From: an uncultured Opitutia bacterium
GTDB lineage: Bacteria > Verrucomicrobiota > Verrucomicrobiia > Opitutales > Opitutaceae
Direction: 5' to 3'
DNA: 42,278 nucleotides
Assembly: GCA_903872505.1 (NCBI GenBank)
Contig: CAIQKV010000090.1
Coordinates: forward strand, 1 to 42,278
Shown here: positions 1 through 42,278 of the stretch, one piece after another
How positions within the stretch are numbered: position 1 is the stretch's first letter
Layout: each line of letters begins with the position of its first letter
The notes under the pieces: generated by a model
The model's database searches: none
Told to the model about the DNA's origin: nothing
What the model saw: only the letters and a program-made list of their open reading frames with translations
Program-made: the position numbers and the translations under genes

Positions 1-663
1 CACCGTAAACGCCAGTTTTTCGCCGGGCGCCGCGCCGCCCGTTTTCGCCATCAGGGGCAGGAAAGTCCCTGCGGCCCCGTCCGCCGTCTCAAACGCCGCC
101 TCCTTGCCCTCGCCAAACTTCAGCGGTCCCACCGCGCGAATCCCATGCAGGTCGCTCACCCCCAGGAGCACCCGGGCCTTGTCCCAGTCCATGTGGTCGG
201 CCTCGAGTCCCGCCGTGGCAAAGTCCGGCTGAAAATATCCGGTGAGCGTCAGTTTCGAACTGTAGACGACCGTGTCGTAGATGCCGCGGTGACGCAGTTC
301 GGGCTCCACCGTGCCGTTCACGGCCAGCACCTCGGGCAAGAAATACGCCATCGCGCCGACCAACTCGGTCTCCTCCACCTGCACCGCGCGGCCGTTCACG
401 ACCCGGGAACGGATCACATTGGTCCGGTAGGCATAGGGCACGGCGAGCACTGGCCCGGTGACCAACTGCCGCCGGCCCCAGATGCCGGCAATCTCCTCCG
501 TGGCCCGCAGTTGGTACCCCTGCCGGTCGAGCAGCACGCCGTTGGTCATGGCCAGCGGAATGTGCAGCAGGGCGATCAGCAGGATGATGCCGCCGATTTT
601 GAGGAAGATCGCGAAACTGCGCTGGGCGGGCGTGACAATGACCGGGGGTTGGGAGGAGTCCAT
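1..663 (-). CDS. creD: CreD-like inner-membrane protein (3' part outside window)
   Basis: This is the N-terminal 221 codons of a CreD-family protein; the gene runs off the left edge. The ATG at 663 gives MDSSQPPVIV, then one strong membrane segment at about residues 17-38 (FLKIGGIILLIALLHIPLAM). A long periplasmic part follows, with the family's GVLLDRQGYQ and GRRQLVTGPVLAVPY blocks. CreD proteins are usually about 450 residues with further C-terminal membrane helices, so about half is missing here. In Enterobacteria creD is the main target of the CreBC two-component system and affects envelope integrity and beta-lactam and colicin tolerance. It lies downstream of creB-creC on the same strand, which supports the name. 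The 199-base gap before it holds a large inverted repeat, so it may have its own promoter. Confidence 0.85.
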   Translation of the reverse strand, partial: MDSSQPPVIVTPAQRSFAIFLKIGGIILLIALLHIPLAMTNGVLLDRQGYQLRATEEIAGIWGRRQLVTGPVLAVPYAYRTNVIRSRVVNGRAVQVEETELVGAMAYFLPEVLAVNGTVEPELRHRGIYDTVVYSSKLTLTGYFQPDFATAGLEADHMDWDKARVLLGVSDLHGIRAVGPLKFGEGKEAAFETADGAAGTFLPLMAKTGGAAPGEKLAFTV

Positions 664-760
664 GCGCCCATCCTGCCCGCCCTGCGTGAAGCCCGTGTGA
701 AGCGACGATGAAATCGCGCGGAAAATCACCACCCCGCTCCCGCGACCCAACCGAGCCAAT

Positions 761-821
761 GTCACTTAATCGGTGACATTCCACCGGAAGCGCCGGGGAA
801 ACATGTCACCGATTAAGTGAC
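761..821. repeat. Perfect 19-bp inverted repeat between creC and creD
   Basis: The arms at 761-779 and 803-821 are exact reverse complements, separated by 23 bases. Each arm is itself a dyad of the form TGTCAC-N7-GTGAC, so the site can form either one long hairpin or two small ones. It lies after the intended creC stop (863-865) and 98 bases before the creD start. It could be an operator for creD, a terminator-like structure, or terminal inverted repeats left by a lost insertion sequence. It does not resemble the TTCAC direct-repeat CreB box of E. coli. Confidence 0.8.
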
Positions 822-2220
822 CTCTGTCGGTGCGCGCCCTCGGGGCAACATAACCTATTGGGTTACAGTTGGACGGGGACCCACAACATCGCGACCGCCC
901 CGCCCCCGGGCCGGTTGGCCAGCGTCGCGTCGCCCCCGTGCAGGTGGGCGATCTCACGCACCAGCGCGAGCCCCAGGCCGGTGCTTTCCGACCCGAGCCC
1001 GGCCGCGGCAGGGAGTAGAAACGCCCGAACACCTGCGGCAGCGCGTAGTCGGGTACGCCCGGCCCCCGGTCCGCGACCGTAAACGTGACGCGCCCCGCCG
1101 CGGCGGTGGCGGCAAATTCCACCGCGCCACCCGCCGCCGAGAAATCCAGCGCGTTCTGCAGCAGGTTCACCAGTGCCTCGCGCAGCAGCACCCGCTCGCC
1201 GCGCACCCGGCCCGCGGCGCCGCCGACACTGAGCGTCACCCGCGACCCGGCATAGGCCGGCCGCAGCACCTCGGCCGCCTCGGTCAGCAACGCCGGCAGA
1301 TCGATCAGCTCGGTTTGCTGGAGCGCCTTGCGCGCCTCCAGCGAGGAAAGCTCGAGCAGCCGGTCCACGATCTGCTGGATCCGCGCCCCCTCGCTGCGGA
1401 TGTTGCCGAGAAACTTTTCCCGCTGCGGCGCCGGCAGGTCCTCGCCGAGCAGCTCGGCGGCGCCGCGGATCGCCGCCAGCGGCGCCTTGACCTCGTGCGC
1501 CAGCGCCTGGGTGTAGCGCTCGGCGTGCTGCCGGCCCTCGAGCGCGTCGCGCATTTCCTCAAACGCCTGGGCCAGAGCCGCGATCTCCGTGGCGCGCGAG
1601 GTCGGCGGCGGCCCGGCCCGGCCATCGCGCACGCCCTGGGCGTAAACCGTGAGCCGTTCCAGCGAATGCGTCAGGCGCGACGCCAGCCACCAGCCCGCCA
1701 CCAGCATCACGCCGGCGATCAGCAGCGCCATGCCGGCGAGTTTTTTCCGCTCGGCCCAGATCACGGCGTTGACGCTGCGGATGGAACGCGAAAGCACGAG
1801 CGTGGCGGTGCGACCGCCCGCCAGGGTGACCGGCGCCGCCGCCATGATCTCCGTCTCCGTCGGGTCGCGCTCCCCATCGATGAGATTGTCCCCGACCCGG
1901 CGCGCCAGTTTCCGCGCAGAGGAGACCCCATAGCCGTCGGCCACGGGCGCGGCCGGCTCGACCGTGTCGAGGAGCAAGGCGCCGTCGCCCGCCACCAGCC
2001 GCACGCGCAGTCCCGCCTGGGCGGCCCGCAGCGCCGCCGCGTCCGGGACGGGCTGGCCGGTCCAGGTCACCGCGAGCAGCCGGGCGGCGTCCGCGAGACC
2101 GTGCTGCAGCGACGCCACATAGCGCGGCCGCACTTCCGCCAGGTTGTAGCGCATCAGCACGGCCAAGCCCACCGCCGACGCCGCGACGTAGACGGTGAAG
2201 ATGGCGGTGCGGATTTTCAT
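766..2220 (-). CDS. creC: CreC-like sensor histidine kinase with a 3' frameshift
   Basis: This is a membrane histidine kinase that should phosphorylate the CreB-like regulator encoded just upstream. TM1 is at residues 7-24 and TM2 at about 162-181, with a sensor region between. A HAMP-like stretch follows, then the H-box with His242 (ALAHEVKAP), an N-box (LVNLLQNALDFS) and a G1 box (DRGPGVP). After FYSLPRPGSG, near 992-994, the frame is lost. One missing G in that run puts the conserved ESTGLGLALVREIAHLHG block in another frame, which ends at a natural TAA at 863-865. As written, the ORF instead reads nonsense to 766 and lacks the G2 motif, so it is either a real mutation or a sequencing error. 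The ATG overlaps the creB stop (ATGA). Confidence 0.85.
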   Translation of the reverse strand: MKIRTAIFTVYVAASAVGLAVLMRYNLAEVRPRYVASLQHGLADAARLLAVTWTGQPVPDAAALRAAQAGLRVRLVAGDGALLLDTVEPAAPVADGYGVSSARKLARRVGDNLIDGERDPTETEIMAAAPVTLAGGRTATLVLSRSIRSVNAVIWAERKKLAGMALLIAGVMLVAGWWLASRLTHSLERLTVYAQGVRDGRAGPPPTSRATEIAALAQAFEEMRDALEGRQHAERYTQALAHEVKAPLAAIRGAAELLGEDLPAPQREKFLGNIRSEGARIQQIVDRLLELSSLEARKALQQTELIDLPALLTEAAEVLRPAYAGSRVTLSVGGAAGRVRGERVLLREALVNLLQNALDFSAAGGAVEFAATAAAGRVTFTVADRGPGVPDYALPQVFGRFYSLPRPGSGRKAPAWGSRWCVRSPTCTGATRRWPTGPGAGRSRCCGSPSNCNPIGYVAPRARTDRGHLIGDMFPRRFRWNVTD

Positions 2221-2906
2221 GGCTCGCGCAGCGAATAGCCCAGGCCGCGGTGCGTCACGATCGGATCGGCGGCCGGCGCCGCCTCGCGGAGTTTCGCCCG
2301 GAGCATCTTGATGTGCGCATCCACCGTGCGGTCGAGCGCCGCGCCCGGATCGTCCCACGCCGCCGTCATCAGCTGGTCGCGGCTGAAGACCCGGCCGGGT
2401 GCCGCCAGCAGGACGGAAAGCAGCCGGTATTCGTTGCGGGTGAGATCGAGCACCTTGCCGGTGTAGGTGATGCGGCAGCGGGCCGCATCGTGCGACCACC
2501 CGCCGGTGGCGGCGGTGGCGGCCGGATCCGGGCCGCGCGCGCGGCGCAGCACGGCGCGGACGCGCGCGGTCAGCTCGCGCGGGCTGAACGGCTTGGCCAC
2601 GTAATCGTCGGCCCCGAGTTCGAGCCCGACAATCCGGTCCACCTCGCTGCTGCGCGCCGTCAGGAAGATCACCGGGACCGGCCCGCGCCGCTGGATTTCG
2701 CGGCAGACATCCAGCCCGCTCATGTCGGGCAGTCCGACGTCGAGGACGACCAGCGCGACGGGCTGGTCCTGCATCACCGCCAGGGCGTCGCGGCCGGTCG
2801 TCTTCCAAAGCACGGCCCAGCCCTCGGTCTGCAGCGCGTAGACGATGGTTTCCGCAATCGGCGGTTCGTCCTCCACGACGAGGATCGTCTGGCGCGGCTC
2901 AGGCAT
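2217..2906 (-). CDS. creB: CreB-like OmpR-family response regulator
   Basis: This 229-residue OmpR/PhoB-type regulator has a receiver domain at residues 7-118, with the acidic pair around E12/D13, phosphoacceptor Asp56 (VVLDVGLPD), Thr83 (FLTAR) and Lys105 (AKPFSP). A winged-helix DNA-binding domain occupies about 130-228 (LTRNEYRLLSVLL, VDAHIKMLRAKL, THRGLGYSL). It is followed with ATGA overlap by the creC-like kinase and then by creD, which is the CreBCD order. Without that context it could only be called an OmpR-family regulator. A small hairpin (stems 2920-2925 and 2932-2937) lies 13 bases upstream of the start. Confidence 0.85.
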   Translation of the reverse strand: MPEPRQTILVVEDEPPIAETIVYALQTEGWAVLWKTTGRDALAVMQDQPVALVVLDVGLPDMSGLDVCREIQRRGPVPVIFLTARSSEVDRIVGLELGADDYVAKPFSPRELTARVRAVLRRARGPDPAATAATGGWSHDAARCRITYTGKVLDLTRNEYRLLSVLLAAPGRVFSRDQLMTAAWDDPGAALDRTVDAHIKMLRAKLREAAPAADPIVTHRGLGYSLREP

Positions 2907-2972
2907 GCGCCCTGTTTGTGCCCGGCCCCATCCGGGCTGGCAAGTTACTCCGCAGGCGGGCCGGCCTCCCGG

Positions 2973-4025
2973 TCAGAGCTTGAGCGTGATCTCCCGGCCT
3001 TGCGCCGACGAGGCGTAGACCGCCTCGAGGATGCCGATGACCTTGATCGTCTCGGTCCACGGCACGGGGGAGGGCTTGTTGTTCGTCACGCAGTCCACGA
3101 ACGCCGCGATCTCGTTCCAGTGCGGGTGAGGCACCTGCACCGGGTGCGTCAGGGTGCCCTGCGCGAAGGTGCCGTTGGTGACAGTGGCGAACTCCGCGCT
3201 CGGCCACTTCACGCCGCCCTTCTTGCCGAAGATCTGGGCGAGCAGCTCCTCGTTTTCCACCTGGTGGCACATCCACGCGGCCTCGAGCATGAGGGTCGCG
3301 CCGTTGTCGAAATGCACGATGCCCGCGGCAAAATCCTCGACGGAGTAACGCGCACGGTCCCACTCGCCCCACTGGTTGGGCATGTCGTGGCCCTTCGCGA
3401 AGACCGTCTTCGACGTGCCGGAAACGCGCACGGGCTTGGGGAAGCCCATCAGCCAGAGGCAGAGGTCGAGGGCGTGCACGCCGATGTCCATGCACGGGCC
3501 GCCGCCGGCGAGGCTGGCGTCGATGAAACCCGGCGAGGGTGGCAGCCAGGCGCGGCGCATGGCGCGGACACGCGCGTGGTAGGCCTCGCCGAGGTTGCCG
3601 GCGTCGACCCAGGCCTTCACCGCCACGCCGCCCTGGGTGAAGCGCTGGTGCTGCGCGGTCATGAGCTTGAGCTTCTTCTTGTCGGCGAGCTTGCCCATCT
3701 CGCGCACCTCCGCGGTCGTGACCGCGAGGGGTTTTTCGCAAAGGACGTGCCGGCCGGAATTCAGCGCGGCGAGGGCCGCGGGCGTGTGCACCTTGTTCGG
3801 CGTGCAGATGTCGACCGCATCGAGGTCGAGCTTCAGCAGCTCGCGGTAGTCAGTGAAGATCGGGACGCCCCCGGCCACCGCGGCGGCCTTTTTCGCCGTC
3901 GCCTCCGAGACGTCGGCGATGCCGGCGATTTCGACCTCGGGGAGATTTCTCCAACCGGGGATGTGAACGGCCTGGGCGATGCCGCCGCCGCCGATGATGC
4001 CAACGCGAAATTTCCGTGATTTCAT
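2973..4025 (-). CDS. Gfo/Idh/MocA-family NAD(P)-dependent oxidoreductase
   Basis: This protein of 350 residues starts at the ATG at 4025 (MKSRKFRVGIIGGGGIAQ). An upstream extension of the frame has no family similarity, so I rejected it. The N-terminal Rossmann fold shows the GxGGIAQ nucleotide-binding loop, then the family's substrate-pocket EKP motif (HVLCEKPLAV). The C-terminal alpha/beta domain carries GGPCMDIGVHALDLCLWLMG, with the Asp and His of the usual catalytic set. Members oxidise or reduce sugars, inositols and related polyols, and the substrate here cannot be read from sequence. It lies 66 bases upstream of creB on the same strand, possibly by chance. Confidence 0.88.
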   Translation of the reverse strand: MKSRKFRVGIIGGGGIAQAVHIPGWRNLPEVEIAGIADVSEATAKKAAAVAGGVPIFTDYRELLKLDLDAVDICTPNKVHTPAALAALNSGRHVLCEKPLAVTTAEVREMGKLADKKKLKLMTAQHQRFTQGGVAVKAWVDAGNLGEAYHARVRAMRRAWLPPSPGFIDASLAGGGPCMDIGVHALDLCLWLMGFPKPVRVSGTSKTVFAKGHDMPNQWGEWDRARYSVEDFAAGIVHFDNGATLMLEAAWMCHQVENEELLAQIFGKKGGVKWPSAEFATVTNGTFAQGTLTHPVQVPHPHWNEIAAFVDCVTNNKPSPVPWTETIKVIGILEAVYASSAQGREITLKL

Positions 4026-4164
4026 GGGGAGGGTGCAAGCGATGCCCACCCGCCGGTCCGCGACAACATCAAACCGTCCGGCCGGCGGCGCCGGGCACCC
4101 GGCGCCCGGGCCGCGGCATGAATCTGCCTTGGCTTGCCTCCCGCCGCCGGCTATGCCGTTGGCC

Positions 4165-5163
4165 ATGGACAACCCCGCCCTGCCCCCCGTCCAGCCCACC
4201 TACCAGGATCGCCGCACCGGCCTCATTGTCTTCGGCGTCTTTGCCATCCTGATCGGCGCCTGCTGCGCCCTGCTCGTGCCCCTGGCCTTCTTCGGGCAGA
4301 TGATGGCGGCCCGGCAACTGGGCACGGACTTTGACACGTCCGCCGCCGTGATCAGTGCGGCGGTCTACGGCCTGATGGCGGTCGTGCTGATCTGGCTGGG
4401 AGTGGGCTCCGTGCTCGCCAAGCGCTGGGCGCGGGCGCTCCTCCTCTGCCTGGGCTGGATCGGGCTGATCATCGGCCTGGTGGCGATGCCCGCCGTGTTC
4501 CTGGCGATGAACTCGATCGGCGCCACCCTGCGGGCCCAGGGCCAGACCCTGCCCCCGGGCGCGCTGGTGATGGTCAAGGTGGTGGCGATCGCGACCACGT
4601 TCGTGATCTACATCGTGATCCCCGGCATCGCGGTGCTGTTCTACCGCAGCCCGCATGTGCGCCGGACCTGCGAGGCGCGGGACCCCGTCGAGCGCTGGAC
4701 CGACCGCTGCCCCCTGCCCGTGCTGGCGCTCTGCCTGCTGAAGGTGTTCGCCGCGGCGATCCTGCTGGCCATCCTGCCCACCTATGGCCGGGTGTTTCCG
4801 CTCGCCGGCATCGTGCTGCAGGGCTGGCCGGCCCGGGTGCTCTGGCTCGCGATGGCCGCCTTCCTGGTCTACGCGGCCCGGGGATTCTACCGGCTCGATC
4901 TGCGCACGTGGTGGATCTACACGGTCGGCACCCTGGTGCTGTGGAGCTCGTCGCTGCTGACCTTCCAGCGCATCGGCCTGATTGATTTCTACCGGCAGAT
5001 GGGCCTGCCCCAGCGGCAGCTGGAGCTGATGGAACACAATCCCATGCTCCGCAACGGCTCGATCCTGTGGCTCAGCCTCCTGAGCATGGTGATCTGGCTC
5101 GGCTACCTGCTCTACGTGCGGCGTTTTTTCCGCGCGCCTACAGATCGCCCTGCTGCGGCCTGA
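4165..5163 (+). CDS. Polytopic membrane protein of unknown function
   Basis: I do not recognise the family. The chosen ATG (4165) gives 332 residues; another ATG four codons upstream (4153) is equally possible. There are about eight hydrophobic helices, in two blocks of four: the first block has segments such as GLIVFGVFAILIGACCALLV, VYGLMAVVLIWLGVGSVLA and LLLCLGWIGLIIGLVAMPAV, and the second block is similar. Between them is a polar loop, CEARDPVERWTDRCPLPV, with two Cys. The C-terminus is basic (YVRRFFRAPTDR). The last 26 bases overlap the 3' end of the convergent SDR gene. It is an inner-membrane protein by composition only. Confidence 0.8.
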   Translation: MDNPALPPVQPTYQDRRTGLIVFGVFAILIGACCALLVPLAFFGQMMAARQLGTDFDTSAAVISAAVYGLMAVVLIWLGVGSVLAKRWARALLLCLGWIGLIIGLVAMPAVFLAMNSIGATLRAQGQTLPPGALVMVKVVAIATTFVIYIVIPGIAVLFYRSPHVRRTCEARDPVERWTDRCPLPVLALCLLKVFAAAILLAILPTYGRVFPLAGIVLQGWPARVLWLAMAAFLVYAARGFYRLDLRTWWIYTVGTLVLWSSSLLTFQRIGLIDFYRQMGLPQRQLELMEHNPMLRNGSILWLSLLSMVIWLGYLLYVRRFFRAPTDRPAAA

Positions 5164-5848
5164 GGACGATCTCCTCCACGACCGTGCGCCGCGACAGCCG
5201 GTAAATGTCCAGGAACGCGCGCGCCACGTCCGCCGCCGGCATCATCCGAGCCGCCGGCACGCCGCTGCCCCGCCACGAGGGCGAGAACGTCGCGCCCGGA
5301 TGGACGCAGCACACCCGCACGCCCCAGTCCTTCAGCTCGGCGCGCATGACCTTCGACAGGCCGGTCACGCCGAATTTGGCCGCGCTGTAGCCCGCGCCGC
5401 CCGGATAGGCGATGAGCCCGGCGATCGAGCTCATGTTGAACACGTCGCCGCGGCGGCGACGCGCCATCGCCGGCACGAAGGCCCGCGACACCAGGAACAC
5501 GCTGCGAAGGTTCACCGCGATCATCCGGTCGAAATCCGCCACGCGCATCTTCGTGAACGGCGCGGCGGTGAACTTGCCGGCATTGTTGATCAGCACGTCG
5601 ACCGCCCCGAAGCGCCGCTGCACGCCCCGCGCCATCGCCGCGACCGAGGCCTCGTCGGCCACGTCGCAGGCAAACGCCTCCGCGGTGGCGCCGAGCTTCA
5701 CACAGGCGCGGGCCACGGTGCCGAGGTTCCGCGCATTGCGCGCCACCAGCGCCAGCCGCACGCCGGGGATGGCCCGCGCAAAGACGCGGGCGAGCGCGGC
5801 GCCAATCCCCTGCGAGGCGCCGGTGATAAGGACAACAGGTTTGCTCAT
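5138..5848 (-). CDS. SDR-family reductase, sepiapterin-reductase-like
   Basis: This classical short-chain dehydrogenase/reductase has 236 residues. It has the TGASQGIG cofactor loop (9-16), NNAG (88-91), Ser140/141 and the YSAAK active site (Tyr154, Lys158). The C-terminal region reads PGATFSPSW ... MMP ... RTVVEEIVLRPQQGDL. That pattern closely follows the Chlorobium sepiapterin reductase as I recall it (PGAVYTPMW, MMP, RTVVEEIILRP). It is the last gene of an operon, only 13 bases after folE2 and downstream of a PTPS-type gene. A role in the last reduction steps to tetrahydrobiopterin is therefore attractive. That role is inference, since many SDRs share the general C-terminal motif. Confidence 0.85.
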   Translation of the reverse strand: MSKPVVLITGASQGIGAALARVFARAIPGVRLALVARNARNLGTVARACVKLGATAEAFACDVADEASVAAMARGVQRRFGAVDVLINNAGKFTAAPFTKMRVADFDRMIAVNLRSVFLVSRAFVPAMARRRRGDVFNMSSIAGLIAYPGGAGYSAAKFGVTGLSKVMRAELKDWGVRVCCVHPGATFSPSWRGSGVPAARMMPAADVARAFLDIYRLSRRTVVEEIVLRPQQGDL

Positions 5849-5861
5849 GGGCGTGGGATGA

Positions 5862-6839
5862 TCAGCACAGCAGCGAGCCGAAGTCCATGAAGTCGGCGGC
5901 GAAGCCGCCCTTCACGCCCTTGCAGATCACGCTCACGGCGTCGTGCGAGTGCAGCGACTCGAGGTGCGAGCACGCGATCTGGAAGTCCCGGATGCGCGGG
6001 TCGGCGTTGAACTCGCGATAGAGCAGCCGCGCGGCGTCCTCGACAAACTTCAGGTGCGCGCCGTTGAGCTCGGCAAAGGCTTGCTCGTCCTCGCGCTTCA
6101 CCATCACCTGCGTCTCCGTCTGGAGCGCGTTGAGGCAGTGGGCGTGCACGTCCTCGATCCAGATTTTCCTGCCCTCGGCCTCCTCGATGGTGATGCGCGC
6201 CTTGCTGCGCTGCGAATGCGGCACGGTGTAGGCGCCGCGCCGGTCGCGCGCGTGCTCGGCCAGCTCGGCGGAGCACGGGCAGGCCGACGAGTAGACGAAA
6301 TCGAAATGGATGAAGCGGCGGTAGTGGCCGGCGTGGGTCATGACCCCCTCGAACGCGACGTCGTAGTACTGCCAGCCCGCCAGCCCGCTGCGCAGGCTCG
6401 GCCGGAGCATCGGGTACGAAAACGCCACCTTCAGGCGGGCGTCCTTGCTGTCCACCTTGCGGAGGTAGGCCTTGAGGATCTTGCCCATCCACTCGCCGGT
6501 GATGATCCCGTCCTTGTGGTCATAGAACGAGCGCATGATGCGGCTCATGTTGATGCCCTTGAGTTCGGCCTGCAGCGAGACGGTGCCGGTGACGCTGGTC
6601 TCGAGCGTGAGCTTCCGGCCGGTCTTGGTGCGGTAGTTGAGCGGCAGGCGGAAATTATGGATGCCGACCTGCTGGATCGGCACGCGGGAGCCCCGGATGG
6701 CGGTGAGCGATGCCTCCATCATGTCGGGCAGCGTGGCCCGGTATGCGGCCGTCGCCTGGAACTTGGCGTCGTAGGCGTGCCGGATGCGCGCGGGGGTTCC
6801 ATCCGCGGAGCGGTGGAGATACATCGGTTTTTTCTTCAT
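5862..6839 (-). CDS. folE2: GTP cyclohydrolase FolE2
   Basis: This 325-residue FolE2-type (COG1469) GTP cyclohydrolase I converts GTP to 7,8-dihydroneopterin triphosphate, the first step to folate and biopterin. FolE2 is unrelated in sequence to FolE and does not strictly need zinc. The diagnostic ACPCS block is at 186-190, with [10 protein letters not shown] near 58-66 and [11 protein letters not shown] near the C-terminus. The protein is slightly longer than many homologues, through the N-terminus. It sits between a PTPS-family gene (84-base gap) and an SDR gene (13-base gap), all on the minus strand, which points to pterin-cofactor synthesis. No Zur-type operator was recognised upstream. 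Confidence 0.92.
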
Positions 6840-6923
6840 GTCGTTTTTGGGCGTTTCAAACGGCCAGGCGGTTGGGACGATAACCGTAGTCCCGCCAGAG
6901 CGGGATTAGCTGGCACGGGAGAG

Positions 6924-7403
6924 TCAGGTGGCGTCCGGTCCGTGGTACTCGGCAAAGTTGCGCGGGGTTTCGTAGAGCCGCACGCAATGCAGCCGGCCGG
7001 TCTTGATGTGCGGCGCGATCTCGTTCCAGAACGCGATGACCAGGTTCTCGGTGGAAGGAATGATGCCGCGCAAAAACGGGACCTCCTCGTTCAGGTTCCG
7101 GTGGTCGCAGCGGTCCACCACCGCCCGGTGCAGGATCCGTTTCAGCTCGCCCAGGTCGATCAGGTAGCCGGTCACGGGATCGGGCGTCCCCTGCACCGTG
7201 ACCTCGAGGACATAGTTGTGCCCGTGCCAGTGCGGATTGGTGCAGAGCCCGTATTGCTTCTGGTTCCACGCCAGGCTGCGCGTCGGGTTGTAGAGCCGGT
7301 GCGCCGAGTTGAAATGCACCTGCCGGGTGATGCAGACGGTGCCCGTCAGCACGCGCGGGGCGCGGGCGGCGGGGGCTTGGCGGCGGGCAGGCGAGGCGGA
7401 CAT
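6924..7403 (-). CDS. 6-pyruvoyl-tetrahydropterin synthase-type protein
   Basis: This is a 159-residue PTPS/QueD-superfamily enzyme. Zinc ligands are His35 (FNSAHRL), His60 and His62 (HGH). The catalytic Cys54 is five residues before HGH (CTNPHWHGHNY); Asp100-His101 and the pterin-binding Glu145 (YETPRN) are present. QueD (queuosine pathway) normally has three residues between the Cys and HGH, whereas animal PTPS has five. The stretches DPVTGYLIDL, DHRNLNEEVP and STENLVI also match animal PTPS closely. I therefore favour conversion of dihydroneopterin triphosphate to 6-pyruvoyl-tetrahydropterin rather than QueD activity. As first gene of the operon with folE2 and an SDR, it probably carries the promoter in the 137-base divergent gap before the MBL gene. 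Confidence 0.88.
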   Translation of the reverse strand: MSASPARRQAPAARAPRVLTGTVCITRQVHFNSAHRLYNPTRSLAWNQKQYGLCTNPHWHGHNYVLEVTVQGTPDPVTGYLIDLGELKRILHRAVVDRCDHRNLNEEVPFLRGIIPSTENLVIAFWNEIAPHIKTGRLHCVRLYETPRNFAEYHGPDAT

Positions 7404-7540
7404 GGGGCGACAGAGGTAGCCAAAAACCGCCGCCGGTCAATGCGCCGGCGCAGTTAGTAGCGCGGGGGCGGGCCCGGCGCCCGCCGGCGCTGGAGATTTG
7501 ATTTGTGACCGGCCCGGCGGTGCGCTTGCTCGGGTCAATC

Positions 7541-8344
7541 ATGGCCATGCGGTTTTGCATCCTCGGCAGCGGCAGCTCGGGCAACAGCGCCCTGCTGCAG
7601 ACCGGGGGGGCGCGCGTGCTGGTGGACGCGGGCTTCTCGGCGCGGAAACTGGCCGCGCTCCTCACGGCCGCCGGCGAGTCGCTCGACCGGATCGACGCCA
7701 TCTTTCTCACCCACGAGCACGGCGACCATGCCGCCGGCATCGAGGGGTTGAAAAAGCACCCCCATATCCGGGTCTTCGCCAATGCCGCCACCGCGCGCGC
7801 CGTGCAGGCCGGCCTCAGCCACCGGCCGGACTGGCAGATCTTCGAGACCGGCGCCCGCTTCCGCTTCCGCGACCTCGAGGTGGAAAGTTTCACCGTGCCG
7901 CACGACGCCCAGGAGCCGGTCGGGTTCCGCTTCACCGCCGGCCTGGAGGGCGACCTGTTCGCGCCGCGGCGCTCGCTGGCGTTCTTGTCCGACCTCGGCC
8001 ATGCGCCGCAGCACATCCAGGAGCACATTCGCGAATGCGAGGTGCTGGTGGTCGAGGCCAACCACTGCCCCGAGCTGCTCAAGGCCGATCCCAAGCGGCC
8101 TTGGGCCACCAAGCAGCGCATCGCCGGCCGGCACGGCCATCTCTCCAACGACGGGGTGCGCGAGCTGCTGGCGGCCGTGGCCAGCCCGCGCTGGCGGCGG
8201 GTCTACCTCACGCACCTCTCGCGCGACTGCAATTCCCCCGCGGCGGTCGAGCGCGCGCTCGCCGGCGTGCGCCTGACCCTGACCGCGTGCGACTTCGCGA
8301 TCGTCGGACCCGGCGAGGGCACGCCGTTCTACGAACTGGGGTAA
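7541..8344 (+). CDS. MBL-fold metallo-hydrolase, YycJ/WalJ-like
   Basis: This metallo-beta-lactamase-fold protein of 267 residues has the start MAMRFCILGSGSSGNSALL; the second Met (7547) is an equally good start. It has the THEHGDHAAG metal motif near residue 50, an SDLGH motif (about 150), HGHLSND and a late LTHLSRDCNS. This pattern belongs to the YycJ/WalJ group of putative nucleic-acid phosphodiesterases or exonucleases. The exact substrate is unknown. It is divergent from the pterin operon and convergent with the MFS gene that ends 19 bases downstream. A near-copy of its final codons lies at 9806-9838. Confidence 0.87.
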   Translation: MAMRFCILGSGSSGNSALLQTGGARVLVDAGFSARKLAALLTAAGESLDRIDAIFLTHEHGDHAAGIEGLKKHPHIRVFANAATARAVQAGLSHRPDWQIFETGARFRFRDLEVESFTVPHDAQEPVGFRFTAGLEGDLFAPRRSLAFLSDLGHAPQHIQEHIRECEVLVVEANHCPELLKADPKRPWATKQRIAGRHGHLSNDGVRELLAAVASPRWRRVYLTHLSRDCNSPAAVERALAGVRLTLTACDFAIVGPGEGTPFYELG

Positions 8345-8362
8345 CGCGCGGACCCGCCGCGT

Positions 8363-9715
8363 TCAGTGCGTGTGGCCCTTTTTCAGGCTCCGCCGGTGCG
8401 CAATGGAATACATCAGTAACCCGCCCAGCAGGCCGAACGGCACCTGGTAATAGAAATAGTAGTCCCACCCGTAGTGGTCGAGCACCCAGCCGAGGCCCTT
8501 GATGGCGAGCGCGGCGCCAAAATATTGAAACGAGTCGATGATCCCGGAGGCGAACGCGGCCATCTTGCGGCCGCCGATGTCCATCGCCGCCGCCGGCCCG
8601 AGCAGCGAGTGCGTGGAGTTCACGGTGAAGGCAATCAGCACGAAAAACACCAGGGCCCAGTTGACCGACGTCACCTGCGCGGCGGCGAACGTGACGCCGA
8701 CCTGCGTGAAGTAGATGATGGCCGCGACCGGGGCGCGCCGCGCCTGGAAAAACCGGTCCGAGATCCACCCGGAGAGCAGCGAGCCGGCCGACGCGGCGAA
8801 CGGGATCAGGAAGCCGAGCCACTGGAATTTCGCGCCCGTCATCGCAAGGTGATGCACCTCCTCAAAATAGCGGGGGAACCACTGGTCGATGCTCTGGCGC
8901 ACGGCGCCGGTGGTCGCATACGCCACCGCCATGATCCAGACGATCGGGTTGCTCACGATGATCCGGAAGACCGTCCAGATCTCCGCCTTCGTCTCGTGAT
9001 CGGCGTGATCCGCCTCGCCCGGAAACGCTTGGTGGAAGCCGCACTCCTCCGGCGTGTCCTGCACGAACACCGCGAGCAGCACCGCCACGAGCGCGGCAAT
9101 CCCCGCGGGAATCCAGAACAGCCAGCGCCAGTGCTGCGGCGGCACCGACCACATCCCGAGGAACACAAAGCCGGCGAGGAGCGACGGGAGCAGATTGTTC
9201 GCGAGCAGCCGGCCCAGGTTGATCATGCACCCGAAAATCCCCGCGAAGGTGCCGCGCTCCCGTTCGCTGAACCACGCGCTGTTGATCTTGATGAACCCGG
9301 GCGCCCCGAACGCCTGCATGTAGCCATTGATGCCCCACAGCAGGGCGAAGAGCCACAGCAGGCCCCAAAACGACGCCGCCCCAAACGCGAGGCTCATCGT
9401 GACCGTGCCGGCCGCGCCGATCAGCATCGCGCGCTTGCCGCCGATCCGGTCGGTGAGGAGGCCGTTGATGATCTGGCCGCACCCATAGGCGACGAACTGG
9501 CACGACAGGATCGTGCTGATGTCGCCCTTCGAAAAATGAAACTCGTCGCTGATCGACTTGTTCGCGTAGGAAAAATTATACCGGCACAGGTAAAAGCTGG
9601 TGTAGGTGAGGCCGACGACCGCCCAGTTCAACCCGCGGCGGGCCCGGAAGCCAGGGGGCAGCTTTGGCTGGGCAGCCTTGTTGTCCTGCGGGGCGACGGA
9701 CGAAGCACTCATCAT
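8363..9715 (-). CDS. OPA-family MFS transporter (GlpT/UhpT-like)
   Basis: This 12-TM major-facilitator protein of 450 residues belongs to the organophosphate:phosphate antiporter group. The N-terminal half shows the family pattern FYLCRYNFSYANKSI followed by GLLTDRIGGKRAMLIG. The centre reads QDTPEECGF and the C-terminal half GAAAMDIGGRKMAAFASG. OPA carriers exchange sugar phosphates or glycerol-3-phosphate for phosphate, but the substrate here is undefined. A paralogue lies directly upstream on the same strand, 107 bases away. The start is a double ATG at 9715/9712. No partner sensor (UhpB/UhpC type) is encoded nearby. Confidence 0.88.
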   Translation of the reverse strand: MMSASSVAPQDNKAAQPKLPPGFRARRGLNWAVVGLTYTSFYLCRYNFSYANKSISDEFHFSKGDISTILSCQFVAYGCGQIINGLLTDRIGGKRAMLIGAAGTVTMSLAFGAASFWGLLWLFALLWGINGYMQAFGAPGFIKINSAWFSERERGTFAGIFGCMINLGRLLANNLLPSLLAGFVFLGMWSVPPQHWRWLFWIPAGIAALVAVLLAVFVQDTPEECGFHQAFPGEADHADHETKAEIWTVFRIIVSNPIVWIMAVAYATTGAVRQSIDQWFPRYFEEVHHLAMTGAKFQWLGFLIPFAASAGSLLSGWISDRFFQARRAPVAAIIYFTQVGVTFAAAQVTSVNWALVFFVLIAFTVNSTHSLLGPAAAMDIGGRKMAAFASGIIDSFQYFGAALAIKGLGWVLDHYGWDYYFYYQVPFGLLGGLLMYSIAHRRSLKKGHTH

Positions 9716-9805
9716 CCTGTAGCTGAACGCGAAACGCGCCCCAGTGCACGAGAATTTACCGGGTTGTCACCGTCACGGCGTGCGCGGCGAGCGGCCTAAG
9801 CGGCC

Positions 9806-9838
9806 GGCAAGGGCACGCCGTTCTACGACTTCGAGTGA
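9806..9838 (+). pseudogene. Remnant of the 3' end of a YycJ-like MBL gene
   Basis: The plus strand reads GKGTPFYDFE then stop, almost the same as the end of the intact MBL gene at 8315-8344 (GEGTPFYELG, stop). At DNA level the first 23 bases of the two tails differ at one position. The remnant lies past the inserted MFS gene and overlaps the 3' end of the second MFS gene on the other strand. It looks like the old tail of an ancestral MBL gene. It is short, so chance cannot be wholly excluded. Confidence 0.6.
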
Positions 9839-11319
9839 CCGGCCGGAGCCTGCTTCGTCTCGTGCTCGTTGATGTATTTCCGGGTGGCGGCGGGCAGCTC
9901 GTTCCAGAGCCGCCACGCGACGATGCCGCCCACCAGGGCGAACGGCATCAGGAAGATCGGCCACCACTGCCAGTTGTGGCCGGTCCAGCTCGTGCCGGTC
10001 AGGAAGCCGACGCACACCGACTGCACGCTGCTGCCGAGGTAAACACAGCCGTCGACGATGCCCGAGCACGTCGCCGTCGCCTTGCGGCCGCCGAAATCCG
10101 CCGCCGCCGTGCCCGACATCAGCGAATGCACGCCGGTCACCGCCGCCACGATCAGCAGCGCCGCGACGCCGACCACGAACGGGAGCTTGAAGAGGTTCAT
10201 CGCCATGACCGCCGCCATCATGAGCATGAACATGGAGAAGATCGCCGCCGGCGGCCCGCGCCGGGACTGGAAGAACTTGTCCGAGATCAGCCCGCCCGCG
10301 AAGCCGCCGACGATGCCGAACAGGCAGAGCAGCAGGCCCCAGTTGCCGATGATGGCCTCCGCGCCGGGCTGCGGCACCTGCTTCGAGAAAATGGTGTACC
10401 ACTGCATGATGCCGTTGCGCAGCACGCCGGCGGTCAGCTCGACGCCGCCGAGCATCAGCATCAGCGGGCTGAGGAAGACCTTCTTCAGCAGGTCCATCGT
10501 CGAGTACGTCTCGTGCATGTGGCCCGACGACGCGTCGTGCGTGTCGAGATGCGGGAACCCGGCGCCCTCCGGCGTTTCCTTGATCAGCCACACGTCGAGC
10601 ACCAGCCAGACGAGCAGGATGGCCGCCGGGACAAAGAACACCGCCCAGGTCGCGTCGTGCACCGCCCCGCTCGGCACGAAGATCCACCGGAGCAGCGTCG
10701 AGACCGGGCTGTCCGCCCCCGCCGCGACCTTCGTCAGGTTCACGATCGACTGGCCCCACTCGAACGCGAAATACACGCCGAACGAGATCAGCGTGCCGAA
10801 GATCGCGCCGAACACGCCGCGTTCCCGCACGTGGAACCAGTTCGCCTTCACCTTGATGATCGAGACCGCGCCGTAGCTCTGGAAATACATGTTCAGCGAA
10901 TAGGTCACGACAAACGGCCAGAACAGCGGGATCGCCGTGCGGCCGGTCAGCACCAGCCAGGTGATCACGCCGAGGATGAGGTTGGCCAGCGACGCGCCGA
11001 GCGCGGCAATGATGATGCCCTTCTTGCCGCCGATCTTGTCCACCAGCGGCCCGTTCACGAGGAACGAGAACGCATACACGCCCGTGCCCGCCGCGAAGAT
11101 CAGGCCGAAGTCCTCGTTCGACATCAGCGTGCCGAACGCGTTTTTCGCCACCGTCAGGTTGTAGCGCCCCATGTAGAGGAACGAGTACGTCATCCCCAGC
11201 GGAAACCAGTTGATGAACCGCCGGCTCAGGAACCACGGCCCGTGCTTGAGCGGGTTGTTGTAGAAATAAATCCCGATGACGGTGAAGAGACAGATGGCGA
11301 CGATTCCAAGGGACGACAT
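9823..11319 (-). CDS. OPA-family MFS transporter, second copy
   Basis: This MFS carrier of 498 residues, from ATG 11319 (MSSLGIVAICLFTVIGIYFY), has an additional N-terminal hydrophobic helix before the core. Core motifs are MGRYNLTVAKNAF, VDKIGGKKGIIIAALGASLA, IKETPEGAGFP and TAAADFGGRKATATCSGIVDG. These correspond one-to-one to motifs in the neighbouring OPA carrier, but the sequences are well diverged. The substrate is again probably a phosphorylated small molecule. The frame remains open far upstream across the antisense of pyk; that is an artefact of GC-rich coding. The last few residues are encoded opposite the MBL tail remnant, so the original C-terminus may have been replaced. Confidence 0.87.
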   Translation of the reverse strand: MSSLGIVAICLFTVIGIYFYNNPLKHGPWFLSRRFINWFPLGMTYSFLYMGRYNLTVAKNAFGTLMSNEDFGLIFAAGTGVYAFSFLVNGPLVDKIGGKKGIIIAALGASLANLILGVITWLVLTGRTAIPLFWPFVVTYSLNMYFQSYGAVSIIKVKANWFHVRERGVFGAIFGTLISFGVYFAFEWGQSIVNLTKVAAGADSPVSTLLRWIFVPSGAVHDATWAVFFVPAAILLVWLVLDVWLIKETPEGAGFPHLDTHDASSGHMHETYSTMDLLKKVFLSPLMLMLGGVELTAGVLRNGIMQWYTIFSKQVPQPGAEAIIGNWGLLLCLFGIVGGFAGGLISDKFFQSRRGPPAAIFSMFMLMMAAVMAMNLFKLPFVVGVAALLIVAAVTGVHSLMSGTAAADFGGRKATATCSGIVDGCVYLGSSVQSVCVGFLTGTSWTGHNWQWWPIFLMPFALVGGIVAWRLWNELPAATRKYINEHETKQAPAGHSKS

Positions 11320-11411
11320 GGCGGGCGGTGGTGGGGGAAGAAGGGCGCAGCAAAGGCGAGCCCGCGCCCAACGTCCAGCTGAACCCCGGCGATGACTCGA
11401 AAAAATCCATC

Positions 11412-11470
11412 GTGGCACGGGTCTCCCGACCCGTGTTCTCCGAACCCACGGGTCAGGAGACCCGTGCCAC
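11412..11470. repeat. REP-like inverted repeat upstream of pyk
   Basis: The 24-base arms at 11412-11435 and 11447-11470 pair with one mismatch (a G-T wobble in RNA) around an 11-base loop. Each arm (beginning GTGGCACGGGTC) is also internally dyad-symmetric (CACGGGT...ACCCGTG), giving nested hairpins. It sits in the 231-base divergent gap between the second MFS gene and pyk. The form is that of an interspersed REP/BIME-type palindrome. It could also act as an mRNA structure in the pyk leader. No T-tract follows, so it is not a classical terminator. Confidence 0.85.
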
Positions 11471-11550
11471 ATCCATTCCGCCGGTGACAAACTGGTCACG
11501 GGCCGCGGCGCACTTGCGCGGCTGGCACGCTTCCCGCAGTCTGGCCGGCC

Positions 11551-12981
11551 ATGAGCGCCGACTCCTTTCGCCGCACCAAGATCATCTTCACCCTCGGTCC
11601 GGCCACCGAGAGCGAGGCGATGCTGGAGCAGATGTTCCGCGCCGGCGCCGACGTCGTCCGCCTCAACATGGCGCACGCCACCCACGACTGGACGCGCGAC
11701 GTGATCCGCCGCATCCGCGCCGTCAGCGCGCGCCTCGGCCGCGAGGTCGCCATCATGATGGACATCAAGGGGCCGGAGATCCGCACCGGCGACCTGGCCG
11801 CGCCGATCGAGCTCAAGGCCGGGGAGATCTTCGACTTCACCGTGAAACCCGGGGCCGAGCCCGGCTCGGGCGAGGAGGTCCGCTCGGTGGACGTGAACTA
11901 CGCGAACCTCGTCAACGACGTCGAGGTCGGCGCCATCGTGCTCGTGGACAACGGCCTGTTGCGCCTCGAGGTGCTGGCCAAGAGCGCCGCGCACCTCCGC
12001 TGCCGCGTCCTCATCCCCGGCCAGCTCAGCTCCCGCCGCCACATCAACCTCCCCGGCGTGCGGGTCAACCTGCCCGCCTTCACCGCGAAGGACCGCGCCG
12101 ACACGCTGGTCGGACTCGCGGCGGGCATCGATTTCGTCGCCCTCTCGTTCGTGCGCGAGGCGAAGGACGTGCAGCAGCTGCGCACCTTCCTCGCGGAGCA
12201 GAAGTCCAGCGTCCGCATCGTTGCCAAGATCGAGGACCAGTCCGCCATCGCCAACCTCGACGAGATTGTCGCCGCGTGCGACGCCCTGATGGTCGCCCGC
12301 GGCGACCTCGGCATCGAGTGCGCGTTCGAGGAACTGCCCGTCATCCAGCGCCGCGCGGTGCGGGCCTGCCTCGCCCAGGGCCGGCCGGTCATCGTCGCGA
12401 CCCACATGCTCGAGTCGATGATCACACAGCCCGTGCCCACCCGGGCCGAGATCACCGACGTCGCCAACGCCGTCTATGAGTTCGCCGACTGCGTGATGCT
12501 CTCCGGCGAGACGACCGTCGGCAAATACCCGGTCGAGTGCGTGCAGATGCTCGACAAGATCGCCCGCCGGATCGAGGCCGAGGACGACCTGGAGAAGTTC
12601 GAACCCACGGTCTTCACCGGCGAGCGGATGAAGGTGCTGCACTCCGCCGTCGTGCTCGCGAACCAGATCCCGAATTCCAAGATCCTCACGTTCACCCGGC
12701 ACGGCTTCGTGGCCCACGGCCTCGCCGCCCTCCGCCCGGCCCGCGCCCCCATCTTCGCCTTCACGCCCTCGCCGATGCTCCAGCGCCAGCTGCGGCTGGT
12801 GCGCGCGGTCGAGCCGTTCCTCATGCCGCTCGCGAACGAGCCCGACGCCACCATCGAGAACGCCCTCGCCCTCCTCCGCCGGGCGGGCCGCATCGCGCCC
12901 GGGGACAAGCTGATCGTCGCCACCGACATCCTCTCGCTCGACCGCCTGGTGGACAGCGTGCAGCTGCGCACCGTGACCTGA
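11551..12981 (+). CDS. pyk: Pyruvate kinase
   Basis: The 476-residue enzyme transfers phosphate from phosphoenolpyruvate to ADP in the last step of glycolysis. The ATG at 11551 gives MSADSFRRTKIIFTLGPATE, then VVRLNMAHAT and DIKGPEIRTGD, a B-domain-like stretch, and the active-site lysine region VAKIEDQSAI. MVARGDLGIE, ATHMLESMI and VMLSGETTVGKYPVE follow. The usual ATQMLESM has His in place of Gln here; SNMAHA differs similarly from the usual NFSHG, so it is a divergent family member but keeps the catalytic Lys, Glu and Asp context. The length is normal. Its final codons are repeated after the next gene (13941-13961). Confidence 0.93.
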   Translation: MSADSFRRTKIIFTLGPATESEAMLEQMFRAGADVVRLNMAHATHDWTRDVIRRIRAVSARLGREVAIMMDIKGPEIRTGDLAAPIELKAGEIFDFTVKPGAEPGSGEEVRSVDVNYANLVNDVEVGAIVLVDNGLLRLEVLAKSAAHLRCRVLIPGQLSSRRHINLPGVRVNLPAFTAKDRADTLVGLAAGIDFVALSFVREAKDVQQLRTFLAEQKSSVRIVAKIEDQSAIANLDEIVAACDALMVARGDLGIECAFEELPVIQRRAVRACLAQGRPVIVATHMLESMITQPVPTRAEITDVANAVYEFADCVMLSGETTVGKYPVECVQMLDKIARRIEAEDDLEKFEPTVFTGERMKVLHSAVVLANQIPNSKILTFTRHGFVAHGLAALRPARAPIFAFTPSPMLQRQLRLVRAVEPFLMPLANEPDATIENALALLRRAGRIAPGDKLIVATDILSLDRLVDSVQLRTVT

Positions 12982-13009
12982 GGGCGACGCCAACTTTTCC
13001 CCGACCAGC

Positions 13010-13933
13010 ATGACCGGCAAGGAACGATTCCAAAAAACGCTGCGGTTCGAAACGCCGGACCGGCCGCCGCATTTTGAGGCCATGTTTGAGCTGGAACGGG
13101 AGGCGTTCGGGTTGCAGTTCCCCGACCGGAACGACTGGGGGACCGACCGGGACCGCAAGATCGCGACGTGCATCGAGATCTACCAGCGCATCGTGGAGCG
13201 ATACCAGTGGGACGCCCTGGCCGTGTACTGGCCGTGGGGCGATCCCGCGGGCGTGCGCGCCGCCGCGCGCGCGTTCGGCGGGCAAATTGCCATCGGCGGC
13301 ATCGTCGGCGCCGGGTTGTGGTGCATCGACCAGATCGACGACTGGGAACAGTTCGCCACCGACCTGGCGGAACGCCGCGACCTGATCCACGCCGAGGCCG
13401 AGCGCCGTTGCCAGGATGCCTGCGGGCGGATTGACCGGCTGGTGGAGGCCGGGGCGGACTTCATCTACCTGCCCCACGACGTGGCCTTCAACGGCGGCAC
13501 CTTCTGCTCGCCGGCCGACTTCCGGGAGATCGTCACGCCGTATCTGGCGCGGCTGGTCGCGCGCGTGAAGCAGCGCGGCGCCCTCGCGTTCTTTCACAGC
13601 GACGGCAACCTCATGTCCGTGCTCGACCAGATCCTGGCCTGCGAGCCGCACGCGCTCCAGTCGCTGGACCCGATGGCCGGCATGGACCTGGCCGTGGTCA
13701 AGCGGCTCACCTACGGCCGGATGGCATTGATGGGCAATGTGCAATGCAACCTGCTGCAGGATGGCCCGCGGGAGGCGATCCGCCGGTCGGCCCGGTATTG
13801 CCTCGAGCACGGCAGCCCGGGTGGCGGCTACATCTTCTCCACCTCCAACACGATCTTCCCCGGCATGCCGCTCGAGAACTACGAGTACATGCTCGAGGTT
13901 TTCCGGGAGTTTTGCCGCGAAGCGCCGCGTTGA
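13010..13933 (+). CDS. Uroporphyrinogen decarboxylase-family protein
   Basis: The 307-residue protein has a URO-D/CmuA-like TIM barrel. It starts with the family opening MTGKERFQKTLRFETPDRPP. Further motifs are DFIYLPHDVAFNGGTFCSP, FFHSDGNLMSVLDQI and MGNVQCNLLQDGP, and near the end GGYIFSTSNTIFPGMPLENY. The position where corrinoid methyltransferases have a zinc-binding HxCG reads HSDG, so it probably does not use that zinc site. True haem-pathway HemE is unlikely because the conserved N-terminal RQAGR type motif is absent. Substrate is unknown. It lies 28 bases after pyk on the same strand, possibly transcribed with it, and is followed by a copy of the pyk tail. Confidence 0.82.
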   Translation: MTGKERFQKTLRFETPDRPPHFEAMFELEREAFGLQFPDRNDWGTDRDRKIATCIEIYQRIVERYQWDALAVYWPWGDPAGVRAAARAFGGQIAIGGIVGAGLWCIDQIDDWEQFATDLAERRDLIHAEAERRCQDACGRIDRLVEAGADFIYLPHDVAFNGGTFCSPADFREIVTPYLARLVARVKQRGALAFFHSDGNLMSVLDQILACEPHALQSLDPMAGMDLAVVKRLTYGRMALMGNVQCNLLQDGPREAIRRSARYCLEHGSPGGGYIFSTSNTIFPGMPLENYEYMLEVFREFCREAPR

Positions 13934-13940
13934 GAGTAAG

Positions 13941-13961
13941 CAATTGCGCACCGTGACCTGA
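13941..13961 (+). pseudogene. Remnant of the 3' end of a pyruvate kinase gene
   Basis: It reads QLRTVT then stop, identical to the last six residues of pyk (12961-12981). At DNA level 20 of 22 bases match, and the two differences are both synonymous. Synonymous divergence suggests descent from a different pyk allele rather than a fresh duplication. It lies 8 bases after the URO-D-like gene. Confidence 0.6.
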
Positions 13962-14033
13962 GCAGAAGCCGGCCTGCGGATACCGCGCAATTGGCTTGAA
14001 CCTCGCCGGTCCGCACATTTGCTCGCCCGCGAC

Positions 14034-14429
14034 ATGCGCCGCCGACTCTCCCTCGTCCTGACGCTCGCCGCGTGGCTGCTCGCCACGGGCAGCCACTGGG
14101 ACCTGGTGCAGACCTTCGGCTGGGGCCGCATGATCGCAACCTACTCGCGCTCGATGCCGCTGCTGCGGGCCGTGAAGCAGACCTTTTCGGGCGAGGCCAT
14201 GTGCGGCGTCTGCGCATTGGTGCACCACGCCAAGGAGCAGCAGGATGCCGACAACGCCAAGGTGCCCGGCACCAAGGCGCCTGCGAAAATCTTTTTGGTG
14301 AGCGCGCCCAGCGTGCTCGTGTTTGCCTCGCCCGCGTCCAACTGCGTGGGAGTCGTCCCGGCCGGATCAGCGCCGTTGAGTGCGGACCGCACCGCGCCGC
14401 CACTCCCGCCGCCGCGAGTGGCGGCCTGA
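14034..14429 (+). CDS. Small exported protein with MCGVC motif
   Basis: The protein has 131 residues from the ATG at 14034; a TTG five codons upstream (14019) is in frame but less likely. A basic, hydrophobic N-terminus (MRRRLSLVLTLAAWLLATGS) looks like a signal peptide or anchor. A conserved-looking core follows with GEAMCGVCALVHHAKEQQ, where Cys, His and Met could bind a metal. The C-terminal part is Ala/Pro-rich with a short hydrophobic stretch. I do not recognise a named family. It is the first gene of the metal-transport island and is followed by a terminator-like hairpin. A metal-related periplasmic role is inferred from context only. Confidence 0.65.
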   Translation: MRRRLSLVLTLAAWLLATGSHWDLVQTFGWGRMIATYSRSMPLLRAVKQTFSGEAMCGVCALVHHAKEQQDADNAKVPGTKAPAKIFLVSAPSVLVFASPASNCVGVVPAGSAPLSADRTAPPLPPPRVAA

Positions 14430-14516
14430 AATTGCTGCGCTCCGGCGCACGCCGCGTTCCCGCCTGATCAGGTGGGCCGCCTTTGACCGCGCGTTTTCGC
14501 GCTGGCTTCCGCTTTG

Positions 14517-14536
14517 CCGGGCCCCGGCCCGGTTTT
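14517..14536 (+). terminator. Possible rho-independent terminator
   Basis: A 7-base GC stem (CCGGGCC, 14517-14523, with GGCCCGG, 14526-14532) is followed by TTTT. The 2-base loop would force the innermost pair open. It falls in the 145-base gap between the MCGVC protein gene and the outer-membrane protein gene. Confidence 0.4.
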
Positions 14537-14574
14537 CTCCGCCTGCTTTTGCACGTCCATCCCACTCATTTTTT

Positions 14575-15579
14575 ATGCCCTTCCCTTCCTTCTCCCGGCC
14601 CGGTCATCGCACCGGCCACCTGACCCGTTTATTCCCCGCCCTGACGCTGGCGACGCTCGCGTTTACCGCCGGCACGACCGCCGCTCCCGGCTGTTCCGTC
14701 TGCGGCTGCTCGCTCAGTTCCGACTGGGCCGACCAAGGCTACGCCATGCTGCCCGGCTTTGAGGCCGGGTTGCGCTACGAGTATTCCAACCAGACCGAGC
14801 TGCGCTCCGGCACCGACAACGTGGACCGTTCGAAGATCACGTTCCCCAACAGCGACGAAATCCAGCAGCGCACCCTCAACCGCAATGCGTGGCTCGACCT
14901 GAACTACGTGGCCAACGCCTCCTGGGCCGTGACCGTCTCGGTGCCCTTCCACGACCGCTACCACACCACGATTGCGGCGGGCGACACCGACATCTCCACG
15001 TCGCACGCCAGCGGCCTGGGCGATTTCCGGCTGCTGGCCCGCTATCAAAGTTTCACCGCTGAACAGAGCTTCAGCGTACAGTTCGGCCTGAAACTGCCCA
15101 CCGGCCGCTTCGACCAGAACTTCGCCGCGGGCCCGCAGGCCGGCGAACTTCTCGATCGCGGTCTCCAGCTCGGCACCGGGACTACCGACCTGTTGGCCGG
15201 CGCCTCGTGGTTCACGCGCCCGGCGGAAAACATCGGCTGCTTCGTCCAGGCCATGCTGGACCAACCCCTCGCCGCCCGCGCCGATTTTCTGCCGTCGGCG
15301 AGCGTCACACTCAGCGGCGGCGTCCGCTGGCTGAACTCCAGCCGTTTCACCCCGCAACTCCAGCTGAACGTCAAGGCCGAGGGCCACGAGCACGGCGGCG
15401 CGGGTGACACCGCCAACAGTGGCGGCACAACGGTCTACCTGAGCCCCGGCGTGACAGCGGAACTCGCCGGCCGCACCAGTGCCTTCGTCTTCGTGCAGCT
15501 CCCGGTCTACCAGCGCGTCAACGGCCTGCAGCTCGAGCCCAAGTGGCTGCTCTCCGCCGGCCTGCGTTGGCGGCTGTAG
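14575..15579 (+). CDS. Outer-membrane beta-barrel protein with Cys-rich N-terminus
   Basis: The protein has 334 residues from ATG 14575, with a signal peptide ending near TAAPG and then CSVCGCS. The rest has the alternating pattern of a barrel: short amphipathic strands such as FEAGLRYEYSNQ, SWAVTVSVPFHDRYH, LGDFRLLARYQSF, FSVQFGLKLPTGRFDQ and SAFVFVQLPVYQRV. The last residue pattern is LLSAGLRWRL. It resembles the 'transporter' barrels loosely grouped with the MetA phenol-degradation family. It lacks the coiled-coil repeats of TolC/CusC channels, so it is not an obvious outer-membrane partner of the RND pump encoded downstream. A role in metal passage is suggested by the Cys cluster and context. 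Confidence 0.75.
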   Translation: MPFPSFSRPGHRTGHLTRLFPALTLATLAFTAGTTAAPGCSVCGCSLSSDWADQGYAMLPGFEAGLRYEYSNQTELRSGTDNVDRSKITFPNSDEIQQRTLNRNAWLDLNYVANASWAVTVSVPFHDRYHTTIAAGDTDISTSHASGLGDFRLLARYQSFTAEQSFSVQFGLKLPTGRFDQNFAAGPQAGELLDRGLQLGTGTTDLLAGASWFTRPAENIGCFVQAMLDQPLAARADFLPSASVTLSGGVRWLNSSRFTPQLQLNVKAEGHEHGGAGDTANSGGTTVYLSPGVTAELAGRTSAFVFVQLPVYQRVNGLQLEPKWLLSAGLRWRL

Positions 15580-15656
15580 ATGATGAACCGCCCCGCTTGT
15601 CATCCAGCCAGGTGTACAACATTCCTCACATGCCACTTCCTCCCTCTCTCCACGCT

Positions 15657-16460
15657 ATGAATCTACGATTCTATCTTTTGCTCGGTCTGGTCCTGGCCGC
15701 CCCGCTCTTGGCCCATGAATGCTGGCTCGAGCCGGACGCGTTTGCCGTGGCGCCGGGCGCCCCGGTCCATCTGGGCCTGCGCGTCGGCGAGAATTTTTCC
15801 GGCGAGGTCCGCCCATTTCGCACCGACCGCGCCGCCGCGTTGCGCCACTTTTCCGCCGCCGGCACGGGCGACCTGCTCGCACAGGTGCCCGCTGCACCCG
15901 GGATCGACTCGCTCGCCCTCGGCCTTGCCACGCCCGGCACGCACCTGCTCGCCTACGACAGCCAGCCCAGCACCATCACGCTCCCGCCCGACAAATTCCT
16001 CGCCTACCTCACCGAGGACGGCCTGGAGCACGTCGCCGTCTCGCGCCATGCAGCCGGGCAGGACCAGCTGCCCGGTCGGGAGCGCTACCAGCGCTTCGTC
16101 AAGACCCTCGTGCTCGCGGGTGACAAGAGCGACGCCACCTTTGCCATCCATACCGGCCAGCGCCTCGAGATCGTCCCGGTGACCGATCCGCTCGCCGCGC
16201 CCGCTGGCAGCCGGGTGGCATTCACCATCCTCTTCAAGGGACAGCCCCTCGCCGGCGCCACGGTGCGCGCGTGGCATCATGCGGGAGTCAAACTCGTCGA
16301 GCTCAAGGCCCAGACCGACTCCGCCGGCGTCGTCGCCTTCGATCTCGCCGCCGCCGGCCCGTGGATGATCAGCCTCGTGCACATGGTTCCGCTCAAGGAC
16401 GTCCCCGGCCTCGACTGGGAAAGCTCCTGGGCCAGCCTGACTTTTGCCCTGGCCCCGTAA
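15657..16460 (+). CDS. DUF4198-like periplasmic protein
   Basis: The protein has 267 residues from ATG 15657 (MNLRFYLLLGLVLAAPLLAHECWLEP), a clear signal peptide with cleavage after LLA. An ATG nine codons upstream (15630) is less likely because it would place polar residues before the signal. The mature start HECWLEPDAF and the C-terminal transthyretin-like fold (AGATVRAWHHAGVKLVELKAQTDSAGV, then GPWMISLVHM) match DUF4198. This family is found with nickel, cobalt and other metal-uptake genes. The N-terminal His after cleavage is typical of metal-binding periplasmic proteins. It is followed 92 bases later by the CCCC protein gene. Confidence 0.78.
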   Translation: MNLRFYLLLGLVLAAPLLAHECWLEPDAFAVAPGAPVHLGLRVGENFSGEVRPFRTDRAAALRHFSAAGTGDLLAQVPAAPGIDSLALGLATPGTHLLAYDSQPSTITLPPDKFLAYLTEDGLEHVAVSRHAAGQDQLPGRERYQRFVKTLVLAGDKSDATFAIHTGQRLEIVPVTDPLAAPAGSRVAFTILFKGQPLAGATVRAWHHAGVKLVELKAQTDSAGVVAFDLAAAGPWMISLVHMVPLKDVPGLDWESSWASLTFALAP

Positions 16461-16552
16461 CGGCCGCACAAATCCTGCATGGTTTTGGGCAACATTGGCG
16501 CAGTAATTCCATTTGCCTGCCGGGCGCGCTTGGACGAGATTATCGTCGTCTC

Positions 16553-16918
16553 ATGAAACACCTCGTCTGGCTGATTCTCGCCATGGTTGGCACCGCCCTC
16601 GTGCAGGTGCAACCGGCGACGTTTGCGGTCAAGGCGCACCGGTCATGTTGCTGCTGCGGGGACGACGGTTCCTGCGGCATGCCGAGCTGCCCGGCGACAC
16701 CGGTTTCCTCGCCCGTGCGGTGCGCCCTCGGTCAGCCGGCACAGCTTGCCACGGTTGAGGTTCGCCGCGCCGCCCCGGCCCCCCGGCGGGTCGTTGAGAA
16801 TTTCTTCGCTGCGTTGGTTGCGCCGGCGGCCGTCCCGGCCGCGGCGATGTCACCCGCCCGGGTGGCTTCGGTTGCGAGTGCGCCTTTGTTCACGGCGCAC
16901 TGCAGTCGCCTGCTCTGA
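16553..16918 (+). CDS. Small Cys-rich exported protein
   Basis: This 121-residue protein has a signal-peptide-like start (MKHLVWLILAMVGTALVQV). A cysteine cluster at about residues 32-46 follows: SCCCCGDDGSCGMPSCP, seven Cys plus one Met within 16 residues. The second half is Ala/Val/Arg-rich and ends HCSRLL. I do not recognise a family. Clustered cysteines directly before a copper-type RND operon suggest a periplasmic metal-binding or sensing protein, but this is inference. The gap to cusB (120 bases) contains a perfect palindrome. Confidence 0.65.
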   Translation: MKHLVWLILAMVGTALVQVQPATFAVKAHRSCCCCGDDGSCGMPSCPATPVSSPVRCALGQPAQLATVEVRRAAPAPRRVVENFFAALVAPAAVPAAAMSPARVASVASAPLFTAHCSRLL

Positions 16919-16936
16919 GATCCCGGCCTGCGGTGT

Positions 16937-16956
16937 GTCCGTGCCTTGGCACGGAC
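16937..16956. promoter_or_regulatory. Palindrome upstream of the cusBA genes
   Basis: Arms GTCCGTGCC (16937-16945) and GGCACGGAC (16948-16956) are perfect complements around two bases. The site ends 82 bases before the cusB start in an otherwise non-coding 120-base gap. This fits an operator for a dimeric regulator or an mRNA hairpin. It has no T-tract, and no metal regulator is encoded nearby. Confidence 0.45.
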
Positions 16957-17038
16957 CACGCTGTGATCTGATCCGCGTGCACTGCGGTGTGCGCGTTTTC
17001 GATAGTGCCTCCGTGTCTCTGACTTTCCGAAACCAGCC

Positions 17039-18655
17039 ATGAAAACCATCCTTTCCCTCTTCCTGTTCGCGGCGACCGTCCTCTCCCTGCCGGCCGCCGG
17101 CACCGCCGTCTTCCAGTGCCCGATGCACCCGTGGATCAAGTCCGACCACGCGGGCGACAAATGCACCATCTGCGGCATGGACCTCGTCGCCGCCGGCGAC
17201 TCCGCGGCCGCCGCCGACCCCAATGTCGTCACGCTCACCCCCGCCGGGGCCAGCGTCATCGGCGTGCAGACCGCCGCGGTCACCCGCACCACGCTGGTCC
17301 GCACGCTGCGCGTCAACGGCATCGTCGAGGACGACGACACCCGCCACCGGATCCTCGCCGCCCGGGTGCCGGGCCGCGTGGAGAAACTCGGGGTCAATTT
17401 CGTCGGCGAGGAGGTCGCGGAGGGCGCGCCGCTCGCCGTGATCTACAGCCCGGAGATGCTCACCGCGCAGCGCCAGTACATCGAACGGCTGCGGGCCGGC
17501 AGCGCCTTCCCGGAATCCGAAAAATCGGGCGCCCGCGAGCGCCTGCTCGAGCTCGGTCTGACCGGCGAGGAGATCGGCATCCTCGAGCACACCCTCGAGC
17601 CCGTGGCCATGGTCAACGTCCGCGCCCCCATGTCCGGCACGGTGGTCTCCCGCGCCGCCTACGAGGGGCAGTACGTCCAGACCAACGACCGGCTCTTCGA
17701 AATCGGCGACTTTTCGTCGATGTGGTTTGTCTTCGACGCCTACGAGCCCGACCTGGCCTGGCTGCACCCCGGCCTCGCCGTCGAGGTGAGCGTCGCCTCG
17801 CTGCCCGGCCGCGTCCTCACGGCCCCGATCGCCTTCATCGATCCCAACGTCAACGAGCAGACCCGCACCGCCAAGGTCCGGGTCATCCTCCCGAACCGCG
17901 ACCGCGCACTCCTGCACAAGCAGACCGGGCTCGCCCGCGTGCGGCTCGAGGTGCCGGACGTGCTGGTCGTACCGCGGACGGCCGTGCTCCAGCACGGGGC
18001 CGAGCCCATCGTGTTTCTCGAGCAGGCGAACCACGCCTACCTCGCGCGGCGCGTGCGGCTCGGGCGCATCGGCGACGACACCGCCGAGGTGGTGGCCGGG
18101 CTCAAGGCCGGCGATCGCGTGGTCACCGAGGGCGGCCTCCTGCTCGACGGCCAGGCGCAGCTGGCCCGGGCAGCCACGACGGGCGACGCCACCCCGGCCG
18201 CCCCCGCCGCCGCCGCGCCCCCGGCGGCCGAGCCGGTCGCCGACGCGGGTTACGCCCAGCTCAAGGTCCTCGCCTTCGCCGCCGCCGACGCCGCGCTCCG
18301 CCTCGCCACCGACGATTTCGCCGGCTACCAGCAGCAGCTTCCCGCCCTCACCGCCGCGCTGGAGTCCTATCTCGCCGGCAGCGCGGACGCCGCCCGCGGC
18401 CCGCTCGCGAAATTCAAGGGCACCCTCGGCCACCCGGCCGACCTGCGCGCCGCCCGGCGCAGCTTCGAGCCGTTCACCACCGAGTTGACCGACATCGCGC
18501 GCACGGCGCAGCTCCCGAAGCGCGAGAGTCTGCACGTCTTCCAGTGCCCGATGTCGCCGGTGCTGGGCACCGGTCGCTGGTTGTCGCGCGGTCCCGACGT
18601 GAAAAACCCCTTCTTCGGTTCCGCCATGCAGACGTGCGGCGAGGAACTCAACTGA
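17039..18655 (+). CDS. cusB: CusB-like RND periplasmic adaptor with heavy-metal-binding domain
   Basis: The 538-residue protein starts with a signal peptide (MKTILSLFLFAATVLSLPAAG). A small heavy-metal-binding domain at about 25-50 follows (VFQCPMHPWIKS, DKCTICGMDL). The membrane-fusion core follows: barrel-sandwich halves around a helical hairpin (VPGRVEKLGV ... PMSGTVVSRAAYEGQYV) and beta-barrel and proximal domains up to about residue 380 (LKAGDRVVTEGGLLLDGQAQ). After an Ala/Pro linker comes a C-terminal helical DUF3347-like domain. A second Cys/Met site is at the end (VFQCPMSPVLG, MQTCGEE). It delivers metal to, and joins, the RND pump encoded 22 bases downstream. The metal is probably Cu(I)/Ag(I), judged from the pump's methionines. 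Confidence 0.9.
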   Translation: MKTILSLFLFAATVLSLPAAGTAVFQCPMHPWIKSDHAGDKCTICGMDLVAAGDSAAAADPNVVTLTPAGASVIGVQTAAVTRTTLVRTLRVNGIVEDDDTRHRILAARVPGRVEKLGVNFVGEEVAEGAPLAVIYSPEMLTAQRQYIERLRAGSAFPESEKSGARERLLELGLTGEEIGILEHTLEPVAMVNVRAPMSGTVVSRAAYEGQYVQTNDRLFEIGDFSSMWFVFDAYEPDLAWLHPGLAVEVSVASLPGRVLTAPIAFIDPNVNEQTRTAKVRVILPNRDRALLHKQTGLARVRLEVPDVLVVPRTAVLQHGAEPIVFLEQANHAYLARRVRLGRIGDDTAEVVAGLKAGDRVVTEGGLLLDGQAQLARAATTGDATPAAPAAAAPPAAEPVADAGYAQLKVLAFAAADAALRLATDDFAGYQQQLPALTAALESYLAGSADAARGPLAKFKGTLGHPADLRAARRSFEPFTTELTDIARTAQLPKRESLHVFQCPMSPVLGTGRWLSRGPDVKNPFFGSAMQTCGEELN

Positions 18656-18677
18656 GCGCCCGGCGCCCTCCCCCGCC

Positions 18678-21600
18678 ATGATCAACCGCATCATCACCTG
18701 GTCGCTGCACCACCGCTTTCTGGTGCTCAGCGGCTTCATCGCCCTCTGCGCCTGGGGCGTGGTCGCGCTCCAGCGCGTGCCGATCGACGCCATCCCCGAC
18801 CTGTCCGAGAACCAAGTCATCGTCTACGCCGACTGGCCGGGGCGCAGCCCGCAGGAGGTCGAGGACCAGGTCACCTACCCGCTCAGCTCCGCGCTGCAGG
18901 GCCTCGCCGGCGTGAAGTCCGTCCGCGCCACCTCGATGTTCGGTTTCTCGTTCCTCACCGTCATCTTTGAGGACAAGGTTGACCCGTATTTCGCCCGCAC
19001 CCGCGTGCTCGAGCGCCTCAACTCGCTCGGCAGCCTCCTGCCCGCGGAGGTCACCCCCCGCCTCGGGCCCGACGCCACCGGCCTCGGCTGGGTTTACCAA
19101 TACTACCTGAAGGACGTGTCCGGCGCGCAGGATCTCGGGTCGCTGCGCGCGCTGCAGGACACGTTCATCCACCACCAGCTCGCCGCCGTGCCCGGTGTAG
19201 CCGAGGTCGCCAGCGTGGGCGGCTTCATCCGCCAGTGGCAGGTCGAGGTCTCCGCGCTCAAGCTCAAGCAGTACGGCGTGATGCTCGGCGAGGTGATGGA
19301 CGCCGTCGCCTCGAGCAACCGCAACGTCGGGGGCAAGACCATCGAGGAGAACGGCGCCGAGTTCATCGTGCGCGGCCTCGGGCTCGTGCACAGCGCCGCC
19401 GACCTGGAGTCCGTCGTGATCCAACCGCGCGCCGGCACCCCGCTCTACCTGCGCGACATCGCCACCGTCCGCATCGGCGGCGACTTTCGCCGCGGCGCGC
19501 TCGACGTCAATGGCCGCGAGGTCGTCGGCGGGATCGTGGTGATGCGCTACGGCGAGAACGCCTGGCGCGTGATCGAGGACGTGAAGGCGCGGCTTGCCAC
19601 CCTCGCCCCCGGCCTGCCCGCGGGCGTGACCATCCAGCCGTTCTACGACCGCAGCGACCTGATCGGCCGCGCGATCGACACGCTCAAGCACGCGCTCACC
19701 GAGGAGATCATCCTCGTGACGCTCGCGCACATCCTGTTCCTCTTCCATTTCCGCAGCATCCTGATTGTCACGCTGCCGCTGCCGGCCTCGATCCTGATCT
19801 CGTTCATCCTGATGGACCGGTTCGGCATCCCGTCGCACATCATGTCGCTCACCGGCATCGCCATCTCCATCGGCGTGCTGGTGGACGCCGGCATCGTGAT
19901 GACGGAAAATGTCATCCGCCACTGCGAGCGGGCGGAGGAGGCGCTGCAGCGCCGGCTGACCCCGCCGGAGGTGTTCGCGCAGACGCTGGAGGCCGCCACC
20001 CAGGTCGGCCGGCCGATGTTCTTCTCGATGATGATCATCATCCTCGCGTTCGTGCCGGTGTTCCTGCTCACCGGCCAGGAGGGCAAGCTCTTCCACCCGC
20101 TCGCCTACACGAAGAGCTTCGCGCTGCTCGGCGCCGTGATCCTGGCCATCACCGCCGTGCCGGTGTTCTGCACCATCCTCGTGCGCGGCCCGTTCAAGCC
20201 CGAGAGCGAGAACTGGCTCATGCAGGCGCTGCTCCGGATCTACGAGCCCGTACTCGACTGGGCGCTGGGCCACCGCCGGACCGTGCTCGGCCTCGCCGGC
20301 ACCCTGCTCGCGGTGTGCTGTGTGATCGCGTTCGGCCTGCCGCGCGCCGTCAGCGACCGCCTCCCGACCGGCCTCGCCCGCCACACCCGCGGGTTCGGGA
20401 GCGAGTTCATGCCAACGCTGGAGGAGGGCTCGCTGCTCTTCATGCCCGTCATGCTGCCGGCCACCTCGCTGACCGAGGTGCAGCGCATCATGAGCTGGCA
20501 GGACCGCGTGATCAGCTCGGTGCCCGAGGTCGTCTCGGCCGCCGGCAAGCTCGGCCGCTCCGACTCCGCCACGGATCCCGCGCCCGTTGAGATGATCGAG
20601 ACTACCATCATGCTGAAGCCGCCGGCGGAATGGCGCCCGGGCATGACCAAGCAGAAGCTCATCGCCGAGCTGTCCGCGAAGCTGATGAACGTGCCCGGCT
20701 ACGCGCCCGGCTTCCTCCAGCCCATCGAGAACCGCATCCTGATGACGAGCACCGGCATCCGCGCACAGGTCGGCGTGAAGATCTTTGGGGACAACCTCGA
20801 TGCGCTCCAAGCGAAGGCGTTCGAGGTGCAACGCGTGGTCGAGCAGGTGCAGGGCGCCACCGGCGTCGCGCCGTCGCGCGTGCAGGGCAAGCCCTACCTT
20901 GAGATCGCCGTCCGCCGCGAGGACCTCGGCCGCTTCGGCCTGCGGGTCAACGACGTCCTGCGCTACGTCGAGGCCGGTCTCGGCGGCGCCACCGTCGGCA
21001 CCACGCTGCGGGGCCGCGAGCGCTGGCCGCTGTCGGTCCGGCTCGAGCAGGCCGACCGCGAGGACCTCGAGAAGCTCGGCGAGCTTCCCATCCCCACCCC
21101 GTCCGGCGCCGCGATCCAGCTGCGCCAGGTGGCGGACTTCAAGCGCGTCGTCGGGCCCAACGAGATCCAGAGCGAAAACGGCCGGCTGCGCGTCTTCGTG
21201 CAGGCCAACGTGGGCGACCGCGACCTCGGCAGCTTCGTCGAGGAGATCCGGGACCACGTCGCCCGGGAGGTGAAACTCGATCCCGGCATGACCGTCGAGT
21301 ACTCGGGCCAATATGAGCACCAAATCCGCGCGCGGCACACGCTGCTCTACGTTTTCCCCGCCGTGCTGGTCATCATCTTCATCCTGCTGGTCGTGACCTT
21401 CCGGTCGGCGGCCGAGGCCGCGCACGTCATTCTCGCCGTGCCGTTCGCCCTCACCGGCGGCGTCTTGCTGCAGTCCGCGCTCGGCTTCAATTTCAGCGTG
21501 GCCGTCTGGGTCGGCTACATCGCCCTCTTCGGCACCGCCATCCAGACGGGCGTCGTCATGGTCGTCTACCTCGAGGAGGCCGTGGCCAAGAAGCGTCTCG

Positions 21601-21860
21601 AGCTGGGCGGCACGCTCACGCACGCCGGGCTCGTCGCCGCGGTCAAGGAGGGCGCCCGGCTCCGGCTTCGGCCGAAGGTCATGACCGTGGCCACCACCGT
21701 CGCGGCGCTGCTGCCGATTTTCTGGAGCCACCGCACCGGCGTCGAGATCATGCAGCCGCTGGCCGCGCCGGTCATCGGCGGCATGCTCTCCAGCCTCGTC
21801 CACATCCTCGTCGTCACCCCGGTGATCTTCCTGTGGTTGCGCGAGCGGAAGATTTCCTAA
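18678..21860 (+). CDS. cusA: CusA-like heavy-metal RND efflux pump
   Basis: The 1060-residue pump is an HME-type RND permease, a proton-driven exporter of metal from periplasm or cytoplasm. The start MINRIITWSLHHRFLVLSG and the IDAIPDLSENQV and YPLSSALQGLAGVKSVRATS blocks are family hallmarks. TM4 has the proton-relay Asp (ISIGVLVDAGIVMTENV). The three methionines that bind Cu(I)/Ag(I) in E. coli CusA (573, 623, 672) correspond to Met589 (LLFMPVM), Met639 (PVEMIETT) and Met689 (RILMTSTG). The end, RLRPKVMTVATTVAALLPIF, is standard. The length is normal and complete. No TolC/CusC-like channel gene is in the window. The stop codon lies inside the left arm of an inverted repeat. Confidence 0.94.
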   Translation: MINRIITWSLHHRFLVLSGFIALCAWGVVALQRVPIDAIPDLSENQVIVYADWPGRSPQEVEDQVTYPLSSALQGLAGVKSVRATSMFGFSFLTVIFEDKVDPYFARTRVLERLNSLGSLLPAEVTPRLGPDATGLGWVYQYYLKDVSGAQDLGSLRALQDTFIHHQLAAVPGVAEVASVGGFIRQWQVEVSALKLKQYGVMLGEVMDAVASSNRNVGGKTIEENGAEFIVRGLGLVHSAADLESVVIQPRAGTPLYLRDIATVRIGGDFRRGALDVNGREVVGGIVVMRYGENAWRVIEDVKARLATLAPGLPAGVTIQPFYDRSDLIGRAIDTLKHALTEEIILVTLAHILFLFHFRSILIVTLPLPASILISFILMDRFGIPSHIMSLTGIAISIGVLVDAGIVMTENVIRHCERAEEALQRRLTPPEVFAQTLEAATQVGRPMFFSMMIIILAFVPVFLLTGQEGKLFHPLAYTKSFALLGAVILAITAVPVFCTILVRGPFKPESENWLMQALLRIYEPVLDWALGHRRTVLGLAGTLLAVCCVIAFGLPRAVSDRLPTGLARHTRGFGSEFMPTLEEGSLLFMPVMLPATSLTEVQRIMSWQDRVISSVPEVVSAAGKLGRSDSATDPAPVEMIETTIMLKPPAEWRPGMTKQKLIAELSAKLMNVPGYAPGFLQPIENRILMTSTGIRAQVGVKIFGDNLDALQAKAFEVQRVVEQVQGATGVAPSRVQGKPYLEIAVRREDLGRFGLRVNDVLRYVEAGLGGATVGTTLRGRERWPLSVRLEQADREDLEKLGELPIPTPSGAAIQLRQVADFKRVVGPNEIQSENGRLRVFVQANVGDRDLGSFVEEIRDHVAREVKLDPGMTVEYSGQYEHQIRARHTLLYVFPAVLVIIFILLVVTFRSAAEAAHVILAVPFALTGGVLLQSALGFNFSVAVWVGYIALFGTAIQTGVVMVVYLEEAVAKKRLELGGTLTHAGLVAAVKEGARLRLRPKVMTVATTVAALLPIFWSHRTGVEIMQPLAAPVIGGMLSSLVHILVVTPVIFLWLRERKIS

Positions 21861-21940
21861 GCCGGAAGCCGGGAAACCCGGAACCAGATTCTGGTTTTTT
21901 CCTGGATTCCTGGTTTCCGGCTATAAAAAAGTCCGGCTTA
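21858..21940. repeat. Nested inverted repeat beginning at the cusA stop codon
   Basis: Outer arms TAAGCCGGA (21858-21866) and TCCGGCTTA (21932-21940) are perfect complements. Inner arms AGCCGGGAAACCC (21867-21879) and TGGTTTCCGGCT (21911-21922) pair imperfectly, and a terminator hairpin sits at the centre. The cusA TAA is part of the left outer arm. It may be a bidirectional terminator or a small interspersed repeat. Confidence 0.65.
21882..21900 (+). terminator. Rho-independent terminator after cusA
   Basis: A stem AACCAG (21882-21887) with CTGGTT (21891-21896) around an ATT loop runs into a T-tract to 21900. It lies 22 bases after the cusA stop, so the next gene probably has its own promoter. 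Confidence 0.6.
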
Positions 21941-22006
21941 CCCCTTCAACTGCACGCACAAGAGTGAAGCTTGCCGCGCCTGATGGGAGGAGGCATAGGT
22001 CACCGA

Positions 22007-22708
22007 ATGAATTGGTCGGCCCTCCTCACCATCGGCATCACTGGGTTTACCGTGGCCTTCCTGCACGCGGGCATTCCCACGCATTGGCTGCCGTTTGTGC
22101 TGACGGGCCGGGTGCAGCGCTGGAGTCGGGCTAAAACCCTCCTGATCACTGCCTTTTGTGGATCGGGCCACGTGTTCATCACCGCCCTGCTGGGCTTCCT
22201 GGTGGTCTGGGTCGGCTATGCCCTCAGCGACCAGATCGGGGTCTGGTTTCCCCGGATCGCCGGCGGCGCGCTGCTGATCTTCGGACTTTACTATCTTTGG
22301 CGGCAGGCAACCGGACGCGCCCATTGTCACAGCCATGGCCCCGACCCCAGTCATGGGCACGACCTGGATCCGAATCACACCGGGGAATTTCACGAGGAAC
22401 TGAAGCCCGCCGGCCCGGCCAAGTCCGACCGCGCCGCCATCCTCAGCCTGCTGGTGATGCTCACGTTCTCCCCCTGCGAGTCATTCATCCCGGTCTATGT
22501 CTCCGGCGTCCACTACGGCTGGAAGGGCTTCGCCCTGCTGACCGGCGTGCTTTCCGTCGGCACCGTGCTGGGCATGGTGGCCTTCACGTGGCTGACGTTG
22601 CGGGGCATCGAGAAGCTGAAATCGCGGTGGCTCGAGCATTACGAAAGCGGTATCCTGGGCAGCCTGCTCTGCGCCCTCGGATTGTTCGTGATGTTCTTCG
22701 AGACCTGA
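22007..22708 (+). CDS. UreH/RcnA-like metal permease with His-rich loop
   Basis: The 233-residue polytopic membrane protein starts at ATG 22007, with a purine-rich GGGAGGAGG 14 bases before it; upstream ATG 21983 and TTG 21971 are less likely. About six helices are present. The first is followed by HAGIPTHWLPF and then by GSGHVFITALLG, the pattern of the nickel/cobalt (NicO/UreH/LysE-superfamily) group. A cytoplasmic or periplasmic loop at about 105-120 is His-rich (HCHSHGPDPSHGHD). FSPCESFIPVY in a later helix carries a Cys. It probably moves a divalent metal, but direction and metal are not determined. It stands alone between the cusA terminator and the ABC genes. Confidence 0.78.
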   Translation: MNWSALLTIGITGFTVAFLHAGIPTHWLPFVLTGRVQRWSRAKTLLITAFCGSGHVFITALLGFLVVWVGYALSDQIGVWFPRIAGGALLIFGLYYLWRQATGRAHCHSHGPDPSHGHDLDPNHTGEFHEELKPAGPAKSDRAAILSLLVMLTFSPCESFIPVYVSGVHYGWKGFALLTGVLSVGTVLGMVAFTWLTLRGIEKLKSRWLEHYESGILGSLLCALGLFVMFFET

Positions 22709-22809
22709 GCCGCCCGCCTTGCTGGCACCGGGTTTTCGCGCTTTCCCCCAAGGAATGTGCGGGCAAGCTATAACCACACGCTCTGCCGCAGCGTCTTCCT
22801 GCCATCCCG

Positions 22810-23490
22810 ATGTCCCTCCTCGCCATCTCCGCCCTGCAGAAATCCTTCCGCACCCCGGACGGTGAGCGGAAACTGATCGTGGATGTCGCGGAGTTCTCCC
22901 TCGCGCCGGGCCAGCAGCTCGCGCTGCGCGGCGAGAGCGGCTCGGGCAAGACGACCTTCCTCCACCTCATCGCGGGCATCCTCGCCGCCGACTCCGGCTC
23001 CATCCGCCTCGGGGGGCGCGACATGGCCGCGCTGGGCGAGTCCGCCCGCGACCGCCTGCGCGCCGAGACCATCGGCTACATCTTCCAGACCTTCAACCTG
23101 CTCCAGGGCTATTCCTGCCTCGAAAACGTGATGCTCGGCATGGCCTTCGGCGGCGGCAGCAACCGCGCCCATGCCACCGCCATGCTGGAGCGCGTCGGCC
23201 TGGCGCAGCGGCTGCGCCACTACCCGCGCCAGCTCTCCACCGGGCAGCAGCAGCGCGTGGCCGTCGCCCGCGCCCTCGCCAACCGCCCCGCGCTCGTGCT
23301 GGCCGACGAGCCCACCGGCAACCTCGACCACCGCAACGCCCGCGAGGCCCTCGCGCTCATCCGCCAGACCTGCCGCGAGAACGGCGCGGCGCTGCTCCTC
23401 GTCAGCCACGACCCGGAGGTGCTGGGCGCGTTCGAGGACGTGCGCGATTTCGCCGTGCTCAACCGGGCGCTGCAGGAGGCCGGCTCATGA
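22810..23490 (+). CDS. ABC transporter ATP-binding protein, LolD/MacB-type
   Basis: The 226-residue ATPase has Walker A GESGSGKTT (41-49), Q-loop (FQTFNLLQG), signature LSTGQQQRVA (142-151), Walker B ALVLADEP (161-168) and the switch His (VSHDPE). The group serves FtsX-like permeases that move lipoproteins or act mechanically rather than classical importers. Its stop overlaps the start of the permease gene (ATGA), so the two form one transporter. The next gene encodes a His-rich lipoprotein, and an MFS carrier and a CobW-type GTPase follow. A similar grouping occurs in the Vibrio Zrg zinc-acquisition locus as I recall it, which makes a zinc role worth testing. Confidence 0.9.
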   Translation: MSLLAISALQKSFRTPDGERKLIVDVAEFSLAPGQQLALRGESGSGKTTFLHLIAGILAADSGSIRLGGRDMAALGESARDRLRAETIGYIFQTFNLLQGYSCLENVMLGMAFGGGSNRAHATAMLERVGLAQRLRHYPRQLSTGQQQRVAVARALANRPALVLADEPTGNLDHRNAREALALIRQTCRENGAALLLVSHDPEVLGAFEDVRDFAVLNRALQEAGS

Positions 23491-24689
23491 CGCTCGCGCT
23501 GATCATCCTCCGCAGCCTGCGGCAGCATCTGCTCTCGACCGTCATCACCGCGCTGTCCATCGCCCTCGCCGGCGGCCTGCTCATGTCGGTCTGGGTCGTG
23601 AAGGTCCAGTCGCAGGCCACGTTCACCCAGGTGAACACCGGCTTCGACGCCGTCCTCGGCGCACGGGGGTCGAAGCTCCAGCTCGTGCTCAACGCCATCT
23701 TCCACCTCGAGGCCTCGCCCGGCAACCTCGCCGCCGCCGACTTCGAGTTCATCCGGCGCCACCCGGCGGTGAAGCTGGCGATCCCGATCGCCGTCGGCGA
23801 CAACCTCCGCGGCTTCCGCATCGTCGGCACCGTGCCCGAGCTGTTCACCGCGGTGGAATACGCGCCCGGAAAAAAATTCGCGCTGTCTTCCGGCTCGCTC
23901 TTCAACCCGGTGGCGAAGGAGGCGGTGCTGGGCAGCTTCGCCGCGCAACGGCTCGGCCTGCACACCGGCGACACCTTCCATCCCTTCCACGGCCTGATCT
24001 ACGACGAGCGGAACCAGCATGCCGAAACCTACCTCGTGACCGGCGTGCTCGCGCCGTCGAACACCCCCGCCGACAAGGTCGTGTGGGTCCCGCTCCACGG
24101 CCTGCAGACCATGGCGGGCCATGATCCCCGCGCCGCCTCCGACGTGAGCGCCGTGCTGATCCAGCTCCGGTCGCCCGCCGCGGGCTTCATGCTCGACATG
24201 ATGTACAACAAGCAGGGCAACCGGCTCACGTTCGCCTTCCCCATCGGCGCCATCATGGCCGAGCTCTTCAACAAAATCGGCTGGTTCGACCAGGTGCTCA
24301 CGCTCATCGCCTACCTCGTCGCCCTCGTGTCCGCGGGCGGCGTGTTGGTGGCGATCTACAACTCGATGGCGGCCCGTCGCCGCGACATCGCCATCCTCCG
24401 CGCGCTCGGCGCCCACCGGCGGACCATCTTCGGCGCCATCGTGCTCGAGGCCGCGACGATCGGCCTGCTCGGCATGCTCGCGGGCTTCGCCGCCTACGCG
24501 GGCATCCTCACCGCGGTGGCCGCGATCATCCGCGCCCAGACCGGCGTGCTGCTCAACGCCTGGACCTACAACCCCGTCATGCTCTGGGCGCCGCTGGGCA
24601 TGATCGGCCTGTGCGCGCTGGGTGGACTGCTTCCTGCTTGGAAGGCCTACCGCACTGACATCGCCGAAAACCTCGCCCCGGTCTCCTGA
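23487..24689 (+). CDS. FtsX-like ABC transporter permease
   Basis: The 400-residue permease has TM1 at about 11-36 (LLSTVITALSIALAGGLLMS). A large MacB-type periplasmic domain follows to about residue 265. Three C-terminal helices carry the FtsX motif NSMAARRRDIAILRALGAHRRTIFG in two parts around TM2/TM3, and the end is LLPAWKAYRTDIAENLAPVS. It pairs with the overlapping ATPase gene. This architecture usually extracts lipoproteins or transmits force across the membrane; the lipoprotein encoded 14 bases downstream is a natural partner. No direct substrate signature can be read. Confidence 0.9.
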   Translation: MTLALIILRSLRQHLLSTVITALSIALAGGLLMSVWVVKVQSQATFTQVNTGFDAVLGARGSKLQLVLNAIFHLEASPGNLAAADFEFIRRHPAVKLAIPIAVGDNLRGFRIVGTVPELFTAVEYAPGKKFALSSGSLFNPVAKEAVLGSFAAQRLGLHTGDTFHPFHGLIYDERNQHAETYLVTGVLAPSNTPADKVVWVPLHGLQTMAGHDPRAASDVSAVLIQLRSPAAGFMLDMMYNKQGNRLTFAFPIGAIMAELFNKIGWFDQVLTLIAYLVALVSAGGVLVAIYNSMAARRRDIAILRALGAHRRTIFGAIVLEAATIGLLGMLAGFAAYAGILTAVAAIIRAQTGVLLNAWTYNPVMLWAPLGMIGLCALGGLLPAWKAYRTDIAENLAPVS

Positions 24690-24703
24690 ACGCCCCCTCC
24701 CGC

Positions 24704-25192
24704 ATGAAACCGCTCCCCCTCTCCGGCCTGCTCCTCGCGCTCCCGCTGGCGCTCGCCCCGGGCTGCTCCCGCGAATCCCCCGCTCCACCTGCCGTTTCCT
24801 CGCCGGCCAAGCACGAGCACCATCCGCCCCACGGCGGCACCGCGGTGGCCCTCGGCGACGAGGCCTGCCACCTCGAGCTCGTCCTCGATGCCGCCACGGG
24901 CACGCTCCAAGCCTACGTCCTCGACCGCGAGATGGAGAAATTCATCCGGGTGCCCGCCGCCTCGCTCGAGATCGATACGACCGTGGACGGCCTGCCCCAG
25001 ACCCTCGTCCTCCGGGCGGTGGCCAGTTCCGCCACCGGCGAGACCGTCGGCGACACCTCGCTCTTCCAGACGCAGGCCGGGTGGCTCAAAACGACCAAGA
25101 CGTTCGATGCCACCCTGAAAAGCATCACGGTCCGCGGCACGGTGTACTCCGACGTGGAGTTCAGTTTTCCGCAGGGCAACGACGAGGACTGA
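24704..25192 (+). CDS. His-rich lipoprotein
   Basis: The 162-residue protein starts MKPLPLSGLLLALPLALAPG, followed by the lipobox Cys (LAPGC, Cys21). The mature N-terminus has KHEHHPPHGG, a metal-binding-like cluster. The rest is a beta-rich domain (ACHLELVLDAATGTLQAYVL, VRGTVYSDVEFSFPQG). I recognise no named family. Expressed with the ABC pair (14-base gap), it is probably a membrane-bound metal-binding component. The Asp after LAPGCSRES is not at +2, so outer-membrane sorting is plausible. Confidence 0.8.
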   Translation: MKPLPLSGLLLALPLALAPGCSRESPAPPAVSSPAKHEHHPPHGGTAVALGDEACHLELVLDAATGTLQAYVLDREMEKFIRVPAASLEIDTTVDGLPQTLVLRAVASSATGETVGDTSLFQTQAGWLKTTKTFDATLKSITVRGTVYSDVEFSFPQGNDED

Positions 25193-25322
25193 GCTGTCGG
25201 CATGAGTCGCTGACCCCGCCGGCTTGGGAAGCAGGCGTTGACAATAGCAAAGTCGTCAAGCGGGGGCCGCCCCAAAGGCATCCTTGCCTCACGTCCGTCC
25301 CCGGCCTGATTCTGCCGCCACG

Positions 25323-26552
25323 ATGGCCGGCTCCCGGGGCGTTTCCGATTTCCTGGCGTTGCGGCGCAACACCTCGTTGCTGCTCGCCGCGCTGGTGCTG
25401 GCGTTGACCGGCGAGCGGCTCTGGCTGGGCTTCGCGCCCAAGTATCTCGAGACGCTGGGCGCCGGCGTGTTCATCATCGGCCTGTTCGACGGGCTGCAGA
25501 CCCTGCTCGGCGCCGTCTATGCCTACCCCGGCGGGTGGCTGACGGACCGCTGGGGCCAGCGCCGCTCGCTGCTGCTGTTCAACGCCCTCTCCCTGGTCGG
25601 CTACGCGATCGTCCTCTGCTGGCAGCACTGGCTCGCCCTGGTGCTGGGCGCGTTCCTGTTCCTCGCCTGGAGCACGCTCTCGTTGCCGGCGACGCTCAGC
25701 GTCATCGCCACGTCCCTCGACCGGCGGCAGCACACGATGGGCGTCGGGGTGCAGTCGATGGTGCGGCGCGTGCCGATGATGGTCGGGCCGCTGATCGGCG
25801 GCTGGCTGATCACCCGCTTCGGCTGGCACCAGGGCATCCGGTTTGCGCTCCTCGGCTGCATCGCGCTGAGCGTGGCCACGGCCCTTTTCCAATGGTTCAT
25901 GACCGATGCGCCCGCCCCGCCCGTCCCGGTCGGACGTCCGCCGGCCCTCGGTTTTTTGGGCGTGGTCCGGTCGTTCAACCCGACGCTGCGGGAACTGCTG
26001 GTCAGCGACATCCTCATCCGCTTCTGCGAGCGGATTCCGTACGCCTTCGTCATCCTGTGGGCGATGAACCACGCGGGCGTGACGGCGCAGCAGTTTGGCC
26101 TGCTGGTCGCCGTCGAGATGGCAACGGCCATGGTCTGCTACATCCCGGTGGCGCACCTGGCGGACAAGCACGGGCAGCGTCCGTTCGTGCTCGCGACCTT
26201 CGTCTTCTTCACCCTGTTCCCCGTCACCCTGCTCTGGGCGGATGGCTTCGGCTGGCTGGTCGTCGCCTTTGCCGTGCGCGGCCTGAAGGAGTTCGGCGAG
26301 CCCGCCCGCAAGGCCCTCATCATCGCCCAGGCCCCGCCGGAATCCCGGGCCCGCACCTACGGCGCCTACTATTTCATCCGCGACAGCGTCGTCACCAGCG
26401 GCTCGTTCCTGGGGGCCTGGCTGTGGAGCATGGGCCCGCGGGCCAATTTCGTCGCCGCGGCGGTGTGCGGCGGACTGGGCACGCTCTGGTTCTGGTGGTT
26501 TGTCTCCCGGGCCGGTCGGCGGACTCCCCCCGCCCAGCCCGGGCTTGCATAA
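25323..26552 (+). CDS. MFS transporter of unknown substrate
   Basis: The 409-residue protein has about 12 helices and starts at ATG 25323 (MAGSRGVSDFLALRRNTSLL); an in-frame upstream ATG (25284) adds an unlikely polar segment. The motif-A loop between TM2 and TM3 reads GGWLTDRWGQRRSLLL, and the second half repeats it (AHLADKHGQRPFVLA). The group resembles bacterial drug/metabolite MFS carriers. It lies 130 bases after the lipoprotein gene and 30 bases before the CobW-family gene, so it is probably cotranscribed with the latter. A metal or metallophore substrate is possible but only by association. Confidence 0.85.
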   Translation: MAGSRGVSDFLALRRNTSLLLAALVLALTGERLWLGFAPKYLETLGAGVFIIGLFDGLQTLLGAVYAYPGGWLTDRWGQRRSLLLFNALSLVGYAIVLCWQHWLALVLGAFLFLAWSTLSLPATLSVIATSLDRRQHTMGVGVQSMVRRVPMMVGPLIGGWLITRFGWHQGIRFALLGCIALSVATALFQWFMTDAPAPPVPVGRPPALGFLGVVRSFNPTLRELLVSDILIRFCERIPYAFVILWAMNHAGVTAQQFGLLVAVEMATAMVCYIPVAHLADKHGQRPFVLATFVFFTLFPVTLLWADGFGWLVVAFAVRGLKEFGEPARKALIIAQAPPESRARTYGAYYFIRDSVVTSGSFLGAWLWSMGPRANFVAAAVCGGLGTLWFWWFVSRAGRRTPPAQPGLA

Positions 26553-26582
26553 TCCGCAACCCGAATTCCACTTCGGGGGTTC

Positions 26583-28028
26583 ATGAGCAGCACCGGCCCC
26601 ATCCCCGTCACCGTCCTCACCGGCTTCCTCGGCGCGGGCAAGACCACCCTCCTCAACCGCATCCTCACCGAGTCGCACGGCCTCAAGCTCGCCGTCATCG
26701 AGAACGAGTTCGGTGAGGTCGGCGTGGACAACCAGCTCGTCATCTCCAGCGACGAGGAGCTGTTCGAGATGAACAACGGCTGCATCTGCTGCACCGTGCG
26801 CGGCGACCTCATCCGCATCCTCGGCCGGCTGATGAAGCGCAAGGACCGGCTCGACGGCATCCTGATCGAGACCACCGGCCTCGCCAACCCCGCCCCCGTC
26901 GCGCAGACGTTCTTCACCGACGACGAGATGAAGCAGAACTTCCGGCTCGATGCCATCGTCACCGTCGTCGACGCCAAGCACATCCTCACCCACCTCGACG
27001 CCGCCGACGAGTCCGTGAAGCAGGTCGCGTTCGCCGATGTCATCCTGCTGAACAAGACCGACCTCGTCGCCCCCGGCGACCTCGACGACCTGGAGGAGCG
27101 CATCCACCGCATCAACGCCGTGGCGAAGATCCACCGCGCGCGGAACTGCGACGTGCCGCTTGACCGCGTGCTCAACGTCGGCGGCTTCAACCTCGGCCGC
27201 GCCACCGAGCTCGACCCGCAGTTCCTCGAGCCCGAGTACCCCTTCGAGTGGGCCGGCGCCTACACGCTGCCCGCCGGCATGCATGAGCTCGTCATCGGCC
27301 ACGCCGACGAGATGCACGGCCATTCGCACGAGGGTCATGAGCATGGGCATGACCACGAGGGTCATGACCACGACCACGGCGAGGACGGCCACCACCATCA
27401 CCACCACGGCAATCCCAACGAGCTCGATGTCGTCATCCTCCCGGTGAAGTCGCTGGACGAAGCCGACCTCGCCGCCGCCCGCGAGTCCGCCGTGCGCGTC
27501 TTCGCCGACTGGGAGACGCGGCTCCGGGACGGCGATCCCGTCCTCCCCGGCGCCACGCTCCAACGCCTGCTGCTCACCGACGGCAACGGCAAGTTTCCGC
27601 TTCCGGTCAAGGCGCCCGGCCTCCACCTCGTGTTCGAGTCGTGCGGCCACGACCCGCTGCACATCCAGGTCAAGGGCGAGACCGTGAAGCCCGGCTGGCA
27701 GCAGGATTTCCACGCCGCGCACACCCACAATGACGCCGTGACCTCCGTCGGCATCCGCACGCCCGGCGACCTCGACGGCAAGCGGCTCAACGACTGGATC
27801 AGCGAGCTGCTCCGCGTGAAGGGCGGCGACATCTACCGCATGAAGGGCGTCCTCAGCGTCAAGGGCACGACCAAGCGCCTCGTATTCCAGGGCGTGCACA
27901 TGCTGTTCGACGCGAAGTTCGACCGCGAATGGGGCGCCGAGCCGCGCACCAACACGCTCGTCTTCATCGGCAAGAACCTCGACCGCGCCGCCCTGACCGC
28001 GGCCTTCTCGGCCTGCCTCGCGACCTGA
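26583..28028 (+). CDS. CobW/COG0523-family GTPase with His-rich insert
   Basis: The 481-residue protein is a putative metal chaperone or metal-insertion GTPase. Walker A is GFLGAGKTT (14-22), the metal-binding GCICC motif is at 66-70 (the family CxCC), Walker B is in the IETTGLANP region, and the base-recognition NKTD is near 155. A very His-rich linker at about 240-278 (HGHSHEGHEHGHDHEGHDHD and then HHHHHHG) leads into a further beta-rich segment. The CobW C-terminal domain begins near GGDIYRMKGVLSVKG. Family members act in zinc homeostasis, cobalamin synthesis or nitrile hydratase maturation. The location next to an MFS carrier and ABC genes favours zinc or a related divalent metal. Confidence 0.93.
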   Translation: MSSTGPIPVTVLTGFLGAGKTTLLNRILTESHGLKLAVIENEFGEVGVDNQLVISSDEELFEMNNGCICCTVRGDLIRILGRLMKRKDRLDGILIETTGLANPAPVAQTFFTDDEMKQNFRLDAIVTVVDAKHILTHLDAADESVKQVAFADVILLNKTDLVAPGDLDDLEERIHRINAVAKIHRARNCDVPLDRVLNVGGFNLGRATELDPQFLEPEYPFEWAGAYTLPAGMHELVIGHADEMHGHSHEGHEHGHDHEGHDHDHGEDGHHHHHHGNPNELDVVILPVKSLDEADLAAARESAVRVFADWETRLRDGDPVLPGATLQRLLLTDGNGKFPLPVKAPGLHLVFESCGHDPLHIQVKGETVKPGWQQDFHAAHTHNDAVTSVGIRTPGDLDGKRLNDWISELLRVKGGDIYRMKGVLSVKGTTKRLVFQGVHMLFDAKFDREWGAEPRTNTLVFIGKNLDRAALTAAFSACLAT

Positions 28029-28038
28029 GGCCGCGCGC

Positions 28039-29187
28039 TCAGTACACGCCGTAGCGGTCCACCAGCTCGCGCAGCAGCGCCACGTTGGCCGCCGGCGTAT
28101 CGGGGGCGATCGCGCAGGCCGTGCTCAGGATGAAACCGCGCGCCGTCATGCCGATCTCCAGCCGCCGGATCACGTCGGCGCGGATCTGGGCCGGCGTGCC
28201 CTGCAGCAGCACGTGCACCGGGTCGATGTTGCCCTTGATGAAGGCGCGGTCGCCGATCCGCCGCACCGCGTCGGCCAGCTCCACGTTGCCCAGCGGCGGC
28301 GGGTCGAGGCACTCGATGCCGTCGAACCCGGTGTCGATGATCGCCTCCAGCCGGTCGCCGATCGCGCCGCAGGTGTGGCAGTAGCTCGGCACGCCCCCCG
28401 CGCGGGCCGCCGCCACCAGCACCGCCTGGGCCGGCGCGACCAGGTCGCGGTACAGCTGGGGCGAGATAAAATTCTGCCCGACCCACGGCGCCGAGACGTT
28501 GAGCGCATCCGCCCCGGCCGCGATCTGCTCGCGGGCATGGCCGGCCACCGCGGCGGCGTACTTCGCCAGCAGCGCGCGGCATTTCTTCGGCTCGGTCAGT
28601 AGCGCGACCATCGCGCCATCCGCGCCGAGCGCGTCGATCAGGTAATCCTCCGGGGAGTAAAGCGAGCCGTGCACGGACACGTCCGGGCCGACGATCGCCC
28701 GCGCCTGGGTCAGCTCGGCCACGCGGCCGGCCGCGCCCTCCGCCAGTTGCATGCGCAGCCGCGTCGAGGGCGGGTGGTAGCTGAGCTGGTCCGCGATCGC
28801 GGCCGGGTCGAGGTCGCCGATGTCGCGCTCCGGCGGCGCGACGTGGGTGTAGCGCGGCAGGTCGTTGCGGCAGTAGAGGCACGAGTCGCCGTTGCGAAAA
28901 TGGACCACCGGGCCCTCGGGATTCGTCCGGTCGATGCGCTGCACCGTGCGCTCGTCGAGCGGCGCGGCGCCCACCGCCGGGATCAGCACGCCGTCGAAGC
29001 CGAAGCGCCGGCCGATCTCGCAGAACCCGCGGGCAAACGCGCCGCCGTGGTTGTGCCACACGTCGATCGGGTCCAGCTCCGGCATCTGCCGCAGCACGAA
29101 CCCCAGCGCCGGCTGGCACATCACCGGCACGCGGTCGGGCCGTTCCAGGCGCATGGCGGCGGCGAGGCGGGTGCGGGAAGTGTGCAT
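28039..29187 (-). CDS. URO-D/MtaA-like protein with Zn-type HxCG motif
   Basis: The 382-residue URO-D-family protein starts at ATG 29187 (MHTSRTRLAAAMRLERPDRV). The frame stays open upstream without family similarity. Motifs are VGQNFISPQLYRDLVAP, then SYCHTCGAIGDRLEAI, where HTCG matches the zinc-binding H-x-C-G of corrinoid methyltransferases such as MtaA. GIECLDPPP, IKGNIDPV and RGFILSTAC follow, the last being a possible third zinc ligand. This would be consistent with methyl transfer between a corrinoid protein and a thiol, but no corrinoid protein is encoded in the window. The promoter region carries an 18-bp palindrome overlapping the start codon. It is divergent from the 1440-residue protein gene. 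Confidence 0.82.
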   Translation of the reverse strand: MHTSRTRLAAAMRLERPDRVPVMCQPALGFVLRQMPELDPIDVWHNHGGAFARGFCEIGRRFGFDGVLIPAVGAAPLDERTVQRIDRTNPEGPVVHFRNGDSCLYCRNDLPRYTHVAPPERDIGDLDPAAIADQLSYHPPSTRLRMQLAEGAAGRVAELTQARAIVGPDVSVHGSLYSPEDYLIDALGADGAMVALLTEPKKCRALLAKYAAAVAGHAREQIAAGADALNVSAPWVGQNFISPQLYRDLVAPAQAVLVAAARAGGVPSYCHTCGAIGDRLEAIIDTGFDGIECLDPPPLGNVELADAVRRIGDRAFIKGNIDPVHVLLQGTPAQIRADVIRRLEIGMTARGFILSTACAIAPDTPAANVALLRELVDRYGVY

Positions 29188-29199
29188 GGCGCCATGCAC
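29182..29199. promoter_or_regulatory. 18-bp palindrome over the URO-D-like gene start
   Basis: GTGCATGGCGCCATGCAC is a perfect palindrome with no spacer, and the start codon of the minus-strand gene (29185-29187) lies in its left half. It could be an operator that blocks initiation, or a hairpin hiding the start. It occupies one edge of the 148-base divergent gap. Confidence 0.45.
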
Positions 29200-29335
29200 G
29201 ATGGCACCCCGCCGGGATTTTCCGATCCGAAACGCGGGCAATTTTTCCGCCGGGCCCGGCGAATCCCGCAATTAGGGTTTGTCCCGCTTTGGCCGGGGCG
29301 GTTATTCCTTGGCCGATTCGCCGCCGTATTACCCC

Positions 29336-32300
29336 ATGCACGCTCCCCGCGACCCCGCCGTCGATCTGCTGCCCCGCACCGTCAACCGCGCCACGCCGCT
29401 CGCCCGCGGCGCCGCCATCATCTACCCGGCCGCCGATCCGCATTACCGCGTCCTCGCGGAGCAGCTCGCCAGCGCCCTCGCCGCCCGCGGCGCCGCGCGG
29501 CCCGAGTGCGTCACCGACCTCGCGCTCATGCCCGCGCGCAGCACGCCCCTGCCCGCGGGCTACCGGTCCCGCCCGCTGATCCTCCTCGGCAGCCTCAACA
29601 CCAACCGCGCGCTGCAGCCGCTCTACGCGGACTTCCTCTGCTCGACCGACGCCACCTACCCCGGCGGCGACGGCTACGACCTGCGCACGATCGTCAACCC
29701 CTACGGCACCCGCTCCAACCTCATCCTCGCCGGCGGCAGCAGCCTCCGCGGCGTCGAGCGCGCGGTCGGGCGGCTCCTCGCCGCCATCGCGGCGGCCGAC
29801 GCGTCCGTCACGCTGCCGTTTCTGCTCGAGGTGGAAATGGCGCCCGCGCTGGCCGCCCAGCTCGCGAGCTGGCCGTTCACCTCGCTCGACGACACCGCCG
29901 CGCTCCAGGTCTCGCGCTCCCGCGGCCTGATGTTCATCACCGAGCCGATCCGCCTCATCGGCGCCTACACGCTGATGTGGTCGTGGACCGCCGACGTGCG
30001 CTACGCCCGGGTCGCCCACGACCAGCTGGTCGCCCTCAACGAGCGCATGGTCGACGGCTACGGCGACTGGCACTACCTCGCCGAGCGTTTCCTGCGCGCC
30101 GTGCCGCTGCTCATCGCCGGCGGCTTCCTGACCGAGGCGGAAATCAACCGCACCGACCACCTGCTGATGCTGACCGCCCTCGCCAACCAGGGCGAGTGGT
30201 GGCGCCTGGCCATCGGCACGCCGCCGCTCGGCCACCGCCACCAGGGCAAGGGCACCTACGAGTTCCTGCTCCTCGCGCGCTACCTGCGCGACCAGGCCCA
30301 GCCCAACCCGGCCCTGCGCGCCCTCTGCGACCGCTGGGTCACCGAGTGCTGCACGTTCCTCGACGCCCTCGCCCTCGCCCGCGGCGACGACCAGGACGAC
30401 GAGAGCTGCCTCAACAACATCGCCACGATCTTCCGCTACGCCCTGGGCATGGAGCGCCACGCGTTCTTCACCAGCGGCGACGCCCGGCGCGTGGCCGAGC
30501 GCTGCCTCGCGCTGCACGACAACAACGGCGCCGGCGCCGGCCAGGGCGGCTACGGCGAGAGCCAGGGCATGTACCTGCAGCAGGAGGCCACCGTCCAGAC
30601 CGCGGCCAGCGCGTTCTACTACGGCGACGGCCAGCTCAAGTGGATCCTCCAGAAACTGCCCAACCTCGCGGTCCCGCAGCGCTGCTCGTTCCTGCATTTC
30701 TTCCCGGTCTTCCTCCAGAAGTTCGACACCGGTCCCGAGCTCGTGCCGGTGCCGCCGCCCGCGGAGCGCGGCATCCAGACCCTGCCGCTCACCGACCACC
30801 AGTTCGCCATCAGCAACCACCCGCCGGAGCACTGGGAGCCCCGCGGCCACCTCGTCAACGCCGCCGAGACGTGGCAGCTCGCCGAGGGCATCGCACTCAA
30901 CCACCTGCCGCAGGCGCGCGGCTTCGACAAGATGGTCCTGCGCGGCGGCTACGAGCGCGGGGACCCGTACCTGATCATCCAGGGCTACCAGGGCGGCTTC
31001 CGCTGGCAGGGCCACATGCAGGCGGCCAACTGCATCGTGCGCTTCTTCCAGGCCGGGCATGTCTTCCTCGTCCAGAACACCTCGCGCCATTCCTACCACG
31101 ACAAGAACGGGCTCTTCATCAGCGACGGCCGCAACGACCTGCCGATGCCGCCGATCGCGGAGAAACTCGCCGCGGCGGATTTCGCGTCCGTCGGCCTGAC
31201 CGTCACCCGGGTGCCGGACTACCACCACACGGTGTGGACGCGGCACATCTTCTGGCAAAAACCCGGCGAGGGCTGGTTCGTCGTGATCGACCGCGTCGCG
31301 TTCGCCTCCGACGGCCCCTACTCGCTCACCTGCTCGTGGCGCACGCCCGGGTTCGCCGCGCTCACCGGCCGGCGCTGGCAGGCCGACCAGGGCCAGCACC
31401 GCTTCACCCTCGTCGCCGGCACCAACGTCCCCGCCACCTGCGAGGAGGAGTCCGACCAGGGCGCCTGCGTGCCGTTCGTCCTGCGCCAACGCCGCGCTGG
31501 CCACCACCGTGCCGGCGAGGAGGCCTCGTTCCAGAATCTCTTCTACGTGCGGGCCCAGGGCGCGACCGAGACGCTGGACCTGCAGCGGCTCGACGAGCGT
31601 TGCGCCGTCGTGCTACGCCAAGGCCTGCCCGCCGCGTGGTGCGCCATTGAGCTCGCGCCCGACACCGCATGGTTGCCCGGAGCCAGCGCCCGCGCCCTGA
31701 GCGCGCTCGCCGACGCCACCTCGCTCACGCTCGCCGGCTCGACGTCCCTCATCCTCGCCGCCACCGGCTGGCAGATCCGCAGCGACCAGCCCGTCGCGTT
31801 GCTCCTCGACCTCGCGGCCGGCGCGCTGACCCTGCGGCTGGACACGCCCGGCGTGAACGAGGCGCAGGTCACGCTCACCCTCGGCGGCGACCCGCGCACC
31901 GTCACGCTCACCGACTCGCTCACGGTCCCGCTCGCCGCCGCCGGCTGCGCCGCGCTCAAGGCCGCCCTGGCCGCATGGCTTGGCGCCCTCCGGCCCGAAC
32001 TCGCCCCGGCCGCCGCCCCTGGCTCCGGCGCCGCCTCGGATTGGACCAGCGGCTGGACCTACGATGGCGGCACCCGCCGCCCCGAGCGCGTGCGCAACGT
32101 CTGCGTCACCGCCGATCCGCAGCCCGTCGACGCCGCGCCCGACCAGTTGCTCGATCCCACCATGCCCGACGGCTACTCGCGCGAGATCTGGATCCAGTGG
32201 CCGAAGGCCGACCACTACGCGCTCACCCTGACCTTCCCTGAGCCACGCCCCGTCAACGCGCTCAACATCCTCGGCGACTGCATCGACGATCCGACCCTGC

Positions 32301-33658
32301 GCACCTTCAACCCGCTGCCCGACGGCATCACCGTCGAGGCCGAGTCGCCCGCCGGGAAGCGCCGCGCCTGTCCCGTCGGCCCTGCGCCCGACCGCCACTA
32401 CAAGCGCTACCGCGACGCCGAAAACCGGCTCGAGGTCCGCACCGCCCCCGTCGGCGAACCGACCCGCGCCCTGCACGTCCGCGTGCCCGCGCCGACCGGC
32501 GGCCGGCCGTACGTCCTGCACCGGCTGGAGGTGCTCGGCGACCGCGCCGTCGCCCCCGAGGTGCAGCGCTGGCTCGCCGCCGACCTCAACGGCGACGGCC
32601 GCACCGAGATCGTCGTCGTCAACGAACTCAACGAGCTCATCGTGCTCGACGACTCCGGCCGGGAGCTCTGGCGCCGCACGCTGCCGGTGCCGGTCACCCA
32701 TATTTCCTGCCAGCCGCTCGACCCGTCGGGGCCGCCCGCGCTCTGCGTCGGCCTGCTCGGCGGCGCGCTGCACATCTACCAACCCGATGGTTCGCCGCGC
32801 CTGGTGCGGCCGCTCGCCGACGAGTTTCGCGAACAGGTCTCCGACTGCCTGATGGGCTGGTTCAACGCCATCCACAGCCTCGCCGTCTGGCATCGCGGCG
32901 CCGACGGGCGCGCCTCACTCGTCATCGGCGGCTACGCCGTCATGGTGTGGCTCGACGCCGACTTCCGGATCATCGGCCACGCCTTCGCGGACGCCCCGTG
33001 GATCTACGACATCCTCGTCGTTCCCGAGTCGCGCCCCGGCCGTGGCGACCTCTATGCGCGCTGCGGCTGGAACCACGGCATCCAGTATTACGAGGGCGTG
33101 CCCGGCACCGGCCCGAGCGGTGTGATGCAGAGCTTTGGCGGCTTCATGCAGCCGATGTTCCGCATGCTGCGGCGCGTGGTCCCCTTCCTCAACGGCCGCT
33201 CGCTCGCGTTCGAGTGGGTGGATCTCGCCCACGAACCCGGCGGCGCGATCCTCGCCGCCACCGAGCTCGGCTGCGGCGTGCTCTCCACCACCAAGCGCGA
33301 CTGGCTCTGGAAACTCGAGGGCGGCATGAGCCTCGACGCCTGCGGCACCGGCCGCGTGGACGGCCGCCCCGTCGCGCTCACCGGCGGCGCGGACGGCTTT
33401 GTCACCGCCGTGGACCTGGCCGACGGCCGCGTGCTCCGCAGCTGGCACGCCGGCGCGCCGGTAGTCGGGCTCGCCCAGTCCGACGCCGGCGACCTGCTCG
33501 TCGCCACCCGCGCCGGCGTGCAATCGCTCGACGCCGGCTGGCGCGCCCGCACCGCCTGCACCCGCGCCGTGCGCCGCTCGCTGCCGCTCGGCCACGACCG
33601 CCTGCTCATCAGCCGCGAGGACCACTCGCTCGAAATGCTCACCCTCAAGAAGGGTTAA
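29336..33658 (+). CDS. Giant multidomain protein, heparinase-like core with FG-GAP/propeller C-terminus
   Basis: The protein has 1440 residues from ATG 29336; a TTG 57 bases upstream is in frame but gives no signal peptide either. Residues about 1-160 form an alpha/beta domain (AAIIYPAADPHYRVL, ILLGSLNTN, LILAGGSSLRGVERAVGRLL). An alpha-toroid-like region follows to about 560, then a beta-sandwich like that of heparinase-type lyases (SRHSYHDKNGLFISDGRNDL, HTVWTRHIFWQ). A discoidin-like segment spans about 900-1075, with an FG-GAP/VCBS calcium-type motif at about 1082 (ADLNGDGRTEIVVV). A beta-propeller occupies the end. It is probably a carbohydrate-active lyase or binding protein, with no specific activity assignable. 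Its stop lies in the terminal repeat of the MITE-like element. Confidence 0.78.
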   Translation: MHAPRDPAVDLLPRTVNRATPLARGAAIIYPAADPHYRVLAEQLASALAARGAARPECVTDLALMPARSTPLPAGYRSRPLILLGSLNTNRALQPLYADFLCSTDATYPGGDGYDLRTIVNPYGTRSNLILAGGSSLRGVERAVGRLLAAIAAADASVTLPFLLEVEMAPALAAQLASWPFTSLDDTAALQVSRSRGLMFITEPIRLIGAYTLMWSWTADVRYARVAHDQLVALNERMVDGYGDWHYLAERFLRAVPLLIAGGFLTEAEINRTDHLLMLTALANQGEWWRLAIGTPPLGHRHQGKGTYEFLLLARYLRDQAQPNPALRALCDRWVTECCTFLDALALARGDDQDDESCLNNIATIFRYALGMERHAFFTSGDARRVAERCLALHDNNGAGAGQGGYGESQGMYLQQEATVQTAASAFYYGDGQLKWILQKLPNLAVPQRCSFLHFFPVFLQKFDTGPELVPVPPPAERGIQTLPLTDHQFAISNHPPEHWEPRGHLVNAAETWQLAEGIALNHLPQARGFDKMVLRGGYERGDPYLIIQGYQGGFRWQGHMQAANCIVRFFQAGHVFLVQNTSRHSYHDKNGLFISDGRNDLPMPPIAEKLAAADFASVGLTVTRVPDYHHTVWTRHIFWQKPGEGWFVVIDRVAFASDGPYSLTCSWRTPGFAALTGRRWQADQGQHRFTLVAGTNVPATCEEESDQGACVPFVLRQRRAGHHRAGEEASFQNLFYVRAQGATETLDLQRLDERCAVVLRQGLPAAWCAIELAPDTAWLPGASARALSALADATSLTLAGSTSLILAATGWQIRSDQPVALLLDLAAGALTLRLDTPGVNEAQVTLTLGGDPRTVTLTDSLTVPLAAAGCAALKAALAAWLGALRPELAPAAAPGSGAASDWTSGWTYDGGTRRPERVRNVCVTADPQPVDAAPDQLLDPTMPDGYSREIWIQWPKADHYALTLTFPEPRPVNALNILGDCIDDPTLRTFNPLPDGITVEAESPAGKRRACPVGPAPDRHYKRYRDAENRLEVRTAPVGEPTRALHVRVPAPTGGRPYVLHRLEVLGDRAVAPEVQRWLAADLNGDGRTEIVVVNELNELIVLDDSGRELWRRTLPVPVTHISCQPLDPSGPPALCVGLLGGALHIYQPDGSPRLVRPLADEFREQVSDCLMGWFNAIHSLAVWHRGADGRASLVIGGYAVMVWLDADFRIIGHAFADAPWIYDILVVPESRPGRGDLYARCGWNHGIQYYEGVPGTGPSGVMQSFGGFMQPMFRMLRRVVPFLNGRSLAFEWVDLAHEPGGAILAATELGCGVLSTTKRDWLWKLEGGMSLDACGTGRVDGRPVALTGGADGFVTAVDLADGRVLRSWHAGAPVVGLAQSDAGDLLVATRAGVQSLDAGWRARTACTRAVRRSLPLGHDRLLISREDHSLEMLTLKKG

Positions 33659-33877
33659 CCACTAATTTTCACTCATGGTCACTAATCCTATCCGATACAT
33701 GGCAGCTGAATCCGAAATGTCATTCTGAACGAAGTGAAGAATCCAATTGGATATCATCGAAGCTCGCGGCGATCTCTCACTGGATTCTTCGCTACGCTCA
33801 GAATGACCATGCCAGCAGCCCTGGATCGGGACTCTTCTCTCTGAATTAGTGTCCAATTAGTGTGCATTAGTGGTTAA
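33655..33877. mobile_element. MITE-like nested inverted repeat element
   Basis: Terminal repeats TTAACCACTAAT (33655-33666) and ATTAGTGGTTAA (33866-33877) are perfect complements and extend imperfectly inward for about 32 bases with further CACTAAT units. Inside, 27-base arms at 33719-33745 and 33781-33807 (starting GTCATTCTGA) pair at 24 of 27 positions. There is no coding capacity over 223 bases, and it is visibly more AT-rich than its surroundings. It fills the gap between the 1440-residue gene (whose stop it contains) and the nitrilase gene. No target-site duplication was obvious. Confidence 0.75.
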
Positions 33878-33887
33878 AAGAATCCGT

Positions 33888-34802
33888 ATGAAACGCCCGC
33901 TCACCATCGCCGCCGTGCAGCTGCCCTCGGCGGCGCCCGGCCAGTCCAACGCCGCCCGCCAGCGCGCCAACTTCGCCCTCGCCGAGGAGTGGCTCAACGC
34001 CGCCGGCAAGCGCGGCGCCGACATCGCCTGCATCGGGGAAACGTTCAACGTCCTCGGCGCCAAGCTCACCCGCCGCAACACCCCTCCCCTCATCCGCCGC
34101 GCGATGGCGGACACGATCCGGCGCTTCGCCCCCCTCGCCCGCCGGCACCGCATGGCGCTCATCATCCCGATCCTCGCGCTCCTCGAGGGCAAGGTGCGCA
34201 ACGTCGCCGTCGTGTTCGACGCCAAGGGCCGCGTCGTCGGCCAGTACCAAAAGGTCCACTGCATTGAGAACGAGAAGGCCTATGGCGTCGTGCCCGGTGA
34301 CACCTGGCCGGTCTTCGAGCTGTGCGGGGCCAAGGTCGGCATCCAGATCTGCCATGACACGTCCTTCCCCGAGAGCGCGCGCTGCCTGACGATGAACGGC
34401 GCCGAGATCATCTTCTGGCCGCACGTGATGAGCGGCTGGGGCGGCGAGTTCATGGACATCCTCCTGCGCGCCCCGGCGATCCACAACGGCGTCCACTTCG
34501 TGCCCGTCTGCTTCGGCTGCCCGCCGGAGAAATCCTGGATGCCCGGCATGCTCCTCGGCCGCAGCAGCGTCATCGCCCCCGATGCCATGATCCTCGCCGA
34601 CGCCGGCCACCACCCCGGCATCGCGCTGGCCACGATCGACCTCGCCGCCCCGCGCATTGCGCAGTGCTTCACCCGCATGGGCGACTGGGTCTGGAAGATC
34701 GACATGGCCAACGACCGCCGCCCCGACACCTACGCGCCGCTCATCCGCCCGGTGAAACGGCGGCAGCCCGTGCGCGCCGCGCAGGCCCACCGGGTCCGAT
34801 AG
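33888..34802 (+). CDS. Carbon-nitrogen hydrolase (nitrilase superfamily)
   Basis: The 304-residue enzyme hydrolyses a non-peptide C-N bond, with the catalytic triad Glu51 (CIGETFN), Lys122 (QYQKVHC) and Cys155 (GIQICHDTSFPE). The start is ATG 33888 (MKRPLTIAAVQLPSA). A GTG six codons upstream falls inside the MITE terminal repeat and is less likely. Length and motifs resemble amidase/carbamoylputrescine amidase-like members; the substrate cannot be read. A promoter could be supplied by the MITE or lie in it. It is convergent with the DUF1294 gene. Confidence 0.88.
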   Translation: MKRPLTIAAVQLPSAAPGQSNAARQRANFALAEEWLNAAGKRGADIACIGETFNVLGAKLTRRNTPPLIRRAMADTIRRFAPLARRHRMALIIPILALLEGKVRNVAVVFDAKGRVVGQYQKVHCIENEKAYGVVPGDTWPVFELCGAKVGIQICHDTSFPESARCLTMNGAEIIFWPHVMSGWGGEFMDILLRAPAIHNGVHFVPVCFGCPPEKSWMPGMLLGRSSVIAPDAMILADAGHHPGIALATIDLAAPRIAQCFTRMGDWVWKIDMANDRRPDTYAPLIRPVKRRQPVRAAQAHRVR

Positions 34803-34858
34803 AGTCCGTACCCAAGGAGCTTCAGTCTCAGGTCTGGCGAACTCTGGCGTCAGGCAGT

Positions 34859-35266
34859 CTACGCCCTGAAGAGGTGCACGGCGCCCTTTGCGAGCCGCCA
34901 GCCAAGCAAGGAATCAAGCGCGACATACTGATGGAGCATGACGACAACCCAGAAGACCACTTGGTAGGAAAACTTCGATGTCTTGTGGCGAAATTTCCGC
35001 TGCGCCAGGAAGGCCCCGGGCCAACCTCCGATCAATTCGGCCAAATGCAGCGTAATCTCCGGAATACGACGCTCTCCTGCTTCCGCGCTCCGCTTGTCGC
35101 GCCAGTAGGCCAAGTAGGTGAAAAAGGACGCCGTAACCGGGATGCTCGCCAACATAAACCAATTCTCCCGCGTGGCTAACCGGCACAGGGCAATAACTGG
35201 AACCACGAGCAGCACGAGGAACATGGCAAAGTTGGATGCGCGGGGTAATTTTTGGGAATGAGTCAT
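34859..35266 (-). CDS. DUF1294-domain membrane protein
   Basis: The 135-residue protein starts at ATG 35266 (MTHSQKLPRASNF). It has three or four hydrophobic segments, including FAMFLVLLVVPVIALCRLA and MLASIPVTASFFTYLAYW. The DUF1294 signature is YWRDKRSAEAGERRIPE, then LHLAELIGGWPGAFLAQ, ending with HKTSKFSYQVVFW. Many homologues carry an N-terminal cold-shock domain; this one does not. Function is unknown. The base composition is clearly less GC-rich than its neighbours, which suggests recent transfer. It is divergent from the DUF1638 gene (158-base gap) and convergent with the nitrilase gene. Confidence 0.85.
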   Translation of the reverse strand: MTHSQKLPRASNFAMFLVLLVVPVIALCRLATRENWFMLASIPVTASFFTYLAYWRDKRSAEAGERRIPEITLHLAELIGGWPGAFLAQRKFRHKTSKFSYQVVFWVVVMLHQYVALDSLLGWRLAKGAVHLFRA

Positions 35267-35424
35267 GTCGGGAATCGCCTGTGCCGTGGCCAGCGAACCC
35301 GCGCCGCCCCACCCGCTCAAGGCCGAAGCCCGGCCAAGGCTCGCCGCGTTTCGCGCAAAAAATGCGGCGACAGCGGGCGGTCCGTTGTCCATCATCTCGG
35401 CCTCTTCCACCCCCTTCCGCCGCC

Positions 35425-36168
35425 ATGCTCCTGAAACTGATTTCCTGCAATGTCTTCCAGCGCGAGGCCTCCTGGTGCATCGCGCGCTCGCCGCACGTGA
35501 TCGACGCCGAGTACACCGAGCTCGGCGAGCACGTCCGCAGCGCGGGCCTGCGCCAGATCATCCAGAAAAAAATCGACGCCACCGAGGCGTCCGGCAAGGC
35601 GTACGACGCCATCCTCCTGCTCTTCGGCCTCTGCGGCAACGCCACCATCGGGCTCCAGGCCCGCCGCACCTCGCTCGTCATCCCCCGCGCCCACGACTGC
35701 TGCACCATCCTGCTCGGCTCGCGCGCCAAGTTCGCCGCGCACTTCGGCGACGCGCCCAGCACCCCCTTCTCCTCCGCCGGCTACATCGAGCGCGGCAACT
35801 ATTTCCTCCGCACCAGCGACGACGGCGCCCCGGAGGTGCAGGTGGGCGACGCGTTCAAGGCGCTCGTCGAGAAATACGGCGAGGAGGACGCCCAGTTCAT
35901 CTGGGCCGAGATGCATCCCGACCACGGCAACGACAAGGCGGTCTTCATCGATCTGCCCCAGACCAGTCACCTCGGGTATGCCAAGCAATTCCGCGACAAA
36001 GCCGCGGCCGCCGGGAAGAAGGCCGTCGAGCTGCCCGGTGACATCCGGCTCATCGAGAACCTCATCAACGGCCACTGGGACGCGAAGGAGTACCTCACCG
36101 TCCCGCCCGCCGCCGCCACCGAGGGCGTCTACGACTGGGAAGAGGTCATCCGGGCGAAGAAGCCCTGA
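35425..36168 (+). CDS. DUF1638-domain protein
   Basis: The 247-residue protein starts at ATG 35425 (MLLKLISCNVFQREASWCIA); the frame is open further upstream but with no similarity. Family motifs are LLFGLCGNATIGLQ and IPRAHDCCTILLGSR, with several conserved Cys that could bind a metal or corrinoid. DUF1638 genes are often found near URO-D-like and corrinoid methyltransferase genes. The URO-D-like gene at 28039-29187 is the nearest such gene here. It lies 75 bases upstream of the heparinase-like gene on the same strand. No catalytic assignment is possible. Confidence 0.85.
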   Translation: MLLKLISCNVFQREASWCIARSPHVIDAEYTELGEHVRSAGLRQIIQKKIDATEASGKAYDAILLLFGLCGNATIGLQARRTSLVIPRAHDCCTILLGSRAKFAAHFGDAPSTPFSSAGYIERGNYFLRTSDDGAPEVQVGDAFKALVEKYGEEDAQFIWAEMHPDHGNDKAVFIDLPQTSHLGYAKQFRDKAAAAGKKAVELPGDIRLIENLINGHWDAKEYLTVPPAAATEGVYDWEEVIRAKKP

Positions 36169-36243
36169 GCCGGCCGGCCGCCCGAGCGCGGGCCCGGCGG
36201 GCCCGACGACCAACCGCTGCATCCCGCCCCATTTTCACTCCCC

Positions 36244-38274
36244 ATGAAAACGCTCGTTGCGCTGCTGAACCTCGACCATCCGGGTCTTGAGACCGTCAAG
36301 GCCGCCGTCGCCCGGGACGACCTGCCCGCGGCCGGCGAACACCTGCTGGCGTACTATCTCGGGAAGCGGCCGGAGCGCTGCCTCGATTTCTGGGACCTCT
36401 CCGGCCCGGACGATTACCAGCCGATGCCGTGGGGCGCAGCCACGACCCACGACCAGCTCTGGAGGAACACCCCCGAGCGTGTGCTGGCCGCCCAGCTGTT
36501 CGCCTCCGGGCATACGTTTGATTTCTCGCGCGACGCCGACATCGACTGGTGCAGCGACATGCGGCTCTGGGCCGACGGCGGGAAATATCCCTTCGCGCAG
36601 GCGCGGAACATGCTGCGCCGGCTCTACTGGCTGCGTTCGCTCGATCTTTGCTACCTCCAGGGCGATGCCGCGACCCGGGCGCGCGCCGTGGCGCAGTTCA
36701 CGCGGCTGATGACGTCGTGGCTCGACCAGTGGGTGGAGGATGAGTACGTCGTCAACCACGCCATCGCGCTGGCCGATGCGATCTCGAATTCGGGCCTCGT
36801 GCGCAGCTGGATGGTCTTTCTCCCCGCGCCGGAGGTCCCCGCGGAGCTCAAGCTGCGCCTGCTCCAGCACATCGCCGAGGGCGCGGCGGACGTGCTGGCC
36901 CGCGCGGCATGGCACCCGTGGATCTGGGGGCTGAGCGAGGCCGCCGGCCTCGGGTTGACGGGCATCCTGCTGCCCGAGCTGCAGGCCGCGCCGGCGTGGC
37001 GGGCGCGCTGCTTCGAGTACGCCAACCACTTTTTCCAGACAGAGCTGCGGGCGGACGGCACGGTGAAGCGGATGCATTTCTGCCCGCACTATGCGGGCGG
37101 CACGGCGGCGTGGCCCCTCGCGTTCTATCCGCGGATCGCGAAGCTCGGCTACACGGACAGGCTCGAGCCGGGCGCGCGCGCCGGCGTCGAGCGGCTGGTG
37201 GACTGGATCGCCACCGTCCAGAAGCCCGACAACACCATCCCCCAGATCACCGCGTCCGACCTCCAGGGCTTCGCGCGCTGGCTCGCCGCCGGCGCCGAGA
37301 TGTTCCACCGGCCCGACTGGCTGTACGTCGCGACCGCTGGGCGCGAGGGCCGCGCGCCGGCGCAGACCAGCCGGGTGCTGCCCGACGGCGGGGCGTTCTG
37401 CCTGCGCGACGGGTTCACCAAGGACGCGATGGTCGGCTGCTTCCACAACGGCGACTACCACAACCTCGAGCGCACCAGCCTCGCTCTCGACCTCTATGCG
37501 TTCGGCCGGACGCTGGTGACCGCGCCGGGCCGCTTCGGCTACTACATGCCGGAGTTCCTGCCCTACTTCGCCGCCGCGGGCTACAACACGCTGATGGTCG
37601 ACGGCTCGGCGCAGCAGATCTGGGGCGAGCACCCGCTGCGCCAGGGCGTCGGTCTGACGGACGCCGCCTGGCGGCTGGAGCCGGACTTCGACTGGGCGTG
37701 GGGCAGCCACCCGAACGGATTCGACGCCGCGCCCGACGTGCGCTGGCAGCGCGGGCTCCTATTTGCCAAGGGCGGATACTGGCTAGTCATCGACCGCATC
37801 CTCGGGCCCGGCGAACATGACTTTTCGCTGCGGTGGCTGCTCACGCCCTCCCAAGCCGTCGTCGAGCCGGGCGGGCTCGCGGTCCACACCGCCAACGCCG
37901 ACGCCAACGTCCGGCTCTCGCCCGTCCTCCCCGCGGAGGCGCAGCTGCGCGTCTGGGAGGGCAGCAGCGAGCCGTGGCGCGGGTGGTACTCGGCGGAGAA
38001 CGGCACCAAGCTGCCCGCGCCCCAGCTCGAGTACACCTGGCGCGGGAAACTCCCCGCACTCACCGCGATGCTCATCGTGCCCTACCGCGACCAGGCGCCG
38101 GCCATCGCGCTGGCGATGACGGAGACCGCCCCGGGCTGCCACGAGCTGACCGTCACGCGGCCCGGCGGGATCGACCGGCTGACGCTCGACCTGCGCGGCG
38201 CCGGCTCGGCCCGACTGGTGCGCGAAAACGCCAGCGGCCCCGCGCGTTCCTTCGCCCTCACCGCGGCCAAGTGA
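36244..38274 (+). CDS. Heparinase II/III-family polysaccharide lyase-like protein
   Basis: The 676-residue protein has an alpha/alpha-toroid N-terminal part to about 370, with RDADIDWCSDMRLWADGGKY, YVVNHAIALADAISNSG and KRMHFCPHYAGG. A beta-sandwich follows (GGAFCLRDGFTKDAMVGCFH, NGDYHNLERTSLALDLYAFG, YWLVIDRILGPGEHDF). This is the Hepar_II_III layout of PL12/15/17/21-type lyases that cleave uronic-acid polysaccharides by beta-elimination; NGDYHNLERTS contains candidate His/Tyr residues. There is no signal peptide (MKTLVALLNLDHPGLETVKA), so it probably acts in the cytoplasm on imported oligosaccharides. The sugar ABC importer on the opposite strand fits that. The exact polymer is unknown. Confidence 0.85.
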   Translation: MKTLVALLNLDHPGLETVKAAVARDDLPAAGEHLLAYYLGKRPERCLDFWDLSGPDDYQPMPWGAATTHDQLWRNTPERVLAAQLFASGHTFDFSRDADIDWCSDMRLWADGGKYPFAQARNMLRRLYWLRSLDLCYLQGDAATRARAVAQFTRLMTSWLDQWVEDEYVVNHAIALADAISNSGLVRSWMVFLPAPEVPAELKLRLLQHIAEGAADVLARAAWHPWIWGLSEAAGLGLTGILLPELQAAPAWRARCFEYANHFFQTELRADGTVKRMHFCPHYAGGTAAWPLAFYPRIAKLGYTDRLEPGARAGVERLVDWIATVQKPDNTIPQITASDLQGFARWLAAGAEMFHRPDWLYVATAGREGRAPAQTSRVLPDGGAFCLRDGFTKDAMVGCFHNGDYHNLERTSLALDLYAFGRTLVTAPGRFGYYMPEFLPYFAAAGYNTLMVDGSAQQIWGEHPLRQGVGLTDAAWRLEPDFDWAWGSHPNGFDAAPDVRWQRGLLFAKGGYWLVIDRILGPGEHDFSLRWLLTPSQAVVEPGGLAVHTANADANVRLSPVLPAEAQLRVWEGSSEPWRGWYSAENGTKLPAPQLEYTWRGKLPALTAMLIVPYRDQAPAIALAMTETAPGCHELTVTRPGGIDRLTLDLRGAGSARLVRENASGPARSFALTAAK

Positions 38275-38280
38275 CGCGGC

Positions 38281-39123
38281 TCAGCCCTTCACGGCGCCGA
38301 TCTGGATGCCCCGGATCAGCTGCTTCTGCAGGATGACGAAGATGATGATGAGCGGGATGACCGACATGGTCACCGCCGCCATCAGCAGGTGCGTGGCCTG
38401 GCCGTGCTCCTGATCGAAAAACATCATGCCGACCGGCAGCGTGAACTTGTCCACCGTCTTCATCATCACCAGCGGCCAGAAGAAGCTCTGGAAATTCCCC
38501 ATGAACGTGAAGATCGCGAGGGTCACCAGGCCCGGCCGGCTGAGCGGCAGGATCACATCCCAGAAAATCTGCCACTTGCTCGCACCGTCCATCTCCGCGG
38601 CCTCGTCGAGCGCGCGCGGGATGCCGAGCATGAACTGCCGCAGCAGGAACGTGCCGAAGGCACTGAACGCCGCCGGCAGGACCAGCCCGAGGTAGGTGTC
38701 CACCATGCCGACCCGCACCATGAGCTGGAAGGTCGGGATGAGCATGACCAGCCCGGGCAGCATCATCGTGCCGAGGTAGAGGAAGAACACGCGGTCGCGC
38801 CCCGGCCACTCGAGCCGCGCGAAGCTGAACGCCGCCAGCGCGCTGGTGAACACCTGCAGCAGCGTCACCCAGCCGGCGACCACCACGCTGTTGGCCGCGA
38901 ACCGCAGGAACGGGATGACCCTGAACACCTCGGGGTAGTTGCCCCAGCGGAAGGCCCCCGGCAGCCACTCCGGGTCCGAGGCCTCCGTCAGGGACTTGAA
39001 GCTCGTCAGCATCATCCAGACGAACGGCGCGATCATCAGCAGGCTGAGCCCGGCCAGCAACAGGGCCAGGCCCGGCCCGGCGCGCGCGGGCTTCACGGCG
39101 GGAGTGCGGGCGGGGTCAGTCAT
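38281..39123 (-). CDS. Carbohydrate ABC transporter permease, MalG-type
   Basis: The 280-residue inner-membrane permease has six hydrophobic segments, starting PGLALLLAGLSLLMIAPFVW. The EAA loop that docks the ATPase reads EAAEMDGASKWQIFWDVILP. The C-terminal RGIQIGAVKG is typical of the CUT1 family. The ATG overlaps the stop of the MalF-type permease gene by 8 bases (ATGACTGA). It works with that permease and the binding protein. No ATP-binding subunit is encoded nearby; CUT1 systems often share an MsmX-like ATPase from elsewhere. Confidence 0.92.
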   Translation of the reverse strand: MTDPARTPAVKPARAGPGLALLLAGLSLLMIAPFVWMMLTSFKSLTEASDPEWLPGAFRWGNYPEVFRVIPFLRFAANSVVVAGWVTLLQVFTSALAAFSFARLEWPGRDRVFFLYLGTMMLPGLVMLIPTFQLMVRVGMVDTYLGLVLPAAFSAFGTFLLRQFMLGIPRALDEAAEMDGASKWQIFWDVILPLSRPGLVTLAIFTFMGNFQSFFWPLVMMKTVDKFTLPVGMMFFDQEHGQATHLLMAAVTMSVIPLIIIFVILQKQLIRGIQIGAVKG

Positions 39124-40678
39124 TGGCGGCGCGGTTGCCGAAGCGGAAGTTCAGCAGCGAGAGGATGAACACGAGGGCGAACAGCACCCAGGCCGCGGCC
39201 GAGGCGTAGCCCAGCCGACCGGTCTCAAAGCCCTCGATGTAGATGAAGTAGCTCAGCGTCGTGGTGGACCCCGCGGGTCCGCCCATCGTCATCACCCGCG
39301 CCATCTCGAAGCCGCCCTGCAGGCCGTAGATGACGCCCATCACGCCGATGAAGAAGGTGACCGGCGCGAGCTGCGGCCACGTGATGTGCCAGAAACGCTG
39401 CATCGGCGAGGCCCCGTCCATGTCCGCCGCCTCGTACAGCTCGGGCGGGATGTTGCTCAGGCCGGCGAGATAGAGGATCATGTTGTTCGAGCCGATCGCG
39501 GCCCAGAGGCCCATGCCGATGATCGCCGGCTTGGCCCAGTCGTAGTCGCCCAGCCAGTTGGGCGGGGCAAACCCCGCCACGGCGGCGGCCGGCAGGTGGG
39601 AGCCCCAGACCACGCCGACGGCGAGCAGCGCCAGCAGCGGCAGCAGCCCGAGCGCCAGGGCCAGCTCGGCGCTGACGCCCGCATCCACGGCGCAGATCGG
39701 GCCCCAGCGCCGCGGCCGGCGGAGGATCAGCCCGGCGGCCACCGCGGCCACGACCGCGGCGACGCCCAGGGCGGGGCCAACGCCGACGTCCCGCCAGCGC
39801 AGCAAAAAGAACAGCGGCAGCGCCACCGTCACCAGGCCCAGGATCACCGCGACCGGCCCGGCCGTGCCATCGTCCCAATGCTGGCGCAGGCGCCGGAGCT
39901 GCCACAGGGCCAGCAGGACGGCCAGGAGGCCGCACGCCAGCGGCAGCCCCCAGCCGAACACGCTGGGCAGGGCGCGCACCACGACGGCGAACCCGTCGAG
40001 CACCGGCGCGAGCCCGGCGTTGATCGGGCCGGTCTGGGGATTGTAGAGCTTCTTCCACAGGACGAAGGTCGCGACGCCCGCGGTGAAGTTGGGCAGGTAG
40101 AACAGCGTGCGATAAACCGACCCGCCCGTCAGCACCCCGGCCACCAGGCTGCCGGCGGCGAGCACGCCGAAGATGCACCACACCCCCGCCTGACCCATGC
40201 CGCCCGCCCGCAGCAGCAGGCCGCTGGCGATCAGCATCAAGGTGGCGAGGATGAACGCCCCCCGCCGCGCCACCGGCTGCCGGCTCACGCGGCTCAGCAA
40301 CAGGGCGGCCCCCAGGCTGCCGGCGATGGCGAAGGGCAGCCCGAGCATCAGGAAAAACGTGTTGCCCAGGTAGTGCGGGAAATCGGGGTGGTGGATGAGC
40401 CAGGAGAAATTCTCGAGGCCCACGAAGCGCACCGACTCATGCCGGAAAATATTGTGCCGCAGGGTGTCCCAGTCGGTGAACGCGATCCCGAAGCTCACGG
40501 CCAGCGGCACGAGCGTGAAGGCGAGGAAGCCGAGGATGTTCGGCAGGAGGAAGGCGAGGCCGGCCAGCAGCCGGCGCCGGGGGGAACCGCGTTTGCCGAG
40601 CGTGCTCAGGGCGCGGCCTCCTTTTCCAGCCAGCCGTTCGCGCGATAATACGCCAGGTGGAACGGATCGTTGATCCAC
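39116..40678 (-). CDS. Sugar ABC transporter permease, MalF-type, with large insertions
   Basis: This is a CUT1 permease of 520 residues from the ATG at 40678, well above the usual 290-320. The core is standard: LLPNILGFLAFTLVPL, then VYRTLFYLPNFTAGVATFVL, then NWLGDYDWAKPA, and the EAA loop ELYEAADMDGASPMQRFWHI. Extra material with several hydrophobic helices lies at about 137-188 and 222-371. The ATG start overlaps the binding-protein gene by 73 bases. A CTG at 40607-40609, seven bases after AAAAGGAGG and overlapping the binding-protein stop as CTGA, gives a 497-residue protein and may be the true start. I keep the longest ORF but regard the CTG as likely. Confidence 0.85.
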   Translation of the reverse strand: MDQRSVPPGVLSRERLAGKGGRALSTLGKRGSPRRRLLAGLAFLLPNILGFLAFTLVPLAVSFGIAFTDWDTLRHNIFRHESVRFVGLENFSWLIHHPDFPHYLGNTFFLMLGLPFAIAGSLGAALLLSRVSRQPVARRGAFILATLMLIASGLLLRAGGMGQAGVWCIFGVLAAGSLVAGVLTGGSVYRTLFYLPNFTAGVATFVLWKKLYNPQTGPINAGLAPVLDGFAVVVRALPSVFGWGLPLACGLLAVLLALWQLRRLRQHWDDGTAGPVAVILGLVTVALPLFFLLRWRDVGVGPALGVAAVVAAVAAGLILRRPRRWGPICAVDAGVSAELALALGLLPLLALLAVGVVWGSHLPAAAVAGFAPPNWLGDYDWAKPAIIGMGLWAAIGSNNMILYLAGLSNIPPELYEAADMDGASPMQRFWHITWPQLAPVTFFIGVMGVIYGLQGGFEMARVMTMGGPAGSTTTLSYFIYIEGFETGRLGYASAAAWVLFALVFILSLLNFRFGNRAAND

Positions 40679-42078
40679 GCGGCCGGCACCGGTTGGCCCG
40701 CGGCGCGGCGCGCCTCGATCCGCCGCTGGATCGCGACCCGCGCGTCGTACAGCTTTCGCAGCGACGGGTTGCGGTCCACGCTGAGCGCGATCTCGGCATT
40801 GATCCGGTCGCCCATGGCCTGGGAGGCCTGCGCCGCGGTCAGCCGGCCGGAGATCATCGCCTCGGTGATTTCCTTCTCCACCCGGAAGAGGATCGATTGC
40901 AGGACAAACGGGCTCTTGCTCACCGTGATCCCGGTCTCACGGGCGGACTGGGCGAAAACCGCGGCCGAACCCCATTCGTTGGGGTGCGCGGGCGGGTGCA
41001 GATATTCCTCCGTCTCGGCGAACTTGGGCACCGGCGGCGCCCCGTCGGCGATGCGCACGATCAGGCGGTTGAACGGCGCACTGGCGAGGTATTGCAGGAA
41101 CTCCACCGCCTCCTTGCGGTGCTTGGACCCGGCGTAGACCCCGACGGAACCACCCCCCAGTTCCGTGTTGGGAAAGCCGTCCAGCGCCGGCTCCACCGCG
41201 CGCAGCGGGAAATCCCCGCGGGGCCGGAGCATGATCAGCGCCCACTGCCCGACGTAGATCATGGCGAAACGGCCCGAGACGAAGTGCGAGAACATGCTGC
41301 CGAAGCCGCTGATGTCGGCCGACATCGCCTCGCCTTCCTCCCGGCTCGGCATGAGCCGATCCTCCACCGTCCAGCGGCGCACGCGCTCGAGGATCTGCAC
41401 GTTGCGCGGGTCATCCAGGGTGCAGCGCGTGTCCGTCTCGTTGTAGTTGGCCAGGCCGATCCCGCGGCGCATCACGTCGCGCGACACGAGGTTGGTGAAG
41501 AAAATCCGCTGCCGCGTGCCCGGCGGGTTGGCCGCGGCGACGAACTTTTTCCCGAGCGCCTCGAACTCGTCCAGCGTCCAGCGCTGCGGCGGCTCCGGGA
41601 TGTGGTATTTCGCGAACGTGGCGCGGTTGACCCAGTTGAGATTCACGCCGGCGTTGCGCGGAAAGCCGTATTGCCGGCCATCGAAGATGAAATCGCCCGC
41701 CAGCCCCGGATAGGTGGCCGCCAGGGAAAACCCGAGGATCTTCGCCTCCTCGGTCACATCCGCGATCATGCCCGTCGCGGGGAACAGGTCGGATTCGTAG
41801 GCGTAGAGATCCATGATGTCGGAGCCGACGCCCGACAGGCCCTGCACCAGTTTCTTCGTGGGTTCCTGGTTGGTGTTGTCGATCCGCAACTCGACCGGCG
41901 GCAGCCCCTGCTCCTTCCGCCACTCCTGGAACGTCTCCACCGTCGCCCGCTTGTTTTCGTCGTCCTGGGTGTTCCAGTAGATCACCGGGATGTCCCGGCG
42001 CTGGTCGGACTCCGTCCAGTACAGCCCCAGGCTCGCCAGGGTCAGCACCGCCAGGGAGATGAGGAAGATGCGTTTCAC
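40606..42078 (-). CDS. ABC transporter extracellular solute-binding protein
   Basis: The 490-residue binding protein is first in the sugar-importer operon. The chosen start is GTG 42078 (reading M/VKRIFLISLAVLTLASLGLYW), which gives a hydrophobic anchor or signal. The upstream open frame to 42276 is Pro/Arg-rich and not protein-like. There is no lipobox Cys. The body is a family-1 extracellular binding protein (VIYWNTQDDENKRATVETFQ, GVGSDIMDLYAYESDLFPAT, RWTLDEFEALGKKFVAAANP). Carbohydrate oligomers are likely, given the two CUT1 permeases next in the operon and the heparinase-family genes nearby. Confidence 0.88.
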   Translation of the reverse strand: MKRIFLISLAVLTLASLGLYWTESDQRRDIPVIYWNTQDDENKRATVETFQEWRKEQGLPPVELRIDNTNQEPTKKLVQGLSGVGSDIMDLYAYESDLFPATGMIADVTEEAKILGFSLAATYPGLAGDFIFDGRQYGFPRNAGVNLNWVNRATFAKYHIPEPPQRWTLDEFEALGKKFVAAANPPGTRQRIFFTNLVSRDVMRRGIGLANYNETDTRCTLDDPRNVQILERVRRWTVEDRLMPSREEGEAMSADISGFGSMFSHFVSGRFAMIYVGQWALIMLRPRGDFPLRAVEPALDGFPNTELGGGSVGVYAGSKHRKEAVEFLQYLASAPFNRLIVRIADGAPPVPKFAETEEYLHPPAHPNEWGSAAVFAQSARETGITVSKSPFVLQSILFRVEKEITEAMISGRLTAAQASQAMGDRINAEIALSVDRNPSLRKLYDARVAIQRRIEARRAAGQPVPAAWINDPFHLAYYRANGWLEKEAAP

Positions 42079-42181
42079 TGGGGCGGGCGGAACATGCGTC
42101 GGGACGGGAAAATTTCTACGGCCCCGGGCGCGGGGCGCCACCAAAAACCGCCCCGGCCCGGCGCCCGCCCGCGGCGGGGCC

Positions 42182-42278
42182 GGCCACCGCGATCGGCGCT
42201 GGCTTCTCACGGGGGTGTTGATGTGCGGCGACTGCGGCCACAAGTTCTGGGGCGACCCTAAGAAGAAAGGCCACATCG
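42182..42278 (+). pseudogene. Serine recombinase zinc-ribbon fragment at window edge
   Basis: On the plus strand the frame with ATG at 42221 reads RRWLLTGVLMCGDCGHKFWG then DPKKKGH, closely like the recombinase zinc beta-ribbon of large serine recombinases (LLTGL.xCGxCGxxxxG). This domain normally lies several hundred residues into the protein. Here the upstream sequence is the promoter side of the opposite-strand binding-protein gene, so the recombinase N-terminus is missing. It is probably a 5'-truncated remnant. The 3' part lies beyond the window. Confidence 0.6.

Follow-up and report, generated by a model that had tools for sequence, protein, structure and literature searches.

Background

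Tetrahydrobiopterin is a cofactor best known from animals, and the locus described here raises the question of whether bacteria of the family Opitutaceae make it from GTP through an alternative first enzyme, and whether one of the enzymes concerned also serves a second pathway. The window, by which we mean the whole stretch of 42,278 nucleotides analysed, carries three adjacent genes that encode a 6-pyruvoyl-tetrahydropterin synthase (PTPS), a type IB GTP cyclohydrolase (FolE2) and an SDR. In the present work, we compare these proteins with known enzymes and follow them through 61 genomes of the family, which was judged by named relatives.

Organisation of the putative operon

The initial annotation described three open reading frames in this order on one strand, with gaps of 84 and 13 bases, and the coordinates bear it out:

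6924..7403, minus strand: PTPS-II type 6-pyruvoyl-tetrahydropterin synthase, first gene, with the motif CX5HGH (C54, H60, H62), D100-H101 and E145
6840..6923, minus strand: gap between PTPS and FolE2, 84 bases
5862..6839, minus strand: FolE2, type IB GTP cyclohydrolase, second gene; no FolE match in the genome
5849..5861, minus strand: gap between FolE2 and SDR, 13 bases
5138..5848, minus strand: sepiapterin-reductase-like SDR of the Chlorobium type, third gene, with S141, Y154 and K158, and W192 at the position of Chlorobium W196

The reading frames encode 159 (from the ATG), 325 and 236 amino acids, respectively, and their Pfam matches have E-values of 3.9e-34 for PTPS, 4.4e-71 for FolE2 and 8.2e-54 for the SDR (adh_short). 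PTPS may start at the ATG at 7403 or, alternatively, at the GTG of codon 18 (~7352), near which conservation within the family sets in. At the other end of the operon, the 3' end of the SDR gene overlaps a convergent predicted gene (4153-5163) by 26 bases. Relatives keep the same gene order, and comparison of the three genes with two genomes of the same genus (dN 0.063-0.176, dS 0.39-0.79, ratio ~0.16-0.26) shows that they are under purifying selection.

The PTPS is of the PTPS-II type

In the part of the literature on this superfamily covered here, CxxxxxHGH is given as the signature of PTPS-II and CxxxHGH as that of QueD, or PTPS-I (PMC5041015). The window PTPS reads Cys54-X5-His60-Gly-His62, within the stretch C54-TNPHW-H60GH, so that five residues separate the cysteine from HGH, as had been noted initially, and the QueD signature is not matched. 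Six residues, C54, H60, H62, D100, H101 and E145, are invariant in 35 PTPS rows and H35 is kept in at least 90% of them; we take these seven to be the zinc and catalytic residues.

Database comparison points the same way. Mammalian PTPS is the best PDB match in a single-sequence search (1.5e-31; Pseudomonas aeruginosa 2oba, 2.1e-10; E. coli QueD, 1.5e-8), and a profile of 35 relatives gives it 143.9 bits against 51 and 40 for the same two proteins. Matches to the NCBIfam PTPS/QueD subfamily model and to the QueD model both fall under their cut-offs. With a structural model as the query, Foldseek ranks human PTPS first by E-value, whereas TM scores normalised by target length are 0.82-0.89 for QueD chains and 0.80 for human PTPS. 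The initial annotation had proposed a phylogeny against QueD and tetrahydrobiopterin-type sets; in our tree the 44 type-A (CX5HGH) rows and three animal PTPS lie on one side of a branch with support of 100/98, QueD standing apart, in an analysis whose bootstrap was unsettled and in which the program warned of long branches meeting. By motif and similarity, the enzyme is thus assigned to the PTPS-II type within COG0720.

FolE2 and the question of folate

The second protein scores 284.3 bits with the NCBIfam FolE2 model NF010200 (cut-off 215), and in its alignment with the FolE2 chain 3d2o SACPCS falls on CPCS, HSQRS on HNQRS and ESLHSH on ESIHNH, the aligned cysteine and histidines being presumably those of the metal site. 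FolE has no match in the window's genome, and FolE2 in place of FolE, which the initial annotation had anticipated as unusual, is therefore real; it is rather the norm in the family, where three of the 61 genomes have a FolE match and two of these exceed the cut-off.

A match to FolB is likewise absent from the genome, which would fit a reading in which FolE2 and PTPS serve folate synthesis, with PTPS substituting for FolB as PTPS-III does. FolK, however, is also without a match, and the presence of FolB and of FolK agrees in 60 of 61 genomes. Nor does the protein carry ExxHGH, the PTPS-III motif in the portion of PMC5041015 covered: HGH is preceded by C54-T-N-P-H-W, with no Glu. On the motif and the missing FolK we reject this role, and we give the folate reading as a whole hardly any credence. 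FolE2 itself is unlikely to serve folate here, because FolE, FolB and FolK are all without a match in this genome.

The SDR resembles Chlorobium sepiapterin reductase

A profile built from 32 relatives of the SDR places 2bd0, the sepiapterin reductase of Chlorobium tepidum (~35% identity), first of 429 matched PDB sequences, with 196.8 bits against 165.6 for the next chain. Foldseek with the SDR model (pLDDT 92.3) also ranks 2bd0 first (TM 0.93), making it the best match by both profile and fold over the full length; in a single-sequence search 3rkr, an SDR of unknown role, lies slightly above it. The likeness noticed earlier at the C-terminus is evident from the alignment of RTVVEEIVLRPQQGDL with RTVVEEIILRPTSGDI of the Chlorobium enzyme. 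In answer to the suggested comparison with FabG, we regard a FabG-type enzyme as less likely: under the family profile, the chains annotated as 3-oxoacyl-ACP reductase fall at least 55 bits short of 2bd0, and among those listed most alignments end near residue 190, that of the putative 3tfo reaching 231.

The part of the Chlorobium study covered here describes Trp-196 and Phe-99 as binding the substrate, and Phe-99 as needed (PMC7520308). W192 of the SDR aligns with Trp-196 and is invariant in 32 rows; the Phe-99 column holds Ala95, with Phe93 nearby. Our claim for this protein is limited to a predicted function in the manner of Chlorobium sepiapterin reductase.

Distribution across the family

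The pairing of FolE2 with PTPS-II is conserved in the Opitutaceae: all 44 CX5HGH loci, found in 42 of the 61 genomes, adjoin FolE2 on the same strand, and among 80 named relatives FolE2 lies downstream in 79 and the SDR in 62. An SDR match occurs on the same strand within ~3 kb of 37 of the 44 loci, one of these being a 49-residue piece. PTPS-II and SDR co-occur in 38 of the 42 PTPS-II genomes, G047 being counted on that piece only. At E<=1e-50, an SDR orthologue is missing from G047 and from four further PTPS-II genomes (G001, G007, G044 and G050), and none was found in the eight genomes searched of the 19 that lack PTPS-II.

A possible second role in queuosine synthesis

The window's genome has a single PTPS match despite the presence of QueC and QueE, whose genes lie side by side (8160-8861 and 8880-9572 of L133) on contig C74; the PTPS gene is on contig C90 and so is not adjacent to them. 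The initial annotation had asked after these genes and another PTPS copy: QueC and QueE are there, though the PTPS is the only one. An assembly gap is an unlikely cause of the missing QueD, since both genomes of the same genus (100% and 97% complete) and the one-contig genomes G020 and G049 share the single PTPS.

Because no other PTPS accompanies QueC and QueE in this genome, the enzyme probably takes part in queuosine synthesis as well, making tetrahydrobiopterin with the SDR and 6-carboxytetrahydropterin wherever a CX3HGH QueD is missing. Such a QueD is absent from 19 of 40 QueC-positive genomes with PTPS-II and from 0 of 14 without it (Fisher 0.0009, 54 genomes counted as QueC-positive, kinship uncorrected), a pattern that makes PTPS-II a probable source of the queuosine precursor as well. 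QueC and QueE occur in 18 of the 20 genomes with PTPS-II as their only PTPS, and all five genomes without any PTPS match were counted as lacking both, three of them having weak QueC matches that were discounted and one being only 67% complete. In four PTPS-II-only genomes, PTPS-II and FolE2 persist where an SDR orthologue is missing, and a quick tree of 39 FolE2 rows requires at least 12 changes in QueD presence, a raw count with no shuffled null. Against a double role stand the lack of a CX3HGH motif, the distance from queC and queE, the possibility of a QueD of another family, and the failure of 195 tests to find a residue separating the PTPS-II of genomes with QueD from that of genomes without (lowest p 0.003). 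We judge the chances of a double role to be evenly balanced; it extends the tetrahydrobiopterin reading and does not exclude it.

The lack of another PTPS in a genome that encodes QueC and QueE, and the four genomes that keep PTPS-II and FolE2 where the SDR orthologue is missing, would also suit an enzyme that is solely the QueD of these bacteria, FolE2 feeding queuosine and the SDR having an unrelated role. We think this improbable: 22 of the 42 PTPS-II genomes additionally hold a CX3HGH PTPS, the window PTPS groups with the animal enzymes, the SDR accompanies most loci as described above, and G055 (94% complete; a weak QueC match of 4.1e-4 discounted) and G022 (86%) carry PTPS-II and the SDR while counted as lacking QueC and QueE.

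Possible users of the cofactor

No aromatic hydroxylase (PF00351) was found in the window's genome (94.78% complete), which extends to the genome what had been remarked of the window. Both same-genus genomes have one, and all eight genomes with PF00351 carry PTPS-II and the SDR (in G047 as the 49-residue piece), a statistically weak link (Fisher 0.049, kinship uncorrected). Since PF00351 has no match in 30 of the 38 genomes credited with both PTPS-II and the SDR, the family is a place to seek further bacterial use of tetrahydrobiopterin. HPPD, a neighbour of the hydroxylase in G015, is missing from the window's genome; as evidence on an assembly gap behind the missing hydroxylase this is weak, because G059 has the hydroxylase but not HPPD, whereas G012 and G057 have HPPD but no hydroxylase. 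Carbinolamine dehydratase is present in the window's genome and tracks PTPS-II, which occurs in 34 of 36 dehydratase genomes; eight of the 42 PTPS-II genomes are without it.

We inspected visually, by first residues only and with no family scan, the 40 gene clusters most widespread in the retrieved loci, and recognised no oxygenase among them. The frequent neighbours of the operon resemble a metallo-beta-lactamase-fold protein and a pyruvate kinase.

Proposed pathway and its significance

We consider it probable that the three genes are an operon for making a tetrahydrobiopterin from GTP, as was initially proposed; the PTPS did not cluster with QueD, and the SDR profile ranked the Chlorobium enzyme ahead of the chains named FabG. 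FolE2 would convert GTP to 7,8-dihydroneopterin triphosphate, PTPS-II would convert this to 6-pyruvoyl-tetrahydropterin, and the sepiapterin-reductase-like SDR, with NADPH, would reduce the side-chain carbonyls to give tetrahydrobiopterin. The product may be the L-threo isomer, as Chlorobium makes; C. tepidum holds L-threo-tetrahydrobiopterin. We infer these reactions, their stereochemistry and the action of the three genes in one pathway from sequence comparison. As a separate matter, and with lower confidence, QueE and QueC of this genome probably receive their 6-carboxytetrahydropterin from this PTPS too.

The chemistry is known, and the operon would be an uncommon version of it that begins with a different enzyme; if the proposal is true, tetrahydrobiopterin can start from FolE2 instead of FolE, in a family-wide operon. 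It also makes directly testable the question of whether one CX5HGH enzyme serves both tetrahydrobiopterin and queuosine. A wider reading, which we offer tentatively and would on balance bet against, is that one FolE2-PTPS pair feeds both products, that an animal-type PTPS-II has replaced QueD repeatedly within one family, and that most members make tetrahydrobiopterin, recycled by carbinolamine dehydratase, for some enzyme or function outside aromatic hydroxylation. A double function of the PTPS-I/II kind is not named in the portions of the literature covered.

Comparison with known systems

The closest parallel is the PTPS-II/sepiapterin reductase route of animals, with the PTPS-II of Synechococcus, in the covered part of PMC5041015: the CX5HGH PTPS and its active-site residues are the same, and GTP as the start and a sepiapterin-reductase-type SDR are shared, but here the first enzyme is FolE2, not FolE, and the three genes stand in one operon. 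The Chlorobium tepidum sepiapterin reductase (2bd0) shares with the window SDR the Trp-196 position and a full-length likeness that includes the C-terminus, whereas its Phe-99 is not found in the aligned column. QueD (PTPS-I) belongs to the same superfamily as the window PTPS, and its partners QueC and QueE are encoded in the genome; the window enzyme differs in having CX5HGH rather than CX3HGH, in its separate tree group and in the location of queC and queE on another contig. PTPS-I/III hybrids, described in the same partly covered source as single enzymes for queuosine and folate (PMC5041015), set the pattern of one T-fold enzyme for two pathways that is proposed for the window PTPS; the latter differs in that its other pathway would be tetrahydrobiopterin synthesis and in carrying the PTPS-II motif only.

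Structure and conservation of the operon

The three genes constitute a real, conserved operon, which is carried on the minus strand of the window:

7403-6924, minus strand: PTPS, first gene (Pfam PTPS, 3.9e-34)
6839-5862, minus strand: FolE2, type IB GTP cyclohydrolase, second gene (Pfam FolE2, 4.4e-71)
5848-5138, minus strand: SDR, sepiapterin-reductase-like, third gene (Pfam adh_short, 8.2e-54)

The ORF coordinates and Pfam matches confirm the gene order, single strand and gaps of 84 bases (PTPS/FolE2) and 13 bases (FolE2/SDR) described in the initial annotation. Two starts are possible for the PTPS, ATG 7403 and a GTG (codon 18), and it is close to the GTG that the family's conserved part begins in an alignment of relatives. 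FolE2 lies above its NCBIfam equivalog cut-off; the PTPS falls below those of the general PTPS/QueD model (80.1 bits vs 125.5) and the QueD model (62.9 vs 89.25), and the SDR is over none among the best 25 of 216 matched families. All three genes are under purifying selection (dN 0.063-0.176, dS 0.39-0.79, against both same-genus genomes). The same window holds, at 26583-28028, what we take from its translation to be a CobW/COG0523-like G3E GTPase gene; such genes are often linked to zinc limitation, as is FolE2 in some other bacteria. Two further genes (13010-13933 and 28039-29187) are, by their translations, presumably uroporphyrinogen-decarboxylase-like.

Conservation was assessed in a family set of 61 genomes, comprising the window's own and 60 sampled out of a larger group, in which 56 genomes hold 80 PTPS-family matches; the stretches around all 80 were fetched for inspection. 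The CX5HGH motif of PTPS-II occurs at 44 loci in 42 genomes (two each in G028 and G031) and the remaining 36 proteins are of the CX3HGH (QueD) type. FolE2 adjoins PTPS-II on the same strand at 44/44 loci, and a same-strand SDR match lies within about 3 kb at 37, including one of 49 residues only (L065, genome G047). By genome, the SDR is counted present in 38 of the 42, a figure that takes in the G047 piece and two genomes (G022, G029) with the SDR elsewhere. PTPS-II and FolE2 are kept in G007, G044 and the congeneric pair G001 and G050, with no SDR orthologue found at E<=1e-50. The search at this threshold covered 18 genomes and found orthologues in 5 of the 10 with PTPS-II and in none of 8 searched out of the 19 without it. 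Among the best 80 named relatives, FolE2 lies downstream in 79 (the other ends at a contig edge) and the SDR is present in 62, being absent in 10 of the 67 with enough room; their labels, mostly Opitutaceae, Opitutae or Opitutus MAGs, lead us to infer that the family is Opitutaceae. Across the phylum, a PTPS profile at 1e-15 matched 25/288 genomes, 21 inside the family and four outside, one strongly (G302, 1.0e-71) and three weakly, all counted by profile match.

At two loci (L041, L082) the FolE2 beside PTPS is split into two matching pieces, maybe by frameshift or assembly error. Six relatives (L039, L043, L046, L058, L061, L067) have a small gene of 84-124 codons, which we take to be GxxExxY-like, after FolE2 and ahead of the SDR wherever one exists.

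Identity of the PTPS and the SDR

The published signatures are CX5HGH for PTPS-II, CX3HGH for QueD and ExxHGH for PTPS-III (PMC5041015, as far as its available text goes). A single-sequence PDB search with the PTPS placed the mammalian PTPS chains 1b66 (1.5e-31) and human 3i2b (4.6e-31) on top, followed by C. elegans PTPS (1.6e-23), P. aeruginosa 2oba (2.1e-10) and E. coli QueD (1.5e-8); the distance grows with a profile built from 35 relatives, which gives 143.9 bits for mammalian PTPS vs 51 (2oba) and 40 (QueD). With the predicted model (pLDDT 86.5, weak over the first 20 residues), the top Foldseek hit by E-value is human PTPS, at a query-normalised TM of 0.70 vs 0.62-0.65 for QueD; the fold alone is not decisive, however, because target-normalised TM favours the QueD chains (0.82-0.89 vs 0.80). 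In a tree of 85 rows, the 44 CX5HGH proteins and three animal PTPS form one group (support 100/98; bootstrap unsettled, with a program warning of long branches meeting), outside which lie the 36 CX3HGH rows and two references, 2oba and E. coli QueD.

For the SDR, a single-sequence search gave near-equal matches to 3rkr, an SDR of unassigned role (2.9e-38), and to Chlorobium tepidum sepiapterin reductase, 2bd0 (3.9e-38), of which only 2bd0 aligned through the last residue. A profile of 32 relatives puts 2bd0 first (196.8 bits; second, 165.6), as does Foldseek (TM 0.93). The initial annotation's likening of the SDR to the Chlorobium enzyme, and its likening of the PTPS to animal PTPS rather than to QueD, are both upheld. 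Trp-196 and Phe-99 of the Chlorobium enzyme are both reported as necessary for substrate binding (PMC7520308, review, available text); the former is kept as W192, invariant in 32 rows, whereas the latter aligns with A95. C. tepidum holds L-threo-tetrahydrobiopterin (PMC5683033, available text), and by analogy the operon's product may be the L-threo isomer.

Folate and queuosine as possible other roles

FolE matches occur in 3/61 genomes (2 above cut-off), with none in the window's genome. FolB and FolK are found in 34 and 35 of the 61 and have no match in the window's genome or two others of its genus, so that a folate role for its FolE2 appears unlikely. Both are missing in 26/61 genomes, a pattern suggestive of folate synthesis having been lost repeatedly in the family.

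As to queuosine, QueC matched 58/61 genomes at E<=0.001, and the tool counted all 58 as above the low cut-off of this family; we set the count at 54, dropping four with weak matches only (G002, G051, G053, G055; 4.0e-5 to 4.1e-4) and retaining G056 on two partial matches (5.7e-15, 7.7e-12). QueE matched 53/61 at 1e-10, six weakly (3.9e-15 to 7.4e-13), all six close to a CX3HGH PTPS. The distribution by PTPS type is as follows.

Queuosine genes by PTPS type in the 61 genomes
PTPS-II only: 20 genomes; 19 with QueC, 18 with QueC and QueE
CX3HGH only: 14 genomes; all with QueC and QueE
Both types: 22 genomes; 21 with QueC and QueE
No PTPS: 5 genomes (one only 67% complete); none counted with QueC or QueE

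The window's genome has adjoining QueC and QueE (L133) and its PTPS-II as sole PTPS. QueD is missing from 19/40 QueC-positive genomes with PTPS-II vs 0/14 without (Fisher 0.0009, kinship uncorrected), and since it is missing beside QueC only where PTPS-II is present, the simplest reading would be that PTPS-II also performs the QueD step; a second role in queuosine is thus probable for the window-type PTPS. The four genomes with PTPS-II and FolE2 and no SDR orthologue found all lack a CX3HGH QueD. In 195 tests, no residue separated the PTPS-II of genomes with QueD from those without.

One genome, G020 (about 6.1 Mb, one contig), has QueC, PTPS-II as its only PTPS and no QueE relative at 1e-10. 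A CX3HGH lineage with the motif CRFPHGH (L084 and others) is distant from QueC by coordinates; presumed SufU- and SufS-like genes make up gene clusters of nine loci, L084 among them.

Hydroxylase and carbinolamine dehydratase

Carbinolamine dehydratase (PF01329) is found in 36/61 genomes, the window's included; PTPS-II accompanies it in 34 of them, and 8 PTPS-II genomes are without it (Fisher 2.4e-7, kinship uncorrected). The association of the aromatic hydroxylase (PF00351) with PTPS-II is weaker (8/8, Fisher 0.049): it occurs in 8/61 genomes, both same-genus genomes included, and was not found in the window's genome. Among the 38 genomes with PTPS-II and SDR, 8 have PF00351, 30 do not and 32 have the dehydratase. 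At four hydroxylase loci (L139, L141, L142, L143) the neighbours are, we presume, HPPD-like and homogentisate-dioxygenase-like genes; no HPPD was found near the hydroxylase of the same-genus locus L140. HPPD is present in 8/61 genomes, was not found in the window's, and is not strictly paired with the hydroxylase (G059 and G033 have hydroxylase without HPPD; G012 and G057 the reverse).

Comparison with known systems

Our literature search, of titles and abstract openings with most subscription journals outside its coverage, found no description of a PTPS-FolE2-SDR operon. The FolE2-PTPS-II context may already be drawn in figure 3 of PMC5041015, the legend of which names FolE2. In the available text of a gene-neighbourhood study (PMC5445326), FolE (PF01227) lies near PTPS-II and FolE2 near PTPS-IV; that study, however, ties FolE2 to PF00925, a Pfam family other than that matched by the window's FolE2. 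PTPS-II with sepiapterin reductase is already known in bacteria, and about 50 COG0720 proteins are estimated to be predicted in tetrahydrobiopterin synthesis (review PMC5041015, available text). From its sequences, the operon is best read as a putative route to tetrahydrobiopterin that would start from FolE2, a variant of the known pathway.
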